From Aureispira anguillae (GTDB lineage: Bacteria; Bacteroidota; Bacteroidia; Chitinophagales; Saprospiraceae): a stretch of DNA of 64,000 nucleotides. Position 1 is the first letter of the stretch. Every line of letters starts with the position of its first letter. Both the position numbers and the translations under genes were made by a program. Of this stretch, positions 1-64,000 are shown piece by piece. The DNA is taken from assembly GCF_026000115.1 (NCBI RefSeq), contig NZ_AP026867.1:62001-126000 (forward strand), read 5' to 3'. Below the pieces are notes generated by a model. That model worked only from the letters and a program-made list of their open reading frames with translations, did no database searches and was not told where the DNA came from.

Positions 1-734
1 TGAGCAATTAACTTTTTTTTGTTGTACTCTATAGTTGATTTGCTTAATAGATCCTCGTTTTGATATTCTGAAATACCGATTAGCTGTTTCTTTTTGTTGT
101 AATGATAAATATTGCTGAAGCATAGACGACAAAAGCAGGAAGCTGTTTTATACAGCAATTTCTTTTTGTTGTAATAAAAAACCTCTCTAGAGTTCTGTAT
201 CCACTCTTTGTCGCTATCTATTGTTGAATGCGAAAATAAGAGTAGTGCACTAAGCTTTTTTTCCTTGTTGTAGTGCCATATTTTCATTTGTGATTCTGTA
301 CTGCTAATAAAAGAAGTATCAATTAAACCAGTTGGGGTGTATTTGTAAATGACAGAATAGGCATTGGTTTTACTCTGGTGTTTTTCTTCAACTAGGTAGC
401 CATCTTGATACGTAAAAGATATATTTTCTAGGATTGTTCCATCTTTAAGTGTTTTGATCAGATGGGTTAGCATCCCCGAAGCATTGTATTGATAAGAATC
501 AATTGTTGGGCTGCCTACATAGTGTGTTTCTTGAATAATTCTCCCTTCTGGTGTAAATGATTTGACGGAATGTAGCGTAAATTCATTTGCTTCATTTTTT
601 TCTTGGATGGTAATTGTCTTTATTTTCGCTTTTTTTATTGCAATGGCATCTTTATATAGTTTTAGAGGAAGGGGAAGTTGTGCTAAGGTTAAAAAAGGAG
701 TTGCTAATAAAGTGATGACTATCAGTAACTTCAT
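1..734 (-). CDS. Exported YNKKK-repeat protein, partial
   Basis: The reading frame starts at an ATG at 734 and runs off the left edge, so at least 244 residues are present without a stop. It opens with a clear signal peptide (MKLLIVITLLATPFLTLAQ). The rest carries irregular short repeats centred on Y-x-Y-N or Y-N-K-K-K (for example YQYNASG, WHYNKEKK, YHYNKKKQL, IEYNKKK), which recall the YD/RHS or MORN-like beta repeats of bacterial surface proteins. It is probably exported to the periplasm or cell surface. No catalytic motif is visible. Its neighbour at 1141 is divergent and is also an exported beta-repeat protein. Function unknown; the coding call is well supported by the signal peptide and uninterrupted frame. 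Confidence 0.75.
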   Translation of the reverse strand, partial: MKLLIVITLLATPFLTLAQLPLPLKLYKDAIAIKKAKIKTITIQEKNEANEFTLHSVKSFTPEGRIIQETHYVGSPTIDSYQYNASGMLTHLIKTLKDGTILENISFTYQDGYLVEEKHQSKTNAYSVIYKYTPTGLIDTSFISSTESQMKIWHYNKEKKLSALLLFSHSTIDSDKEWIQNSREVFYYNKKKLLYKTASCFCRLCFSNIYHYNKKKQLIGISEYQNEDLLSKSTIEYNKKKLIA

Positions 735-1140
735 TGGAATTGGTGTTTGGTTGGTATAGTAGTGTGGTTTATACAAAAGTACCCAATACTTAAAGAAAAA
801 ATAAAAATATAGATTATAAATTAATTTTTATTTAAAAGCGCTATCTCGATAGCTAAGTAGATGCTTAGTTTATAACTTTTCAAGTATATTTTTAATGAAA
901 ACTGCTAACTATTCTAAAAAAAGTTAATATAGGTTTAAAGTAAACGGCTAATTGTCTCCCAAAATACTACTTTTGTGATTGCTGCGTTTTAACTTTTAAA
1001 ACAGCAGAGAGAGACGATTAAATTTGTCAAAGAACAATCATTAGTTTTGCTGAGTTAAGTAGATGCCCAATTTAATGTTAATTATTTTTGTTCATCTAAG
1101 TACTTACTTCAGAACCAACAATAAAAACACCTTATAAGAT
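735..1140. other. Divergent intergenic region, 406 bp
   Basis: AT-rich spacer between two divergent exported-protein genes; no ORF or RNA gene is recognisable. A Bacteroidota -7 box (TACTTTTG, 968-975) faces the downstream gene at 1141 and would leave a leader of about 160 nt. The words AAGTAGATGC occur twice (about 855 and 1057) without clear meaning. Confidence 0.4.
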
Positions 1141-2646
1141 ATGCAGTATAAAATAGGAATTAGCTTTTTTATTATATTGATGATGCAAGTGATTGGAATT
1201 GCTCAAAAGGACAGTAGTATATACCACAAAAAATATGCATTTCAACCCAAAGATTTAACAAAGGAATTAGAGGCAGGGCAAGAATTCTTCTTGGCGGATG
1301 GGATCTATAAAGTATGGAATGGCAGTCGTTTTACTTGGGGTTTTTATAAGGAGACTACTGCTGAGAAATTGACGGAACCTAAGTACGATACAATTACTTA
1401 TCGTTATTTGCACAAAAAGAAAAAAGGTTTTTATCGAATTAAAGAAAACGGCAAGTGGGGAATGTTAGGTGAAGATAGAAGTGTTTGGGTGCCTGTAGAA
1501 TACGATCAGTTGAATTACATTTCTAAGCGTCACCAGCAATACGTTAGCATTAAAAAAGGCAATAAATATGGCGTGTTGAGCCCAGAAGGGAAGGTCATTT
1601 TAGAGGCTGCGTATGATGATATTTTATTTGATGGCTATCGTTACAAAGTCAAAAAAGCCGATAAATGGGGCTTAAAAGATAATCAGGGCAAAGAACTTAT
1701 TCCAACTTGTTTTGATGCGTTAGAAGATCATGCTTATGTCTCTCATACTCGTGTTAGAATAGGAAAAAAATGGTCGGTGTACAACTGGATAAAAGATAAG
1801 CCCTGTGCATTTGAAAAAAAATTCGATGACATCGATTATTTTTCTCGTTACTTTGTGGTTAGAGAGGATGGAAAATATGGGCTGCTAGATATTAATGCCA
1901 AGGAAATCTTGCCTTTTGAATACGATTATATGTCTCCTTTCTTTCTCAAATACTTGAGTTCTATTTTGGTTGGAAAAGATAAAAAGGTAGGGCTATTGAG
2001 GATAGATACCTTAGACAAGGTACACACCTCTGTACCCATTGAGTATAACGATATTTGGATTGATGAAAATACCTTTAAAATAAAAGTGCGTTTGGGGGAT
2101 AAAATTGATTATTATTTTAACGATCAAACCTTATTTGAACTGGCTTATAATGATGTTCAATATTATGAAAACATTAATCGAGTGATGGTGAAAAAAGGAA
2201 ATAAATGGGGAATGCTAACGGTAGATGGAGCGCCTATTATTCCGATTGCTTATTCCAAAATTCATGTGATGAATCCCAAACAATTTATGGTACAAAAAGG
2301 GACAAAATGGGGAATTTTGAACGAGCGAGGAAAAGAAATTATACCCGTGATTTACGATGAGTTTGATTATCGTCCCAAGAAGAAGTTTTTCTTTGTCAAG
2401 AAAAAAGGAAAATGGGGGATTGTCTCGATTACCAAAGGTATTATCTTGCCTCCTAAGTATGACGATATGTCTACCTTGCCCAATCGTACCTACTTGGTGA
2501 AACAAAAAGATTTGTGGGGAATTGTGGCTGCTGGAGGGCGAGTGATTGTGCCGATAGAATACAGTGCATATACTTACAAATACAAGGCTAGAGAGGTGCT
2601 TTTAAAGCATCCTAATGGAACCGTTAAAAAGCATCCTTTGCTTTAG
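1141..2646 (+). CDS. Exported WG-repeat protein
   Basis: 501 residues with an N-terminal signal peptide ending near residue 21 (MMQVIGIAQ) and about nine WG (KWG) repeats. Each repeat follows a GKWGxL...G...IPxxYDxI pattern, for example GKWGMLGED, NKYGVLSPEG, DKWGLKDNQG, NKWGMLTVDG, TKWGILNERG and GKWGIVSIT. WG repeats form beta-structured binding surfaces in exported or surface proteins; no enzymatic residue is seen. It is monocistronic and converges directly on the LRR gene, whose stop codon begins at the very next base. A strong palindromic terminator for this gene lies inside that neighbour's coding sequence (2691-2720). Family call is firm; biological role unknown. Confidence 0.88.
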   Translation: MQYKIGISFFIILMMQVIGIAQKDSSIYHKKYAFQPKDLTKELEAGQEFFLADGIYKVWNGSRFTWGFYKETTAEKLTEPKYDTITYRYLHKKKKGFYRIKENGKWGMLGEDRSVWVPVEYDQLNYISKRHQQYVSIKKGNKYGVLSPEGKVILEAAYDDILFDGYRYKVKKADKWGLKDNQGKELIPTCFDALEDHAYVSHTRVRIGKKWSVYNWIKDKPCAFEKKFDDIDYFSRYFVVREDGKYGLLDINAKEILPFEYDYMSPFFLKYLSSILVGKDKKVGLLRIDTLDKVHTSVPIEYNDIWIDENTFKIKVRLGDKIDYYFNDQTLFELAYNDVQYYENINRVMVKKGNKWGMLTVDGAPIIPIAYSKIHVMNPKQFMVQKGTKWGILNERGKEIIPVIYDEFDYRPKKKFFFVKKKGKWGIVSITKGIILPPKYDDMSTLPNRTYLVKQKDLWGIVAAGGRVIVPIEYSAYTYKYKAREVLLKHPNGTVKKHPLL

Positions 2647-3732
2647 CTATTCATTGGCTAAATTCCGAATCATGGTGATGCTATTACCCCGCAAAAAAGG
2701 AGTTGCAACTCCTTTTTTGCCGTAATAAATTTTAGTGTTGGGAAGCCATTCTTTGAGTGTTTCCTCTACAAAAGTGCGATTGCGCTGCCCTTCTTCATGC
2801 CAAATTAAAATTTTTAGATTTTTTAGTTTATCAATATTTTTAGGCAAACTTCTTCGACCAATAAAGGATAAATCTAAGGCAATTAAATCGGGTAATTGGG
2901 ATAGTGCATTAAAGGCTTGATTCAAATTTAGAGATCGATTTCCATTTAGGCTAAGAACCTGTAAGTTGGTCATTTTTCTAATCGTAGATGGCAAATTTCG
3001 TAACGGGAGTTTCTCAAGAAAGAGTTTTTCTACCTTTGGCATTTTAGTTAATACAGCAGGGAATTGTTGAATATTGTTATAACATGTTGCCATTCCTGTA
3101 TGTAGGTTGCTAATGTCAACAATAGTCAAGTTGCCTAAATTATAAAAATAAGAAGGGAGGCTGTTTAGGTTGTTGTCTGCTAAGACAAGCTCATTGATCT
3201 GAGTTAGATAAATCAATCCAAAGGGCAGCTTTTTAATTCCGTTGGACGACAAATCTAGTTTTCTTAATTTTTTGCAATGGGCTAGTTTGGGGTTGATGGC
3301 TTGAATCTGATTGTTACTTAATGAAAGATAGCGTAGATTGGGATAGTTGGTTACTTTATTGGGGATATAATAAATATTTTGATAGGACAAATCTAGATGC
3401 TTCGTAGCTTCATATGCGTTGTTTTTATGAGGAGTAGAGATATTTTGATACAACCTTTTTAGTGATTTTTGACTGCCTGATTCTAGCGCTTTTAGTTGCA
3501 GTGTTCCAAAAAAATCATCCCCACCTGGTAATTTAGGAAGTGTTTTTAAATAAATTTCTTGGGCTAAACCCTCTTGAGCTTTTTGTTGAGGCAGAAGCAA
3601 CATGGTTTGCCAACTAGAAATGGAAGCGGAGATAGAATCAACAGGTTTTGCTGGTTCTATAGCAGGGTTCGTTTCAGCGGATTGGCAAGAGAAACAACTG
3701 CAAAAAATCAAAAAAATCAAGGCGTACAGCAT
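2647..3732 (-). CDS. Leucine-rich-repeat lipoprotein
   Basis: 361 residues. The N-terminus has a hydrophobic stretch followed by a cysteine-rich segment (CSCFSC) that could serve as a degenerate lipobox, so an envelope lipoprotein is likely. From about residue 110 onward there are leucine-rich repeats of the bacterial LxxLxLSxNxIxxLP type (LRYLSLSNNQIQAI, LRKLDLSSNGIKKLP, NELVLADNNLNSLP, LQVLSLNGN). The start is 17 bp downstream of the nadD stop, so co-transcription is likely. Its last codons (residues GKKGVATPF) are encoded by a perfect 30-bp palindrome that looks like a bidirectional terminator. Ligand unknown; protein-protein binding is inferred from the repeat class. Confidence 0.85.
   Translation of the reverse strand: MLYALIFLIFCSCFSCQSAETNPAIEPAKPVDSISASISSWQTMLLLPQQKAQEGLAQEIYLKTLPKLPGGDDFFGTLQLKALESGSQKSLKRLYQNISTPHKNNAYEATKHLDLSYQNIYYIPNKVTNYPNLRYLSLSNNQIQAINPKLAHCKKLRKLDLSSNGIKKLPFGLIYLTQINELVLADNNLNSLPSYFYNLGNLTIVDISNLHTGMATCYNNIQQFPAVLTKMPKVEKLFLEKLPLRNLPSTIRKMTNLQVLSLNGNRSLNLNQAFNALSQLPDLIALDLSFIGRRSLPKNIDKLKNLKILIWHEEGQRNRTFVEETLKEWLPNTKIYYGKKGVATPFLRGNSITMIRNLANE
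2691..2720. terminator. 30-bp palindromic terminator inside the LRR gene
   Basis: Perfect inverted repeat with arms GCAAAAAAGGAGTTG and CAACTCCTTTTTTGC and no unpaired loop bases apart from the turn. On the plus strand the stem GGAGTTGCAACTCC is followed by TTTTTTG, a rho-independent terminator for the WG gene ending at 2646. By symmetry it also resembles a terminator on the minus strand, although there it is still within coding sequence, about 45 nt before the LRR stop codon. Confidence 0.75.
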
Positions 3733-3748
3733 CGGTTTAGTTTAAGGG

Positions 3749-4333
3749 TTAAGGGACAGGAGTTGCATACATTCCAGCACGTTCAATTTCATCCGATACT
3801 TTGTCTGGAACCCAATAACGAATAGATTTTTTGTCTCGAATGAGTTGACGAATTATAGAGGAAGAAATTTCCATAAGAGGGGCATCTATAATGCTGATAC
3901 TTGGATGATTTTGCAAGGCTCCTAACTCATATTTAGGTCGCTTATAAACATAGAGTTCATAATGCTCTAAAATTACTTCATAGTTTTTCCATTTGTGGAA
4001 AGAGCCCAAATTGTCTCCCCCTATAATTAATACAAAATCGTGTTCAGGGTGCTTTTCTTTTAAATAGGTTAGGGTGTCAATGGTATAGGAAGGCTTGGGC
4101 ATTTCAAATTCAATATCACAAGAATGAAGCTTATTGTGGTTTTCAACGGCTATATTGACTAAATGCAAGCGATCATAATCATTGGCTAACGTTGCTCGTT
4201 TTTTGTGTGGATTGTGTGGCGTAACAACCATCCAAAGCTGATCTAAAGGCGTGGTTTCTACAATATAGTTGGCAATGATTAAATGCCCTGTATGGATGGG
4301 GTTAAAAGAGCCAAAAAAAAGTCCAATTTTCAT
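3749..4333 (-). CDS. nadD: Nicotinate-nucleotide adenylyltransferase
   Basis: 194 residues, the usual NadD size. It transfers AMP from ATP to nicotinate mononucleotide to give deamido-NAD, the penultimate step of NAD synthesis, in the cytoplasm. The N-terminal nucleotidyltransferase signature GSFNPIHTGH is at residues 8-17, followed by the family core FVLIIGGDNLGSFHKWKN and the C-terminal ATP-binding motif ISSSIIRQLIRDKK. All expected motifs are present. The gene precedes the LRR lipoprotein gene on the same strand with a 16-bp gap. The start ATG is chosen because the signature motif lies directly after it. Confidence 0.95.
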   Translation of the reverse strand: MKIGLFFGSFNPIHTGHLIIANYIVETTPLDQLWMVVTPHNPHKKRATLANDYDRLHLVNIAVENHNKLHSCDIEFEMPKPSYTIDTLTYLKEKHPEHDFVLIIGGDNLGSFHKWKNYEVILEHYELYVYKRPKYELGALQNHPSISIIDAPLMEISSSIIRQLIRDKKSIRYWVPDKVSDEIERAGMYATPVP

Positions 4334-4417
4334 CTATTCTATTTATTCGTGAACTTCAAATTAAATAATGAGCAATCAAAGAATAACTCATTGCCAAAAT
4401 ACGAAAAAAAGAGCGCT

Positions 4418-5914
4418 TTATGAAGTTATAATCTTTTCGATCCAATCTGAATAAGCTATATTTCCCTTATTCTCTAAAATTTGTTTTTTTAGCACTTCGT
4501 ATTTTTCAGCTTTTCGATTTGGATCTAACTGAAAGGATACAATCTGCGAAATATAGGATATAAAATTACGAGTGCGTTGAATCTTGTCAGGGGCAATGAT
4601 ATTTTTTTTATTTTTTCGATAAATATAAACCATAAATGCATTACAGGTTTGTTGAACGGCTAATAAATCTCCTCTGCTGTAATAAATCTGAATCATAAGT
4701 TTATAATAAAAGATCTTAAAAAAAGGATCTACAGTTTGATGGTTGCCTACTGTTGCTATAATACTATAAGCCTTATCAATTTCGTCCAAATAGAAATATA
4801 GATAAGAGAAATGAATTTTTTTTATAAAATCTTCGTGTGGGCTATTTAACCGAGTTGCTTTTTCTGTAATAAAATCAATTGCCCAATCCGTCCGATTGGC
4901 GATTAATCCAGCTAATAGAATAGCTTGAAATTTAGAGGGGCTCAACTGTTTGTTTTGGAATAGATAATTCTTGCGTTCGAGCAAATCAATATAGTCAACA
5001 TATTCACTGGCATAATAACTACGATTGATGTTATTATTGATGAAATAAATGCATTGATTCATGAGATAAGCAATCATGGTTTCTTCCACATTCGCCGAAA
5101 AATGATGGGCTTGTTGCTTTATTTGCTTGGCAGCATCTAGATATTTTTTCTCAGCGTTGTCAAGTAGCATTTGATAAATTAGAAAATAAGACTTCGTTAA
5201 CGGGCATTGAAAATAGATGTTTTCATGAAGTAATTCCATAAAAGCCGTACGAAAAGAAACCGAAGGAAAAATAGTTGATGTTTCTTGCACAATTCGATTT
5301 CTATTAAGTTGTTCACAAAGCAAGCGCAGCTTATTTTTTACATAAAATGCATCTAGAGCATGATTTGTTTTGCGAAAATGCTCGTCGTGGGCTTTTCTAT
5401 TGTCTCGATCTCTTTGTAAATAAATTTCATGGTATTTCATATTTTGAAAATGAAAATCATCTGTTCTATTCCGTTTCTTTTGTAGTAAATTTTTTAAATC
5501 GTGTAAGGCATGTTTGGCATTGATGGGCAGCTTATTTTCTATGAAAAAAGAATTGAGCGCTAGGGTGTTATTGATGGACTTGTCTTTGCGTAAGTTGAAC
5601 AAATGAAGCACCTTGCAGACATATTTGAACAAGTCGCTAGTGGCATGGTTAAATTGCGCTGAAATTTGTATCCCACACTGTTGCATTAATACTTTTTTAG
5701 AAAGAGGAATGTCTTTGCCCTTTTTGATGTGTTCAACGATTGCCGTTAGTATAATGATTCGCTCTGAATTGATCGGAATATTGTCAAGCGTGGCAATCTC
5801 TTTTATGGTTTGTCGTTGCTTGGGTTTTAAGTGCTTTAGCAATTCATATAAGCGAGTTGCTCGAATGTCGTTTGAAGCTTGTTTTTCTTGCTTTGTAGGA
5901 CGAACTTTTTTCAT
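4418..5914 (-). CDS. Hypothetical protein of a ~500-aa helical family
   Basis: 498 residues, mostly predicted helical, with no signal peptide or membrane segment. I recognise no named domain. Its N-terminal pattern (LYELLKHLKPKQRQTIKE, then an L-x-AIV motif, then FNHATSDLFKYVCKVLHLF) parallels that of the two paralogues at 40228 and 43969 (LFELxxxLTxSEKRYIKQFI, LFNxIVK, VKQWSRxKNYLYNYILRVL). I infer a distant member of the same family. The N-terminus is very basic (MKKVRPTKQEKQ). The C-terminal half could be TPR-like helical repeats. It stands alone, with nadD 84 bp downstream. Function unknown. Confidence 0.75.
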   Translation of the reverse strand: MKKVRPTKQEKQASNDIRATRLYELLKHLKPKQRQTIKEIATLDNIPINSERIIILTAIVEHIKKGKDIPLSKKVLMQQCGIQISAQFNHATSDLFKYVCKVLHLFNLRKDKSINNTLALNSFFIENKLPINAKHALHDLKNLLQKKRNRTDDFHFQNMKYHEIYLQRDRDNRKAHDEHFRKTNHALDAFYVKNKLRLLCEQLNRNRIVQETSTIFPSVSFRTAFMELLHENIYFQCPLTKSYFLIYQMLLDNAEKKYLDAAKQIKQQAHHFSANVEETMIAYLMNQCIYFINNNINRSYYASEYVDYIDLLERKNYLFQNKQLSPSKFQAILLAGLIANRTDWAIDFITEKATRLNSPHEDFIKKIHFSYLYFYLDEIDKAYSIIATVGNHQTVDPFFKIFYYKLMIQIYYSRGDLLAVQQTCNAFMVYIYRKNKKNIIAPDKIQRTRNFISYISQIVSFQLDPNRKAEKYEVLKKQILENKGNIAYSDWIEKIITS

Positions 5915-6292
5915 TTTATAGGGGATTTAAATGCTCTTGAGGTGCTCATGAAGAAATAGTATATCAGCAGAATTTAAGGACAAAAAAGCCGATACCTTCC
6001 AAAATGTGTATGCAGAAATTTAAATGAATTGATTTAGCTTTATAAATATAGGTTGAATGCTTCTAGAGCGTCAGAATAATATTCATGGTAGAACTAAATA
6101 TATAATATAAGGTATTATAAAATAATTTGGTAAAGATAATCCATCAAATTTGAGACGAGTGCGTTTTTACTTTTCTAAAAAAGAGACTGACTTTTAAATA
6201 AGTGTGGAGAGCGAGCAATAAAAAATAAAGATTGCCAAAGCTCCAAAAAGGAAAACTAGGAAGCGAATGCAACACTTCCTAGCTTATTTGGA
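5915..6292. other. Intergenic region, 378 bp
   Basis: AT-rich spacer between two minus-strand genes. Apart from a terminator hairpin at its right edge (6246-6282) I see no gene, RNA or repeat. The promoter of the gene starting at 5914 should lie here, but no convincing -7 box was found. Confidence 0.4.
6246..6282 (-). terminator. Rho-independent terminator for the 6293 gene
   Basis: The 8-bp stem CTAGGAAG / CTTCCTAG (6256-6263 and 6275-6282) has an 11-nt loop. Read on the minus strand it is followed by a U-rich tract (TTTTCCTTTTT). It lies 11 bp downstream of the small exported-protein gene. Confidence 0.65.
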
Positions 6293-6646
6293 TTAAAGGC
6301 TAATAGTAGCCGCAAAAGCATCCTTTTGATTGGTATTAACAATAACCGTATAGCTGCCCTTGTTTAAGGAGGATAAATCAAATGAACAAGAATGGCTATT
6401 GCAGGAATTATTTTGGAAAACAATGTCTTGATTCGCATTTAGCACCATAACATTTGTCATATAATCTTGTGCGTTGTTTAATGTAATTGCCATAATCACA
6501 TCATCCATTACGATTATTCCTCCACCTTCAGATTGTTGGAGTATGGGTGTCTTAATAAGATGATTGTTTTCGGCAATGCTGCAAAACATTGGATTGGTTA
6601 GGAACCAAATGGAACAGAATAAAAAACTGAATTTTAATGAACTCAT
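6293..6646 (-). CDS. Small exported protein, DUF3244-like beta domain
   Basis: 117 residues with a signal peptide (ends near ...PMFCSIA). The mature part shows a single beta-sandwich-like pattern, VMVLNANQDIVFQNNS ... FDLSSLNKGSYTVIVNT, like the DUF3244 / T9SS-sorting-domain-like fold of small Bacteroidota exported proteins. Two cysteines (NNSCNSHSCSF) could form a disulfide. It lacks the C-terminal KxxV/I motif of true T9SS signals. It is divergent from the sigma-factor gene at 6846 and has its own terminator. Function unknown; the similarity is by pattern only. Confidence 0.65.
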   Translation of the reverse strand: MSSLKFSFLFCSIWFLTNPMFCSIAENNHLIKTPILQQSEGGGIIVMDDVIMAITLNNAQDYMTNVMVLNANQDIVFQNNSCNSHSCSFDLSSLNKGSYTVIVNTNQKDAFAATISL

Positions 6647-6668
6647 AACTTTTAGTTTAAGAAGTTAT

Positions 6669-6682
6669 GAGAGGTACCTCTC
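6669..6682. promoter_or_regulatory. 14-bp perfect palindrome, possible operator
   Basis: GAGAGGTACCTCTC lies 22 bp upstream of the start of the small exported-protein gene, in the divergent region shared with the sigma-factor gene. Its symmetry suits a dimeric regulator site, but no matching second copy was seen. Confidence 0.3.
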
Positions 6683-6845
6683 GTGAAAATTAAAACAGCT
6701 GTAGGTATTAATAAGTAATGTTTGTTTTGTTGTTATTGGTAGGTCGCAAAAAGCATCAAAAGGTTAACAGTAGCTCAGGGATATAACTTTATAATGGATC
6801 ATACCACTATCAATAGTTGGTAAGGAATAAAAAACTAAAAATAGG

Positions 6846-7397
6846 ATGGATCTAAACAAAATGAGATTTGGTAATAAGAAGACCCGTAATAGGGTTGTTA
6901 ATGAGCTTTATAGAACCTCAGTTCGGTATTGTATTGCTGCTTTGTGCAAAAGAGGAGCCGACTTAGAAACAGCTAAGGATATATTTCAAGATAGTATTAT
7001 GGCTTTCATTGAGAGAGTTATGAAGGATTCCAATTTTGTATTATCTGTTGATGCTAAGATCTATGTTGCTCGAATTTGTAAACACAAGTACATTGATTTT
7101 TTAAGAAAACAAGATCGTATTCCCATTATTGATGTATTGGATTATAAAATCCAGGATCATATTGATGGCTGTTTAGGAGAGTTAGAGCGAAAGAGGGTTA
7201 TAGAGCACTTAATGAAGGTTTTTAGAGAAGAATTAAAAGAGGAGTGCCAAGCTATTTTGAAAGCTTTCTATTTTGATAAAAAGTCATTAAAAGAAATTGC
7301 TAGCCTCCGTAAAATCACTCCTAACTCTGCTAAAACCCAGAAATCGAGGTGCATACGTTATTTAAGGGAAATGGTTGTTGATTTAGAACGAGCCTAG
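6846..7397 (+). CDS. ECF-like RNA polymerase sigma factor
   Basis: 183 residues, typical of group 4 (ECF) sigma factors. Region 2 is visible at about residues 25-60 (YCIAALCKRGADLETAKDIFQDSIMAFIERV), matching the core-binding/-10-recognition pattern. Region 4 with its helix-turn-helix is at about 135-178 (ECQAILKAFYFDKKSLKEIA, then TPNSAKTQKSRCIRYLRE). It should direct RNA polymerase to a small regulon. It is the first gene of an apparent operon with an anti-sigma-like membrane protein (36-bp gap) and two TPR-CHAT proteins, so those genes are its likely partners or targets. Family call firm; regulon inferred. Confidence 0.9.
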   Translation: MDLNKMRFGNKKTRNRVVNELYRTSVRYCIAALCKRGADLETAKDIFQDSIMAFIERVMKDSNFVLSVDAKIYVARICKHKYIDFLRKQDRIPIIDVLDYKIQDHIDGCLGELERKRVIEHLMKVFREELKEECQAILKAFYFDKKSLKEIASLRKITPNSAKTQKSRCIRYLREMVVDLERA

Positions 7398-7433
7398 AAT
7401 TACCCTGTTTTATGAACTATTATATTCCGTGTT

Positions 7434-8291
7434 ATGAAAAAAATAAATGACCAAAAGGAGATCGAACAGTATTTGGATGGAAGCTTGGATGAGCCTAGCA
7501 GAAAGGCTTTTGAGGAAAGAATAAAAAGCGATAAAGCAATAGCCAAAGAGGTTGCGATTTGGCAAACGATTTATCAGGGGATGGAAGAGATGGAGGCAAC
7601 AACAGGTTTTGTAGACGATACGATGTTGGAAAATGGGCTGACCCAACTTCAAACTAACTTAGAAAAAGAGGGCTTCTTTGATGCTTCGATTCCCTCAAAA
7701 ACGCCCAATAGGATGGGGCGCATCTTTGAGTTGTTTCGTTCTAAACCTGCCCGATGGATTGGAGCTGCTAGTTTTATTCTATTGCTTGCCTTTATTGGTA
7801 TTCTTTTCTCTAGAGAAGCTGCTTATGTAGCGCTAAATGAAAAGGTCTTATTTGATATTAATAAAAGGGGAGGGGATAATCGGCAAGAGTTGCAGCTTCA
7901 GCGATTGCTCCAAGAAGCTTTTCTTTATTACAATAAAAGAACATATAAGCAAGCAATTCCTTTGTTTGAAGATGCCCTGAAAATTGCAAATTCTGGCGCT
8001 TTAGATCAACTTACTAGAAAATATTACTTCTCTAGAATTAGCATCTATTTGAGTTGCGCTTATTTGGAGGATAAGCAAGTAACCAAGGCTATTACTATCC
8101 TTGAAGCGGTCTATCCCAAAGAACCCATGATTGATGAAGTAAAGCGGGAAGCTTGTTGGTATTTGGCAATGGCTTATTTAGAAAATAATAGACCAGCTGC
8201 TGCCCTCCAATTATTAGAACAGTTGCGTACAGATGCTGTTTATGGCGCCGCTGCGACAAAAAAAATAAAAGCATACTCAAAACAAGAATAA
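7434..8291 (+). CDS. Anti-sigma-like membrane protein with C-terminal TPRs
   Basis: 285 residues in three parts. The N-terminal cytoplasmic segment has the pattern IEQYLDGSLDEPSRKAFEE, typical of anti-sigma-like proteins in Bacteroidota. There is one membrane helix at about residues 101-123 (WIGAASFILLLAFIGILFS). The C-terminal segment, predicted periplasmic, holds two or three TPR-like repeats (AFLYYNKRTYKQAIPLFEDAL, AYLEDKQVTKAITILEAVY, AYLENNRPAAALQLLEQL). No zinc-binding ZAS motif was seen. Its position between a sigma factor and two exported TPR-CHAT proteins suggests it holds the sigma factor and senses something outside the inner membrane. The role is inferred from architecture and context. 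Confidence 0.75.
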   Translation: MKKINDQKEIEQYLDGSLDEPSRKAFEERIKSDKAIAKEVAIWQTIYQGMEEMEATTGFVDDTMLENGLTQLQTNLEKEGFFDASIPSKTPNRMGRIFELFRSKPARWIGAASFILLLAFIGILFSREAAYVALNEKVLFDINKRGGDNRQELQLQRLLQEAFLYYNKRTYKQAIPLFEDALKIANSGALDQLTRKYYFSRISIYLSCAYLEDKQVTKAITILEAVYPKEPMIDEVKREACWYLAMAYLENNRPAAALQLLEQLRTDAVYGAAATKKIKAYSKQE

Positions 8292-8292
8292 G

Positions 8293-11200
8293 ATGCAAAA
8301 AATAAAAATGATAAGCTTTTGTCTGGGAATTATTGGTTGTTTTTCTTGGGGCTTAATGGCTCAGAATTTAGAAGCACTTAGTTATGCGGAGTTGGATAGT
8401 ATAGCATCTTTATTCTTGCAAAAGGAAGCGTATAAACAGGCGATTCCTTACATGCAAATAGGAGAAAAAAGGGCTAAAATGGAGTTTGGGAAACAGGACT
8501 CCATCTATGTTGAGTACCTTTCTAATTTAGGGGGGCTTTATTACCTAGCTACACAATATAAAAAAGCAGAATCATTATATACTGAGGCAAAAAATATCTA
8601 CGCTCAATTCCTAGGTAAGGATGATCTTGATTATGTTTTTATACTTAATGACTTTGGACGATTGTATCAAAGTATGGGACGTTATAGTCAAGCCCAAGAA
8701 TTATTTTTAGAGGCAAAGAATATCTGTGTTAACTTGAATGATGATTTGGAATATGCCAATAGTCTTAACAATTTAGCTACCTCATATTTTATGATGGGGG
8801 ATTATTTTCAGGCTAAGTTCTTTTATCTTAAAGTAAAAAAAATTTATGCCAAAGTGCTAGGACGAAGAGATCCTTTGTATTCTATAATTCTTAATAATTT
8901 GGCACTGATATATCAAGATATGTATAGTTATAGTCAAGCTGAAAAATTATTGCTTGAAGTAAATCAAATTCATATTGAAGCTGGAAAAAAAGAATCATTG
9001 AACTATGCAATTGGTCTTGAAAACTTAGCCGAATTGTACGAAAAAATGGATAGTATCTCTAAAGTTGAGCGATTATTACTTGAAGCAAGGGATCTTTATA
9101 TTAAAATTGTGGGTAAGAACCATTTGTCATATGCTAAAAACCTCAATAATTTAGCCGCTTTTTATGTAAATATTAAAGAATATAGTAAGGCAGAAGAATT
9201 AGCTTTTTATGCAAAGGAGCTATATGCTAAAATGGTAGGTGAGGAGCATCCTTTATATGCTATAAGTCTTAATACTTTAGGTGGGGTTTATTATCACACA
9301 GGTCGTTACCAAAAAGGAGAAGAATTACTACTTAAAATGAACAAAATTGATGCTAGAACAATGGGCGAGAAGCACCCCTCGTATGCTTTAGGGCTTTCTA
9401 ATTTGGCGGTAATATATGAGAAGATGGATCGTCTAACTACAGCTTTTTCCTATTGTATAGCGAGTATGATTGCCAACTCAGACCAATTAGATAGTAGCTG
9501 TTTAACATTGGATAAATTAGATGAGTTTGATTACTACTCTAAAGATGTAATTAATGGATCTATTATGTTATTATTAGAAATCTTAAGAGCCCAATACAAA
9601 AAAACAGGTGAGAAGGCTAAACTAAAACAACATTACCAATTGGCACAAGCAGCAATACGACTCAATGAGAAATTTCGCAATGAATTTATAAATGAGGAAG
9701 ACAAATTGAGAATATTGGGTTCTAATAAATCGAATATTAGTGAAGGTATTCAGGCAGCACTACAGCTCGAAGAACCAATCTACGTACAAGAAGCGTTTAG
9801 TTTTGCAGAACAAAACAAATCCATTCTTTTAGCAGATGCAATCAAAGGAAACCGAGCAAGAGTATTTGGTGATTTGCCCGATAGATTGGCAGAAGAGGAG
9901 TTGCAGCTTCAGAAAAAATTAGCCGAATTAAAGAAAGAAAATTATAGTGTTCAAACCGCAGACGAAAAAGCAAGGGTGAATCGAGAGTTGGGAGAACTAA
10001 ATCTGAAAATAGATAGCTTCTTAAAGTCACTAAAGGATAAGTATCCTAAATATCACGCACTCAAATATGAAAATATTACAGCAAAAGCGCAGGAAATACA
10101 GAGCTTGTTGGATGAAAAAAGCTTGATGATTGAATACTTTCAAACCGATACTATCCTTTATTTGTTTGCGCTAAGCAAGGATCAAGTAGCTTTGTATCCT
10201 ATTTCAATCCATAAAGATAGCTTAGAAAAAAGAATCGGAACGCTAAGAAACGCCTTGAGTAATTTCATTTTTAACATAGAAAAAAAAGCAGTTGCAGACG
10301 AACACTATGTAGAAAATGCCCATTGGTTGTATCAAAAAATAGTAGCCATCGCCTTAAAAGATAAATCCATTAAAAACTTAATCGTAATAACAGATGGAGC
10401 GCTGGGGCATTTGCCTTTTGAAGTCTTTTTAACACGAGCAGTTAAAGGAGAAAAAGACTATCGTTTGATGCCTTATTTACTAAATGATTACACAATTAGT
10501 TATAACTATTCGGCTACTTTGTGGAAAGATAACTTGAAGGAGGGTAAACCCAACTCAAATGGAGAGATTTTAGCTTTTGGAGCAACTTATCCAAAGGTTG
10601 ATTCAAATGTATTGAGTTTTCGGTTGCCTTATTTTTTGGATTTGAGATTATCGTTATCACAGTTGCCTGAATCAGAACATGAGGTTAACGTATTGGCTCA
10701 AAATTTTGAAGGCAACTTTTTGATCGGAAAGCAGGCCAATGAACAATTATTTAAGGAAAAAGCATTGGGTTATGGAATCATTCATTTGGCAATGCATGGA
10801 AGGTCCAATTCACGAATTCCTATGCTATCGAGCCTAGCATTTACGGAAGACAATAATCATAGAGAGAACAACTTTCTACAAGCCTATGAAATATCACAAT
10901 TAGAATTAAATGCCAATTTGGTTGTTTTATCAGCTTGTGAAACGGGCTATGGCAAATTTGAACAAGGAAATGGAATTGCATCTTTAGCCCGTTCATTTAT
11001 GTATGCAGGAGCACCTTCTTTGATCGTTTCCCTTTGGCAAGTCAATGATGCTTCTACTGCTGTTTTGATGCAATCTTTTTATCACTATTTAGCAGCAGGC
11101 AAAACCAAAGATGCTGCATTACGCCAAGCCAAGTTAGACTATATTCAATCTGCAAAAGGAGACAAGGCACACCCTATTTTTTGGTCTGCTTTTATCCAAT

Positions 11201-11328
11201 TGGGGAATACTGCCCCAATAGCTATTGCTTCAAAGAGCAGTTCTTGGAAATATATTTTGGGAATATCATTTTCGGTTTTTATGATTTTATGGGCTAAAAA
11301 CTGGCTCAATCAAATAGAGAAGAAATAA
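8293..11328 (+). CDS. Exported TPR-CHAT caspase-like protein 1
   Basis: 1011 residues starting one base after the previous stop codon. Layout: signal peptide (about 1-24, ending GLMAQ); kinesin-light-chain-like TPRs (about 35-400, repeating GEKHPSYALGLSNLAVIYEK-type units); a helical linker rich in K and E (about 490-600); a CHAT domain of the caspase-like clan CD fold (about 690-975); and a C-terminal membrane helix (ILGISFSVFMILWAKNW). The expected catalytic dyad is present: His835 in HLAMHGRSN and Cys882 in VVLSACETGYG. The signal peptide plus tail anchor predict a periplasmic protein tethered to the inner membrane. CHAT proteins are known or predicted proteases; substrate unknown. Confidence 0.88.
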   Translation: MQKIKMISFCLGIIGCFSWGLMAQNLEALSYAELDSIASLFLQKEAYKQAIPYMQIGEKRAKMEFGKQDSIYVEYLSNLGGLYYLATQYKKAESLYTEAKNIYAQFLGKDDLDYVFILNDFGRLYQSMGRYSQAQELFLEAKNICVNLNDDLEYANSLNNLATSYFMMGDYFQAKFFYLKVKKIYAKVLGRRDPLYSIILNNLALIYQDMYSYSQAEKLLLEVNQIHIEAGKKESLNYAIGLENLAELYEKMDSISKVERLLLEARDLYIKIVGKNHLSYAKNLNNLAAFYVNIKEYSKAEELAFYAKELYAKMVGEEHPLYAISLNTLGGVYYHTGRYQKGEELLLKMNKIDARTMGEKHPSYALGLSNLAVIYEKMDRLTTAFSYCIASMIANSDQLDSSCLTLDKLDEFDYYSKDVINGSIMLLLEILRAQYKKTGEKAKLKQHYQLAQAAIRLNEKFRNEFINEEDKLRILGSNKSNISEGIQAALQLEEPIYVQEAFSFAEQNKSILLADAIKGNRARVFGDLPDRLAEEELQLQKKLAELKKENYSVQTADEKARVNRELGELNLKIDSFLKSLKDKYPKYHALKYENITAKAQEIQSLLDEKSLMIEYFQTDTILYLFALSKDQVALYPISIHKDSLEKRIGTLRNALSNFIFNIEKKAVADEHYVENAHWLYQKIVAIALKDKSIKNLIVITDGALGHLPFEVFLTRAVKGEKDYRLMPYLLNDYTISYNYSATLWKDNLKEGKPNSNGEILAFGATYPKVDSNVLSFRLPYFLDLRLSLSQLPESEHEVNVLAQNFEGNFLIGKQANEQLFKEKALGYGIIHLAMHGRSNSRIPMLSSLAFTEDNNHRENNFLQAYEISQLELNANLVVLSACETGYGKFEQGNGIASLARSFMYAGAPSLIVSLWQVNDASTAVLMQSFYHYLAAGKTKDAALRQAKLDYIQSAKGDKAHPIFWSAFIQLGNTAPIAIASKSSSWKYILGISFSVFMILWAKNWLNQIEKK
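9786..11220 (+). repeat. CHAT-half repeat, copy 1
   Basis: About 1,435 bp encoding the linker and CHAT domain, repeated at 12961-14395 in the next gene with no indels visible. Mismatches are few and mostly clustered around 10840-10880 and 10950-10985. Homology falls off abruptly on both sides, consistent with gene conversion or a recent partial duplication. Confidence 0.9.
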
Positions 11329-11351
11329 TTAATCACGAAATATAATATACG

Positions 11352-14300
11352 ATGCTAAAAACTATATATATATGCCTGATATTTATATTGGTGCTGCGAG
11401 TTTCTATTCAGGCACAGGACTTAGATTTGATGAAATTGAATTATGCGGAGTTGGATAGTTTGATTGAGATAAAAAAAGTGAAAGAAGCCTATAAATTAGC
11501 GATTCCTTATGTACAAGCTTCTAGGCAAAAAGCTAAGGTGGAATTTGGAATCGAGGACACATTATACATCAATTATACAGCTGATTTGGGGCTTTTTCTT
11601 TATTATATTGGGCATTACAAAGAAGCAGAGTCTCTGTGGCTAGAGGTTAAGCATTTAAATGCTAAGATTAGAAAGGAGGATATTACTAACCTTATTAATT
11701 TAGCCACCTTATACCAAGAACTAGGTGACTATGTTCAAGCAAAAAAATTATTAGAAGAAGGAAAAACAATAGCAGCTCATTTAGGCAAAGAAAGTTTAAA
11801 ATATGCTGATTATCTCCACACTTTAGCAGCTTTGTATCAAGAAATGGGGCAATATAAAAAAGCAGAATTACTTTTTCTTAAGGCTAATGGAATTAGAATT
11901 AAGATTAAGGGGAAATTTCATCTCGATTATACAGTAGGAATCAATCATTTAGGAACATTGTACCAAGAAACTGGGCAATTTATAGCAGCTGAAGCTTTAT
12001 ATTTGGAATCACTAGAGATAAAGGCAAAGCTATTGGGCAAAGAACATTCTAATTATGCTGTCAGCCTGTATAATTTAGCAGTTTTATATCTAGAAATGGG
12101 AAACTATTCTAAGGCTGAGTTATTTCATCTAGAATCAAAAAAAATTATAGAAATAACACAGGGTAAAGAGCATCCTAATTATGCAACAAGCCTTCTAGGA
12201 CTAGCTACGCTGTATCTAGGTATTGGCGATTATGAAAAAGCTGAGCCCCTTTATTTAGAAGCTAAGAAAGTTAGGGTAAAACTGTGGGGAAAAAAGCATC
12301 TTAGTTATGTTGAAGTTCTGGACTATTTAGGGATTCTTTATCAGAATAGTGGGGCTTACAAAAAATCAGAGTTATCTTATTTAGAAGGAAAAGCAATTCG
12401 GGGAGAGGTAATAGGGAAGGATAATATACATTATATTCGAAGTGTGAACCATTTAGGAGTATTATACCTGATCCTAGAACGTTTAGCTGAAGCGGAACAG
12501 TTGTTTTTGGAGGCAGCAATGAAAAATAAAAGGCTATTGGGCACAGAAAATCCGACCTATACTGTTGCTTTATATAATTTAGGAAGTTTATACCTAAGAA
12601 AAGAAAAATTGGACAAGGCGTTTTTTTATTGCAAGGAGAGTATCGCTACAAATTCTGCACAAATAGACAGCAATTGTTTAGAAATTATGGCATTAGATAC
12701 TTTTGATTATTATTCAGATAAATGCATCAATTATTCTATTTACAAATTGTTAGAAGTAATAAAAGCCCAATATCAAAAAACAGCGGACAAAACTAAGCTA
12801 AAACAGCACTATCAATTGGCACAATCGGCAATACGACTTAATGAGCGTTTTCGTAATGATTTTAGAGATGATGATGATAAATTGAGAACGTTAGAAATGA
12901 ACAATGATTTTGTTAAAGCTGGAATATCAACCGCTTTGTTATTAGACCAACCCACCCATATACAAGAAGCGTTTAGTTTTGCAGAACAAAACAAATCCAT
13001 TCTTTTAGCAGATGCAATCAAAGGAAACCGAGCAAGAGTATTTGGTGATTTGCCCGATACATTGGCAGAAGAGGAGTTGCAGCTTCAGAAAAAATTAGCC
13101 GAATTAAAGAAAGAAAATTATAGTGTTCAAACCGCAGACGAAAAAGCAAGGGTGAATCGAGAGTTGGGAGAACTAAATCTGAAAATAGATAGCTTCTTAA
13201 AGTCACTAAAGGATAAGTATCCTAAATATCACGCACTCAAATATGAAAATATTACAGCAAAAGCGCAGGAAATCCAGAGCTTGTTGGATGAAAAAAGCTT
13301 GATGATTGAATACTTTCAAACCGATACCATCCTTTATTTGTTTGCGCTAAGCAAGGATCAAGTAGCTTTGTATCCTATTTCAATCCATAAAGATAGCTTA
13401 GAAAAAAGAATCGGAACGCTAAGAAACGCCTTGAGTAATTTCATTTTTAACATAGAAAAAAAAGCAGTTGCAGACGAACACTATGTAGAAAATGCCCATT
13501 GGTTGTATCAAAAAATAGTAGCCATCGCCTTAAAAGATAAATCCATTAAAAACTTAATCGTAATAACAGATGGAGCGTTGGGGCATTTGCCTTTTGAAGC
13601 TTTTTTAACACGAGCAGTCAAAGGAGAAAAAGACTATCGTTTGATGCCTTATTTACTAAATGATTACACAATTAGTTATAACTATTCGGCTACTTTGTGG
13701 AAAGATAACTTGAAGGAGGGTAAACCCAACTCAAATGGAGAGATTTTAGCTTTTGGAGCAACTTATCCAAAGGTTGATTCAAATGCATTGAGTTTTCGGT
13801 TGCCTTATTTTTTGGATTTGAGATTATCATTACCACAGTTGCCTGAATCAGAGCATGAGGTTAACGTATTGGCTCAAAATTTTGAAGGCAACTTTTTGAT
13901 CGGAGAGCAGGCCAATGAACAATTATTTAAGGAAAAAGCATTGGGTTATGGAATCATTCATTTGGCAATGCATGGAAGGTCCAATTCACGAATTCCTATG
14001 TTATCAAGTCTAGCATTTACAGAGGACAACAACCAAGAAGAGAACAACTTTCTAGAAGCCTATGAAATATCACAATTAGAATTAAATGCCAATTTGGTTG
14101 TTTTATCAGCCTGTGAAACGGGCTATGGCAAATTCAAGCAAGGAGAAGGAGTCATTTCTATAGCCCGTTCATTTATGTATGCAGGAGCACCTTCTTTGAT
14201 CGTTTCCCTTTGGCAAGTCAATGATGCTTCTACTGCTGTTTTGATGCAATCTTTTTATCACTATTTAGCAGCAGGCAAAACCAAAGATGCTGCATTACGC

Positions 14301-14498
14301 CAAGCCAAGTTAGACTATATTCAATCTGCAAAAGGAGACAAGGCACACCCTATTTTTTGGTCTGCTTTTATCCAATTGGGGAATACTGCCCCAATTGCAT
14401 TAGAGACCAAAAGAAGCATTTGGAGAAACGTTCTAATAGGTTTTTTATTTTTGGTATTGTTTGCAACAGGAATAAAATATTGGACAAAAAAAAGGTGA
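11352..14498 (+). CDS. Exported TPR-CHAT caspase-like protein 2
   Basis: 1048 residues, the tandem paralogue of the preceding gene (23-bp gap). It has a signal peptide (ends VSIQAQD), about eight TPR units (for example GKEHSNYAVSLYNLAVLYLE), the same linker and CHAT domain, and a C-terminal membrane helix (VLIGFLFLVLFATGI). The dyad is His874 (HLAMHGRSN) and Cys921 (VVLSACETGYG). From 12961 to 14395 the DNA aligns without gaps to 9786-11220 with only a few dozen mismatches, whereas the TPR halves are clearly diverged. The stop codon sits inside the left arm of a 30-bp palindromic terminator. Probably the same protease activity as its neighbour with a different recognition half; inferred. Confidence 0.88.
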   Translation: MLKTIYICLIFILVLRVSIQAQDLDLMKLNYAELDSLIEIKKVKEAYKLAIPYVQASRQKAKVEFGIEDTLYINYTADLGLFLYYIGHYKEAESLWLEVKHLNAKIRKEDITNLINLATLYQELGDYVQAKKLLEEGKTIAAHLGKESLKYADYLHTLAALYQEMGQYKKAELLFLKANGIRIKIKGKFHLDYTVGINHLGTLYQETGQFIAAEALYLESLEIKAKLLGKEHSNYAVSLYNLAVLYLEMGNYSKAELFHLESKKIIEITQGKEHPNYATSLLGLATLYLGIGDYEKAEPLYLEAKKVRVKLWGKKHLSYVEVLDYLGILYQNSGAYKKSELSYLEGKAIRGEVIGKDNIHYIRSVNHLGVLYLILERLAEAEQLFLEAAMKNKRLLGTENPTYTVALYNLGSLYLRKEKLDKAFFYCKESIATNSAQIDSNCLEIMALDTFDYYSDKCINYSIYKLLEVIKAQYQKTADKTKLKQHYQLAQSAIRLNERFRNDFRDDDDKLRTLEMNNDFVKAGISTALLLDQPTHIQEAFSFAEQNKSILLADAIKGNRARVFGDLPDTLAEEELQLQKKLAELKKENYSVQTADEKARVNRELGELNLKIDSFLKSLKDKYPKYHALKYENITAKAQEIQSLLDEKSLMIEYFQTDTILYLFALSKDQVALYPISIHKDSLEKRIGTLRNALSNFIFNIEKKAVADEHYVENAHWLYQKIVAIALKDKSIKNLIVITDGALGHLPFEAFLTRAVKGEKDYRLMPYLLNDYTISYNYSATLWKDNLKEGKPNSNGEILAFGATYPKVDSNALSFRLPYFLDLRLSLPQLPESEHEVNVLAQNFEGNFLIGEQANEQLFKEKALGYGIIHLAMHGRSNSRIPMLSSLAFTEDNNQEENNFLEAYEISQLELNANLVVLSACETGYGKFKQGEGVISIARSFMYAGAPSLIVSLWQVNDASTAVLMQSFYHYLAAGKTKDAALRQAKLDYIQSAKGDKAHPIFWSAFIQLGNTAPIALETKRSIWRNVLIGFLFLVLFATGIKYWTKKR
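12961..14395 (+). repeat. CHAT-half repeat, copy 2
   Basis: Direct-repeat partner of 9786-11220. Copy 2 begins at the same codon context (ACAAGAAGCGTTTAG) and ends just before the diverged C-terminal membrane helix. Confidence 0.9.
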
Positions 14499-14519
14499 TT
14501 CTCTAGAGAATCACCTTTT
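14490..14519. terminator. 30-bp palindromic bidirectional terminator across a stop codon
   Basis: The arms AAAAGGTGATTCTCT and AGAGAATCACCTTTT form a perfect palindrome between the convergent TPR-CHAT (plus) and TonB (minus) genes. The A/T ends give U-tracts in both directions. The TGA stop of the plus-strand gene (14496-14498) is part of the left arm. Confidence 0.85.
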
Positions 14520-14536
14520 ATATAATTGGTATTATT

Positions 14537-15511
<975 letters not shown>

Positions 15512-15607
15512 AAATATGCTTTTAAATTAAAAAATAAAATTAATGCAAATAAAATGTTCTTAAATAAACAAAATTCAGTGTTTGAATCTATCCTTAAGAA
15601 CTACAGA

Positions 15608-15615
15608 CAAATATA
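15608..15615 (-). promoter_or_regulatory. Candidate -7 box upstream of tonB
   Basis: CAAATATA on the plus strand reads TATATTTG on the minus strand, a full match to TAnnTTTG. It would start a transcript about 90-100 nt before the TonB ATG. No convincing -33 element was found. Confidence 0.35.
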
Positions 15616-15649
15616 ATTAAAATCTTTGTCCTAGGTATTTTTTCTACAA

Positions 15650-16054
15650 TTAAAGTGCAGAAGTTTTTTGTATAAAAAATTTGGTAGCGGTACAATAGTA
15701 AAAAATGGCTGCTACCAGTGTTCCAGCAAAATTGGCTAACATATCGGCATAGTCAAAAGAACGATCTGGTATGGTTGCTTGAACAAATTCTAAAACAATG
15801 CCATAGAAACCTGCAATTATCATGCAACACAAAATCCAAGCCCAATTTCCTCCTTTTGTCCAACCTAAACTCTTAGATAGTGCCCCAATTAATAACAGTG
15901 TTTCCACTGCATAAAAAAAGAGATGCCCTACTTTGTCCGCAGACAAAAAATTCCATGGTACAGGTGGTAGGTTAGAGGTAGTTGATAAGGACCAAATTAA
16001 AATCGCCCAAATAATTGCTGGAACAAAGTACTTTGTTTTATACCAATTAAGCAC
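15650..16054 (-). CDS. VanZ-like membrane protein
   Basis: About 134 residues with several membrane helices. The family pattern is clear: [20 protein letters not shown], then [17 protein letters not shown], then [26 protein letters not shown]. VanZ-like proteins are small inner-membrane proteins; the founding member affects teicoplanin resistance, and the general biochemical role is unknown. There is no in-frame ATG at the 5' end. The GTG at 16054 gives an 8-bp overlap with gcvH, while the upstream GTG at 16081 would give 35 bp; I prefer the shorter form. Overlap with gcvH implies translational coupling. Confidence 0.8.
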
Positions 16055-16427
16055 TAACGCTATCTTTATACTCAGCAGCACTCATTAAACCATCCAATTG
16101 GCTAGCGTCTGCTAATTTGATCTTAACCATCCAACCATCACCATAAGGATCTGTATTGACTAATTCAGACTCATCGTCTAGTTTAGTATTAAATTCTAGA
16201 ATAGTACCAGATACTGGCATAAATAAGTCAGAAACAGTTTTAACAGCTTCTACATTACCAAAAACTTCATCTTGGTCTAGTGTTTCACCTTCAGTATCAA
16301 TGTCAATATAAACAATGTCACCTAGCTCACTTTGAGCAAAATCTGTAATACCAACATAAGCTTCATCACCCTCTACACGCACCCATTCATGGTCTTTTGT
16401 GTACTTTAAATTTTCTGGAAAGTTCAT
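16047..16427 (-). CDS. gcvH: Glycine cleavage system H protein
   Basis: 126 residues, standard length. The lipoyl carrier of the glycine cleavage complex, shuttling the aminomethyl group between the P, T and L proteins in the cytoplasm. The lipoyl-lysine motif [10 protein letters not shown] places the modified residue at Lys63. Flanking family signatures are present ([43 protein letters not shown]). It is first in a minus-strand cluster with the VanZ-like and TonB genes. The other gcv genes are not in this window. Identification is secure. Confidence 0.97.
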
Positions 16428-16695
16428 AGAACAAAATCTATTGATTGAATTAATAAATATTGTAAATTAGTCAAGGCTTCAAAGTTAAATTTTTTTTTGA
16501 ACCTAGCATCATAATCCTTCCAAAAAACGTTCTATCTATAAACTTTTCTCTTTACAAGACAGTGGGTTTTTTCTATAAGATGTTTGATATTTTATTTTTG
16601 GTGGGTGAGAAGCAAAAAAATCTTTGTTGCCTGTACTCAATCAACAAAACAAAAATTAAAAAGTGACAGGGTATTTTTAAATTGCGAATATTTTT

Positions 16696-16703
16696 TATCT
16701 TTG
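16696..16703 (+). promoter_or_regulatory. -7 box upstream of the CxGKC protein gene
   Basis: TATCTTTG is a perfect TAnnTTTG match 17 bp before the ATG at 16721. It argues against the upstream TTG at 16682 as a start, because that codon would precede transcription. No clear -33 box was seen. Confidence 0.5.
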
Positions 16704-16720
16704 TGCTCAAACTATTTTTT

Positions 16721-17116
16721 ATGTCGAGATTATTAGCCATATTATGGATTTTGTTAATAAGTGCACAAGCCTCTTATCAGGGCTTGATATACACTTATTA
16801 TATCGCTAATAAAGATTACATAAAAAGTCAACTTTGTGAAAATAGAGCATTACCTGAATTAAAATGTGATGGAAAGTGTCACCTAAAAAAGGTACTTAAC
16901 ATTTCTAAAACGAAACAAAGTCAGGAGCCTCAACCCTTTTTACCTAGTTTGGAAGAAATTAAAACGCCCGTTTTATTTTACCAGACTATTTGTTCTACTA
17001 TATTGCATTTAGTGTATTCCAAAGCAACTCTTTTTGACAAAGGAGCATTATTTGAATATGCATTTACTTATCAATATAGTCCTATTTTTTCTGCTTTTCA
17101 GCCTCCTAGGGCTTAA
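16721..17116 (+). CDS. Small membrane-associated CxGKC-motif protein
   Basis: 131 residues from the ATG at 16721, chosen because a -7 box lies just upstream. The N-terminus is a hydrophobic helix (LLAILWILLISAQAS). The segment KDYIKSQLCENRALPELKCD leading into GKCHLKK is a pattern I associate with a small Bacteroidota family encoded near TonB-dependent receptors and often linked to metal handling. Three clustered cysteines could bind metal or form disulfides. It is upstream of, and in the same direction as, a TonB receptor and a PepSY protein, but separated by 738 bp. A role in metal (iron or copper) acquisition is an inference from context. Confidence 0.65.
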   Translation: MSRLLAILWILLISAQASYQGLIYTYYIANKDYIKSQLCENRALPELKCDGKCHLKKVLNISKTKQSQEPQPFLPSLEEIKTPVLFYQTICSTILHLVYSKATLFDKGALFEYAFTYQYSPIFSAFQPPRA

Positions 17117-17854
17117 GCGACCTATCTTCTTAATTTCATTAATTCGGTAAAAAAAATCTTATTGGGTTATTGCATGCGTGCTGCGCAGTTGATTTATAGG
17201 TCTTTAATGATTTATAATGTCATATCTGTTGCATCGATCCAGTTTTCTGAATTGAGAAAGTATTTTCTGTATAACAATGCATCATTTTTGATTGAGCATA
17301 TTCTGCTACTGCCCAAATGACAGTGATTCTTTGATTAAGACCAAAGAGATTATTGGGTGCAGTGTACGCTAATAGTGCCTTCTAATTGTTGCTGTATTTT
17401 TAGATAAATGATGGCAAATAACCACTAACTAGTGTTAGGGGAAGAAGCTAGAGTACATTCTATTTAATGTAGTACAATCTTTCTTTATTCTGTTGATTAC
17501 TTATTGCTACTTTATGGCTAATTGGTTGGAGTAAGCAAGCTAGATGTCTGTGCGTATATCCAAAGGTTTTTGCCTGTGTGAAAACTTTATTGAGAAGAAA
17601 AAAACATACTATTTATTGTAATCATCTATTGCATTAGGCAGTGTATATAATTCAACGCAAAATGTTTTGGATGGAACACTATCCCTTTTTAGGAGGTAAA
17701 CCTCTTGAATAAGCCCCTTTATGTACTTATGTGATCTAAGTGTTGTTTTGATAGACAGGGATTAAAACAATTTACAAACAAAATCCTTGACGAAGATGGT
17801 CTTAATCAATACTCAAGATGGCATACCTAAATAATTAAAAAATTCTATTGTATT
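17117..17854. other. Gene-free region with a dispersed repeat, 738 bp
   Basis: No ORF of note. It contains the 64-bp repeat at 17137-17200 and a short palindromic block AGGAGGTAAACCTCTT at 17691-17706. The promoter of the TonB receptor at 17855 presumably lies in its right part, but no confident -7 box or riboswitch-like fold was recognised. Confidence 0.45.
17137..17200 (+). repeat. Dispersed ~64-bp repeat, copy 1
   Basis: The segment from CATTAATTCGGTAAAA to GCGCAGTTGATTTATAGG matches the reverse complement of 39261-39322 with a handful of differences. The core TGCTGCGCAGTTGATTTA is shared except where the copies differ by single bases. Both copies are in noncoding DNA. Confidence 0.8.
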
Positions 17855-20185
17855 ATGAAAAAGTTACTCCTTATTAGATTAGTAGCACTCATTGCTATTT
17901 TTATCCCCAATATTAGTTTTGCCCAGACAATAATAACAGGTAAAATTGTAGATCATCAAACTCAGGAACCTTTAATTGGTGTTAATCTCTGGATTACGAG
18001 TTCTGAAAAAGGAACCATCACCAATACAAATGGAGAGTTTAGCTTAGAAGCTCAAAAAACAGATGAAGTTCAAATCTCTTTTATAGGGTACGAATCACAA
18101 CAAATCAAAGCCAGTGAAATTCCTACGGTTCTCAATCTAAAACCAACCGTTGCAGAATTGAGTAAAGTCATTATTTCGGCCAGTAGAAACCAACAAAGTA
18201 GAGCAGAGGCACCTGCTGCTATTGCTTCGGTGACAGCAACTAGTATTGATGATGCTCGTGCTACTTCTTTGGATCAATTGCTAAATAAAACTCCAGGGGT
18301 ATTTATGGTGGACTTAGGCAATGAGCAGCACAGCATGTCGATTCGCCAACCTCTTTCTTTCAAAAGTTTGTTTTTGTACTTGGAAGATGGTTTGCCGATT
18401 CGCCCAACAGGTGTTTTTAACCACAATGCCTTATTGGAAATGAATCAAGCAAATATCCGTCATATTGAAGTAATTCGAGGCCCATCCTCTTCGCTCTATG
18501 GAAGTGAAGCAATTGGTGGTGCCATCAATTTTATTACCTTGCGTCCAACTTCTGTTCCTACTGCTAGCATTCGTTTGCAGGGCAATAACTTGGGCTATAA
18601 ACGAGTAGATTTGCGTGCAGCAGCTACCTTTGGAAATTTAGGGGTTGCCTTTTCTGGTTATTATGCCAATCGTAGAAATGGTTTTAGAGAACATAGCGAT
18701 TTAGATAAATTAGCCTTGACATTAAAATTAACTTATAAGGTATCAGAAAAAGATTTTTTGTCGGCTGATGCGACGATTATTGATTATAAGTCGGATATGA
18801 CAGGGAGCTTGGACAGCGCCAGTTTTTATGGGCGAAAATATACTTCTCTACATACCTTCACACAACGAGATGTATGGGCATTGCGTTCCAAAATTCAATA
18901 CAAACGTTATTGGACACCCAAAGCAAAAACGAGTGCGGTGGTATTTTTTAGAGATAACTCTATCCAACAGATTCCTTCTTATCGTGTGAAGGACGATTGG
19001 TCTCCTTGGGGAAATCCAACAGGCGACAAAAACTTAGCGCATGGAGAAAGCAACAACAACAGCTACAAAAGCTTTGGAGCTTTGATTCAGCATCGTCAAG
19101 AGTTTGATTTTTTGAAAACTTCTGTAACGGCAGGAGCATCTATTGATTACAGTCCAAATTCGTATCAATCCAATTATATTTCTATCACAAAAAGTGACGA
19201 AGGTATTTATACGAATTATATCAATGAAACAGACTCCATGCTGACCGATTATAAGGTTGGTTTGGTCAACCCAGCAGCTTATGTACAAGTAGAAATGACA
19301 CCATTTAGAAACTTTAAATTTGTGGCTGCGGCTCGTTACGATGCCTTTGTTTATAACTATGACAACAATCTTCCAACAACCGCTTTTTCTGGGGCACCAG
19401 ATAATGTAGATCAATTTTGGGCATTAACCCCTAAAATTGGAGCGACCTATACGATTGCAAAAACTTCGGGTATTTACGCCAACTTTAGCCAAGGTTTTGT
19501 ACCACCACAAATTGGAGAATTATATAGGGGAGTTAGTGTGCCAATTCTAAAACCTGCTACTTATAATAATTTTGAATTGGGAGGTTGGATGAGCTTGTTA
19601 AAAGATAAGTTACATATTGATTTGAGCTTGTATCTAATGGATGGTTTTAACGAAATTTTATCGGTTCGTCAAGATAATGGAACCTATATGAATCAAAACG
19701 CAGGAAAAACACGTCATATGGGAATTGAGTATGGTGTTTATTATAGCCCTATCAAAGATATTTCCATTCGAGTAACAGGATCGAATGCATCTCATACCTT
19801 TTTAGAATACAATGAAAAAGGAACAGACTATGCTGGCAACTTGATGCCACAGGCTCCTAATTGGTTATTTAATACAGAAGTGATGTACAAGCCTCGCTTC
19901 CTAAAAGGTTTCCGTATAGGAGTAGAGATGATGCACATGAACCAATATTATATGGATGCTGCCAATACCAAAATGTACGATGGATTTGTCATTTTTAATG
20001 GGCGAGTGGGTTATACCATCAAAGGATTTGACATCTGGTGTAATGTTATGAATTTTACCAATCAATTGTATTCGCCTAATGCTCGTTTATCGAAATGGGG
20101 AGAGAGCATCACGGTTGGGAATCCTATTAATGTAAATGTAGGAATTGGATATAATTTTGTAGCAGGTATGTACCGTAAAAAATAA
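17855..20185 (+). CDS. TonB-dependent outer-membrane receptor (metal/siderophore type)
   Basis: 776 residues. Signal peptide (ends NISFAQ); carboxypeptidase-regulatory-like domain (about 27-105, GKIVDHQTQEPLIGVNLWI); plug domain (about 115-225) with the signatures LDQLLNKTPGVFM, HIEVIRGPSSSLYGSEAIGG and AINFIT; then a 22-strand-type barrel. It imports a large or scarce ligand across the outer membrane using TonB. The PepSY-domain gene begins 4 bp after its stop, so the two are co-transcribed. That pairing usually points to iron or siderophore (or copper) uptake; the ligand is not deducible here. The last residue is Lys, not the common aromatic one. Confidence 0.92.
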   Translation: MKKLLLIRLVALIAIFIPNISFAQTIITGKIVDHQTQEPLIGVNLWITSSEKGTITNTNGEFSLEAQKTDEVQISFIGYESQQIKASEIPTVLNLKPTVAELSKVIISASRNQQSRAEAPAAIASVTATSIDDARATSLDQLLNKTPGVFMVDLGNEQHSMSIRQPLSFKSLFLYLEDGLPIRPTGVFNHNALLEMNQANIRHIEVIRGPSSSLYGSEAIGGAINFITLRPTSVPTASIRLQGNNLGYKRVDLRAAATFGNLGVAFSGYYANRRNGFREHSDLDKLALTLKLTYKVSEKDFLSADATIIDYKSDMTGSLDSASFYGRKYTSLHTFTQRDVWALRSKIQYKRYWTPKAKTSAVVFFRDNSIQQIPSYRVKDDWSPWGNPTGDKNLAHGESNNNSYKSFGALIQHRQEFDFLKTSVTAGASIDYSPNSYQSNYISITKSDEGIYTNYINETDSMLTDYKVGLVNPAAYVQVEMTPFRNFKFVAAARYDAFVYNYDNNLPTTAFSGAPDNVDQFWALTPKIGATYTIAKTSGIYANFSQGFVPPQIGELYRGVSVPILKPATYNNFELGGWMSLLKDKLHIDLSLYLMDGFNEILSVRQDNGTYMNQNAGKTRHMGIEYGVYYSPIKDISIRVTGSNASHTFLEYNEKGTDYAGNLMPQAPNWLFNTEVMYKPRFLKGFRIGVEMMHMNQYYMDAANTKMYDGFVIFNGRVGYTIKGFDIWCNVMNFTNQLYSPNARLSKWGESITVGNPINVNVGIGYNFVAGMYRKK

Positions 20186-20189
20186 GCAG

Positions 20190-21605
20190 ATGTTTAATAA
20201 ATTATATAAGTGGCACAATCGGATTGGGCTATTGATTGTCATTCCAATTTTGGGTTGGTGTATTAGTGGCTTGACGCATCCTATGATGGCGCACTTATTT
20301 AAAATAAAACCAGCAGAGCGTTTTTTGCGCTCTGCTCCCATACAACTAGATAGTACGAGCATATCATTGGCTGCTGCTCTAAACAAACATAAGATTGCTT
20401 CCTTTCAGAATTTTAGAATGGTCAATTTTGAAGGAACAACTTATTACCAAATTATACAAACAGGAAAACCTAGTTTGTATATCCATGCTACTAAGAATAC
20501 CCTATTGGAAGATGGAGATCAACGGTATGCGACTTATTTAGCCCGTTATTTTTTAGGAGATTCGATCAGTGCTATAAAATCCATCAGCGTTTTAGATCGA
20601 TTTACCTTTGAGTATAAATTTATCAATCGTTTATTGCCCGTTTATAAGGTCTCTTTTGATCGAGGAGACAAAATGGATGTTTATGTAGAAACGAATAGTT
20701 CTAGGTTGGGAACACTTAATAATTCGACTAGAAAAGCCTGCATTGCCATTTTTAGTTATTTGCACAATTGGTCTTTTCTGAACGACTGGCCCAATGCCAA
20801 GCTATTCTTAATGTTGTTGTTTATGGGCTTGTCATTTTTTGTGGCGGCAAGCGGTTTGATTATTTATGGTTTTTTGTGGAAATCATTTCAAACTAGCAAA
20901 GGGGGACAGGTAGACCGTAGCCGAAAATGGCATCGAAGAATTGGGTTGATGGTATCTATTTCGACACTGGCATTTGCTTTTAGTGGAGCTTACCATGCTT
21001 TAGCCAAAAAGTCTTATGCTTCTACTCAAACACTCAAAAATAATTCATTTGATGCAACAATTGTAGCCAATTTGCCTCAATTATGGACTCGTTTGGATGG
21101 AAGATTGGTGAAGAATATAGCTTTGGCATCGTTTGAAGGAAAGACGTTTTATCAAGTCATTTGGATGGATAAGGCTACGGAAGTAGGGTATTTTGAGGTA
21201 CAAAATTTAGCACCAATAAGTAGGGGAGAAGAGCGTTATGCTATTCATTTGGCCAGTAAATATAGCCAATTACCAGCGGATAAAATCCTATCCACAACAC
21301 CTATTCAGCAATTTGGTGGAGAATATGGATTTATCAATAAGCGATTGCCTGTTGCCAAAGTACAATACGATACGGAGGAACAGCATAGTATTTATGTGGA
21401 AACTTCTTCGGGAAAATTAGCAGCTAACATTTCTTCTGCCAAACGTTGGGAGGCATTGAGCTTTCTAATTTTGCATAAGTATCACTTTTTAGATCCAATG
21501 GGCAAAAAAGTGAGAGATGCCGTAATTGTTGTGCTTATTCTGGGAATTATGCTCGTTCATATCCTAGGACTTGTATTGTGGTTGCGACGTTATAATCGAG
21601 GTTAA
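20190..21605 (+). CDS. PepSY-associated membrane protein, putative ferric reductase
   Basis: 471 residues with about four to five membrane helices and two tandem modules. Each begins with a basic W-H-x-x-I-G helix (LYKWHNRIGLLIVIPILGWC at residue 5 and RKWHRRIGLMVSISTLAFAF near residue 250) followed by PepSY-like periplasmic domains (ARYFLGDSISAIKSI; LASKYSQLPADKIL). PepSY_TM proteins next to siderophore receptors are thought to reduce or release iron in the periplasm. Conserved histidines in the helices could bind heme. Directly downstream of the TonB receptor with a 4-bp gap. Substrate inferred from context. Confidence 0.85.
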   Translation: MFNKLYKWHNRIGLLIVIPILGWCISGLTHPMMAHLFKIKPAERFLRSAPIQLDSTSISLAAALNKHKIASFQNFRMVNFEGTTYYQIIQTGKPSLYIHATKNTLLEDGDQRYATYLARYFLGDSISAIKSISVLDRFTFEYKFINRLLPVYKVSFDRGDKMDVYVETNSSRLGTLNNSTRKACIAIFSYLHNWSFLNDWPNAKLFLMLLFMGLSFFVAASGLIIYGFLWKSFQTSKGGQVDRSRKWHRRIGLMVSISTLAFAFSGAYHALAKKSYASTQTLKNNSFDATIVANLPQLWTRLDGRLVKNIALASFEGKTFYQVIWMDKATEVGYFEVQNLAPISRGEERYAIHLASKYSQLPADKILSTTPIQQFGGEYGFINKRLPVAKVQYDTEEQHSIYVETSSGKLAANISSAKRWEALSFLILHKYHFLDPMGKKVRDAVIVVLILGIMLVHILGLVLWLRRYNRG

Positions 21606-21642
21606 TTAGAGCAGAAGTTGTTTTGTGTACTGATGAAAAATA

Positions 21643-21679
21643 GGAGTTTGCGAAGAAGGATTACCTTCTTGCAAACTCC
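21643..21679. terminator. Convergent hairpin terminator
   Basis: Arms GGAGTTTGCGAAGAAGG and CCTTCTTGCAAACTCC pair with a single bulged G, with a 4-nt loop. It lies between the convergent PepSY gene and the large TonB receptor gene and could stop transcription from either side. Confidence 0.65.
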
Positions 21680-21744
21680 ATTCTTCTATTAAAGCATCTA
21701 TTGGTTCTCTATAGTTGGTTTTAAGGTTTAGTTGATCAATAGAT

Positions 21745-24700
21745 TTAGAAAGAAAAACTTGCCCCCAAAAAGATTCTACGAGGGCGAGAAATATTGTAAG
21801 GGTCGTTCATACGCAAATTGTATAACATCTCATACGATTGTGGCTGAGAGGCAGCAAAACCAGGACCAGGTCCATTGCTAGCAGTTAAAAAGCCGTCATC
21901 GGTTGGAGAGCCTGTAACAGAATAAACATCCAATACATTTTGAGTGTTAAATAGATTGGTGACTCTCAAATATATATTTAAACGCATGGGGTTTTTACTG
22001 TTCTTTCCGATTACAAAATTGCGATCAATTTTTAGTCCAACACGGAAATTCCAAGGTTTTCTAGCACCATTGACACTACCATCTGTATTTCTATCGGTAG
22101 AACTATGACCAAGCCCTCCAGCTATTTGTTTGCGGGTATAGGGGCGTCCTGAATTGGCATTGACGCTAAGGCTTAAACCAGTGTTGGCGAATACTTCAAA
22201 ATTGCCAATCTTAGGACCAAAGTAATCATCTCCTCCTTTCAAGCGATAGTCAATATTAGCATAAAGCGTATGACGTTGATCAAAATCCAAGGCAAATACA
22301 TATTTTAATTCTTGCGCAGTTCCTCCTACCGCAGAAAACGGATTGGAACCAGTTCCTTCAGAAAATTGCAAAACGTAATTGGCAATAATTTTTAGATTTT
22401 TATGACGCAATGTTTCATACTCTAATTTAAAAGATTTAGTCGTTGAAAAATCATCATTCCCAAAGGTCAAATAGGTATTGGGGTACGCATAGGTGTATTG
22501 CTGAATCTGAATCAAATCTCGTTCTTCTTTATAGATCAACGAAAGCTTTAATTTAGAAAAATCGTTGAGTGCTTGTTGGAAACCTACCTCATAATTGATG
22601 GTACGCTCAGGTTTTAGGTTAGGATTATTGATGATGCCATTGCTTTTGGTAATTTCTCTAAAATTATAATAATCGTAAGCGGAAGCAAAAGAACCTTGTG
22701 GTGGTCGCTGAGACAAAATATCATAGTTAGCATAAAAATTAGATTCCTTTGAAATAGGAAATGACAAAGCAATCCTAGGCATTACAATGATTTCGGGAGT
22801 ATAATCTCTAAACGATTGGTTAGGATCGTAGTTTTGACCCTGAGGATCAATATGAGCTGTTCCAAAACCTTTTAATGCAGGAACAAAAGTAGTACCCAAT
22901 TCACTAGCTGTATTAACAGGCAATCCCTGAGCATTGTACCATTGTTTGCCATCTCTATACCCAATCACTGTAGCATCTTTATTGTTATCATTAACATAAA
23001 CGGCAAAGTCATCTCCAATATTAGTTGGTCTACTATATTCTGGGCTTTGTCCAACCGCATAAATAGAATTTTCACTTTCAAATTCTGCGGCAGTTTCATA
23101 ACCTGTAATGCTATAAGGATCTTTTAGAACGCTGGTATTGGCATCATAACTATCAAAACGGACTCCTAATCGGCAAATAATATCTTTATAAATAAACTTG
23201 TCTTCGATATAACCTGATAGATAAATCGGATTGTTGGGCGCAACAGGGCGGGTTTTGATCCCATTTTCATCTGTAGCAGTAAAAAAGTCATTAAAACTAA
23301 CATTGGTTCCCAAAGGGTTTCCTTTGTAGTCATAACCGTAGTAGTTAATGATTCGTTGGCTTCCTGTAATTAACGTAGTGGGTTCAAACCAATCCAGTTG
23401 CATTTGGTCTGGTGTCAATTCATGTACTGCAATCCAATCTCTTTTGTTCAAGCCGAGTGATTTTCTTAGGTTGGCTCCAAACTGAGTCATTGCTACTTCA
23501 TTACCTTCTTCATCTTTACGTATTAATGCATCGTATAATTGATAATTGCGTTGGGTTTCTGTATCGTAATAGTTTTCGCCAGTTGGTCGGCTTTGATCTG
23601 TTGCATTAGAGATATGAGTATTCGCACTTTGATAGGCCAGTTCCCATAAACTAAATGGATTGATGTTATAGCTACGAGTAACTTGTTGTTCAAAAGTACC
23701 TCCCAAATTAATTTGGTGGCGCATTGGGTTGCCTGATTTTTGGTTGGCAACTAAATCAAATTTGACTTGTACATTAGCTCTTGCCTGTGAACTATTGCTT
23801 TTGCTAAAACCTGAGTTGGTAAGGTGTGGTGCATTAAATAAATCATAGACAGAACTACGTCCCCCTGCAATTGTTCCATTGATGACTTCCATCTCATTGA
23901 TGGATGTTGGGGCATTGGGATTAGAATTGGGCTGGTCAATCAGATTATTATAAGCAGCCAAACCTGGATTGATGTCCATATTTGCCTCGTACTTATCAAA
24001 GGAATTAAAGAAGGCAGCATGCCCTGTTTGTTCTTTCCATCCAATGATTTCTCCTGCTGAATCATAGATAGGAATAGAATCTATGATGCCAATAACAGGC
24101 AGTCTACTTTCATAAAACTTTCCTACATAACCATATTCCCACAAGCGATCCTTATAACGAGGATCTTCTCTTGAAAAATTAGTTTGGTTATAGCTTCCAA
24201 TGAGTTCATAACTTAAATTTTGGAATACTGGTTGCAAGCGGTTTAAATCGCCGTCTTCTTCTTCTTTGTTGCCTGGAATGGTAGAACTAACAGTGTGGTT
24301 AAAGCGAGCAGAAAAGCCAATGGTGTTAAATTTTTGATTAGGGTTAAAATTATAATTAAACAATTGATTATTGACGTCTGCTATATTTCCCCAGTCAAAT
24401 CTTCCGCTTGCATCTACCGAAAAGAAATAATCAGAAGAAGGTTTGAATTCTATGCTGGCGGAATACTGCGCATAAGAGTTACGTGCATTAGAACGTACAT
24501 TGGTTTTTTCTAAATCGTCAGCAGTTAAAAAGTCAGAGGCATAAACCGTACCTGTACCACTAGGGTTTGCTATTAGTGGGTTCTCTAATAATTCTTTTAG
24601 TTTTTCGTCACTCAACTTAAAGGTATTTAACGCAGAAGGACGGTTGTCTTTTGTAGTGAAGTAAGACCCTGAAAAACGATAGCCTAAAATCGTTGATTTT

Positions 24701-25527
24701 ACGATTTTTCCATTGCGCTTAAGGGTGTCACCCAGTGCATTAATCATAGGTTTGGCAATCATAGGACCTGAGAAAAAAGCATTGAGGGTAGAGGCTCCAA
24801 AATTGTCTAAAAATTGCGAAGTTTCTGCTTGTATACTTCCTCTAAATTGGGTAGCGGGGTCTTTGGTGATAATGTTAGTGATGGACCCTGTTGCATTACC
24901 ATATTGAGCAGAAATACCACTGGTCATAATTTGAATCTCTGCAATTTCAACATCAGCAATTGGAATAACACCACCAAGGACAGGAATGCCATTGACCATA
25001 ATCAAGTTACTGGTCGTACGACTTCCTCCAGAGCTAATGGCTTCTCCTTCATCTGCTGCATTAACGGTTGCAGTACTGGTAATGGCTCCTCCGATGCCTC
25101 TTTCTGGATTGTTGACAATAAATTCGGCATCACGGGTAGAGCCTCCTTCATTTTTGCCTGGATCTACGATAGGATCTTTTGCTGTGATAGTTGTTGTTTC
25201 TATTTTTACAACTTGACTAAGCTGCACATCCATAAATCGAACCTGTCCTGAAGAAATGCTAATCCCTGTAATGGTCTTAGAAGGATAACTAGGATAAGTA
25301 ATCACCAAGCTATAACTTCCCACTTTGATGTTAGAAAAATTATAGTTACCGTTCAAATCTGTCTCAACAACAGCAATTTGGTTGTCTCCCTGCATCAATG
25401 CCATAGGAGCAAAGGGGAGGCTTTCTTCAGACTCTTCGTCTGTTAGTTGACCTTGTAGGCTACCTGTTTGTGCCCATGCGCTACTGCAAAATAGTAGTAG
25501 TGCGAATGAAATAAAATAACGAATCAT
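21745..25527 (-). CDS. Oar-like TonB-dependent receptor
   Basis: 1260 residues from the ATG at 25527; the TTG two codons upstream is less likely. Signal peptide (ends SSAWAQ), an N-terminal carboxypeptidase-regulatory-like domain (about 25-110, GQLTDEESEESLPFAPMALM), a plug with VNGIPVLGG and an AEIQIMTSGISAQYGNATG motif, and a large barrel ending in the aromatic GASFSF. Size and layout fit Oar/OmpA-related receptors, which carry large substrates such as peptides or proteins. It is monocistronic, with a divergent neighbour 775 bp away that is also a TonB-type receptor. No SusD partner is adjacent, which argues against a polysaccharide locus. Confidence 0.9.
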   Translation of the reverse strand: MIRYFISFALLLFCSSAWAQTGSLQGQLTDEESEESLPFAPMALMQGDNQIAVVETDLNGNYNFSNIKVGSYSLVITYPSYPSKTITGISISSGQVRFMDVQLSQVVKIETTTITAKDPIVDPGKNEGGSTRDAEFIVNNPERGIGGAITSTATVNAADEGEAISSGGSRTTSNLIMVNGIPVLGGVIPIADVEIAEIQIMTSGISAQYGNATGSITNIITKDPATQFRGSIQAETSQFLDNFGASTLNAFFSGPMIAKPMINALGDTLKRNGKIVKSTILGYRFSGSYFTTKDNRPSALNTFKLSDEKLKELLENPLIANPSGTGTVYASDFLTADDLEKTNVRSNARNSYAQYSASIEFKPSSDYFFSVDASGRFDWGNIADVNNQLFNYNFNPNQKFNTIGFSARFNHTVSSTIPGNKEEEDGDLNRLQPVFQNLSYELIGSYNQTNFSREDPRYKDRLWEYGYVGKFYESRLPVIGIIDSIPIYDSAGEIIGWKEQTGHAAFFNSFDKYEANMDINPGLAAYNNLIDQPNSNPNAPTSINEMEVINGTIAGGRSSVYDLFNAPHLTNSGFSKSNSSQARANVQVKFDLVANQKSGNPMRHQINLGGTFEQQVTRSYNINPFSLWELAYQSANTHISNATDQSRPTGENYYDTETQRNYQLYDALIRKDEEGNEVAMTQFGANLRKSLGLNKRDWIAVHELTPDQMQLDWFEPTTLITGSQRIINYYGYDYKGNPLGTNVSFNDFFTATDENGIKTRPVAPNNPIYLSGYIEDKFIYKDIICRLGVRFDSYDANTSVLKDPYSITGYETAAEFESENSIYAVGQSPEYSRPTNIGDDFAVYVNDNNKDATVIGYRDGKQWYNAQGLPVNTASELGTTFVPALKGFGTAHIDPQGQNYDPNQSFRDYTPEIIVMPRIALSFPISKESNFYANYDILSQRPPQGSFASAYDYYNFREITKSNGIINNPNLKPERTINYEVGFQQALNDFSKLKLSLIYKEERDLIQIQQYTYAYPNTYLTFGNDDFSTTKSFKLEYETLRHKNLKIIANYVLQFSEGTGSNPFSAVGGTAQELKYVFALDFDQRHTLYANIDYRLKGGDDYFGPKIGNFEVFANTGLSLSVNANSGRPYTRKQIAGGLGHSSTDRNTDGSVNGARKPWNFRVGLKIDRNFVIGKNSKNPMRLNIYLRVTNLFNTQNVLDVYSVTGSPTDDGFLTASNGPGPGFAASQPQSYEMLYNLRMNDPYNISRPRRIFLGASFSF

Positions 25528-25533
25528 AACCAA

Positions 25534-26302
25534 TAAGCTTTTAATAGTGTTAGCAAAAGCCCTTTTGGTTGAGTTAGTAGAAGATTGAGTAGAGTAGAAG
25601 AAAGTGCATCAATATGCCCGTATTGATACCTTCCTATAGTACAAATATGACACTAATAAAATCAAGGAACAAACACATAAAATGGTGTTTCTCAATTATA
25701 GAAAGCTATTTTTTTTGATTTTTATAAGCTTCTAAGATCTTTTTCTCAAAAAAAACAAAGCTTTAAAGAGGCCGTAACACTAAAATAATCTTTGTTTCTT
25801 GAAAAAAAAGAAGGCGAAAAAATAGAGCGAACGAAGTTTTTTTTAGCCTAAATATTTACTTTTTTTCTTATTTTAAGAAGATACGTTCCTTAATTGAGAA
25901 ATGAGAAGGTAAGCTTACCTTAACTTGTTCTTAAAATCCTATACAATTAAAAATAATTGTTTAATTTTGCATTATAGAGATCGTGTTAAGAAACAAAAAA
26001 ATAGAATAAGCCGTAAGTTATCAATAACTTCTACCTATAATTTTTTGTTTTTAAGTAATCGTTCACAATACTTATCCCAGAACAACTACCTAAAGAATCT
26101 CATCCCGTCATTTCCCTAGATTTTTCAATACTTAATTTTTGAGAATATAGTTTGCTCTTTTAGCGACAAACATGATTCTCAAATTATACTTTAATAGTAG
26201 TTTATAAGCTACAAAATCCCCCCCCTTTTATTCACTATAGCCAATTGGTTTGAAGGAATGCCATAATCTTTTTAAGCAATAGGCTATATAATTGTTCTAA
26301 GA
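25534..26302. other. AT-rich divergent region between two receptor genes, 769 bp
   Basis: No credible gene; a 64-codon open frame at 25925-26119 has no ribosomal or compositional support. A TAATTTTG -7 box (25962-25969) faces right but is over 300 bp from the downstream start. A run of seven or more Cs is at about 26219. Confidence 0.4.
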
Positions 26303-28705
26303 ATGAAAAATATAGTTAACAAGACAAAGTACTTATTATTATTAGGTTGTTTATTGAGAAGTTTCACAAGTATTGCGCAAGACATTGAACTAAAAAAACA
26401 AACATTCCGAGGATATATAATTGATCGGACGACACAGAATGGAATTTCTGGAGCGTTCATAGAACTATTAAATCATTCGCCTAGAATTTCTGCTATTTCT
26501 GGAGAGAATGGCATGTTTGAACTAAAAAATGTTCCTGTAGGGCATCAGAGGGTACAAGTAGAACTAGTTGGGTACTATGAAACAATTCATTCTCAATTAG
26601 TAGTAGCGGGGAAAGAAGCTGTTGCAACAATTGCATTAGATGAAAAAGTAAAAAGTTTTGTTACCGTAGAAGCCAAACGGAGTAAAGTAAAGGACAAAGG
26701 AAGGTTTCGCAATGAAAAAATGGAAACGGTTGATGAAATGAACCCGATTAGCACTCGCACCTTTAATATAGAAGAAGCGACGAAGTATGTTGGTGCTTAT
26801 GGCGATCCTGCTCGAATTGTAACTAATTTTTCGGGAATGTTTAATATTGATGACTCTCAAAATTTTATTGTATCTAGAGGAAATAGCCCTTATGGAATGC
26901 AGTGGATGATAGAGGGAGTACCTGTTGATAATCCCAATCATTTGGCAACAATGGGAAATACAGGAGCCATCTTTCCCTTGTTAAACAATAATTTGTTAGA
27001 TGATTCAGACTTTACCAATGGGGCATTGGCTGCTCAATATAGCAATGTTTACTCTGGTGTTTTTGATGTCAATTTGCGAGAAGGAAACAATAGTCAACAT
27101 GAATTTATGGCTCAGTTAAGTACGTTTGGTGCTGAATTTATGGCAGAAGGTCCTTTTCAAAAAAAAGGAGCATCCTATGCTGTTGCTGTTCGGGCTGGAA
27201 TATTTGATTTGATTCAGTTGGTTGGGATAGATATAGGATCGAATGCATCCCCACATTATTATGACGTTAATTTCAAACTAGATATTCCCACTAAAAAACT
27301 AGGTCATTTTTCTATATTTGGAATTGGAGGATTATCAGATGTGGCGTTGTTAAATGAGGGCGTGGATTCTAGCGATATTTTTGCAGAACAAGGGATTGAT
27401 TTATACATCAATGCCAATTTTGGATTGGTGGGAGTTAAGCATCAAAAATTCTTTGGCAAGCAAACCTATTTAAAAACAACCTTGTCCTATTTGTTGGAAG
27501 ATTATCGATCGCATCGAGATACGATTTATCCAGATAGTGTAAGCCCTTATTTTGCGGTCAAAAATTTTCGACAGCGCATTGGGCTTTCTAGTATTTTAAA
27601 TAAAAAGATTAGCTCTAAATTTACCTTTAGATTAGGGGCACATGGTTATTTGCATTTTATTTCTATTTGGGATCGTTGGTTGCAGCGGGACGAAACCCAT
27701 TCCAAGGCAGAGGATATACAAGTTTTAGCCAGTGGCTTTTTTCAAGCTCAATACAAATTTTCACAGCGTTTGGTGCTGACCTTGGGGGTTCAAGGAATGT
27801 ATTGGACTCTAAATAAAGACTCTTGGGCGATAGAACCTCGCTTTGCCCTGAACTGGTATCTTGCTGCACGACATAAGCTAAGTTTAGGTTATGGTTGGCA
27901 TAGCCGAATACAATCTTTTACAATGTCCTTTTTTGTACAGAAACGAGCGGACGGTACTTATGATACGAGCAATCGAGCCTTAGGTCCAACACGAAGCCAC
28001 CATGTTGTCTTGGCTTATGATGCTTATTTGGCGAAGTTTTGGGGATTAAGGGCTAATCTTTATGCCTTGTACAATACCAATATTCCAGTTTTGAGTACAC
28101 CGAGTAGTTTATCCATTGCCAATCATGGAGCTTTTTCTATTTACCCAGAATTGGTGGGCTGGGAAAGTACAGGCGAAGGTTTTGGATATGGGGCTGAGTT
28201 GTCGATCGAAAAATTCTTTAGCCAAGGTTACTATGGTTTATTATCAGGGGCTTATCAGCGATCTTTTTATAAAGGGAGTGATGAGATTTGGAGAAACAGT
28301 GCTTTTGATGTGCAATATATTGCATCTGCCGTTATGGGAAAAGAATTAAAGATAGGAAAGAAAAAGAGAAATATCATTTATGCCGACCTTCGCTTCAATT
28401 TGCATGGGGGACTTCCTTATACGCCTGTAGATTTGGAAGCTTCTAGAAGGCTAGGAACGGAAGTGTTGGTAGAGGAACAGGCTTATACTGAACGTTTGGG
28501 AGTCTATCGAAGGATTGATATACGTCTTGGCGCTCGATTTAACCATCGAAAAAAGCGCATTTCACATCATGTTTATATCGAAGTATTAAATGTCACTAAT
28601 TTTAAAAATGATCTACAGGTTAAGTATAATGTCAATACTGAGCAAATAGAACGAGCTAAACAATTTGGTTTTTTGCCCAATGTATTTTACCAGATTCGTT
28701 TTTAG
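26303..28705 (+). CDS. TonB-dependent receptor with carboxypeptidase-like N-terminal domain
   Basis: 800 residues. Signal peptide (ends FTSIAQ), carboxypeptidase-regulatory-like domain (about 32-115, GYIIDRTTQNGISGAFIEL), then a plug-like segment with GDPARIVTNFSGMF, NFIVSRGNSPYGMQWMIEGV and VDNPNHLATMG, followed by beta-barrel sequence ending YQIRF. The terminal phenylalanine fits outer-membrane insertion. This subtype is common in Bacteroidota; ligand unknown. It stands alone, divergent from the Oar-like receptor. The plug lacks the typical RGPSSxLYG motif, having only SRGNSPYG, so it may be specialised. Confidence 0.85.
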   Translation: MKNIVNKTKYLLLLGCLLRSFTSIAQDIELKKQTFRGYIIDRTTQNGISGAFIELLNHSPRISAISGENGMFELKNVPVGHQRVQVELVGYYETIHSQLVVAGKEAVATIALDEKVKSFVTVEAKRSKVKDKGRFRNEKMETVDEMNPISTRTFNIEEATKYVGAYGDPARIVTNFSGMFNIDDSQNFIVSRGNSPYGMQWMIEGVPVDNPNHLATMGNTGAIFPLLNNNLLDDSDFTNGALAAQYSNVYSGVFDVNLREGNNSQHEFMAQLSTFGAEFMAEGPFQKKGASYAVAVRAGIFDLIQLVGIDIGSNASPHYYDVNFKLDIPTKKLGHFSIFGIGGLSDVALLNEGVDSSDIFAEQGIDLYINANFGLVGVKHQKFFGKQTYLKTTLSYLLEDYRSHRDTIYPDSVSPYFAVKNFRQRIGLSSILNKKISSKFTFRLGAHGYLHFISIWDRWLQRDETHSKAEDIQVLASGFFQAQYKFSQRLVLTLGVQGMYWTLNKDSWAIEPRFALNWYLAARHKLSLGYGWHSRIQSFTMSFFVQKRADGTYDTSNRALGPTRSHHVVLAYDAYLAKFWGLRANLYALYNTNIPVLSTPSSLSIANHGAFSIYPELVGWESTGEGFGYGAELSIEKFFSQGYYGLLSGAYQRSFYKGSDEIWRNSAFDVQYIASAVMGKELKIGKKKRNIIYADLRFNLHGGLPYTPVDLEASRRLGTEVLVEEQAYTERLGVYRRIDIRLGARFNHRKKRISHHVYIEVLNVTNFKNDLQVKYNVNTEQIERAKQFGFLPNVFYQIRF

Positions 28706-28915
28706 GCATCTTTTAGAAATAGAAACAAAACTCTTAGCTAATTTTTAGTTCATAGAAGATCAATTTTTATTTCCTTTTTGTAACTTGTGGCAATGGCTAA
28801 GAACAAACTATTTTGGACAGATTGTGTTCTTTAATGGATTTGTTTAATGGTTATTTAATACAAGCTACTTTTTTATGTTTTTATCAACTAAAACGTAGTG
28901 CTCACGCAGAAAAAA

Positions 28916-28933
28916 ACTATCTCATGAGATAGT
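28916..28933. terminator. 18-bp palindrome, terminator-like on the minus strand
   Basis: ACTATCTCATGAGATAGT is a perfect palindrome. Read on the minus strand it is followed by TTTTTT, and on the plus strand by a weaker T-rich stretch. It lies between two plus-strand genes, so it may end the receptor transcript at 28705 or guard against antisense transcription. Confidence 0.45.
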
Positions 28934-29000
28934 CGTTTAGTTTTTCTTCAAAAAACATAAAAAAGCATCTGACATTATAAAAATCTAGAACTAAAAAAAT

Positions 29001-29702
29001 ATGAAAATAGGTGTATTGTTAGCAGGCAGTGGTGTGTATGATGGTTCTGAAATTCAAGAAGCTGTTTTTACACTTTTGGCGATTGCTGAGTGCGGTGCAA
29101 CCGCAATTTGTATTGCTCCTAATGAAGAGCAATATCATGTGGTTAATCATCTCACAGGAGAAGAAATGCCAGAAAAAAGAAATGTATTGATAGAATCGGC
29201 TCGTATCGCTCGTGGCAATGTAAGCGATTTGGCAACAGCAACAACAGATGATTTTGATGCCTTGGTGATTCCTGGCGGTTTTGGGGCTGCTAAAAACCTC
29301 AATCAATGGGCTATCAGTGGTCCTGAAGGGGCTATCAATGCTGATGTTAAGCGATTGATTTTAGCCATGGTAAAAGCCAAAAAACCAATTGCAGGTTTGT
29401 GTATGGGACCTACTGTTATAGCCAAAGCGTTAGAAGGAGAGGACATCAATGCTAGTTTGACGGTTGGTTCTACAGAAGAAGCATCTCCTTATGATATACA
29501 AGGAATTAGTGAAGGAATGAATAATATCGGTGCGATGACTGCTATGGCAACGGTAGAAGAGGTGATTGTTGATCATACCAACAGAATTGTAACGGCTCCT
29601 TGTTATATGATGGATGCAAGCATACAAGAAGTGCGAGAAAATATTGCTATGGCAATTATTGAATTGATCAATCTAGCGAATAATCCAGAAGAGGAGTCGT
29701 AA
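29001..29702 (+). CDS. elbB: ElbB-type glyoxalase (DJ-1/PfpI superfamily)
   Basis: 233 residues, slightly longer than E. coli ElbB. The DJ-1/PfpI fold is shown by MKIGVLLAGSGVYDGSEIQE at the N-terminus, the VIPGGFGAAKNL loop, and the nucleophile elbow PIAGLCMGPTVIA with Cys near residue 134. ElbB proteins have glyoxalase activity in vitro and were linked to isoprenoid synthesis in E. coli; the physiological role is uncertain. A DUF445 membrane protein follows after 33 bp on the same strand. Identification by motif is strong. Confidence 0.93.
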   Translation: MKIGVLLAGSGVYDGSEIQEAVFTLLAIAECGATAICIAPNEEQYHVVNHLTGEEMPEKRNVLIESARIARGNVSDLATATTDDFDALVIPGGFGAAKNLNQWAISGPEGAINADVKRLILAMVKAKKPIAGLCMGPTVIAKALEGEDINASLTVGSTEEASPYDIQGISEGMNNIGAMTAMATVEEVIVDHTNRIVTAPCYMMDASIQEVRENIAMAIIELINLANNPEEES

Positions 29703-29735
29703 AATTGCTTTAGTCACCCTTAATTCAAATCAATA

Positions 29736-30983
29736 GTGTGGGAATTAATTTCAAATGATTTAGATATTATATTATTGCCTTTTATTTCTGCAATAATAGG
29801 CTGGGGAACCAATGTATTGGCCCTAAAAATGACCTTTTATCCACTAGAATTTATTGGATTTAAGTTTGAAGGGATCAAGGCAATTGGTTGGGCTGGTTTG
29901 CCTCCTATTGGCTGGCAGGGGATTATTCCTTCGAAAGCAGAAAGCATGGCAAGTAAGGCGACCGATATGATTACCACCAAATTGATTGATGTAGAAGATC
30001 AGTTTGCTAGGATTAATCCTACTATTGTTGCGAAAGAAATGGAGTCTAGCATCTTGCGCTTAGCTCGTGAGGTAACCAATGAGGTAATGACAAAACATGT
30101 TCCGATGTGGAAGTTATTACCCAATAGTCAAAAAGAGAAAATATATGCCCGTGCAGCGGAGGAAATTCCCAGTGTTATTGAGGAAATTATGGAGGAGGTC
30201 AAAGTTAATATTACAGATGTATTTGACCTTAAGGCAATGGCGGTTAATCACCTAACGAATAATAAAGATTTATTGAATAGAATCTTTTTGGAAGTAGGGG
30301 ATAAGGAGTTTACCTTTATTGAGCGTTCGGGTTTTGTTTTTGGATTTATTTTTGGAATTTTTCAAGCAATTCTTTGGGTCTATTGCGAAGCACCTTGGCA
30401 ATTGCCTGTTGGAGGTTTGCTGGTTGGCTATTTGACCAATGTATTGGCACTAAGAATGATTTTTTCTCCTACAAATCCAATTCATATTTTTGGATTTAAG
30501 ATTCAAGGTTTGTTCATCAAGCGTCAGAAAGAGGTCTCTAGGGGCTATGCTCAATTGGTTTCTGAAAATGTAATGACAATGGACAATGTATTTACACAGA
30601 TGTTCAAAGGAGCAGGAGCTGATAAATTGGTTAAAATTATAGAGAAACATTCCAAAGAAGGCATTGATAAAACGGCAGGTTTTAATAGTTCTCTTATTAA
30701 ATTTACTTCTGGAACAGATACCTATGATGAGATTAAGATGATTGCCGTCAATCGTTTTATAGAAGCTGCCCCTGAACAAATTCACATCGTTTTTGACTAT
30801 GCCAAACAGGCACTAGACATTGAAGAAACCATGTATGTTAGAATGACGAATTTGCCACCCGATGAATTTGTAAATTTCTTGCGTCCAGTATTTCAGGAAG
30901 ACGAGTGGAAACTCATTTTGACAGGAGCTATATTGGGAATGATTGCAGGTTGTTTACAATTGTTGTTAACAACCGTTTTATAA
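29736..30983 (+). CDS. DUF445-family membrane protein
   Basis: 415 residues with a GTG start. A related hydrophobic motif occurs twice: IIGWGTNVLALKMTFYPLEF near the N-terminus and LLVGYLTNVLALRMIFSPTNP near residue 235. A helical soluble region lies between them and a membrane helix closes the C-terminus (GAILGMIAGCLQLLLTTVL). This duplicated TNxLAxxMxFxP pattern is the hallmark of the DUF445 family (YheB-like). Function unknown. The gene follows elbB and its last 6 bp overlap the convergent phosphatase gene. Confidence 0.88.
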   Translation: MWELISNDLDIILLPFISAIIGWGTNVLALKMTFYPLEFIGFKFEGIKAIGWAGLPPIGWQGIIPSKAESMASKATDMITTKLIDVEDQFARINPTIVAKEMESSILRLAREVTNEVMTKHVPMWKLLPNSQKEKIYARAAEEIPSVIEEIMEEVKVNITDVFDLKAMAVNHLTNNKDLLNRIFLEVGDKEFTFIERSGFVFGFIFGIFQAILWVYCEAPWQLPVGGLLVGYLTNVLALRMIFSPTNPIHIFGFKIQGLFIKRQKEVSRGYAQLVSENVMTMDNVFTQMFKGAGADKLVKIIEKHSKEGIDKTAGFNSSLIKFTSGTDTYDEIKMIAVNRFIEAAPEQIHIVFDYAKQALDIEETMYVRMTNLPPDEFVNFLRPVFQEDEWKLILTGAILGMIAGCLQLLLTTVL

Positions 30984-31310
30984 CTCTTCTTCTTCTAAAT
31001 AGAAGGCAAGAGAATTTTCTAAGAGTTGAATCAGCTCTTTATCCATATAGGGATAGTCATCGGGAATATCAAGCACAATAATTTCTTGTTCGTGTAGGGT
31101 ATCACGAAACGTTTTTTGTATTCTAGTTTTGTGCTTATTTTCCATGACAAAAATAATTTCTGCCCATTCGATCAGCTTCCAATTTAGACGCACTTGAGCA
31201 GAATGTTCCGTACCAGCAGATTTTACATTTAAGCCATTTCTATTTTTAAAAATGGTTTCGGCAGTTCTGCTGCGCCATTTGTTTTTACTACAAACAAAAA
31301 GTAAATTCAT
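30978..31310 (-). CDS. Small low-molecular-weight-type tyrosine phosphatase
   Basis: 110 residues, short compared with classical LMW-PTPs (about 150). The phosphate-binding loop is C7-S-K-N-K-W-R13-S14, fitting C-x5-R-S, and the distal LDIPDDYPYMD supplies the acidic general-acid region. The conserved SAGT and WAEIIFVMENKHKTRI segments match the COG4551-type predicted phosphatases. It probably removes phosphate from tyrosine or a small phosphoester; the substrate is unknown. Its 3' end overlaps the convergent DUF445 gene by 6 bp. Confidence 0.85.
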   Translation of the reverse strand: MNLLFVCSKNKWRSRTAETIFKNRNGLNVKSAGTEHSAQVRLNWKLIEWAEIIFVMENKHKTRIQKTFRDTLHEQEIIVLDIPDDYPYMDKELIQLLENSLAFYLEEEEL

Positions 31311-31348
31311 GGGTTTAATTTTAGATGATTTAATGTCATAGAGGAAGG

Positions 31349-31645
31349 CTAATTATTAGATGCTCTTTTAGGAGCTAAGTAGCGTTTGTATGCTTTTAAG
31401 GCTTCTAGCAATGCCATTTTTCGCAGTGGATATTGAGCATGCAAGTCGCCAGATGCTTGTTGAAAATAATTGTAAAAAGGATCATTATACATTTGACTCC
31501 CCGCAGAGCTATCCTTGGCTGTTGCATACTCTTTTGAGATGGCCATTGCTTGGAGCGCAACCCCAATATGTCCAGTAGAGGTCGTTGTTTCATCTAATAA
31601 CTTTATGAGGACATCAAGTTCCTCAATCACTTCCATTGTTGTCAT
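31349..31645 (-). CDS. Small hypothetical protein
   Basis: 98 residues, predicted mostly helical, without signal peptide or membrane segment. The sequence (EVIEELDVLIKLLDETTTS ... NYFQQASGDLHAQYPLRKMALLEALKAYKRYL) matches no family I recognise. It lies 38 bp upstream of the small phosphatase gene on the same strand, so the two may form an operon. Coding is supported by regular codon use and an ATG start; function unknown. Confidence 0.6.
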   Translation of the reverse strand: MTTMEVIEELDVLIKLLDETTTSTGHIGVALQAMAISKEYATAKDSSAGSQMYNDPFYNYFQQASGDLHAQYPLRKMALLEALKAYKRYLAPKRASNN

Positions 31646-31871
31646 TTTTTTAGGATTAATGGGTGAAAAAATTGGATGTTTTCATAAGTTAATGGCGCAC
31701 TCAAATTATCGCCATAACACCGCTTACTTTTAAAGATAGAGAGAAAAAATGAGATGACAAAAAGCCAATCCATCCTAAAATGTTAAGCAGGCGGACAAAA
31801 GGTGCCTATTGCATCGTAATAGCATAGTTGCTTTATTATTAATGTTTTATCTTGTAATGCTGTTGTTTTGC

Positions 31872-32888
31872 TTATTCCCTTATGATTTTGATCAATTCAC
31901 TACTGTCCATATCAGATTCTAAAACGATTAACTTTTTGCCTTCTTCACGTTCGATTTCTACAGCAGCAGTATTAGGAGGGATTTCGCCCAAATTATGAGC
32001 AATGAGTGTGAGTACATTTTCTCCTTTATTGAGTGCTACCCTAAACCCTTTTTTCTGAAGAGACAAGGTATATTTTTTGAGTATGAGTTGACCATTAAAT
32101 TCTAGTGAGATAATATCACCATCTTCTCTGTTGGAGTCCCAAACATGTATCCAGATAGAATCTTTAGGAACATGGATGGTTTCTTTGACGATCAATTTTC
32201 TATTGTTAAAATTAGGGACAACAGGAGGTTTGGGGTGGACAGTATCAACAGCAATGCTATCTACGGTCAGAATTTCAACGGTATCCACTTTATCTAGCGG
32301 TTCTATTGGCTCTTCTTTTTTGACAACAGGACTAGGAGGTGGGACAGGTTTTTTGGCAACGACAACAGGAGGTTTAGGAGGAGGGCTATAATTTCTTTTT
32401 CTTCTTCTTACCCAAATATGGGCAGGAGCACAAGACCTCTTGTCATCATTCCAACCTCTCCATTTACCTTCAAGGTATTCATATTTGCCGTCTTCAGACC
32501 AATTTAGGGTAGCTTGATTATAACAAAAACCTAGGTTTAAGGTGTTTTTAGTTTCAAATATTTTGGAAGTTGTACTGTATCGTACTTTTTGATTAAACAC
32601 ACTTGCTTTGATGGCAAAACGAGCAAAATGTGCTTTTTTTATCGCCTCATTGATGTAATACTCCCCTGTATAGCTCTTTTTCTTTTCATTGTATTTAAAG
32701 GTGAGTTGCAAATCATGTGTTTTGGTTCCTTTTTTCCAAAGACCACGTTCCCAGTAGTCTTTGTACCCATCCATAGAAGAGGCACCACTACTTTGATCTA
32801 GGTAGCCTTCCCATCTGCCAGATATATTTTGGGCTAAACTCCACTGAATACTAAGTAGACAAAAGAAGAGAATTAAATTTGATTTCAT
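31872..32888 (-). CDS. Exported hypothetical protein with proline-rich linker
   Basis: 338 residues. Signal peptide (ends QWSLAQ). The N-terminal domain (about 20-165) begins ISGRWEGYLDQ and continues YTGEYYINEA and YEYLEGKWRGW, resembling lipocalin-like or extracellular beta-barrel domains of Bacteroidota. A Pro/Lys/Val-rich linker (about 170-235) leads to a C-terminal beta domain with DSIWIHVWDSNREDGDIISL and GENVLTLIAHNLGEIPPNTA, a pattern seen in many exported Bacteroidota proteins. No enzyme motif. It is monocistronic. Function unknown. Confidence 0.75.
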   Translation of the reverse strand: MKSNLILFFCLLSIQWSLAQNISGRWEGYLDQSSGASSMDGYKDYWERGLWKKGTKTHDLQLTFKYNEKKKSYTGEYYINEAIKKAHFARFAIKASVFNQKVRYSTTSKIFETKNTLNLGFCYNQATLNWSEDGKYEYLEGKWRGWNDDKRSCAPAHIWVRRRKRNYSPPPKPPVVVAKKPVPPPSPVVKKEEPIEPLDKVDTVEILTVDSIAVDTVHPKPPVVPNFNNRKLIVKETIHVPKDSIWIHVWDSNREDGDIISLEFNGQLILKKYTLSLQKKGFRVALNKGENVLTLIAHNLGEIPPNTAAVEIEREEGKKLIVLESDMDSSELIKIIRE

Positions 32889-33033
32889 TGGTTGATTTTT
32901 ATGATGCTTTGTTATTAGGCTTCATCCTGCATTAGATAAGTCTACGCTTATTCGCTATTCTATTAAGTAATTGTCCAAAATAAAAATGGATTGCCCAAAG
33001 AATAATTTGGTGATTGATGGGAGGGTATTTTTA

Positions 33034-33885
33034 TTACGCTTCTCGGTACAATAAATTGTGTTGTTGACAAATTTCTTTTAAAAAAGCTCTCAAGGTAATA
33101 AAACTTTCGAAATTTCGGATTAGAACACAGAAAGGATCATAGATAGGGCTGGGGTTTATGTACCCATGGCAGCGAATTTTTTTTTGTAGGATTTTTTTCC
33201 CTTCTTTATATTCGATCAAGAGAAATTTTAAATCGCTTTTTATTTGATCCTCTTGCCCCAAGCCATTGGCTTGTATACTGACCAAATTTTTGATAGGGAG
33301 AGAAAGTATTTTGTGGCTAGGGTAGAATGTTCGATAAAAATCAATTCTATCAGGATAAATACTAATGTCACAGTTGGTCAGTTGCAAATAAAGGAATACC
33401 ATAAAAGCAAAACAGAGGGTCAGTATAGCTGTTGTTAGGAGTAGTTGAGGACCTAAATAGAAAGACCCTTGAATGGTTGTGCTAATATAAAGACTTATCG
33501 GAAAACCAATAGCAACGACAAAAAACAAGACCATACCATCAAAACCTCTGGTTGAAGGGCTGAAATGTTTTGGTTTGTTGTAGTCTAAAATATCTTGATA
33601 GCTACTAATCCCTGTTCCATACAATGCATTTTCGACCAATTGGGGCAGCTGCTCAAAAGTTGTCAGGTAATAAAGTCCTTCCGTCTCGATTAGGCGCAAG
33701 TTATGCCGTCCAACCTCTTGATACATTAAAGCATCCAATTGATTGATGTTATCCTCTTCTCTAGGGTATGTTTTTTTTAATAGCTTGGTATAACCTTTTT
33801 CCTGAGCAATTTCCCATATATCATCCACCCACAACAAACGTTGTGTTTCCTCTAGCACTTTGTAAGCAAGCTCTAAGTAGGTCAT
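33034..33885 (-). CDS. Membrane protein with possible N-terminal HARE-HTH domain
   Basis: 283 residues. The first about 90 residues (TYLELAYKVLEETQRLLWVD, IWEIAQEKGY, a DALMYQEV segment, then YYLT) resemble the HARE-HTH winged-helix pattern found in restriction-associated and RNA-polymerase delta proteins. Two membrane helices follow at about 118-140 and 147-170. The C-terminal portion has a PH-like beta pattern (DISIYPDRIDFYRTFYPSHK ... LPIKNLVSIQANGLG). A DNA-binding-like domain on a membrane protein is unusual; the HARE-HTH assignment is tentative. It is monocistronic, between two unrelated genes. Confidence 0.65.
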   Translation of the reverse strand: MTYLELAYKVLEETQRLLWVDDIWEIAQEKGYTKLLKKTYPREEDNINQLDALMYQEVGRHNLRLIETEGLYYLTTFEQLPQLVENALYGTGISSYQDILDYNKPKHFSPSTRGFDGMVLFFVVAIGFPISLYISTTIQGSFYLGPQLLLTTAILTLCFAFMVFLYLQLTNCDISIYPDRIDFYRTFYPSHKILSLPIKNLVSIQANGLGQEDQIKSDLKFLLIEYKEGKKILQKKIRCHGYINPSPIYDPFCVLIRNFESFITLRAFLKEICQQHNLLYREA

Positions 33886-34087
33886 AAGATGATAAATTAG
33901 TAAATAATGGTTGTAAACTCATGGATTATAGTTAAATATAAGGTTTAGATTTTATAATCTAACATAAATTGACCAAAAAGTTGGTTCAGGTGCTTGCTCC
34001 ATGTATCCGCAAATACTAATAATTTACCTAGTTAGGCAGAGAACAATACCGCTTCAAAAATCAATAGTGTAATAAACTTAAAGGTTA

Positions 34088-35968
34088 TTATGCCATCTGA
34101 TCGACCTCTTGAAAATGAAGGATATAATTTGTTCCTTTCTTTTTATCATCTTTTAGAATGGTTCCGTTGAGTTGAACGGCAAGCTGCTTAATCAGGTTTA
34201 GCCCCAAGGAATGATGTTTTTGAGCAGAAAGATCTGTTGTAAAACCAATGCCATCATCCCCTATTTCCAATAAAAAATTAGGCGGATCTAACATTTTCAT
34301 TTTTATGGACAACGTGCCAGGAGTCTGGTCTACAATCCCATATTTAAGTGAATTTGTTGTCACCTCATTAATTAACAAACCGAGAGGAATAGCAGTATCT
34401 ATATTGAGAAATAAATCTGGAACATCTATATTAACTTGGATTTGATGTTCAACCCCTTTAATGGAAATAACTAACTTGTCAATTAGCTGTTTTAGATAGC
34501 TGTTGTAGTTTATTTTAGAAAAATCATTGGATTGGTAAAGCATTTCGTGGATCATTGCCATAGAATTAATTCTATATTGGCTATTGCTAAATAATACTTT
34601 CATCTTGGGATCTTCAATATTATAACTTTGAAGACTTAACAAGCTTGTGATTACTTGCAAATTATTTTTTACACGATGATGGATCTCTTTTAACAAAATG
34701 TCTTTTTCTTCATTCTGTTGATTGATTTTAGCCATATTAAGCGTTAACCCTTCGTTGTTTTTATTTCTCAACCTAAGAATGAGCAAGGTGAAGATCAAGA
34801 TACTAAAAAGCCCAATAATAGATGCCCATTGAAAATAATCTTTGAGTCGATTATTTTGCATTTCAATATTGTTTTTTTCTTTAAGAAAGGTCAACTCTTT
34901 TTCCTTTTCGTTGATTCTGAATCTTGCCTCTATTTCTAACGCTAGTTTTTCATTTTGTTGCTGATTGATTACTTGGGTTAAATCAATCCATTTTTTTTGA
35001 AAGAGCAAGCAGGAATCTAATTTGGACTGTTCTTCATAAAGTGCTGAAAGATCTTGATAAATAGATAATATAATATTTAGATCACCCAATGTATCGGCAT
35101 AGACTAGTGCCTTATTGTACCATTGTGAGGCAATAAAGGCTTGACCAATGGTTTTATGGTATAAACCATAATCGCTATAATGACTAATGGCTATTCGAGG
35201 AAACTTTGAATTTTTAGGAAGAGAAAAGTTTTTGTCATAAAACATTTTGGCAGAATCTAGATGACCCATTTTGAGATAGACAGTTCCAATATTGGATAAA
35301 TTGACACTGGTCCCAAAGGTATCTTTAATCATCTGTTTTATTTCTAGTGCTTTTTTATAAAGCGGAAGCGCTGCATTTAAATGTCCCGTTAAGCGTTTTA
35401 TTTCCCCTAGGTTGTTTAGTATATTAGAGAGTGCTTTGGTGTGATGATTCTTTTTAGCGATCCAATAAGCGGTTTTCCAGTATTTTTCGGCTTTTGAATA
35501 ATCTTTCTGGTTATAATAAACACCACCAATTCTTGTGTATATGTAAGCTTTTAGCTGACTGTCTTGGCTATTTAAGGCTTTTTCTTTTTCTAAGAAAGTC
35601 TCTTTTTCTGATGAAAGGGAGTTGGATCTGAGGGTATGGAAACGACCCTCTATTAGTTTAGAGCCTTTGAATAAAAATTCAAGTGCCTTATTATGGTTTC
35701 TTTTGGTATCATAAAATACACCTAGCTGATAATAAATACTACCCAATAGATAGTTATCTTTTTCTTCTTTTCCTTTTTCTATCAGCTGATTAAACTTTTC
35801 AGTAGCTTTTGCATATTCTTGCTGTGCATAGAGCGTTTTGCCTTGTTCTAGCAACTGTTCTAATGCAATTGATAGAGGTTGTGCTAAACTATTGTGATAG
35901 GATAGAACAATTAAGAAAAAAGTAATGACGCAAAGAGCATAATGCTTCATTTTAACAAGGGGGATCAT
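34088..35968 (-). CDS. TPR-containing sensor histidine kinase, HisKA_2 type
   Basis: 626 residues from the ATG at 35968; a TTG at 35992 would sit at the predicted transcription start. Signal peptide (ends HNSLAQ); five to six TPRs (about 35-350); one membrane helix (about 378-398, WASIIGLFSILIFTLLILRL); then a kinase core. The phospho-acceptor box EIHHRVKNNLQVITSLLSLQ puts His at about residue 430. The N-box INEVTTNSLKYG and the G-box GDDGIGF and GLNLIKQL are present. It is predicted to sense through periplasmic TPRs and phosphorylate a cytoplasmic response regulator. No receiver-domain gene is adjacent, so it is an orphan kinase here. Confidence 0.9.
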   Translation of the reverse strand: MIPLVKMKHYALCVITFFLIVLSYHNSLAQPLSIALEQLLEQGKTLYAQQEYAKATEKFNQLIEKGKEEKDNYLLGSIYYQLGVFYDTKRNHNKALEFLFKGSKLIEGRFHTLRSNSLSSEKETFLEKEKALNSQDSQLKAYIYTRIGGVYYNQKDYSKAEKYWKTAYWIAKKNHHTKALSNILNNLGEIKRLTGHLNAALPLYKKALEIKQMIKDTFGTSVNLSNIGTVYLKMGHLDSAKMFYDKNFSLPKNSKFPRIAISHYSDYGLYHKTIGQAFIASQWYNKALVYADTLGDLNIILSIYQDLSALYEEQSKLDSCLLFQKKWIDLTQVINQQQNEKLALEIEARFRINEKEKELTFLKEKNNIEMQNNRLKDYFQWASIIGLFSILIFTLLILRLRNKNNEGLTLNMAKINQQNEEKDILLKEIHHRVKNNLQVITSLLSLQSYNIEDPKMKVLFSNSQYRINSMAMIHEMLYQSNDFSKINYNSYLKQLIDKLVISIKGVEHQIQVNIDVPDLFLNIDTAIPLGLLINEVTTNSLKYGIVDQTPGTLSIKMKMLDPPNFLLEIGDDGIGFTTDLSAQKHHSLGLNLIKQLAVQLNGTILKDDKKKGTNYILHFQEVDQMA

Positions 35969-36001
35969 TGTTGATTTATGGTGTTCAGTCAAAATTTACT
36001 G

Positions 36002-36009
36002 CAAAGGTA
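36002..36009 (-). promoter_or_regulatory. -7 box upstream of the histidine kinase
   Basis: CAAAGGTA on the plus strand reads TACCTTTG on the minus strand, a match to TAnnTTTG. It is 34 bp before the ATG at 35968 and helps choose that start. Confidence 0.45.
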
Positions 36010-36204
36010 AAAAAAAAGAATAAAATATTAACATGAATTTTAATAAAAAAGATTGATTATGATTGTGTTATGTTTTTTGTTGAGTAAGGGGTAATATACA
36101 GGACAATATTAATTACTTGATTTATTGTTTGCGCAAGAATAATGCCGATAACGAATAATGTTAATTTTAGGATTATTCTGCGATTATTAGATCTGTTTTA
36201 AATA

Positions 36205-36470
36205 AAATAATTTTGGTTCTTTGACAACCCGTAAACTACCTTGCTTGCTTATTACTACTTTTGTTATAAGTTATAGGTTGTAAGTCGTATGTCCTGTATT
36301 TACAGGAACTAAGCATACGACTTACGACCTATAACTTTCTACTAAGAAAAATAGTTAAAAGCTTACCCTTTTTTAGTGTTTACTACACGATTAACTGCGT
36401 TGCTACTTTGTAGTTACTACGTGAGCCTTGTTACTCACTCTGTTCGGGTTTTTAAAGAACCATAATTTTA
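36205..36470. repeat. Putative miniature inverted-repeat element (~265 bp)
   Basis: Ends are inverted: TGGTTCTTTGACAACCCG (36214-36231) and CGGGTTTTTAAAGAACCA (36445-36462) match at 16 of 18 positions. AT-rich flanks are also partly inverted. Inside is a long stem: arms at 36268-36291 and 36314-36337 are 24 bp with one mismatch. Nested in it is a smaller hairpin TCCTGTA/TACAGGA (36292-36298 and 36301-36307). There is no ORF. The structure fits a MITE or foldback element, or a structured RNA; no second copy is in the window. Confidence 0.6.
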
Positions 36471-36614
36471 GTACAGAGCACACTTAAAACAGGAATAAGA
36501 ACCCTAGCAAACTGCGCTTTATCGAGAATGGATAGTTAGAACATTTTGCTTTTAATACTGATAAGAGTTTTTAAGCTTACTCAGGGCTAAAGTTCAAAAA
36601 AATGGATAATCCAC

Positions 36615-38225
36615 TTACCAATATTTAAAAACGGGAAATGGAACAATTTTATTGTTGACCCCTAATTGATAAAGTGCTTTGTCGAAAAAATTCCACGTTA
36701 CTAAGCCATCATCAGACTGTGGTTCGAGCATATAAAAGATAAGATGGGCTAGGGGTTGAGCAAGGTCTATTTTATAATCGCCTTTTTGGTATTGTTTTGT
36801 TTGAGGGCTAAATTCGCCCGTTAGATGAATCATATTGTGACGTTCGAATGCTCTTTTGTTGACTTCCAATTTATGAATCCAAAAGACTTCTCCCGAAAAA
36901 GAAGTGGGTTGTTCTAATTGTTCAACAATAACACCATGTGCTTTTAGGTGTTCAACGATATGAGTAAATTTTGCAGGAATAATATATCCTCTAGGAACCG
37001 TAGCAGTGAGCGTTGCCTCAAAAGCGCTATAATTGGTGACATTTTCAACATCAATAATATGATGGGTTCGAATGTAGTTCGTTTTACCTAAGCTGTCTAT
37101 AGAAGTAATATATTCGTATGTTCTGAGTTTTAAGGGATGATTGGTTGGTACCATCTTAAAACGAACACCATTTTTATACTGTCCAGCTTGGTTTTTTATT
37201 TTTTGTATGGTTTCCGTTTCGCTTTTTTGATTGACTGCTTGGATTTGTTTGCCATGGGCATTGGTGAATTCTAAAATTTCAACAATAAACTTATGGGCAG
37301 AATTAATTCTATGGTAAAATTTATCGTGCGCAAAGGTTTCACTAAGAATCGCTATTTTATTGCGCAACCCAAATTGATTAACCAAATAACGAGGATGGTG
37401 ATTGTAGGTATAAAAATTTTTGGGCGGCCAACCTTGACTTAGAGAATAACCACCATAAATATCAAAATGCAAATCATATTTGTCTAGTACTGCTTTTTTG
37501 ATTTTTGGCAGCATAATATCTTTGGTATAAGTAGAGGTGGCAGGATGTCCTGCAAAGTGGTAACTATGGGCATAAGTTAGTTCATTGCCATGCCAAACAC
37601 CATTGGTGGTGTGCAAATCGACAAATACATCAGGATTCCACCTTAAGATTAAGTTTTTCATCAAGCCTTGGGTTTCAACAGCTTCCATTTTGATGCCATC
37701 TCTATTCAGATCCCAATCTCCTCCACTGCGTCTACTTCCTGCTAAATGAGGGCAATGTTCTTGCGATTTTCGATGAGTGGAAGATAACTTATTGTTGCCA
37801 TCAGGATTATAATTAGGGGTGAAAATAACAATTTGATTGTTGAGCAAATGTTTTTTGTCGCCTAGCAGCATTTCTCGCATCAAGATCATCAATGCCTCCT
37901 TGCCCTCTACTTCGCCTCCATGAATATTTCCTTGGAAATAAACAACAGGTTTGCCCGAAGCCAGTGCTTCTTTGGGGCTGCTAATTTTAGGATTCGCCAT
38001 AACAACTAAAGGAACAGGTCGCCCGCTGTCACTCACCAGCATGATTTCGGTATGCACCCACTCGCTTTTGTGCTTAATTGCATCAATAAAAGCAAGGACG
38101 TCTTCAGAGGTAGAGGTTTTGTCAAATGCCGTTTTTTCAGGAGTAGTTAGCAATTCGGGACTATATTGAGCCCATAGCCCTACAACATTAACAAATACTA
38201 AACTAATAATACCTAAAATTTTCAT
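36615..38225 (-). CDS. M14-family zinc carboxypeptidase, exported
   Basis: 536 residues. Signal peptide (ends VGLWAQ). The M14 metal site is visible: the HxxE motif in GNIHGGEVEGKEA and the third-ligand His in PDVFVDLHTTNGVWH, with RSGGDWDLNRDG between them as in this family. The predicted role is removal of C-terminal residues from peptides or peptidoglycan stem peptides, in the periplasm or outside the cell. The C-terminal about 180 residues form an extra domain with no recognised motif. Its ATG overlaps the murI stop codon (ATGA), so translation is coupled to a cell-wall gene, which favours a peptidoglycan link. Substrate unproven. Confidence 0.88.
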   Translation of the reverse strand: MKILGIISLVFVNVVGLWAQYSPELLTTPEKTAFDKTSTSEDVLAFIDAIKHKSEWVHTEIMLVSDSGRPVPLVVMANPKISSPKEALASGKPVVYFQGNIHGGEVEGKEALMILMREMLLGDKKHLLNNQIVIFTPNYNPDGNNKLSSTHRKSQEHCPHLAGSRRSGGDWDLNRDGIKMEAVETQGLMKNLILRWNPDVFVDLHTTNGVWHGNELTYAHSYHFAGHPATSTYTKDIMLPKIKKAVLDKYDLHFDIYGGYSLSQGWPPKNFYTYNHHPRYLVNQFGLRNKIAILSETFAHDKFYHRINSAHKFIVEILEFTNAHGKQIQAVNQKSETETIQKIKNQAGQYKNGVRFKMVPTNHPLKLRTYEYITSIDSLGKTNYIRTHHIIDVENVTNYSAFEATLTATVPRGYIIPAKFTHIVEHLKAHGVIVEQLEQPTSFSGEVFWIHKLEVNKRAFERHNMIHLTGEFSPQTKQYQKGDYKIDLAQPLAHLIFYMLEPQSDDGLVTWNFFDKALYQLGVNNKIVPFPVFKYW

Positions 38226-38986
38226 AGAGAGACTTGTTGATTGAGCATCGCAAAATATTTTTCAAAATGCTTGGCAGCGCTTGCTTTTTTTGAACAAAAA
38301 TATTGAATAGGGCTTGGGCTTGTTTGGGTACTAGGAACAATACGGGCTTGCAAATGTTTGACCGTTCCTGTATGACCGTCTAAAATACGAATATGAGGAG
38401 GGAGCAAGCGACGTATATTGGGGGTAAAGTAAGGAAAATGGGTACAGCCTAAAACAATAGAATCATAATCGTTCCATTGTATGCCCGAAAAAACTTCTTT
38501 GAGATAACGTTCGATTTTTGGATCGTCAAATTGAAATTTTTCAGCAAACAGTACCAATTCTTGTAAGGAGAGTTGTTCTACTTTAGTTGTTGCATTTAGA
38601 TTTTCGATTAGCAACTTAAGTTTGTTTTCAGCTAGTGTTTTGTCGGTGGCACAAACCAATATTTTTTTGTCTTTGGCTGATTCTACGGCAGGTTTGACGG
38701 CAGGTTCCATGCCAATAATGGGCAAGTTGTATTGTTGGCGCAAATCTTTAATGGCAACACTAGTTGCTGTATTGCAAGCCAATACAAGGGCTTTGATGTC
38801 TTGTTGTATTAAAAAATCTACGGCATCAAAGACTAATTTTTTGATGTCTTTACTAGATTTTGTTCCATAGGGAGCATTCTGGGCATCTGAAAAATAGAGA
38901 TAGGGCTCATTTGGCATTATTTGAAGCGCTTTGTGTAAAACGGTTAATCCTCCTATTCCTGAATCAAAAAATGCTATTTTTTTCAT
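38222..38986 (-). CDS. murI: Glutamate racemase
   Basis: 254 residues, normal length. It interconverts L- and D-glutamate to supply D-Glu for peptidoglycan. The motifs are complete: FFDSGIGGLTVL at the N-terminus, first catalytic Cys in VLACNTATS (near residue 70), PIIGMEPAVKPA, and second catalytic Cys in VLGCTHFPY (near residue 182). It precedes and overlaps the M14 carboxypeptidase gene by 4 bp. A candidate -7 box (TAATTTTG on the minus strand, 39001-39008) lies 15 bp upstream of the ATG, implying a very short leader. Confidence 0.97.
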   Translation of the reverse strand: MKKIAFFDSGIGGLTVLHKALQIMPNEPYLYFSDAQNAPYGTKSSKDIKKLVFDAVDFLIQQDIKALVLACNTATSVAIKDLRQQYNLPIIGMEPAVKPAVESAKDKKILVCATDKTLAENKLKLLIENLNATTKVEQLSLQELVLFAEKFQFDDPKIERYLKEVFSGIQWNDYDSIVLGCTHFPYFTPNIRRLLPPHIRILDGHTGTVKHLQARIVPSTQTSPSPIQYFCSKKASAAKHFEKYFAMLNQQVSL

Positions 38987-39030
38987 ATTAAGTAATGGGG
39001 CAAAATTATTTATAGAATTTGCAGTAAAAG

Positions 39031-39113
39031 ATTTTTGATATTAACAAGGCGAAAAACACAGTCATAGCCTTAGCTATGGCGAGTATTTTCAACACAGTTA
39101 AGATTAAAAAGAT
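39031..39113. repeat. Nested foldback hairpin
   Basis: The outer arms ATTTTTGATATTAAC (39031-39045) and GTTAAGATTAAAAAGAT (39097-39113) pair imperfectly. The inner arms CATAGC (39063-39068) and GCTATG (39073-39078) pair perfectly around a CTTA loop. Its form suggests a dispersed repeat element, but only one copy is in this window. Confidence 0.45.
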
Positions 39114-39260
39114 TGCTCGAATAAACTATCAATAATTTAGATTCATTACTTATTATTAATAGTTCCGTATTTTTTGATTTTTAGACAAAAATCAAAAAAA
39201 AGCACCGTTTTATTAGGTTGATTTGTAGGTGTTTATAGGAAGGTGTTCCATTGGGTAATA

Positions 39261-39322
39261 CCTGTAAATCAACTGCGCAGCACTTATGCAATAATCTAAT
39301 AAGGTTTTTTACCGAACTAATG
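39261..39322 (-). repeat. Dispersed ~64-bp repeat, copy 2
   Basis: Reverse-complement partner of 17137-17200. It reads CCTGTAAATCAACTGCGCAG at its left end on the plus strand. A partial inverted copy of its left end (GTTGATTTGTAGGTGT, about 39218-39233) lies just upstream, suggesting a larger decayed element. Confidence 0.8.
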
Positions 39323-39352
39323 ATTGTTAAAGATGATTTTTAGTAAAAATAC

Positions 39353-39386
39353 AAAAAAGCCCCAAGCAGCAAAGGCTACTTGGAGC
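39353..39386 (-). terminator. Rho-independent terminator lacking an obvious gene
   Basis: Arms at 39359-39370 and 39375-39386 pair over 12 bp on the minus strand, with two G-U pairs, closed by a CTTT loop and followed by TTTTTT. The stem is GC-rich compared with its surroundings. A 42-codon open frame without an ATG at its head ends 30 bp upstream (39416-39544), so the terminator may serve a small RNA or peptide gene. Confidence 0.7.
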
Positions 39387-40227
39387 AAATATTAATGGGT
39401 TTTGTTATTTAATACTTACGAAAAGCTTAGTCTTTTATAATTTTTTCTGTGAATTTGGTGTACTCCTAGCATTGGTGCAATAATACAGTCTGTTTTACCG
39501 AATATGTAACCATCTTTTGACAGTTTTTTACATTTCTGAGAGCGTTAATGATGTTTTAGTGCTTGTATTATAGTGGCTTATAGTGTGTTTGGAATATTGT
39601 GATTGGGTGGTGTTGCAAATAACAAAACATAGAAATGATAGCATTTCTTAGAATTGCTTAAATAGAGAAGATAAATCGATTGCTAATGATGCTTGTAATA
39701 GTAATTTATTGAAAATCAGTTTTGTTTATATATTTTTTTTGAATTAAAGGCAGCAAGAATTCAAATTGTTCGTTATTTATAATAACTAATTGGTCAATGT
39801 TGTATACTATATAACCAGTGATAGATTAGGTTTAGGAAGTGATTTGAGGGCTATAAAGGTTTCTTTATAAATAGGAAAGATGTTTATCATATAGACAGTC
39901 GTATTTTGCTTGTAAAAAGGTTCTTAATAGACTTTTTTGCTTTAATGAAATATTTCATAGGTAGAACACTATTATACTTGCATAATATTTCATATAAAAA
40001 AACGTTGTGATAGTAATTGCTACTTAATAAAGTAAGTACATAATGAATTAAAAAGGAAATAGCAAAAGCTAAGATTATTGGTTATAGTAATTGAAGAATT
40101 TGCCTTAACTTAGACCTTCCTATTTTATCTAAAAGAATACTGTCGTTTTAGTTTAGGAGATCATCTTTTTTATAATGCTAAAAAGTGTGTGTTATTTTTT
40201 TACATTTATATAAATGTTTACTCTATT

Positions 40228-41775
40228 ATGAATCCTACCGTTAATAGTGGATTATTTGAACTAATAAATACATTAACCCCAAGTGAAAAACGATACATAA
40301 AACAGTTTATTAATAAATCAGGAGATGCAAAGAATAATCATGTTAAGCTCTTTAATGCAATCGTAAAACAAGAGCAATATGATGAAGAAAAATTGAAAAA
40401 GAAATTTCGAGGAACTTCCATTGTTAAGCAATGGAGTCGAGTCAAAAACTATTTATACAACTATATTCTTAGAGTACTACAGATTTATTATCAACAAGAT
40501 GAGGAATTTGAGTTGTACAATAATATACAGCAGGTAGCCATCTTAAATAAGAAAGGTTTGTATGAAGATGCCCATCGATTATTAAAAAAAACTAAATATC
40601 TTGCTTTTGAAGGGGGATCAGCTACTTTACTTCCAATTATTGCTGAATGGGAAATGATTTTGGATAACTTGATATGGTATAACCAAAAGGAAAAAGAACC
40701 CTTGGATTATGCTGAGAATAATATTTGGGCGACGGATGTAGCTCAAAATATGTTATTGTTTAATGAAAGGTGCATTGCTGTTTTTGCGAATAGTACTAAA
40801 AAAGGCCGCCATCTTTTGCTAGAAAAAAACAATTTAAAACTTCTAAATCAACCGATCTATGCTTCTGTCGAGGAAGCTAAAAGCCCAATGGCAAAATGGT
40901 TTTTTTATGTGGCTAAAGTAGTCCTACACGTCCAAATTAGCCAATATCTGGAAGCTTATTTTAATGCCAAGGGGTGTATCGAATTGCATCATCAGTACCC
41001 TTTGTTGCAGAAGTATGCTCCCTTAACGTATATCACAAGCTTGAATAATTTTGTACAAGCAACAATAGATGCCAAGCAGTGGCACGAAATTCCCTTTTTA
41101 ATTCAAGAAGTAGATAACTATATTAACAAACATAAAACTTCTAGCAAGGTACTTTACCTAACCTGTATAAAATATGTCGCTATGTTAAGTGCTAATATTG
41201 GACAGGGGCAGTTTGAGGAAGCACTGTTGTATACGGATGCGATAGAGACCTTTGTGGTAGAAAATGAACAAGCAAATGATCGTTATGTTAAACCTCATAT
41301 ATTGTTGTATCATTTGGTGCATATCTATTTGGTAAATGGTCGTTATGCAGAAGCTTTAAAACATATTGAACACTTAGAAGGAATACAACAAGTTGCCATT
41401 TATACCAATACAACACGATTATTGAAACTAATTATCTTGTTTGAGCAAGATGAGGTTTTGTTATTACCTTATGCTATTCGATCTGTTTATCGTTCGCTAT
41501 TAAAAAAGAAAAATTTATTTGAGTTTGAACGTATTGTCTTGAATTTACTAAAAACGAGTGCCAATGCTGCCTCTAAAGAGGCCCTTAAGCAGACCTTTAG
41601 TAAATATTTGGAAAAGCTACAAAAACTGGTTGATACTGCTCCTAAAGCAGAGTTAGAACTGCTGGTTCATTTCGATTATTTGGCTTGGATGAAAAGTAAA
41701 GTGGAGAATCGCCCATTGTTAGAAATACTAAAAGAGCGTTCTAAGGAACTGGTGGATGGGTATAAGACTTCCTGA
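40228..41775 (+). CDS. Hypothetical ~500-aa helical protein, paralogue A
   Basis: 515 residues from the ATG at 40228; an upstream GTG at 40189 adds a poorly conserved tail. The N-terminal signature SGLFELINTLTPSEKRYIKQ then FIN, LFNAIVK, LKKKF and VKQWSRVKNYLYNYILRVLQ is shared with paralogue B at 43969 and with a truncated copy at 43552. The remaining about 400 residues are helical and may form TPR-like repeats (EEALLYTDAIETF, NGRYAEALKHIEHLE). It ends DYLAWMKSKVENRPLLEILK. No membrane or signal segment, so cytoplasmic. No known domain recognised. It converges on a T9SS cargo gene across a strong terminator. Confidence 0.78.
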   Translation: MNPTVNSGLFELINTLTPSEKRYIKQFINKSGDAKNNHVKLFNAIVKQEQYDEEKLKKKFRGTSIVKQWSRVKNYLYNYILRVLQIYYQQDEEFELYNNIQQVAILNKKGLYEDAHRLLKKTKYLAFEGGSATLLPIIAEWEMILDNLIWYNQKEKEPLDYAENNIWATDVAQNMLLFNERCIAVFANSTKKGRHLLLEKNNLKLLNQPIYASVEEAKSPMAKWFFYVAKVVLHVQISQYLEAYFNAKGCIELHHQYPLLQKYAPLTYITSLNNFVQATIDAKQWHEIPFLIQEVDNYINKHKTSSKVLYLTCIKYVAMLSANIGQGQFEEALLYTDAIETFVVENEQANDRYVKPHILLYHLVHIYLVNGRYAEALKHIEHLEGIQQVAIYTNTTRLLKLIILFEQDEVLLLPYAIRSVYRSLLKKKNLFEFERIVLNLLKTSANAASKEALKQTFSKYLEKLQKLVDTAPKAELELLVHFDYLAWMKSKVENRPLLEILKERSKELVDGYKTS

Positions 41776-41789
41776 TTGGTAATAATTTT

Positions 41790-41846
41790 GATTCTTTGTC
41801 CTGCCCTCTGATATAGAAAATTAAGTAGAGGGCAGGGCAAAGAGTC
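41790..41846. terminator. Bidirectional hairpin terminator
   Basis: Two 20-bp arms (41790-41809 and 41827-41846) pair with two mismatches; the core TCCTGCCCTCT/AGAGGGCAGGG is GC-rich. It lies between the convergent paralogue A and T9SS-cargo genes, with A/T-rich tracts on both sides. Confidence 0.8.
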
Positions 41847-41853
41847 TAAAAAA

Positions 41854-43062
41854 TTATTGAATAACAATTTTTCCGCTTCCTAATAACTGGTTATCAGCGG
41901 TTGCACGGTAGGTATAAACTCCTGCTGCAAGTTGGTTCCGATTCAATTCAAATTGATTTTGATTGCTTTGAATAGATTCAACACGTTCGCCTAACAGATT
42001 GTATAACTCAAATACAATTGGAGCTTTCTCGGTATAAGAATCTACAGAAATAATAGTTGTAGCATTAAAAGGATTGGGGCTGATTCTAATCGTCGTTAGT
42101 GCCGAACTAGATGCAATGGTATTATTGGGGTCAATTGCCAATTCTAGCTCATTGTTGTCATTGGCAGAACTACCTGTAGTTGTGTACTCGTCAAGTGTTT
42201 CAATTTGAAGGTCAGAAGGAGCTAGTTTACAGTTTCCATTTACTTTAATCAAGGCTACCTTGCATTGCCATGATGGCTCACCAGTACAAACACTGACACG
42301 ATAATAACGTTCTTGTCCAGAGGATAAATACCCGCCAAATAGAGCATCGCCCATTCTAGATACATCTGTACCTGAAAAATATAATGGATCATTGCTATTC
42401 CAAGTTGATAATGCTTGTAAGTTAATGTTATCATTGGCTTGTCCAGTATACCAGCGTCCCCATTCGTATTCATAGGTTCTGCTCCACCATTGGTTACATT
42501 CTTGAACTCCGATATAGTGTCTAGTTTCGCAACTAGTGGCAGCAGCATTAAGACTTATGTTACTACCGCATACTTGAATAGCACTGTTATTGCTAGGTAT
42601 TGCAATGCCGTCAATATTAAAAGCAGGAGAAGCATTTCCTAAAGCGGTAATAATATTGCTTGTTTGATTAAAAACAGTTTCCCAACTTAAACAAGAAAAT
42701 TTTCGACGCTGAACAGTTACTTCTACTTTATAAGCCCCTGGGCTGGTGTTCGCAACTACAATGGGTTGATTAAACCAATCATTACTCGTCTGAAAGACCA
42801 AAGTTTGTAGGAGAGTATTGTCTCTATACAGTCGTATATTTACACGTACGGGATTAGCTCCACAGCCTTGAAGACAATTCACTTTACTATTGGGACAGTG
42901 ATCGTATATTACCTGAAATGTTCTACTTTCTACACCGCAAACTTTAAAATCATTGACTGTGCCACCTATACCATTGGGGGAGGATATTAGCTCGAAGTGT
43001 TGCGCTTGGGCATTGTAACTCATTAATAGTATGGCAAATGCCATAAGAATTAAATGTTTCAT
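41854..43062 (-). CDS. Exported protein with T9SS type A sorting domain
   Basis: 402 residues from the ATG at 43062, chosen because the signal peptide (MKHLILMAFAILLMSYNAQA) starts there and not at the upstream hydrophobic lead. The mature part has cysteine pairs (VCGVESRTF, CPNSKVNCLQGCGANP) and beta-rich sequence without a recognised enzyme motif. The C-terminal about 75 residues form a type IX sorting domain: ISPNPFNATTIISV, then FELYNLLGERVESIQ, LAAGVYTYRA and final GSGKIVIQ. It should be exported across the outer membrane, with the tail removed. Likely an adhesion or surface protein; function unknown. Confidence 0.88.
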   Translation of the reverse strand: MKHLILMAFAILLMSYNAQAQHFELISSPNGIGGTVNDFKVCGVESRTFQVIYDHCPNSKVNCLQGCGANPVRVNIRLYRDNTLLQTLVFQTSNDWFNQPIVVANTSPGAYKVEVTVQRRKFSCLSWETVFNQTSNIITALGNASPAFNIDGIAIPSNNSAIQVCGSNISLNAAATSCETRHYIGVQECNQWWSRTYEYEWGRWYTGQANDNINLQALSTWNSNDPLYFSGTDVSRMGDALFGGYLSSGQERYYRVSVCTGEPSWQCKVALIKVNGNCKLAPSDLQIETLDEYTTTGSSANDNNELELAIDPNNTIASSSALTTIRISPNPFNATTIISVDSYTEKAPIVFELYNLLGERVESIQSNQNQFELNRNQLAAGVYTYRATADNQLLGSGKIVIQ

Positions 43063-43551
43063 AATTTGTGTTTTAATTAGTATAAAATAATAATATATGT
43101 ACATATTGAGAGGAGTACAAAGGTCTAGCGTTTAGTAATCGTCTATATAAATCGTAATTTTTCTTAGTTAGATGAAAATCTTATTGTTTGATGCTATGTT
43201 GGAGTTATTGGCTGTTGCCTTTAATAAACTGAACGGTATAAGTCCCATGGATTACTTTTTACAAAAAAAAACTTGTATGTGGTTGAAAAACAGTCGTAAA
43301 AAGAAAGTTGGTTTCATGAAAAATGGTTTTATTAGAGGAATTAATTAGATTGCTAAAATGTTTTAATCAGCAGGATTGGAGCAAATTGATTTTTAATTAA
43401 AAAGATTTAATTTATTTCCAGTCCGAACTAATGTTTCCACAATAATACAAGAGATATAGGGCTAACTCTTAACCACATTTTACCAATTATTACTTGTGTA
43501 ATTAATAGTTTTTGGTTTGTAAATGACTGAAAATTAGATGATTATATTGCT
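43063..43551. other. Intergenic region with duplicated leader, 489 bp
   Basis: AT-rich. Its right part (about 43319-43551) carries AAAAATGGTTTTAT and, at about 43438-43496, a block including GGGCTAACTCTTAACCACAT. Both recur, in the same order, upstream of paralogue B. It is therefore a duplicated promoter/leader in front of the truncated copy. Confidence 0.6.
43438..43496 (+). repeat. Paralogue leader repeat, copy 1
   Basis: The block ACAATAATACAAGAGATATA followed by GGGCTAACTCTTAACCACAT and AATTATTACTTG precedes the truncated paralogue. The same block precedes paralogue B at 43854-43916 with few changes. Confidence 0.85.
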
Positions 43552-43707
43552 ATGGGGATTACGCATGAAAGCGGTTTATTTGCCTTGATCAATCGATTGA
43601 CAGTTGGCGAAAAACGTTATATTAGGCAGTGTATCAATCAGAAAGGAGAACAAAATAGCAATTATGCAAAATTGTTTGATGCTGCTGTCAAACCAGAAGA
43701 ATTATAA
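43552..43707 (+). pseudogene. Truncated copy of the ~500-aa family
   Basis: A 51-codon frame from ATG to TAA. Its product begins MGITHESGLFALINRLTVGE and continues KRYIRQ, NQKGEQNSNYAKLFDAAVKP, matching the first about 48 residues of paralogues A and B, then stops. Its upstream leader is duplicated in front of paralogue B. The following 260 bp show no continuation in any frame. Most likely a remnant of tandem duplication and deletion; a functional short N-terminal-domain protein is a less likely alternative. Confidence 0.75.
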
Positions 43708-43853
43708 TGCAACTGAAAAATAGATACAGAAAGAATCATTTTTATAAAAAATGGTTTTATGACCAGATTGCATTGTGCTGAACAGAAGCCAATAAATATT
43801 AGTGAAAAGACAATGTTTTGAATTAAATTTTAAATACGCCTAGTAAATATCTC

Positions 43854-43916
43854 TACAATAATGTAAGAGGTATGGGGCTAACTCTTAACCACATTTTACT
43901 GACTAATTATTACTTG
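43854..43916 (+). repeat. Paralogue leader repeat, copy 2
   Basis: TACAATAATGTAAGAGGTAT followed by GGGGCTAACTCTTAACCACA and AATTATTACTTG; the partner of 43438-43496. It lies about 55 bp before the ATG of paralogue B, consistent with a promoter or 5' UTR that was duplicated with the gene start. Confidence 0.85.
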
Positions 43917-43968
43917 CATTATAAATATTGTTTTTATAGTTGGTTGGTAACTAATATATTATTTTATT

Positions 43969-45522
43969 ATGAAGCTTACACGCAAGAGTGGTTTATTTGA
44001 GCTAGTGAATCGTTTAACTACTAGTGAAAAACGTTATATAAAGCAGTTTATTAATAGGGCAGGAGAATCCAATAGTAATTATGCAAAGCTCTTTAATCTT
44101 ATTATCAAAACAGAAATTTGCGATGATGAAGAACTAAAAAAGAAATTTAAAAAAATAGCAATTGTAAAACAATGGAGTAGAACTAAAAATTATCTATATA
44201 ATTATATTCTTAGAGTTTTACAGGTTTATAATCAACAGAATGTAGAGTTTGAGATATTGAACAACTTACAACAAGTTGATATTCTTTATAAGAAGGGATT
44301 AGATGGAGATGCTTATCAATTATTAAAAAAAACTAAAAAGCTTGCCTTTGAAGGAATTTATCCTACATTACTTCCTTTTATAGCGGAGTGGGAAATGAGG
44401 TTAGGTCGTTTAATTTGGAATTATCAAGAAGAGAAAGAGCCTTTAAATTATCAAAAAAACAATGAATGGGCACTTGATGTTGCCAACAACTTATTGTTAC
44501 TAGAAAAATATAGAACAGATGTTTTGATAAATATGGTAGCAAAGGGAAGACATCTTCGAGTAAAAGAAATCAACCAAGAAATATTGGCTAAAGCAGTTTT
44601 TAAGTCTATAGATGAAGCAAAAAGTCCATTTAGTAAATGGGCTTTTTGTGTTACAAAAAATATCATATATGCTCAAGTATGGCAATTTTTTGATGTTTAT
44701 TCCAGTGCTAAAGATGGGATTGAACTACATCGTCAGTTTCCATTATTAAAAAAACAAGCCCCTAGAACTTATATCGCAAGTATTAATAACTTCATTGCAG
44801 CAGCAATTGAGATAGGGAAGTGGGATGAAGCTTTGATGATTATGGAAGAGATTGACTTGTATGTAGAAAAAAACAATGATGAGATTAATAATGTATTGTT
44901 GATGAGTATAAAATACCTTGCTTTTTTAAAATTAAAAATAGAGTCAAGGGATTATGAGGGATGGGAGGAATATGGAGAGGAGATAGAAACGTTTATAAAA
45001 AAACATAAAAAAGAAAACAACACTTATGTTCGACCAGATTATATATTACAGTATTATACTGTAATATGTATTGTAAATGGGGAATTTGTAAAAGCATTAG
45101 AATTAATTGAAGATATCGAACAAATTCAAAAAATAGCAATTTATAGAAATGCAGTATTATTAATGAAACTAATCTGTTTGTTTGAACTAAATGAAGTATT
45201 ACAATTACCTTATGTTATTCGCTCTATCTATCGTAATTTACGGAAGAAAAAAGATCTATTTGACTTTGAACGAATTATTTTAAACTTATTCAAAGCAAGT
45301 GCTAACGTTGCTTCAAAAAATGAATTAAAGAATGTCTTTCGTAGGTATTTAGTCCAATTAAAGAAATTAGCACAAACTGCTCCTAAAGCAGAATTAGAAT
45401 TGTTAGAGCATTTTGACTTCCTCGCTTGGATGGAAAGCAAGGTAGAGGATCGCCCATTGTTGGAAATACTAAAAGAGCATTCTATGCCGTCCATTAAAAA
45501 AACGAATGGAGCAAGCCAATAA
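43969..45522 (+). CDS. Hypothetical ~500-aa helical protein, paralogue B
   Basis: 517 residues, clearly homologous over its whole length to paralogue A (for example SGLFELVNRLTTSEKRYIKQ, IVKQWSRTKNYLYNYILRVL, LLKKTKKLAFEG, DFLAWMESKVEDRPLLEILK). Predicted soluble and helical; the C-terminal half again looks TPR-like. Its N-terminal 45 residues plus leader are duplicated in the truncated copy at 43552. No domain of known function recognised. The basic aromatic motif VKQWSRxKNYLYNYILRVL is the most conserved block and may be an interaction surface. Confidence 0.78.
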   Translation: MKLTRKSGLFELVNRLTTSEKRYIKQFINRAGESNSNYAKLFNLIIKTEICDDEELKKKFKKIAIVKQWSRTKNYLYNYILRVLQVYNQQNVEFEILNNLQQVDILYKKGLDGDAYQLLKKTKKLAFEGIYPTLLPFIAEWEMRLGRLIWNYQEEKEPLNYQKNNEWALDVANNLLLLEKYRTDVLINMVAKGRHLRVKEINQEILAKAVFKSIDEAKSPFSKWAFCVTKNIIYAQVWQFFDVYSSAKDGIELHRQFPLLKKQAPRTYIASINNFIAAAIEIGKWDEALMIMEEIDLYVEKNNDEINNVLLMSIKYLAFLKLKIESRDYEGWEEYGEEIETFIKKHKKENNTYVRPDYILQYYTVICIVNGEFVKALELIEDIEQIQKIAIYRNAVLLMKLICLFELNEVLQLPYVIRSIYRNLRKKKDLFDFERIILNLFKASANVASKNELKNVFRRYLVQLKKLAQTAPKAELELLEHFDFLAWMESKVEDRPLLEILKEHSMPSIKKTNGASQ

Positions 45523-45609
45523 AGTATTTTGATAGAACTATAAATTCTATAGGAATAAAGGTACCTTTGTCCTAGTACTAAATGAATGAATTAAATAGTA
45601 AAATCAGCT

Positions 45610-45942
45610 ATGGGAAATAAGAAAAAGAACGAAAATAACGAAGAGGATTATAATTACGATTATGACTATGATTATAATTACGACTATAGTTATAAAAAAG
45701 AAGGAGAGCAAGAAGTAGAAGAAGAGGAAGGAGCAACCGTCAAAGATAGCAATGGCAATGTATTAAAAGATGGCGATTCGGTGATGCCAATTAAAGACCT
45801 AAAAGTAAAAGGGGCTTCCTTAAACCTAAAGCGTGGAACAGTCATTAAGGGCATTCGTTTGACAGGGGATGACAATGCTGTTGAATGCCGCATTGGCAAA
45901 AAAACAATTGTCCTAAAAACAGCGTTTCTAAAAAAAAAATAA
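45610..45942 (+). CDS. PhnA/YjdM C-terminal-domain protein with Asp-Tyr tail
   Basis: 110 residues. The last about 68 match the C-terminal domain of PhnA/YjdM proteins: VKDSNGNVLKDGDSVMPIKD, LKVKGASLNLKRGTVIKGI and RLTGDDNAVECRIGKKTIVL. The usual N-terminal zinc ribbon with two CxxC pairs is absent. In its place is a low-complexity acidic segment made of D-Y and N-Y repeats (residues about 8-30) and E-rich sequence. PhnA proteins were named from a phosphonate operon, but their role there was never demonstrated. Cytoplasmic. The repeats are encoded by short tandem GAYTAY-like DNA. Confidence 0.8.
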   Translation: MGNKKKNENNEEDYNYDYDYDYNYDYSYKKEGEQEVEEEEGATVKDSNGNVLKDGDSVMPIKDLKVKGASLNLKRGTVIKGIRLTGDDNAVECRIGKKTIVLKTAFLKKK

Positions 45943-45964
45943 GCTGTATTTATAGCATTTTGAA

Positions 45965-46768
45965 CTAAAGTATTTGCTTTAATGCAGTTAAATAATGTGC
46001 ATTATTAGTCATTCCATTATGTCCTGCATTGGGCAATATAATGAGGCGATCTACTGGCTTAAAAAGTGCTTTTAATCTCAGCGAAGAATGAAGTGGAATA
46101 ATAGCGTCCTTATCGCCATGAAAAATGGTGACAGGGGCTTTGATTTGGGGAATAAAAGTATAGGTTTCAAAACGATATTTTAACAAAAAAGTAGGCGCTA
46201 AGGGATAATGTTGTTGCATCATGTCTACCAAACTATAATAAGGAGCTTGCAGAATTAGCTGTTGGGGGTGGTTTTGGGCGGCTAACCTTGCTGCGGTAGC
46301 TGTTCCTATCGAATACCCCAGTAGCGTTATTTGAGATTCGGGATACTTATTTTTTACCCAATTGTAAGCCAGTTGGCTATCCTCATAAAACTGTTGTTCG
46401 CTGTTGATTTTTCCCGTACTTTTTCCATATCCTCTATAGTCCAGCAAAAAAATATCATAACCCAAATTTGTGTAAGTTGGAGCTATTTGTCCCCAAGATT
46501 CGAGGGAGCCAGCATTGCCATGCAAATATAAAATGACTCCCTTGGCAGAATCAGATCGAAATAATAAGCCGTGTAGATTGTGCTGATCGCTGGTTGATAA
46601 AGTCACCTCTTCAAAATTGCCCTCAAAATTAAATGCAGTAGTAGCAGGCAGTGTTGAGGGAAAAAAGATCAGACGTTCTTGATAACTATATAGACCTATA
46701 CAAATAAGAAGATAAAGTAGACTACCTACGAATAGGGTTCGAAGGATTATTTTTTTTAATACTTTCAT
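45965..46768 (-). CDS. Alpha/beta hydrolase, membrane-anchored
   Basis: 267 residues with an N-terminal membrane anchor (ILRTLFVGSLLYLLICIGLY). Alpha/beta-hydrolase landmarks are present: LYLHGNAGSLESW oxyanion loop, LLDYRGYGKSTGK, nucleophile elbow LLGYSIGTATAARLA (Ser near residue 149), acid in FHGDKDAIIP and His in NAGHNGM. It belongs to the BEM46/ABHD13-like group with an HGNAG motif. Esterase or acyltransferase activity is probable; substrate unknown. It is the last gene of a five-gene minus-strand cluster, 5 bp after the methyltransferase. Confidence 0.85.
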   Translation of the reverse strand: MKVLKKIILRTLFVGSLLYLLICIGLYSYQERLIFFPSTLPATTAFNFEGNFEEVTLSTSDQHNLHGLLFRSDSAKGVILYLHGNAGSLESWGQIAPTYTNLGYDIFLLDYRGYGKSTGKINSEQQFYEDSQLAYNWVKNKYPESQITLLGYSIGTATAARLAAQNHPQQLILQAPYYSLVDMMQQHYPLAPTFLLKYRFETYTFIPQIKAPVTIFHGDKDAIIPLHSSLRLKALFKPVDRLIILPNAGHNGMTNNAHYLTALKQIL

Positions 46769-46773
46769 GGTTT

Positions 46774-47559
46774 TTAAGTTGGCAGCCCCATTAAATACAT
46801 TTTATTACCAGCCTTTCCTTTGATGGTGCCTTTTTCCCATTTATACCCTTCCTTTGGGAGCTCTCCTAATAATTCATCCCAATCTGCTAAGGTATAGGTT
46901 CTTGCATTAGAAACAGCTCCATCCCAAGCAATAAAAATAGGCAGGAGAGGAATAAGGTAAGTAAAGACCAGTTGTTTCCATGTCAATGGTCGAACAAAAG
47001 GAGTGAGCAAGAAAACCATAATAAAAGAAGTGGGAATGGCGAGCCACCAAAGCACAAAAGGCATGCTATTGTCACTGATTTCAAAGATGCAGATGGGTTG
47101 TTTGTCTTTTTGTGCATCTAATAAAATGCGTTTGGCAATTGCAGGTTTCATGTGGTGCATGCTACAAATCATGGTACGAATACCTTTGCGCTTTTTTTCT
47201 ACTTGAGTAGCATCAACAGGAGTGGTTAAGTAAGAAAGATGAGGATCATTTTGGGCATTAATAAGGGCAGCGGCTTCTTTATTGGGATAGAGGTCGGTTA
47301 GGGTCAAAGAGAGCTTAGAAAAACCGTGTTTCTGCTCTAATAATTCTTTTACCCTTGGCATTGGACCACCAGCGCCAGAACAGAGATCAATAATATTGGT
47401 GTGTTGAGTTTCTTTTAGTACCCCAGCCAATAATTCGGCTAAGTCCTCAGCAGAGCCTAAGAATTTATGGATGGATATAATATAACGAGTCATGCAGCTT
47501 CTCAAAAAATTGGGAAACCAATGAAAGTCCTCAAACTCAAATAGATGGATGCGTTTCAT
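46774..47559 (-). CDS. SAM-dependent methyltransferase-like protein with membrane helices
   Basis: 261 residues. Motif I of class I methyltransferases is recognisable (NIIDLCSGAGGPMPRV, residues about 54-69), followed by a motif II-like acidic loop (LTLTDLYPNKEA) and TMICSMHHMKP. At about residues 167-215 two hydrophobic segments (MPFVLWWLAIPTSFIMVFLL and LVFTYLIPLLPIFIAW) suggest membrane association, unusual for this fold. The C-terminus contains GYKWEKGTIKGKAGNKMYLM. Substrate unknown. It lies 10 bp after pxpC and 5 bp before the hydrolase gene, hence probably in the same operon. Confidence 0.72.
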   Translation of the reverse strand: MKRIHLFEFEDFHWFPNFLRSCMTRYIISIHKFLGSAEDLAELLAGVLKETQHTNIIDLCSGAGGPMPRVKELLEQKHGFSKLSLTLTDLYPNKEAAALINAQNDPHLSYLTTPVDATQVEKKRKGIRTMICSMHHMKPAIAKRILLDAQKDKQPICIFEISDNSMPFVLWWLAIPTSFIMVFLLTPFVRPLTWKQLVFTYLIPLLPIFIAWDGAVSNARTYTLADWDELLGELPKEGYKWEKGTIKGKAGNKMYLMGLPT

Positions 47560-47569
47560 GTTTTTTGAA

Positions 47570-48448
47570 TTAAATTATTAAAGAAAAGCAAATTTTATCG
47601 TTGGGCTTTAATTGCGCCACAGCGTCCAAGTCTTCACTATAAATATTGGCAATACGGGGATAGCCTCCTGTAGTTGGTGCATCTTTGAGGAGTATAATCG
47701 GTTGCCCTGCATTGGAAATTTGAACCGTACCAGGAACAATACCTGAGGAAATTAATTCCTGAGAGGATGTGAAGTTGAACAACCTTGTGCTTAAGCGATA
47801 GCCCATTCGATTAGAATGATTAGAAATGGAATGCGCTGTACCAAAAAACGCAGCAATAGCAGTTCTCGAAAATTGCTCAAACTCAGGACCTATTGTCACC
47901 CGAACAGTTATTTTAGAGGGATAAATAGGGCGTTTTTCTTTTGGATAGTTTCTTAATGGGCTAATTTTTTTGGTGTAAATCATAAATTGGCTATCCTTTT
48001 TTAGAATGCTATTGGAAGGTAGTGCTTGTCCATTGTGAAGTATTGGGCTATAACTAGATAACCACTTGTTGATGCTCCAAGTTCCTCCAACCGCTAAATA
48101 AGCTCGGCATCCTGAAAGAATAGGTCCAAAACTCAGTATAGAATTTTTGGGAACGGGGATCGTTTGGTACATTGGAAGTGCTTGACCGTTTAAAAGAGGG
48201 GAAATATGTGCTCCTGTTAAAGCAATTTGACAGGATTTACTAATTCGAATCGTAGGTCCCAGTAAGGTGATCTCCAGCAGGGGGGCATCGGTTGGATTTC
48301 CAACCAACCAATTGGCAATGTCAGCAGAAGATTGATCCATGGCACCACCAATAGGAATACCAAACTGTTGGTAACCCAAGCGACCTTTATCCTGTACGGT
48401 TGTTTGTAATCCAGCTTGCTGGAAATGTAAAATACTTGTTTTACTCAT
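47570..48448 (-). CDS. pxpC: 5-oxoprolinase subunit PxpC
   Basis: 292 residues. With PxpA and PxpB it forms the ATP-dependent prokaryotic 5-oxoprolinase that opens 5-oxoproline (pyroglutamate) to glutamate. Family features of the biotin-dependent-carboxyltransferase-like/KipA fold are clear: GLQTTVQDKGRLGYQQFGIP at the N-terminus, GGAMDQSSADIANWLVGN, LEITLLGPTI, RAYLAVGGTW, and near the end SSGIVPGTVQISNAGQPIIL with TTGGYPRIANI. The start overlaps the pxpB stop by 8 bp. Assignment is strong. Confidence 0.93.
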   Translation of the reverse strand: MSKTSILHFQQAGLQTTVQDKGRLGYQQFGIPIGGAMDQSSADIANWLVGNPTDAPLLEITLLGPTIRISKSCQIALTGAHISPLLNGQALPMYQTIPVPKNSILSFGPILSGCRAYLAVGGTWSINKWLSSYSPILHNGQALPSNSILKKDSQFMIYTKKISPLRNYPKEKRPIYPSKITVRVTIGPEFEQFSRTAIAAFFGTAHSISNHSNRMGYRLSTRLFNFTSSQELISSGIVPGTVQISNAGQPIILLKDAPTTGGYPRIANIYSEDLDAVAQLKPNDKICFSLII

Positions 48449-49157
48449 AAATACTTTTCCAGTTAAATTGTTGGGTCAAAATAGCCTGTTCTATTTGTTC
48501 AAAAGTGCGACTAGAGATGGCTTTAAATTGCACTAGATCGCCAGGATGCAACAAAAAAGGTTGCTTTTGATCGGGGTTGAACACAGGAATTGGCGTTTGA
48601 CCAATAATCTGCCAACCTCCAGGGGAGGAGCTAGGGTAAATTCCTGTTTGTTGTCCTGCTAAACCAACAGCACCCTTAGGGATTTTTAGCCTAGGTGTTG
48701 GTTTTCGGGGGCAAGCAAGCGCCAATGGAACCTTTCCTAAATAAGCAAATCCAGGTAAAAAGCCAAGCATATAAACTTGAAATGGGGCTTGAGAATGGAA
48801 GTCAATTAATGTTTGTTTTGACAAACCAGTATGGCGCAGTACCCAATCCATATCCAGCGCAAAGGGTGGCTCGTAACAAACAGGAAGGACTATTTTTTTT
48901 GTATTCGTGGAGGTGGAAGAGAGTGAATGAGTTGGTGTCCATTCAAGAATATGTTTACGCAAAACTTCAAAAGAAAGGAACTTGGGATCATACAGAATCG
49001 TCAATGAATTATAGGCAGGAATACTAGCTTTAACTCCTTCCAAAGAAGCATTGTTTAAGTACGCATTTAGTGCCATCACCTGTCGATTGACATTGGGATT
49101 AATCTGGGCTGCAAATTCTACCAAAATGGCTTGATTTCCGTATGGTTTGATGGTCAT
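48441..49157 (-). CDS. pxpB: 5-oxoprolinase subunit PxpB
   Basis: 238 residues, the KipI-like subunit that pairs with PxpC. Characteristic segments: NQAILVEFAAQINPNVNRQV, VKASIPAYNSLTILYDP, LPVCYEPPFALDMDWVLRHT, VYMLGFLPGFAYLGKVP, PRKPTPRLKIPKGAVGLAG and GGWQIIGQTPIPVFNP. It is encoded 97 bp downstream of pxpA and overlaps pxpC by 8 bp, as expected for obligate partners. In Bacillus the homologue KipI was first described as an inhibitor of the sporulation kinase KinA; here the full pxp set argues for the metabolic role. Confidence 0.94.
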   Translation of the reverse strand: MTIKPYGNQAILVEFAAQINPNVNRQVMALNAYLNNASLEGVKASIPAYNSLTILYDPKFLSFEVLRKHILEWTPTHSLSSTSTNTKKIVLPVCYEPPFALDMDWVLRHTGLSKQTLIDFHSQAPFQVYMLGFLPGFAYLGKVPLALACPRKPTPRLKIPKGAVGLAGQQTGIYPSSSPGGWQIIGQTPIPVFNPDQKQPFLLHPGDLVQFKAISSRTFEQIEQAILTQQFNWKSIYE

Positions 49158-49254
49158 TGGAGGTCAAAATTGTTGGTTTTGCTCATCAATATACAAAAGT
49201 GTTTGCAAATAAGGGTATTTGAGACTCTAAATCGGGCTTACCAAACTTTAGTAC

Positions 49255-49968
49255 TTAAAGTACCTTTTTTAGCGCTTTTAGAATGGCGGGAGCAGCAGGG
49301 TTGTCACCATGAATACAAATACTTTGAGCTTGGATTGTAAACTCACCCTTAGGCGTTTTTACCTTTTGGTGCTCGATGATGTTTACTACTTGCTCGACAG
49401 CTAGACTAGGAGTTGTAATTACTGCATTTTCTTGGGAACGGGGCATTAATTGCCCTTGATCGTTGTATTGTCGATCGGCGAAGGCTTCAGCAATAAAGGG
49501 AATGCCCTGTTGTTGGGCAAAAGTGGCTAAAGGGCTATTGGCAAGCCCCATCAAAGAAAGTTTTTTATCAATGCGTTGTATGGCTTCAATTACTGGAAGC
49601 GCTTCTGTTTGATGAATAGCCATTTCATTGTATAGCGCACCATGAGGCTTGACATAACTGAGTTGCCCCCCTAGGCTCTCTACCATTCCCTTGATGGCAG
49701 CAACTTGGTAGCCAATATTTGCCCTTAGTTCAGCAGCAGACAAAACCATTTTGCGCCGTCCAAACCCCACCAAATCAGGATAGGAGGGATGAGCTCCAAT
49801 CCGCAAATTATAACGAATGGCTTGTTGAATGGTTTGTTCAATATGGAGTGGGTCTCCTCCATGAAAACCACAGGCAATATTACAGGAAGAGATATAAGGA
49901 AAAATGTTTTTGTCATTTCCTATTTTGAACTGGCCATAGCTTTCGCCCATATCACAATTAATATCCAT
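49255..49968 (-). CDS. pxpA: 5-oxoprolinase subunit PxpA
   Basis: 237 residues, LamB/YcsF family, near the usual size of about 250. Signatures: MDINCDMGESYGQFKIGND, NIACGFHGGDPLHIEQTIQQ, LRIGAHPSYPDLVGFGRRKM, VKPHGALYNEM and CIHGDNPAAPAILKAL. It cooperates with PxpB and PxpC in converting 5-oxoproline to glutamate in the cytoplasm. It is first in the minus-strand cluster pxpA-pxpB-pxpC-methyltransferase-hydrolase. The upstream neighbour (50108) is separated by a hairpin terminator, so the operon probably starts here. Confidence 0.95.
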   Translation of the reverse strand: MDINCDMGESYGQFKIGNDKNIFPYISSCNIACGFHGGDPLHIEQTIQQAIRYNLRIGAHPSYPDLVGFGRRKMVLSAAELRANIGYQVAAIKGMVESLGGQLSYVKPHGALYNEMAIHQTEALPVIEAIQRIDKKLSLMGLANSPLATFAQQQGIPFIAEAFADRQYNDQGQLMPRSQENAVITTPSLAVEQVVNIIEHQKVKTPKGEFTIQAQSICIHGDNPAAPAILKALKKVL

Positions 49969-50025
49969 TGCAAGAATGATTTTGGTTATAAATTTATAAA
50001 ATTGCCATGCTTCGCTAAAATAGAA

Positions 50026-50058
50026 GTTGGACTTTTATAGAAAGCATAAAAGTCCAAC
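50026..50058 (-). terminator. Hairpin terminator after the CrtC/AttH-like gene
   Basis: The perfect 13-bp arms GTTGGACTTTTAT and ATAAAAGTCCAAC surround a 7-nt loop. On the minus strand a T-rich stretch (TTCTATTTTAG) follows. It lies between the CrtC/AttH-like gene and pxpA, both on the minus strand. Confidence 0.75.
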
Positions 50059-50107
50059 CTCTAAAGCCAAAACCGAGATGTTCTAGAAATTTTACAAGTC
50101 GATCTTT

Positions 50108-51274
50108 TTATTTTTGATTGGGTTTTCCAAAATACATCAACTCCCAAACCGCTTTAGAACTTTCGTGCGTTTCAATTAATTGATCGTTTTTATAAACTTT
50201 TATTTTGGACTTGCCAATCATTCTAAAGTAAGCACCATCAAATTTCGTAAATAATCGAGCCAAGCATAATTTAAATTTACTTTTAATGGAGGTCTCTAAC
50301 AAATCTACCTCTACCAAACTTCGTTCTCTATACAAATAATATTCATAACGATAAGGATCGTCAGGAGCATCATAAATAAAAATAAGATCATCACTAACAT
50401 CTTTGTGTAAGGTAGGGTGCATCTTGCCATAAGTTTGATACATAGTTACCTTTGAGCCATCATCTGCAACAGTTTTGCCATCTTTTGAAATATTAAAGAC
50501 CACTACATTCTCTTTGTTATATTCTTTTTCTGTAATCATTTCAGAAGCAATGAGCGTGTATGGACCAATTTCAGCTCTAGACCAATACCAATGGTTGAAT
50601 AATTTGGCGGTGTTTTTATTGCCCCAGTTGTGGTCGTGGTAACAAGAGCCTTTTACTTTGACGTCTTTTTTTTCTTTTTTGAGGGTATAATCTATTTCTA
50701 CTTCCCCTTTAGGAACAGGTACTAACCAAGCAAAATAATCCTTTTTTTCTTCTCCAAAAAAGATATGTCCAGTTTGGGGGCGCCAGCTCTCTGTTGTTCG
50801 GCGAATTTTGGCGGTAAGTTGAATATCTTCATCGTCAAAATGAATTTCATATTCTTTGAGGTTGCCTTTAAAATAATTATTATCAATCTTAACATGGCAG
50901 CTATCTTTTGAGCTGCTAAATTGGTCAGCGTCACCAAAGTATTCTTTAATAAATGCTGTTCCATCAGGTCGATCAATCGTTAAGGTTACCAAAGGAGTTA
51001 GCCCTTTGTTGAAGTTTACAAATGACTTGGTATAAAAGACAATAACCATGGTAGAGCCATCGTCTAAATGTGCATCAAAGTACCACCACTCATAAGTTTT
51101 CTTTTTCCCTGTTGTGCGCATGCCATCTTCCCATTTTTCAGGGATATTGCCAGCTCGTAAATTCAGTGCCGAATAATTTTTGCTGAGTTCAGCAAGAGGG
51201 GTGGGAGGGGCTTGCCCAAATGTAAGGGAGCTAAACAATAAAAGAAATAGTAAAGCCGTAGCAAATGTTTTCAT
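50108..51274 (-). CDS. Exported CrtC/AttH-like lipocalin-fold protein
   Basis: 388 residues with a signal peptide (ends SLTFGQ). The EWWYFDAHLDDGSTMVIVFY motif near residue 60 and GSCYHDHNWGNKNT near residue 210 are the signatures of the AttH / hydroxyneurosporene synthase (CrtC) family, which has paired lipocalin-like beta barrels. Relatives hydrate carotenoids or act as pericyclases on natural products; many are uncharacterised. Its neighbours are an AraC regulator and a fatty-acid-hydroxylase-type P450 on the opposite strand. A role on a hydrophobic or polyene substrate is plausible but inferred. The gene has its own terminator and a 425-bp divergent upstream region. Confidence 0.82.
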   Translation of the reverse strand: MKTFATALLFLLLFSSLTFGQAPPTPLAELSKNYSALNLRAGNIPEKWEDGMRTTGKKKTYEWWYFDAHLDDGSTMVIVFYTKSFVNFNKGLTPLVTLTIDRPDGTAFIKEYFGDADQFSSSKDSCHVKIDNNYFKGNLKEYEIHFDDEDIQLTAKIRRTTESWRPQTGHIFFGEEKKDYFAWLVPVPKGEVEIDYTLKKEKKDVKVKGSCYHDHNWGNKNTAKLFNHWYWSRAEIGPYTLIASEMITEKEYNKENVVVFNISKDGKTVADDGSKVTMYQTYGKMHPTLHKDVSDDLIFIYDAPDDPYRYEYYLYRERSLVEVDLLETSIKSKFKLCLARLFTKFDGAYFRMIGKSKIKVYKNDQLIETHESSKAVWELMYFGKPNQK

Positions 51275-51699
51275 TTTAGGTGTGTTTTAATGTGAAGTTG
51301 TTATAACTGAATAAATAGTTCTAAGCGGCAAGATATAAAACTACTTTCTAAAACAAATCTATTATTTTATATAATTAATGAAAGTGGGCTATTGTTAGGG
51401 GATTGGGGGCCTAAATGGGTATCATTTCCTTTGTAGGTAGAAGTATTGCCAAAACACAAAGCATTCAGCAAATCGTGTATAAAGGCTATAAATGAGTAAA
51501 AAGTATTCAATTATAATGCATTTGTATACAAATCTATCCTCAAGACTATCTAAATTTGTACCAATAAATATTCTTATTATAAGAAACAAATAAATGAAGA
51601 TAGGATCTAGGGTTATGCCTTCTCCCTAAAACAGTAGTCATTTACAGCATTGTTGGGTGATTTTTATAAACACAAAATAGTATTGATTAGGAGTTGAAT
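51275..51699. other. Divergent regulatory region, 425 bp
   Basis: Lies between the CrtC/AttH-like gene and the AraC regulator. It contains the perfect palindrome ATTTGTATACAAAT at 51520-51533, a candidate operator, and an SD-like AGGAG just before the AraC gene. No other feature was recognised. Confidence 0.5.
51520..51533. promoter_or_regulatory. 14-bp palindrome, candidate operator
   Basis: ATTTGTATACAAAT is a perfect palindrome 167 bp before the AraC start and about 245 bp from the divergent gene. It could bind a dimeric regulator. AraC proteins more often use direct repeats, so the link is weak. Confidence 0.3.
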
Positions 51700-52605
51700 A
51701 TGGAACCAATTTATATTAAAACATTGGCTGATTTGCATGCAATTATTGGATATAAAGAACCTAAACATCCTTTAATTTCGGTATTAAATTTTGCGGAGTC
51801 AAACTTTACAACAGACCTTATTGAGGTAGAATTATTAAGCCCCTTTTATATTATCCTGCTATATAATAAAATAATTCATTCCAGCTTTTCGTATGGTCGC
51901 AAGAATATAGATTTGAAAGAAGGAACACTAGTGGTTTTGCGCCCTGATCAAATTGTTCAAGTATATGAGATTTTTACGCAGGAAGAGGTAGAAGTGTGGG
52001 GGATTATTTTTCATCCAGATTTGATTCGTTCGTCACTGATTTACGAGCAAGTGATACAATACAATTTTTTGGCTTATAATTTAAATGAGGCACTTGAAAT
52101 TTCAGAACAAGAAGAAAAGATTATTCGAACAATTTTAGACAATATACTAGAGGAATACAGCCAGATTGATGACTATAGCACAACCATTTGGGTGAATCAA
52201 ATCATTTTATTATTCACGTATATACAGCGGTTTTATGATCGGCAATTTATGGACAAAAAATTGGAGTATAGCAATAATATTATACGGTTTGAAAAAATTT
52301 TAAAGGCTTGTTTAAAAGCCTCAATTTTAGAAAAAAAAGGAATTCCAACAGTAGAACAACTCGCCAAAGAAATGAATTTGTCTAGAAATTATTTGGGCAA
52401 TTTATTAAAAAAAGAAACAGGGAAAAGCACCCTAGAGCATATCCATTATCAAATCATTAATAAGGCTAAAACGTTGTTGGTTAATAGCAACGATTCGGTT
52501 GCCGAAATAGCGTTTCAATTAGGATTTGAATATGCTCAATATTTTAGTCGCTTATTTAAGAAAAAAGTTGGTGTAACTCCTTCCGAATATCGAAAGTTAG
52601 TATAA
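51700..52605 (+). CDS. AraC-family transcriptional regulator
   Basis: 301 residues from the ATG at 51700, preceded by the SD-like AGGAG, uncommon in this window; a TTG two codons earlier is less likely. The N-terminal sensing domain is cupin-like (IILLYNKIIHSSFSYGRKNI, LVVLRPDQIVQVYEIF). The C-terminal double helix-turn-helix is classical: TVEQLAKEMNLSRNYLGNLL and SVAEIAFQLGFEYAQYFSRL followed by FKKKVGVTPSEYRK. It lies 84 bp upstream of, and in the same direction as, the P450-reductase gene, so it probably controls that gene in response to its substrate. Inducer unknown. Confidence 0.92.
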   Translation: MEPIYIKTLADLHAIIGYKEPKHPLISVLNFAESNFTTDLIEVELLSPFYIILLYNKIIHSSFSYGRKNIDLKEGTLVVLRPDQIVQVYEIFTQEEVEVWGIIFHPDLIRSSLIYEQVIQYNFLAYNLNEALEISEQEEKIIRTILDNILEEYSQIDDYSTTIWVNQIILLFTYIQRFYDRQFMDKKLEYSNNIIRFEKILKACLKASILEKKGIPTVEQLAKEMNLSRNYLGNLLKKETGKSTLEHIHYQIINKAKTLLVNSNDSVAEIAFQLGFEYAQYFSRLFKKKVGVTPSEYRKLV

Positions 52606-52689
52606 GTCCTGTTTGTTGATAAGAATAGGATTGGTTATAGTTATATCATTTTATATTTTAATAAAAAATATTTAATCAAAAATAATGTA

Positions 52690-55600
52690 ATGATAAAGTC
52701 AAGCATTCCCACCCCTAAAACATTCCCATTATTGGGGAACCTTAAAAATATAAACCCCAAAGCGTTTAGCCAAAGTCTTTTTGAGATTGCTAAAGATTTT
52801 GAAGAAGGGAGAATTTATAAATTGATACTGCCCAATAATGATATGGTGATTGTTGGGTCTCAAGAATTGGTGCATGAAGTTTCAGACCCAAGCCGATTTG
52901 GTAAGAATACGAAGTTGTTTAAAGAAATACAAGGGCTGCTAGGTGACGGATTAGTTACCGCAGAAACCGAGAGCCTTGCTTGGGGAAAAGCACATCGCTT
53001 ATTAATGCCAGCCTTTGGTCCTGTGGCGATTCGGAATTTGTTTCCACAGATGTTAGATATTGCAGAGCAAATGATGCTTAAATTTGAACGGATGGGAGCC
53101 GAGCATTCGTTTGATGTTTCTGAAGAAATGACCAAATTAACCTTAGACACCATTGCATTGTGTAGCTTTAATTATAGATTCAATAGTTTTTACTCGGAAG
53201 AGCTGCATCCATTTGTGGAATCAATGGTAGATAGTTTAAGTGAGATGGGGAAGCGTGCTGTTCGTTTTCCTCTTCAAACAAAATTGATGGTAAAAACCAA
53301 TCAAAAATACTTTGCGGATATTGATTATATGCATACTGTTGGTGCTGAAATTGTCCGAAATAGAAAAAAAGACCCCAAAAAAGACAAGTACAACGATTTG
53401 CTTAATATTATGCTGAATGGTGTTGATCCAATTAGTGGTGAACGCCTATCGGATGACAATATTAAAAACCAGATGATTACTTTCTTAATAGCAGGGCATG
53501 AAACCACTAGTGGCTTATTAACCTTTGCCATTTATGAGTTGTTAAATAACCCCAATAAACTAAAAAAAGCCCAAGAGGAGGTTCAACGTATCCTAGGGAA
53601 TAACCAACCAACAATAGATCATCTTCCCCAATTAACCTATATAGACCAAGTCTTAAAAGAAACCCTACGTTTGCACCCCATTGCCCCCATGTACACAATA
53701 GCTGCTTTAGAAGATACGGTGATTGGTGGCAAATACTTGGTCAAAAAAGACGAAAATGTAACGGTCTTAATAGGGTGGTTGCATCGAGATAAAGCAGTTT
53801 GGGGCGAAGATGTAGAAGCATTTAAGCCCGAACGATTTGCTATCGAAAATGCAGAACAATTGCCAGAAAATTGTTTTAAACCTTTTGGAAATGGGAAACG
53901 AGCTTGTATTGGTCGCTTCTTTGCTATGCAAGAGGCCGTATTAGCGTTGGCGATGTTGCTGCAACGTTTTGACCTTAAAAAAGACAATCCCAATTATAAT
54001 TTAAAAATAAAAGAGGCGATTACCATCAAGCCTGATAATTTTAGAATTCGGGTCGAAAGAAAAGAAGAGGTCGCTATTGTTGCTCCATCGCTCAATCCAT
54101 CAGAAACGATTGCCAATAACAAAACTAAGCAAGTGATTAATAAGAATGGAAAACCACTGTTAATTTTGTTTGGATCCAATACAGGATTATCGGAAGGTTT
54201 TGCACACAAAATTTATCAAGAGGCTACCGAGTATGGCTATCAACCCACGCTAGGGGCAATGGATGATTATGTGAATCGATTGGATAAAGATATACCCGTT
54301 GTTATTGTCACTGCTTCTTATGAAGGAAAACCGCCGAGGAACGCTGTGAAATTTATGGATTGGTTGGAAAATGGAAATGTATCTTCTTTAGCAGGAATAC
54401 AATATGCTGTTTTGGGTTGTGGGCATAAAGATTGGCTTAAAACCTATCAAGCCATTCCCATAAAAGTGGATCAATTGTTATCAAAGTGGGGAGGCAAAGC
54501 ATTGATAGAGCGGGGCGCTTTGAATGGTGCTACAAATGTCTATGGTGATTTTGACAAATGGCAGGATCAATTTTGGGAAAAAATGCCTAAGGGAAAGACC
54601 GAAAAACAAGGATTCTCTGTCGTGGTTTCCAACAATCGTTTAGAAACATTGGAACAAAAGGTATTGCGGCAGGGAGTTATTATAGAAAACAAAGAATTGG
54701 TCGATATGACGCATCCGCTTGGACGTTCTAAACGACATATAGAAATTGAATTGCCCAAAGATATGCCATATCAATCAGGGGACTATTTGTCTATTCTACC
54801 AAGTAATCCCAAAGAAAATATTGAACGTATTTTTCAACGGTTAGGATATACTATTGATACACAAATAACCATTCAGGCTGCTGATGCACAACTGTTCCAT
54901 TTACCAGTAGGTTATCCTGTTGCTTTGTTCGATATTTTTACCAATTATGTAGAATTAGGACAGCCAGCAACTCAAAAGCAAGTGGAATTATTGGCTTCAT
55001 ATTGTCCTTGCCCGCCTGAAAAAAACGCTTTAATAAAACTAACGGACGAAAGCATTTACACAGAAGAAGTACTGCATAAGCGAGTCAGTGTCTTAGACCT
55101 ATTAGAATGTTATGCGTCTATTGATATTCCTTTAGAACAATTGTTAAAAATACTACCACCACTAAAACCTCGTTTATATTCCATTGCTTCATCTCCTTAT
55201 TGGGATGATCAAAAAGTAGCCTTAACTGTTGCAGTGGTTGATGCGCCTGCTTGGTCTGGGCAAGGGCAGTATAAGGGCGTGGCATCAAATTATTTAGCTC
55301 ATTTGCCAGTAGGAGGACAGGTGCAGATTGATACCCAGCCAGCAACTAGTGCTTTTCATCTTCCGACCGATCTTTCAGTGCCTCTTATTATGATTGCAGC
55401 AGGTAGTGGGATTGCCCCTTTTAGAGGCTTTGTTCAAGAGCGTTCTATCCAAAAGCAAAAAGGAAATTCAGTAGGAGAAATTGTTTTGTTTTTTGGCTGC
55501 GACCATCCTGAGGTTGATGCTTTGTACATGGATGAATTTTGCCAATGGGAGCAAGAGGAAGTTGTTCAAGTATTTAGGGCTTATAGTGCTTTGGAAGAAG

Positions 55601-55839
55601 GAGATATAAAGTTTGTTCAACATAAGTTGTGGGCTGAGCGTAAACGGGTTTATGAGTTGCTTCAAAAGGGGGCAAAAGTGTTTGTTTGCGGAGATGGAAA
55701 ATACATGGCTCCTGCTGTCCAAAAAACATTTATTGATATTTATAAGGCTTGCGCTAAGGTATCTAGAGAGGAGGCCAAGGTTTGGTTGGATGGCATCCAA
55801 AAAGAAGGCTTGCGCTATGCGACAGATATTTTTATTTAA
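52690..55839 (+). CDS. Self-sufficient cytochrome P450-reductase fusion (CYP102 type)
   Basis: 1049 residues, the size of P450 BM3. P450 domain about 1-460: I-helix FLIAGHETTSG with Thr272, ExxR in KETLR, heme loop FKPFGNGKRACIGRFF with Cys406. Flavodoxin-like FMN domain about 490-640 (LLILFGSNTGLSEGFA). FAD/NADPH reductase domain about 665-1049 (KPRLYSIASSP, GSGIAPFRGFV, VFVCGDGKYM). It uses NADPH and O2 to hydroxylate a substrate, classically fatty acids. By eye alignment Val89 replaces BM3 Phe87, Asn50 replaces Arg47 and Ile54 replaces Tyr51, so substrate anchoring differs. An AraC regulator precedes it. Fusion and family are certain; substrate is not. Confidence 0.95.
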   Translation: MIKSSIPTPKTFPLLGNLKNINPKAFSQSLFEIAKDFEEGRIYKLILPNNDMVIVGSQELVHEVSDPSRFGKNTKLFKEIQGLLGDGLVTAETESLAWGKAHRLLMPAFGPVAIRNLFPQMLDIAEQMMLKFERMGAEHSFDVSEEMTKLTLDTIALCSFNYRFNSFYSEELHPFVESMVDSLSEMGKRAVRFPLQTKLMVKTNQKYFADIDYMHTVGAEIVRNRKKDPKKDKYNDLLNIMLNGVDPISGERLSDDNIKNQMITFLIAGHETTSGLLTFAIYELLNNPNKLKKAQEEVQRILGNNQPTIDHLPQLTYIDQVLKETLRLHPIAPMYTIAALEDTVIGGKYLVKKDENVTVLIGWLHRDKAVWGEDVEAFKPERFAIENAEQLPENCFKPFGNGKRACIGRFFAMQEAVLALAMLLQRFDLKKDNPNYNLKIKEAITIKPDNFRIRVERKEEVAIVAPSLNPSETIANNKTKQVINKNGKPLLILFGSNTGLSEGFAHKIYQEATEYGYQPTLGAMDDYVNRLDKDIPVVIVTASYEGKPPRNAVKFMDWLENGNVSSLAGIQYAVLGCGHKDWLKTYQAIPIKVDQLLSKWGGKALIERGALNGATNVYGDFDKWQDQFWEKMPKGKTEKQGFSVVVSNNRLETLEQKVLRQGVIIENKELVDMTHPLGRSKRHIEIELPKDMPYQSGDYLSILPSNPKENIERIFQRLGYTIDTQITIQAADAQLFHLPVGYPVALFDIFTNYVELGQPATQKQVELLASYCPCPPEKNALIKLTDESIYTEEVLHKRVSVLDLLECYASIDIPLEQLLKILPPLKPRLYSIASSPYWDDQKVALTVAVVDAPAWSGQGQYKGVASNYLAHLPVGGQVQIDTQPATSAFHLPTDLSVPLIMIAAGSGIAPFRGFVQERSIQKQKGNSVGEIVLFFGCDHPEVDALYMDEFCQWEQEEVVQVFRAYSALEEGDIKFVQHKLWAERKRVYELLQKGAKVFVCGDGKYMAPAVQKTFIDIYKACAKVSREEAKVWLDGIQKEGLRYATDIFI

Positions 55840-55881
55840 AAGGATAGAATCATTGGCATAAGGTTTTGCGATGGCAAATTG

Positions 55882-55913
55882 GATAACTTGAAGGTAGCTG
55901 CCTTCAAGTTATC
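55882..55913. terminator. Convergent hairpin between P450 and NRAMP genes
   Basis: The perfect 13-bp arms GATAACTTGAAGG and CCTTCAAGTTATC flank a TAGCTG loop. It lies between convergent genes. No long U-tract follows, so termination strength is uncertain. Confidence 0.6.
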
Positions 55914-56019
55914 AATGCTAATGATCTCATGAAATAGAGGAATAGCAGATTATTAAATCACGATTAGGGTGTTTGATGTATGTTTAGTTAATGACAAATT
56001 TATCCCAACTAAAAATGCG

Positions 56020-57231
56020 CTAGAACCAACCAATTGCTGCCAAAATTCCCTTTGTACCTAACAGTAAGGTAGTAAGGATGATAAGCATAGCCAGACAATT
56101 GACCACTTGGGAGTTAACCTGCTTTCCCATAATTGTTTTGTCATTCATTACCCAAAGTAAAAATAGTGCAATAATTGGCAACAAAAGCCCATTAGAAATC
56201 TGAGCAAATAAAATAACTAGCGTAGGTTTGAACCCAAGACAAGAAAAAATAAGACCAATCAACAATACAAGCATCCAAGTCAACCTAAAATTCGCTGCGG
56301 TTAACTTCTTTTCCCAACCCAATATTTCAGAAGTGGCAAAGGCTGCTGCTAGGGGAGCTGTAATGGCTGAAGAAAGCCCTGCTGCAAAGAAACCCAGCGA
56401 TAAAAAAAGACCAGCCCAATTTCCCAACAAAGGAACCAATCCTTTTGACAAATCTTGGGCACTTTGTATTGTAGTAGTGCTTGTGTGGACTGTTGCAGCA
56501 GCAGTAATCAAAATCGCCATTGTAATTAATCCTCCCAATAGAATAGAAAAAGTTAAATCCCAATGTGCATCTTTTAGATTTTTATTGGCTGCCCAGCGTT
56601 TTTGGCTGGAAGATGCATGGAGAAATAAATTGTAAGGAACAACGGTCGTTCCAATCAAGCCCATTACCATCAATAAGGAGTTATTAGGCAAAGAAGGGCA
56701 GCATAAGCCCGCTAAAATAGCTCCCAAATTGGGGCGAACAGCGATTGCTGCCACCAAAAATATGAATCCCATTGAAGCCACTAACAGGACTAAAAAACGT
56801 TCAATAAATTGATACTTCCCAATCCATAAGACCAGCAAAGCAATAGCTCCAATTAAGATGACCAATGGATTGAAAGGGTAACTGGGAAAATAATCATTAA
56901 ACCCTAATACCGCTCCTGTGATATTGCCTGCTTCATAAGCTGCATTACCAATCAGAATAGCTCCAATAACTAAAATAGCAGCCCCCATTTTCAAAATAGG
57001 GTTTTGTATTTTTATGCGTAAAGCTTGCCCTATTCCCATGCCTCCAATTACCCCCAAACGAGCAGCCATTTCTTGTAGTATATAAGTAGCAACAACAGAA
57101 AAGAGGACAGCCCAAAGCAAGGTGTAACCATAACTGCTGCCTGCAAGCGTAGCAGTAGTGATGGTACCAGGGCCAATAAAGGCTGCGGCAACCATTGCTC
57201 CAGGACCTATTTTTTTGAATTGAGAAAGCAT
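56020..57231 (-). CDS. Atypical NRAMP-family transporter
   Basis: 403 residues with about eleven membrane helices. It is clearly NRAMP-like in overall pattern (KIGPGAMVAAAFIGPGTITT, LLWAVLFSVVATYILQEMAA, IGTTVVPYNLFLHASSSQKR). However, the canonical metal motif DPGN in helix 1 reads GPGT (residues 20-23), and the helix 6 motif MPH reads VPY. Those residues coordinate Mn/Fe in typical members, so another ion or a non-metal substrate is likely. Bacillus YcsG, a similar NRAMP-like protein, is encoded beside ycsF (pxpA); here pxpA is about 6 kb away. A lipoprotein gene lies 26 bp upstream on the same strand. Confidence 0.85.
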   Translation of the reverse strand: MLSQFKKIGPGAMVAAAFIGPGTITTATLAGSSYGYTLLWAVLFSVVATYILQEMAARLGVIGGMGIGQALRIKIQNPILKMGAAILVIGAILIGNAAYEAGNITGAVLGFNDYFPSYPFNPLVILIGAIALLVLWIGKYQFIERFLVLLVASMGFIFLVAAIAVRPNLGAILAGLCCPSLPNNSLLMVMGLIGTTVVPYNLFLHASSSQKRWAANKNLKDAHWDLTFSILLGGLITMAILITAAATVHTSTTTIQSAQDLSKGLVPLLGNWAGLFLSLGFFAAGLSSAITAPLAAAFATSEILGWEKKLTAANFRLTWMLVLLIGLIFSCLGFKPTLVILFAQISNGLLLPIIALFLLWVMNDKTIMGKQVNSQVVNCLAMLIILTTLLLGTKGILAAIGWF

Positions 57232-57257
57232 AGTAATTGATGGATTAGAGCCAGTGA

Positions 57258-57785
57258 TTAGTCCTCCAAAAGAGCAGCATAATCGTCATCTTTGAATAAG
57301 GCTAGGTTATCGTTGACAAGATCTGTTTGCCCCGAAAAAACAACTTTGGTACCATCAATTATTCCATCTCCTAATTCCGAAGAGAAGGTTCTAGTATCTA
57401 GGTTGATTTCAAAAACGAGTTGTTGGGAAGAAGCGCCTTTTATGGGAGCATTTCCTTGCAAAGAGGCTAGCGGAGGCAACATCCCTTCAAATTTCATTAA
57501 CAAGCCTTCTACTCTACCGTCGTATTCTCTAACTCCCAATAACCAAGATTCATCGTGCCCTGATTTGCTATAAATACCAACACAGTCTGACAATTGTAGC
57601 GCTTTAGGAAGAGAAGCTACTTTGGGTTTGCTATTGGTTGTTTTTGGGGCAGGGGGAGTTGGACTAGTAGCCGTGGAGGGTTCTGTTACTTTTACGGTTG
57701 CCGTATTGGTATTGGGTGCTTTTTCGGTTTCTGTACAGGCTTGAAGCACAAGAAGTGTAAGAAGCAATAAAATGCTATTTTTCAT
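57258..57785 (-). CDS. Hypothetical lipoprotein
   Basis: 175 residues. A classic lipoprotein signal, LLLLTLLVLQAC, places the lipidated Cys at residue 17. A Thr/Pro/Ala/Lys-rich spacer (about 20-55) leads to a compact C-terminal domain with LQLSDCVGIYSKSGHDESWL, GRVEGLLMKFEG and FEINLDTRTFSSELGDGIID. No family recognised. It is flanked on the same strand by a CHMI-family tautomerase gene (33 bp upstream) and the NRAMP-like transporter (26 bp downstream), so these are probably co-transcribed. Possible partner of the transporter, unproven. Confidence 0.75.
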   Translation of the reverse strand: MKNSILLLLTLLVLQACTETEKAPNTNTATVKVTEPSTATSPTPPAPKTTNSKPKVASLPKALQLSDCVGIYSKSGHDESWLLGVREYDGRVEGLLMKFEGMLPPLASLQGNAPIKGASSQQLVFEINLDTRTFSSELGDGIIDGTKVVFSGQTDLVNDNLALFKDDDYAALLED

Positions 57786-57818
57786 AATAAGAGTTAAATG
57801 ATTTTAAATGTTAAATAC

Positions 57819-58169
57819 TTATACCATGGATTTATTACAATAAGTCGATTTTTCAAAATCCCTAATGTTGATTGAAATGACAGGGACATCGGGAAACATT
57901 TTCTTTAGCTGACTAACAATTTGCCGAGAAAGGTTGCTTTTTTGCGCTGTATTTCGCCCCTCCATAATGTTCGCAAAAACATGGATAAAATCATCTTTTG
58001 TATTACCTATATTATAATAAGCAGGTTTAAAAGGAGTAATTCGCACCTTAATGTCCCCCGCTGCAAATAAATTGGTAGCCGCTGCTGTATCATAGACCAA
58101 TTGCATGATTTTTTCAGGATTTTGCTGTTCAATTATTTGTTCAGAACAATCAATTACAAAATGTGGCAT
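57819..58169 (-). CDS. CHMI-family tautomerase (5-carboxymethyl-2-hydroxymuconate isomerase-like)
   Basis: 116 residues from the ATG at 58169. This start is chosen because the family uses Pro2, exposed after Met removal, as the catalytic base (MPHFVIDCSE); the upstream in-frame extension would bury it. Other signatures: VYDTAAATNLFAAGDIKVRI, FIHVFANIMEGRNTAQKSNL and LSRQIVSQLKKMFPDVPVIS. In HpaF this fold isomerises 5-carboxymethyl-2-hydroxymuconate in homoprotocatechuate breakdown. No other hpa gene is present, so a different tautomerisation is possible. It probably heads an operon with the lipoprotein and NRAMP-like genes. Confidence 0.85.
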   Translation of the reverse strand: MPHFVIDCSEQIIEQQNPEKIMQLVYDTAAATNLFAAGDIKVRITPFKPAYYNIGNTKDDFIHVFANIMEGRNTAQKSNLSRQIVSQLKKMFPDVPVISINIRDFEKSTYCNKSMV

Positions 58170-58274
58170 AGTGTATCGTTTATTCACTGATCTTAGGCAA
58201 ATGGAATGGTTTTGTTACTTCTGTCGTAAATTAAAAAACAAAACATCTAAGTTGAGGTAAGATCAGTTGATGAG

Positions 58275-59804
58275 TTAAAATAGTTTTTTCTTATTTGTTT
58301 TTCCCAAAGCAGTAACAGGAATGTGGTCAATAAAAACAATTTCTTTGGGCATTTGATGTCGGGCTGCATGGTCTTTTAACCATTCTTGGAGGTTTGATTG
58401 ATCGAGTACTTGTTGCGGTTTTAAAACCACAAATGCTTTCAGTCGTTGTCCAAACTCTGGATCAGAAATACCAATAACAGCAGTTTGCTGAATCGCATCA
58501 TGTTGCAATAAGATATGTTCTAATTCTACAGGATAAACATTTTCTCCCCCAGATACAATTCGGTCGTCCACTCGTCCACAGAGAAAGTAATACCCTTGTT
58601 CGTTCTGATAAGCTAAATCCCCTGTAGGTATCCAACTATCTGTTGTGTTTTTCATGCCCCAACTACTTCTTACAGATAGCGCCCCAACCGTTCCTATAGC
58701 GACTTCTTGTTGGTTGTTATCTAATAATTTAAGTTGAACCCCTCTAATTTTTTTGCCAATTGTATTGGCATGTAATTTTAAATCTTCTGTAGTTGCCATA
58801 ATGCAAAACCCTGCCTCGGAAGTTCCATACAGGTTGGCTAAATCATGTTTTAACAGCTTAAACGTCCGTTGTACCAAATTAGGATTTAGTGGCGCTCCGC
58901 CAGAAATAATAAGACGAGTGTAAATAAGTTCTAATTTACTTTGTTGGAGCAGCCGATCCAAAATTAAGGGAACTAAAATGAGTACTTGAACTCTATGTTT
59001 GAGTAATAAAGAAGTCGTTTTTTGCGCTTTAAAACGTTTGGTTAGCACAATCTTAACTCCCAGTGTAAGGGAAACCAAAAGTGCTGCCATTCCAAAACCA
59101 TGATAAATAGGTGTAGCAATATAAGCAGATTGATAAGTGCCTAGATTCAATTGGTTGAGTAAGGCAAAAAAGGGATTTAAAAAGTTAGAAACAGCAGGTT
59201 TCCGAACGGCAGTCTTAAACGCTCCAGTTGTTCCGCCTGTTAGGATAATTAATTTTCCAGCACTGCTTTTTTTTAGGTTGATTTTTTTCGTGGGCGTTTC
59301 GGTTGATAAACCTTGGATAGAATCAAAGGTTATGTGCTGACTGAGTAGCGTTTTTTTATCAAAATTGGAACGATGCACCATCTCCCAAACTTCTAGATCA
59401 TAAATGACACAATCAAAATTATGTTCATCTAATAAGTCATTAAATTGCGCACTCGTCATTTCTATATTGAGCAAATAAGCATCTGCACCCAAACAAGAGA
59501 GTGCAAACAATGACTTGACTAATGGGCTGTGGTTGCGACAAAGTAAGGCGACCTTCTTATGCGGGTGAATAGCGTGTTTTTCTTTTAGATTAACAGCTAA
59601 TTGTTGTGTTTCTTTATAAAGATCTTGATAACTAATGGATTGATAGTCATCTATGATGGCAGTTTCAGAAGGGTAGCTGCGAGCAGCGAATTCAAGTAGA
59701 GCCATTAGGTTGGTGCCTGTTCCGATTATGGAACGCAGTAAGCGATAGATTCCTACAGGAGTACTAATATTGGCTTGATATAATTTTTGGAAGGTTTGGA
59801 ACAT
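58275..59804 (-). CDS. AMP-forming acyl-CoA synthetase / ligase
   Basis: 509 residues of the ANL adenylation superfamily. Motifs: P-loop LIILTGGTTGAFKTA (a variant of TSGTTGxPK), PIYHGFGMAALLVSL, LYGTSEAGFC, WIPTGDLAY, hinge GRVDDRIVSGGENVYPVELE and the C-terminal catalytic lysine in ALGKTNKKKL. It activates a carboxylic acid with ATP, probably a fatty acid, for transfer to CoA or a carrier. All motifs are intact although the P-loop has Phe-Lys in place of Pro-Lys. A hairpin (59955-60002) separates it from the DapA-like gene upstream. Substrate unknown. Confidence 0.9.
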   Translation of the reverse strand: MFQTFQKLYQANISTPVGIYRLLRSIIGTGTNLMALLEFAARSYPSETAIIDDYQSISYQDLYKETQQLAVNLKEKHAIHPHKKVALLCRNHSPLVKSLFALSCLGADAYLLNIEMTSAQFNDLLDEHNFDCVIYDLEVWEMVHRSNFDKKTLLSQHITFDSIQGLSTETPTKKINLKKSSAGKLIILTGGTTGAFKTAVRKPAVSNFLNPFFALLNQLNLGTYQSAYIATPIYHGFGMAALLVSLTLGVKIVLTKRFKAQKTTSLLLKHRVQVLILVPLILDRLLQQSKLELIYTRLIISGGAPLNPNLVQRTFKLLKHDLANLYGTSEAGFCIMATTEDLKLHANTIGKKIRGVQLKLLDNNQQEVAIGTVGALSVRSSWGMKNTTDSWIPTGDLAYQNEQGYYFLCGRVDDRIVSGGENVYPVELEHILLQHDAIQQTAVIGISDPEFGQRLKAFVVLKPQQVLDQSNLQEWLKDHAARHQMPKEIVFIDHIPVTALGKTNKKKLF

Positions 59805-59954
59805 AATTACACTGAAACTAAAATCTTAGAAAAAGTAATTTGTTAAAGATAAGTAGTTCACACCAAATAACAACCATTTTTTAGTACAGATCTTTTTTAC
59901 AACTGTAAAATCTGCGCTTAGATAATATTTGTGGATTATAGCAGCTACAATAGG

Positions 59955-60002
59955 CTTGACCCCCTATTAATTTACAAGATTGATAAATTAAAGGAGGTCA
60001 AG
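59955..60002. terminator. Long hairpin between dapA-like and acyl-CoA ligase genes
   Basis: Arms CTTGACCCCCT (59955-59965) and AGGAGGTCAAG (59992-60002) pair with one mismatch, and AT-rich inner arms TTAATTTA/TAAATTAA extend the stem. No U-tract follows on the minus strand, so it could be a terminator, an attenuator or an RNA-stability hairpin. Confidence 0.5.
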
Positions 60003-60031
60003 GAGCTAATGGTTCATTTTTAAGAGGTTAA

Positions 60032-60916
60032 TTAAGAAATAGCTGCAAACAATAGTTGTTTTAGTTGCTCTTTATCCTTTTGAGATAAAGGCTTGAGAGG
60101 ACTTCTTAAGTGCCCACCTTTTTCTCCAAGCAGTTCTAATCCTGCTTGAACCGATCTAGGAAGCCCCTTCTCAACAATAAATTTTAATAAATCTACTTGT
60201 TGGTAAAAGATGCGTTGAGCCTCCTCTAATTTTCCATTTTTGATGCACTGGTATAAGTTGATATTTAATTGCGGGATTAGATTGTGAGCAGCCGTGCACC
60301 ACCCCGTAGCCCCTGCCACAAAAGCCCCTAATGCCAAAGGATTTGAGCCATTAAAAAAATCAACCTTCTCCCCAAGTACTTTCTTTAGATAATGCATGCG
60401 TTGGATATCGCCTGTACTTTCTTTAATCATAGTAACAGCGGGAATTGTTAGCAATCGTTCCAGCAGTTGGGGAGACATATCCACCCCACTAGTCGCAGGA
60501 TTATTATAAGCCATGATAGGAATGCTAATGTTGTTCGCAACAGTTTGATAATGCTCATAAATTTCATCGTCTGTTAATTTCCAATAACTCATAGGAATAA
60601 TCATAACAGCTTGAGCACCTAGCCGCTCTGCATGTTGGGCATGTTGAACCGTTTTTGCTGTGGTAAGGTTAGAAACTCCAACTAAGACAGGAACTCTACC
60701 GTTCACCTGTTCGATTGTAGCTTTTACAACCGCTTCTTTTTCATCATCACTTAAATAGGGTAGAACACCTGTGCTGCCTAGCGGAGCAATTGCATTTGCT
60801 TGATGGACAACTAGTCGCTCTACCAATGTCTTAAATAATGGGAGGTCAACTTTTTCTTCTTTTGTAAATGGCGTAATGGGATAAGCAATAATCCCCTTAA
60901 ATATTGTTGTTTTCAT
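60032..60916 (-). CDS. DapA/NanA-family class I aldolase
   Basis: 294 residues, the family's normal length. The Schiff-base Lys165 sits in AVTMIKESTGD, the catalytic Tyr in IPIMAYNNPATSG, and the substrate-carboxylate loop is PLGSTGVLPYLSD (Ser-Thr rather than the Thr-Thr of true DapA). The family cleaves or condenses pyruvate-type substrates (dihydrodipicolinate synthase, N-acetylneuraminate lyase, others). The gene follows a cupin gene by 17 bp and both are divergent from a MocR regulator. That points to a regulated catabolic role rather than housekeeping lysine synthesis. Exact reaction unknown. Confidence 0.88.
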   Translation of the reverse strand: MKTTIFKGIIAYPITPFTKEEKVDLPLFKTLVERLVVHQANAIAPLGSTGVLPYLSDDEKEAVVKATIEQVNGRVPVLVGVSNLTTAKTVQHAQHAERLGAQAVMIIPMSYWKLTDDEIYEHYQTVANNISIPIMAYNNPATSGVDMSPQLLERLLTIPAVTMIKESTGDIQRMHYLKKVLGEKVDFFNGSNPLALGAFVAGATGWCTAAHNLIPQLNINLYQCIKNGKLEEAQRIFYQQVDLLKFIVEKGLPRSVQAGLELLGEKGGHLRSPLKPLSQKDKEQLKQLLFAAIS

Positions 60917-60933
60917 AATAAATAGTTGGAGGG

Positions 60934-61392
60934 TTAATAATCTCTACCTTCTTCTTCTCGGAGTGCTACTCCTAAGTTTTGGAGTTGTGGCGCATTTTCA
61001 GCCGCAATATATTTAGCAGGCTGATCACTGCTCAAGTTACCATGTCGATGCCAAGCCCAAGAAGGAATGTAAACCGCATCTCCAGCTTTCCATTCTACTT
61101 TTTTATCTTCAACTTCTGTCCATCCTGTTCCCTCTATTACATACAATACCGTTTCATAAGTATGTCTGTGTTTGTTGGTAATTTGATTGGGCAATAGCCC
61201 CCCAATCGTTACACTGATGTTTTTCGTTGGCAAATCAATAAAAAATACAGGATGTTTTCTTTCTGTTGAAAATTGTTGATGTACGCCTGCTTGCTCTACA
61301 TTTCTGTGGATAATATTTTCAGGCAAATGAGCAACTGGTCTAGCGAATGTTTGGTGAAAGTCTTTAGAACTAAACTCTTTTTTTGTGGACAT
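60934..61392 (-). CDS. Cupin-domain protein
   Basis: 152 residues from the ATG at 61392; the longer frame would start upstream of the divergent promoter. Cupin motifs 1 and 2 are intact: HRHTYETVLYVIEGTGWTEV with the metal-binding His/Glu, and WKAGDAVYIPSWAWHRHGN. Related proteins include gentisate dioxygenase-like and sugar or keto-acid isomerase cupins. Probable metal-dependent enzyme or ligand-binding protein of the cytoplasm. Co-transcribed with the DapA-family aldolase and divergent from the MocR regulator, which likely controls both. Reaction unknown. Confidence 0.85.
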   Translation of the reverse strand: MSTKKEFSSKDFHQTFARPVAHLPENIIHRNVEQAGVHQQFSTERKHPVFFIDLPTKNISVTIGGLLPNQITNKHRHTYETVLYVIEGTGWTEVEDKKVEWKAGDAVYIPSWAWHRHGNLSSDQPAKYIAAENAPQLQNLGVALREEEGRDY

Positions 61393-61419
61393 AATTATAT
61401 GTTTTTGTGAATAATTTAT

Positions 61420-61440
61420 CCAAAGATAGCGTATCTTTGG
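61420..61440. promoter_or_regulatory. Palindromic divergent promoter/operator
   Basis: The arms CCAAAGATA (61420-61428) and TATCTTTGG (61432-61440) flank GCG. Each arm contains TATCTTTG, a full TAnnTTTG -7 box, on opposite strands. One box points to the MocR gene and the other to the cupin gene, so the two promoters are interlocked. Confidence 0.65.
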
Positions 61441-61482
61441 TCTACTTAAATGATACAGTTTTTGCAAAAAATGATAGACCAA
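61437..61482. promoter_or_regulatory. Inverted repeat, candidate MocR operator
   Basis: TTGGTCTA (61437-61444) and TAGACCAA (61475-61482) form an 8-bp inverted repeat separated by 30 bp. The right arm abuts the MocR start codon and the left arm overlaps the -7 box. Widely spaced repeats suit a MocR dimer and autoregulation. Confidence 0.45.
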
Positions 61483-62888
61483 TGAATAGGTTATGGTACT
61501 TTGATATTCAAATTAAGGAGGAGAATAAAAAAGCAGTTTATATACAAATCACAGATGCGATTATTGCAGCTATTAAGAATGGTCGTTTAAAACCGCAAGA
61601 GGCATTGCCCAGTACTCGAAAATTGGCAACAATAATTGGAGTCAATCGAAATACAGTACTTAAAGCATTGGACATTTTGATTGCAGAAGGTTGGTTGATT
61701 TCAAAAGATAGAATTGGCATTTTTGCAGCAAGTGTTAGCATTCAAGACCATCGTTCAAAGGATAAAAACTCAACTCTTGCTCCTGTCCATAAGAAAGCGG
61801 TTGTTGTCTTGGACGATGGCGTTCCTAATACGCAAATAGCCCCAATAAAAGAATTGGCGAGTGCTTATAGGCGAGTATTTAGTTTGAAATCTAGAAGAAC
61901 AATTTTAGGGTATACAGGGAGTTTGGGCGGTTTGAAATTTAGAGCAATCATTGCTCAGATGCTGAACCACAGGAGAGGAATGCAAGTAAGTGATGATGAA
62001 ATTTGTATAACTAGAGGAAGCCAAATGGCATTGTATTTAACGGCTCAATGTTTATTGACGGAAGGAGATCTTGTCTTGGTGGAATCGCCTGGGTATCGAC
62101 CTGCATCTGCCGTATTTATAAATGCTGGCGCTCAGGTAATGCCTATAGAAGTAGATCAGGATGGTATTGTCGTAGAAAAGGTAGAACAAGCCATTCTAAA
62201 ACATTCCAATATACAAGCCATTTATTTAACCCCTCATCATCAATATCCAACAACGGTTACACTGAGCCTCAAGAGAAGATTAAGGCTGGCTGAATTGGCA
62301 CAAGCACATAACTTTATAATTATTGAAGACGATTATGATCATGAATTTCATTTTGATAATCGACCAATTTTGCCAATTGCTAGTTATATGGCAATCAAAC
62401 ATTATATCTACATTGGTACGTTTAGTAAGATTGTGGCACCTGCTCTAAGAGTAGGGTATCTAGTGGCAAGTAGTGATTTTATTCAAAAGGTTGGTGCATT
62501 GAGGACAATTATTGACGTTCAAAATGATCCAATTATGGAGCAAGCTATCGTTGAATTGGTTAGAGAGGGGGCAATAAAACGGCACATTAAAAGAGCAGCG
62601 AAATATTATAAAGATAAGCGGCAATATTTTGAAGGCTTATTAAAGACTCATTTGGGGGACAAGGTTGACTATACTGTACCAACAGGAGGATTGGCTTTTT
62701 GGGTGCGTCCTAAAAAAGAGATAAAATTATCTGACTTAGTTGCCAACTTGGAAAAATCGAACCTTCAAATTAAGGATATTTCAAATTATAATTCTACGAC
62801 TTTGGTTCAAGGCTTAAGGTTAGGGTATGGGAGTATTGAAAAAGAGGAACTAGAAATGGCCATCCTCCAATTGAGTAAATGTTTGTGA
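61482..62888 (+). CDS. MocR-type GntR/aminotransferase regulator
   Basis: 468 residues from the ATG at 61482, which lies downstream of a -7 box; the GTG at 61407 lies before it. The N-terminal GntR winged helix is at about 8-85 (AVYIQITDAIIAAIKNGRLK, LPSTRKLATIIGVNRNTVLK). The C-terminal fold-type I aminotransferase-like domain has ITRGSQMALYLTAQCLL, AIYLTPHHQYPTT, the acid IIEDDYDHEFHF and the PLP lysine in YIGTFSKIVAPALRVGYL. MocR regulators bind PLP and often control amine or vitamin B6 metabolism. It is divergent from the cupin-DapA-family pair, its probable targets. Confidence 0.92.
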   Translation: MNRLWYFDIQIKEENKKAVYIQITDAIIAAIKNGRLKPQEALPSTRKLATIIGVNRNTVLKALDILIAEGWLISKDRIGIFAASVSIQDHRSKDKNSTLAPVHKKAVVVLDDGVPNTQIAPIKELASAYRRVFSLKSRRTILGYTGSLGGLKFRAIIAQMLNHRRGMQVSDDEICITRGSQMALYLTAQCLLTEGDLVLVESPGYRPASAVFINAGAQVMPIEVDQDGIVVEKVEQAILKHSNIQAIYLTPHHQYPTTVTLSLKRRLRLAELAQAHNFIIIEDDYDHEFHFDNRPILPIASYMAIKHYIYIGTFSKIVAPALRVGYLVASSDFIQKVGALRTIIDVQNDPIMEQAIVELVREGAIKRHIKRAAKYYKDKRQYFEGLLKTHLGDKVDYTVPTGGLAFWVRPKKEIKLSDLVANLEKSNLQIKDISNYNSTTLVQGLRLGYGSIEKEELEMAILQLSKCL

Positions 62889-63195
62889 TTCAAGGAGTAT
62901 TATTGGGTTTAGAATGAACTTTTTGCCATTCAAGTTATTATTTAGATAAGATAAGCTTGTTTTTTATGCTACCCGACGGTTTTTAAAATTTAACAGAATG
63001 GGCTTTTTCTAGTCCTATCTTAGCCTTTAGATCGTTTCACGCTAAGTTGTAATTGGGCTCTAATATCTAATTAGCTAAGAGCAAAGCGATCTAAAAATAG
63101 ATAAAAGCTGCCTCAATTTTAATTTTTACAAAAATCATCGGGTAGAGAACTTGTTTTTATAACGCTAAAATAAGCAATTCATTCAAAATAGATTA
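62889..63195. other. Intergenic region holding a foldback element, 307 bp
   Basis: Most of this gap is the 177-bp inverted-repeat element at 62969-63145. The rest is about 80 bp downstream of the MocR stop and about 50 bp before the Rof-like gene, without other recognisable signals. Confidence 0.6.
62969..63145. repeat. Putative MITE / foldback element, 177 bp
   Basis: The ends CTACCCGACGGTTTTT (62969-62984) and AAAAATCATCGGGTAG (63130-63145) are inverted with two mismatches. Pairing continues patchily inward; for example TAGATCG at 63028-63034 pairs with CGATCTA at 63087-63093. Flanking direct repeats CTTGTTTTTTAT (62956-62967) and CTTGTTTTTAT (63150-63160) could be a target duplication. 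There is no ORF inside. This fits a non-autonomous mobile element. Confidence 0.65.
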
Positions 63196-63471
63196 ATGCC
63201 TAAGATGGAAAACTATAAAAGAAAATATCAACCAATCAATTGCTCTTTTCACGATCTACTGTTAGAGAAAGCTACGTTTAGGAAAACAGTTGAAATTATT
63301 TATTATTCTGTAAATGGTACAAGGCAAGAAACTTCCAGTATTATAAAAGATGTTTTTACCCAAAAAAGTGGTGAATTTATGTTGTTGAGCAATGAGGAAC
63401 TTATTCGTCTAGATCATATCGTAAGTGTGGATGGTGTTCTATTGCCCGAAACAAGTTGTAATATTCAGTAA
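63196..63471 (+). CDS. Rho-binding antiterminator (Rof/YaeO)-like protein
   Basis: 91 residues. The segment KYQPINCSFHDLLLEKATFR followed by VEIIYYSVNG and EELIRLDHIVSVDGV matches the Rof/YaeO family pattern (YxPINC...D.LE... and RLDxIxS), small Sm-like beta-barrel proteins. E. coli YaeO binds Rho and inhibits transcription termination; many Bacteroidota homologues are uncharacterised. Either ATG at 63196 or 63205 could be the start. It is monocistronic and converges on the partial dehydrogenase gene. Family assignment moderate to good; activity on Rho inferred. Confidence 0.72.
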   Translation: MPKMENYKRKYQPINCSFHDLLLEKATFRKTVEIIYYSVNGTRQETSSIIKDVFTQKSGEFMLLSNEELIRLDHIVSVDGVLLPETSCNIQ

Positions 63472-63497
63472 TATTGAAGGAGTGATGAGGGAGTCCC

Positions 63498-64000
63498 TTA
63501 GCGTTTTTTTAGCAAAAGTGGTAACCAAAATTCCCAACTATTCCGAAATAAAAGAGAACCTAATTGCCCGAAAAACAACCACCACGGAGCAAACTTTCTG
63601 CGTTTTGTGTAGATTAATCGCCCAACAATTTTGGCAACGTGCTGAGGAGACATTGCAGGAGCTTTGGCATAGGCAGGAGTGGGAGCAATCATGCGTGTTT
63701 TTACCAAAGGTAAATAGACCGTAGAGCAAGAAATTTGATCTGATTTTAGTTCTAGAGAAACAGATCGAAACCATTGATCAAAAGCAGCCTTAGAGGCTTG
63801 ATAGGCCGACCAATGCGGGGCTGGAATTAGCAGCACATTCACAGCAGAGATATTGATAATATGACCCTTGTTTTTTTTGAGCAAAGGAATCAGCGCTAAC
63901 AGAAGTTGTACAGGTCCAAAATAATTGATGGCCATGGTACGCTGAAAATCGTGGAAACGTTCCAATGAATCATGGATCGAACGTTTGATAGAGTGCCCTG
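63498..64000 (-). CDS. Short-chain dehydrogenase/reductase, partial
   Basis: The C-terminal part of an SDR; the frame stays open to the right edge, so the N-terminal Rossmann glycine motif is outside the window. Visible features are NYFGPVQLLLALIPLLKKNK, the catalytic Ser region GHIINISAVNVLLIPAPHWS, the YxxxK active site (AYQASKAAFDQWFRSVSLEL) and the nucleotide-side loop VYLPLVKTRMIAP. The C-terminal tail has WWLFFGQLGSLLF, perhaps membrane-associated. NAD(P)H-dependent reduction or oxidation of an alcohol or ketone is expected; substrate unknown. Confidence is high for the family, and the 5' end is missing. Confidence 0.9.
   Translation of the reverse strand, partial: GHSIKRSIHDSLERFHDFQRTMAINYFGPVQLLLALIPLLKKNKGHIINISAVNVLLIPAPHWSAYQASKAAFDQWFRSVSLELKSDQISCSTVYLPLVKTRMIAPTPAYAKAPAMSPQHVAKIVGRLIYTKRRKFAPWWLFFGQLGSLLFRNSWEFWLPLLLKKR

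Follow-up and report, generated by a model that had tools for sequence, protein, structure and literature searches.

The four genes at positions 6,846 to 14,498 of the analyzed window, a stretch of 64,000 nucleotides from Aureispira anguillae, probably represent a protease-gated switch for an ECF sigma factor operating in the cell envelope. As judged from the sequences, a CHAT protease most likely cuts the membrane anti-sigma protein after R145, by which the sigma factor would be released, and the predicted CHAT pocket generally fits the presumed cleavage site. Similar gene sets were found recurrently throughout the Bacteroidota.

The four plus-strand open reading frames (6846-7397, 7434-8291, 8293-11328, and 11352-14498) were confirmed with spacings of 36, 1, and 23 bp, in agreement with the tight packing described in the initial annotation, and look like a single operon. 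A terminator-like palindrome of 13 pairs is located at the operon end (14490..14519), five such sites having been found between 6500 and 14700 compared to 4.8 expected by chance. In a generic scan, 20 promoter-like sites were detected vs. 30 expected, and a promoter or regulon argument was set aside.

The first gene (6846..7397, plus strand) encodes P0001 (183 aa), which exceeded the cut-off of the TIGR02937 sigma70-ECF model (55.6 vs. 42.9 bits), consistent with the ECF-like identity originally assigned to it. Furthermore, a sigma profile built from 20 relatives matched SigW, SigH, and RpoE in the PDB; the Pfam models for sigma regions 2 and 4 both scored under their own cut-offs. The second gene (7434..8291, plus strand) encodes P0002 (285 aa), featuring N-terminal helices, one transmembrane (TM) segment deduced from hydropathy (residues 108-126; 7755..7811, plus strand), and a TPR part detected by one model above its cut-off (27.5 vs. 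25). In the AF2 model of P0002 (mean pLDDT 81.6, pTM 0.56), four N-terminal helices were predicted, and low pLDDT values were obtained for the coil at residues 142-149, which lies between the TM helix and the TPR and contains the predicted cleavage site R145-G146 (7866..7871, plus strand), proposed from this low-pLDDT coil and from conservation.

Because the sequence similarity of P0002 to the curated anti-sigma model NF052375 is weak (15.2 bits, cut-off 100), the name anti-sigma rests on gene order, topology, and the predicted helices. The sigma gene was located directly upstream in 73 of the 82 profile matches having a TM segment, and the N-terminal flank of this segment was the more positive one in 92 out of 94 sigma/anti-sigma pairs. 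The zinc-type (class I) motif was not found in P0002, there being no Cys and no His within the first 80 residues, and homology to a solved anti-sigma was discarded, as the best 60 of 269 PDB profile matches were all TPR, TPR-like, or designed-repeat proteins aligned over the TPR part. In the broad sense (gene following the sigma gene, cytoplasmic helices, one TM segment, and periplasmic C-terminal part), P0002 is a membrane anti-sigma with putative sigma binding, which upholds the earlier description of an anti-sigma-like single-pass membrane protein with periplasmic TPRs.

The TPR-CHAT proteins P0003 (1011 aa; 8293..11328, plus strand) and P0004 (1048 aa; 11352..14498, plus strand) complete the locus. 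Their CHAT domains scored far above the cut-off (212 and 216 vs. 24 bits), the P0004 CHAT model reached a mean pLDDT of 88, and the intact dyads H835/C882 and H874/C921 were located as the initial annotation had stated for Cys882 and Cys921. Possessing TPR, CHAT, and His/Cys dyad, both proteins are assigned to the TPR-CHAT proteases, with activity being predicted. Each begins with a signal-like segment and carries a C-terminal hydrophobic stretch with a basic tail behind it; at a threshold of 1.5, the hydropathy script classified the tail TM segment as clear for P0004 (2.12) and as borderline for P0003 (1.51). With this reservation for P0003, the export and tail-anchoring proposed previously appear to hold, and the TPR and protease parts of both proteins would face the periplasm because of this topology. 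In an observation absent from the initial annotation, the linker and CHAT halves of the two genes were found to be nearly identical (P0003 aa 510-959, 9820..11169, and P0004 aa 549-998, 12996..14345, both plus strand, with edges defined to the bin only), DNA identity amounting to 91-100% per 50-codon bin, compared to 44-73% in the flanking bins and only 44-55% in the first 409 codons. Sharing one protease domain and differing in their TPR halves, the two CHAT proteins could therefore report two signals to one switch. In total, 30 CHAT matches were detected in this genome, only four of them within five genes of an anti-sigma, a count that weighs against the proposed switch.

To follow the gene association in relatives, whose loss would have spoken against the circuit as first proposed, the neighborhoods of related sigma/anti-sigma pairs were searched, and the co-occurrence proved to be conserved. 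A CHAT gene was located at most 5 kb from 38 of 70 related pairs (own-genome loci excluded), with 1.7 expected, and within five genes of 16 out of 20 out-of-family pairs. The 60 profile-found loci were chosen blind to CHAT among the matches listed from 398 genomes, requiring a left flank of roughly 9 kb or more and allowing no more than three loci from one genome, and the 20 out-of-family loci were taken from the top of the match list (at most two per genome). Anti-sigma calls for the out-of-family co-occurrence and for added loci were made at E <= 1e-4, and a small number of them have proline-rich linkers or lack a sigma gene; copy numbers represent lower bounds, because 6-10 candidates were scored in each genome by the profile searches. 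The order of sigma, anti-sigma, and CHAT was also seen in Aquimarina. Relative to the pair, CHAT occurred in all four possible orientations. Recurrent neighbors, for which a small number of representatives per family were matched to Pfam, were proteases of several classes and T9SS-tailed proteins; for the M48 cluster, two of the five members tried passed the cut-off.

The relation between the linker and the CHAT domain was deduced from aligned columns. Among the 90 filled rows of the column aligned with R145, just outside the membrane, 60 had R and 10 had K. When 393 columns of the paired CHATs were ranked by association with the linker residue type, E836 of P0004 (13857..13859, plus strand) came first and D958 (14223..14225, plus strand) second; these residues and their P0003 counterparts E797 (10681..10683, plus strand) and D919 (11047..11049, plus strand) are proposed to be S1-pocket acids. 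All 51 CHATs paired with Arg/Lys linkers had Glu in the E836 column, vs. 1 of the 12 paired with Met, Leu, or His (Met-type pairs being, for example, L186 and L192). Columns 872 and 830 followed closely (9e-9), and the test values are inflated because of shared ancestry. In the CHAT model, E836 (residue 128) is part of helix 123-135 before the catalytic His, and D958 (residue 250) lies six residues past strand 240-244, directly before helix 251-265. Both places, before the His and after the Cys, resemble those of the acidic P1-Arg pockets in the Arg-specific clan CD enzymes MALT1, gingipain, and separase, a likeness of sequence and model position. The position of separase D2151, the P1-Arg recognizer, corresponding to Csx29 K670 (PMC9729208), is taken by the non-acidic A962 in P0004, so that separase-type P1 recognition at this position was dismissed.

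Several loci deviate from the pattern. Glu was retained next to a Met-type linker (L209), and both Glu and Asp next to Leu-type linkers (L237 and L262). Six further loci (L097, L101, L133, L153, L156, and L157) combine an anti-sigma lacking the basic residue with a CHAT carrying both acids; these misfitting CHATs form a separate clade, with a C-terminal TM segment in 0/6. A quick tree of 94 rows implied three changes of linker type and two of the Glu. Since supported branches provide one to three independent contrasts, none running the opposite way, significance is out of reach, and the contrasts on the CHAT tree (about two to three independent switches) were not taken as proof. The same applies to the bare association between Arg and CHAT, which is too weak by itself (37/52 vs. 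20/42, p=0.033); Arg linkers were also present where none of the tested protease families lay within four genes (13 of 15). When a looser pattern was applied, Lys was detected nearby in three of nine M48-associated linkers. E836 had itself been picked by the column scan, and among 16 added loci, only 10 had a CHAT in range, seven being Met-type and mostly from one clade. Linker residues were set by eye for L110 (second pair), L195, L106, L180, L189, L196, L198-L201, L204, and L207-L210; L097 was reassigned from the K to the G class owing to misalignment, and the second match of L173 was dropped. Alignment A7 covers 35 of 80 loci and the window. The conservation of R145 above 90% in alignment A8 (22 of 25 references plus P0002, without the Leu-type L237 and L262 and one of the two L285 proteins) is flattering and not regarded as evidence.

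According to the proposed mechanism, the N-terminal domain of P0002 would hold the sigma factor at the inner membrane, while the TM segment is predicted to place a short linker and the TPR domain in the periplasm. Once the TPR domains of the CHAT proteins meet an envelope signal, the CHAT domain would cleave the linker of the anti-sigma behind a basic residue (R145 in P0002), as conservation and covariation suggest. The remaining stub is expected to be cut by a housekeeping site-2 protease and then degraded, and the freed sigma factor may re-express its own operon. One M50 match in the genome is consistent with regulated intramembrane proteolysis, but says little, because M50 was also present in 14 out of 14 control genomes. 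Sigma release through CHAT cleavage, as suggested by the initial annotation, is indirectly favored by co-occurrence, topology, the linker Arg, and covariation with two CHAT acids, whereas its second half, a coupling to cell death or invasion, found no support: PADLOC returned only a generic TPR model, and the recurrent neighbors are proteases and T9SS-tailed proteins.

Precedents for such a switch are Csx29/Csx30/sigma, CalpL/T/S, and DdvA, and a further likeness exists to the sigma-E pathway. DegS is a serine protease, in contrast to the clan CD cysteine protease of this locus, where TPRs occur on both partners. In the RseA/DegS/RseP pathway, an envelope protease likewise cuts the membrane anti-sigma first, followed by RseP and ClpXP (PMC10028731). 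The TPR-CHAT protein Csx29 acts with Csx30 and CASP-sigma in type III-E CRISPR and, unlike the locus studied here, is RNA-triggered via Cas7-11; Csx30 was reported to be cut after L407 in one type III-E system (PMC9729208). By contrast, the CHATs described here are predicted to be exported and tail-anchored, have no known CRISPR part, and would use a basic site; in our alignment reading, Csx29 carries H546 and S666 where P0004 has E836 and D958. In type III CRISPR, CalpL cuts the anti-sigma CalpT en route to release of the ECF sigma factor CalpS, CalpL being, however, a Lon-type protease triggered by cA4 instead of a CHAT (PMC11417357). DdvS/DdvA of Myxococcus xanthus comprises an ECF sigma factor and a transmembrane anti-sigma with a CHAT-like C-terminal domain (8rot/8rw5; the fold search used the CHAT model only), and DdvS controls a CBASS-CRISPR island (PMC12288465). 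DdvA is one chain, whereas anti-sigma and protease are encoded by separate genes here, which places the locus outside the DdvA type. EACC2 caspase systems also combine caspase-domain neighborhoods with ECF sigma and TPR genes, and autopeptidase activation was proposed for them; they contain a caspase instead of CHAT and the partners TRADD-N/EACC2, with no linker site described in the available text (PMC8195603). Similarly, metacaspase operons of Myxococcus and others hold caspase-like genes alongside sigma-70 factors, with metacaspases in place of CHAT and, in the available text, no anti-sigma cleavage (PMC3501461). In the open-licence literature, a search for CHAT domains with extracytoplasmic function or anti-sigma yielded only PMC10028731, a result that refers to this literature and not to everything in print.

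Alternatively, the CHAT genes could be outputs, the sigma factor activating its own operon together with neighboring secreted or envelope proteases while the anti-sigma is released in another way. We regard this as unlikely, even though the representatives of neighboring genes include several peptidase classes, some T9SS-tailed and expected to leave the cell, all four CHAT orientations occur as in a regulon, and CHAT is probably co-transcribed with sigma here; this reading would predict no link between linker residue and CHAT pocket, yet the two proposed pocket columns ranked highest among the 393. The roles of trigger and output are compatible, and CHAT may be both. Decidedly improbable is a scaffold or ligand-sensing CHAT that does not cut and acts through TPR-TPR binding between the proteins, although the CHAT of DdvA is not known to have a cutting role. 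DdvA, according to the 8rot/8rw5 titles and to sequence and fold matches, unites transmembrane anti-sigma and CHAT in a single chain, so that a CHAT may form part of an anti-sigma, and in one CHAT of the own genome (L033), Tyr occupies the position of the catalytic His. Against this stand the acids tracking the linker residue and the retention of the catalytic His and Cys in 49/49 CHATs, in 69/70 of a larger collection (one row is gapped at Cys), and in 29/30 (His) and 30/30 (Cys) own-genome rows.

The lowest probability of all was assigned to a defense or cell-death module with CHAT as triggered suicide protease. It draws on the action of Csx29 in type III-E CRISPR (PMC10028731), on the control of an antiphage island by DdvS (PMC12288465), and on a neighbor at L111 with a weak STAND/NACHT match below the cut-off. 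However, PADLOC provided no useful match among the four proteins, the generic TPR model for P0004 being the only one, so that the locus was not classified as an anti-phage defense system; neither cas genes nor other recognized defense genes above the cut-off were found among the 20 neighbor proteins of relatives given to Pfam, and 30 CHAT matches in one genome would suit signaling better.

Beyond the protease-gated switch at this locus, we tentatively, and with considerable doubt, suggest that Bacteroidota membrane anti-sigmas are interchangeable locks, each with a linker site fitted to the co-encoded exported protease, the Csx29-Csx30-sigma arm being a cytoplasmic relative. Under this tentative proposal, lock types would be an Arg site with an acidic-pocket CHAT, a Met site with an acid-less CHAT, and a linker of the G-F-G type paired with a TPR metalloprotease resembling M48; lock and protease would co-evolve, and a cell could therefore possess several orthogonal envelope alarms. 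If the switch proposed for this locus is real, at least some exported TPR-CHATs of the Bacteroidota, a large and mostly unexplained set, would obtain a concrete job and a predicted scissile bond, and CRISPR-linked caspase/sigma signaling would fall within a wider, CRISPR-free family of envelope signaling.

All four reading frames of the initial annotation were found as described, being separated by gaps of 36, 1, and 23 bases. The product of the first gene, P0001 (6846–7397), passed the NCBIfam model for ECF sigma factors. P0002 (7434–8291) featured one TPR model above the Pfam cut-off, one transmembrane helix, and an N-terminus folded into four helices in the AlphaFold model, its likeness to anti-sigma factors being weak at the sequence level. 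TPRs and a strong CHAT domain were detected in both P0003 (8293–11328) and P0004 (11352–14498), and the previously proposed His/Cys dyads were located at H835/C882 and H874/C921, respectively. Both proteins begin with a signal-like segment and close with a hydrophobic stretch and a basic tail at the C-terminus (the tail helix of P0003 being borderline), features which would place their TPR and CHAT parts outside the inner membrane. Their nearest CHAT relatives in named records originated from Aureispira sp. CCB-QB1 and Aureispira MAGs (57–58%). Moreover, a block of approximately 450 codons covering linker and CHAT domain (9820–11169 and 12996–14345) is common to both genes, with 91–100% DNA identity per bin, while the flanking bins reach 44–73% and the TPR halves have diverged. 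This block looks like the result of recent gene conversion or partial duplication, and the tandem arrangement like one protease kept with two different TPR halves, that is, two sensors. Elsewhere in the window (52690–55839), a P450 fused to flavodoxin, FAD, and NAD reductase domains, representing a self-sufficient P450 architecture, was encoded.

The initial annotation had proposed that the four genes may form one circuit, and CHAT genes indeed recur beside sigma/anti-sigma pairs in relatives. The anti-sigma profile A1 gave matches in 390 of the 398 genomes sampled from the family. Within 80 in-family neighbourhoods (20 fetched via P0002 and 60 via the profile), CHAT genes resided within 5 kb of 38 out of 70 pairs, compared to a chance expectation of 1.7 deduced from the CHAT density in 16 of these genomes (214 in 113.4 Mb); few were found past 6 kb, and long genes are undercounted in the far bins because the fetched regions stop at about 9–10 kb. 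Outside the family but within the phylum, a CHAT was present within five genes of 16 out of 20 fetched pairs, the exceptions being L177, L182, L184, and L194. CHAT was present in 42 of the 45 anti-sigma-positive genomes of a 247-genome phylum sample vs. 81 of the 202 negative ones. Copy numbers of CHAT and anti-sigma were equal in 14 out of 20 positive genomes that share the order and class but not the family, at most about ten candidates being scored per genome. A converse search starting from CHAT in named genomes gave 29 out of 80 loci with an anti-sigma match no more than five genes away. The order sigma–anti-sigma–CHAT–CHAT was encountered in Splendidivirga corallicola (L246) as well as in an uncultured Aquimarina (L258).

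Only four of the 30 CHAT matches in the 7.8-Mb source genome have an anti-sigma gene no more than five genes away (two in the window, one at L031, and one at L035/L090). One further CHAT (L024, 6995–10108), adjoining a sigma gene only, is placed nearest to the window CHATs in the tree; it is located downstream of the sigma gene and of a 154-aa protein with two transmembrane helices, which replaces the TPR anti-sigma. The TPR-CHAT protein of L033 (6703–9795) carries Tyr in place of the catalytic His and is possibly a dead protease.

An alignment of 94 pairs revealed one conserved basic column between the transmembrane helix and the TPRs of the anti-sigma protein: of 90 filled rows, 60 carry R and 10 carry K. 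The next residue is G, S, D, or N in 83 of 93. Nearby columns were weakly conserved, except for an aromatic position about 14 residues before the basic one and the following column. In P0002, the candidate site R145-G146 falls in a low-confidence coil (142–149) modelled between the transmembrane helix and the first TPR helix. CHAT-linked pairs carried R in 37 and K in 3 of 52 cases; for pairs lacking any tested protease family within four genes, the values were 13 and 2 of 15.

The residue E836 of P0004 (E128 in the CHAT model) was picked by a scan of all columns. Among 49 CHAT domains, Glu occupied this column in 39/39 with Arg-type and 0/5 with Met/Leu/His-type partners. Sixteen further loci were fetched, ten of them with CHAT in range; for all 69 labelled CHATs, Glu was found in 51/51 with Arg/Lys linkers, 1/12 with Met/Leu/His, and 6/6 of the class featuring Gly or Ala. 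Asp at D958 (model residue 250) accompanied 48/48 Arg linkers and 4/15 Lys/Met/Leu/His linkers. E836 ranked first (2e-11) and D958 second (5e-9) among 393 columns; however, columns 872 and 830 (9e-9) were nearly as strong, indicating that shared ancestry contributes. Merging the Met clade into one row left 51/51 vs. 1/4 for Glu. On the 94-row tree, linker type changed three times, Glu twice, and Asp four times, with one to three independent contrasts on supported branches and none contrary, so that the sharp pattern rests on few events. Exceptions were L209, L237, L262, and the six Gly/Ala loci, whose CHATs form a separate clade together with two orphans of the source genome, lack the C-terminal transmembrane helix (6/6), and are accompanied by M48 or C14 proteases at five of the six loci. 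Glu replaces Asp at the D958 position in L134, L175, and L209 (Lys- or Met-type linkers); a longer Glu compensating for a shorter Lys is plausible, yet Asp is retained in the Lys-type L120 and L208.

In the CHAT model (pLDDT 88), E836 lies in helix 123–135, downstream of strand 90–94, H874 after strand 160–164, C921 after strand 207–210, and D958 six residues past strand 240–244. The best matches were Csx29, separase, gingipains R and K, and DdvA, a transmembrane anti-sigma. For clan CD enzymes, the P1 pocket residues are described as Arg87/Arg233 in caspase-7, Asp365/Glu500 (with Asp462) in MALT1, Asp163 in gingipain R, and Glu917 in a separase model (PMC4357240, PMC4626109). As judged from the model, the regions holding E836 and D958 resemble those used for the P1 pocket in these enzymes.

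Clustering of 455 proteins (≥120 aa) encoded at positions −5 to −2 and +1 to +4 relative to the anti-sigma gene, with names taken from representatives, yielded CHAT as the largest cluster (42 members, 39 loci), followed by S8 subtilases (19 members, 15 loci), an M48-like family (15 members, 14 loci), a protein about 330 aa long with a T9SS tail (15 members, 10 loci), and smaller caspase and M12B-like metalloprotease clusters. Of 71 pairs, 61 had a member of these families, of M43, or of M16 within four genes, the T9SS-tail and M12B models being unspecific. In L112, L121, L131, L138, L146, and L155, a protein of about 300–350 aa between the CHAT and sigma genes, on the divergent side of the pair, belongs to the T9SS-tail family by profile, with the Pfam T9SS tail in L112 and L138. 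The HExxH motif was intact in all 17 M48-like proteins found. None of nine M48-linked pairs had the basic linker residue, a nearby Lys being detected in three by a looser pattern. M48-like HExxH proteins near pairs were seen at L083 (9076–12519), L096, L098, L105, L113, L116, L141, L144, and L161, where the linker lacks the basic residue and ends in a G-F-G-like or similar motif, hinting at a second protease-lock pair.

The simplest account, which we consider somewhat probable, is that CHAT acts as the first-cut protease of the anti-sigma. The additional proposal of a role in defence or cell death was unsupported by the analyses run. Csx29–Csx30–CASP-sigma (PMC10028731) and CalpL/T/S (PMC11417357) are known relatives of this logic, and DdvA, which combines an anti-sigma with a CHAT-like domain in one protein, represents a natural fusion of both functions. 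What appears to be new here is the envelope setting, the broad distribution without a known CRISPR part, a predicted scissile residue, and a candidate pocket tracking that residue.
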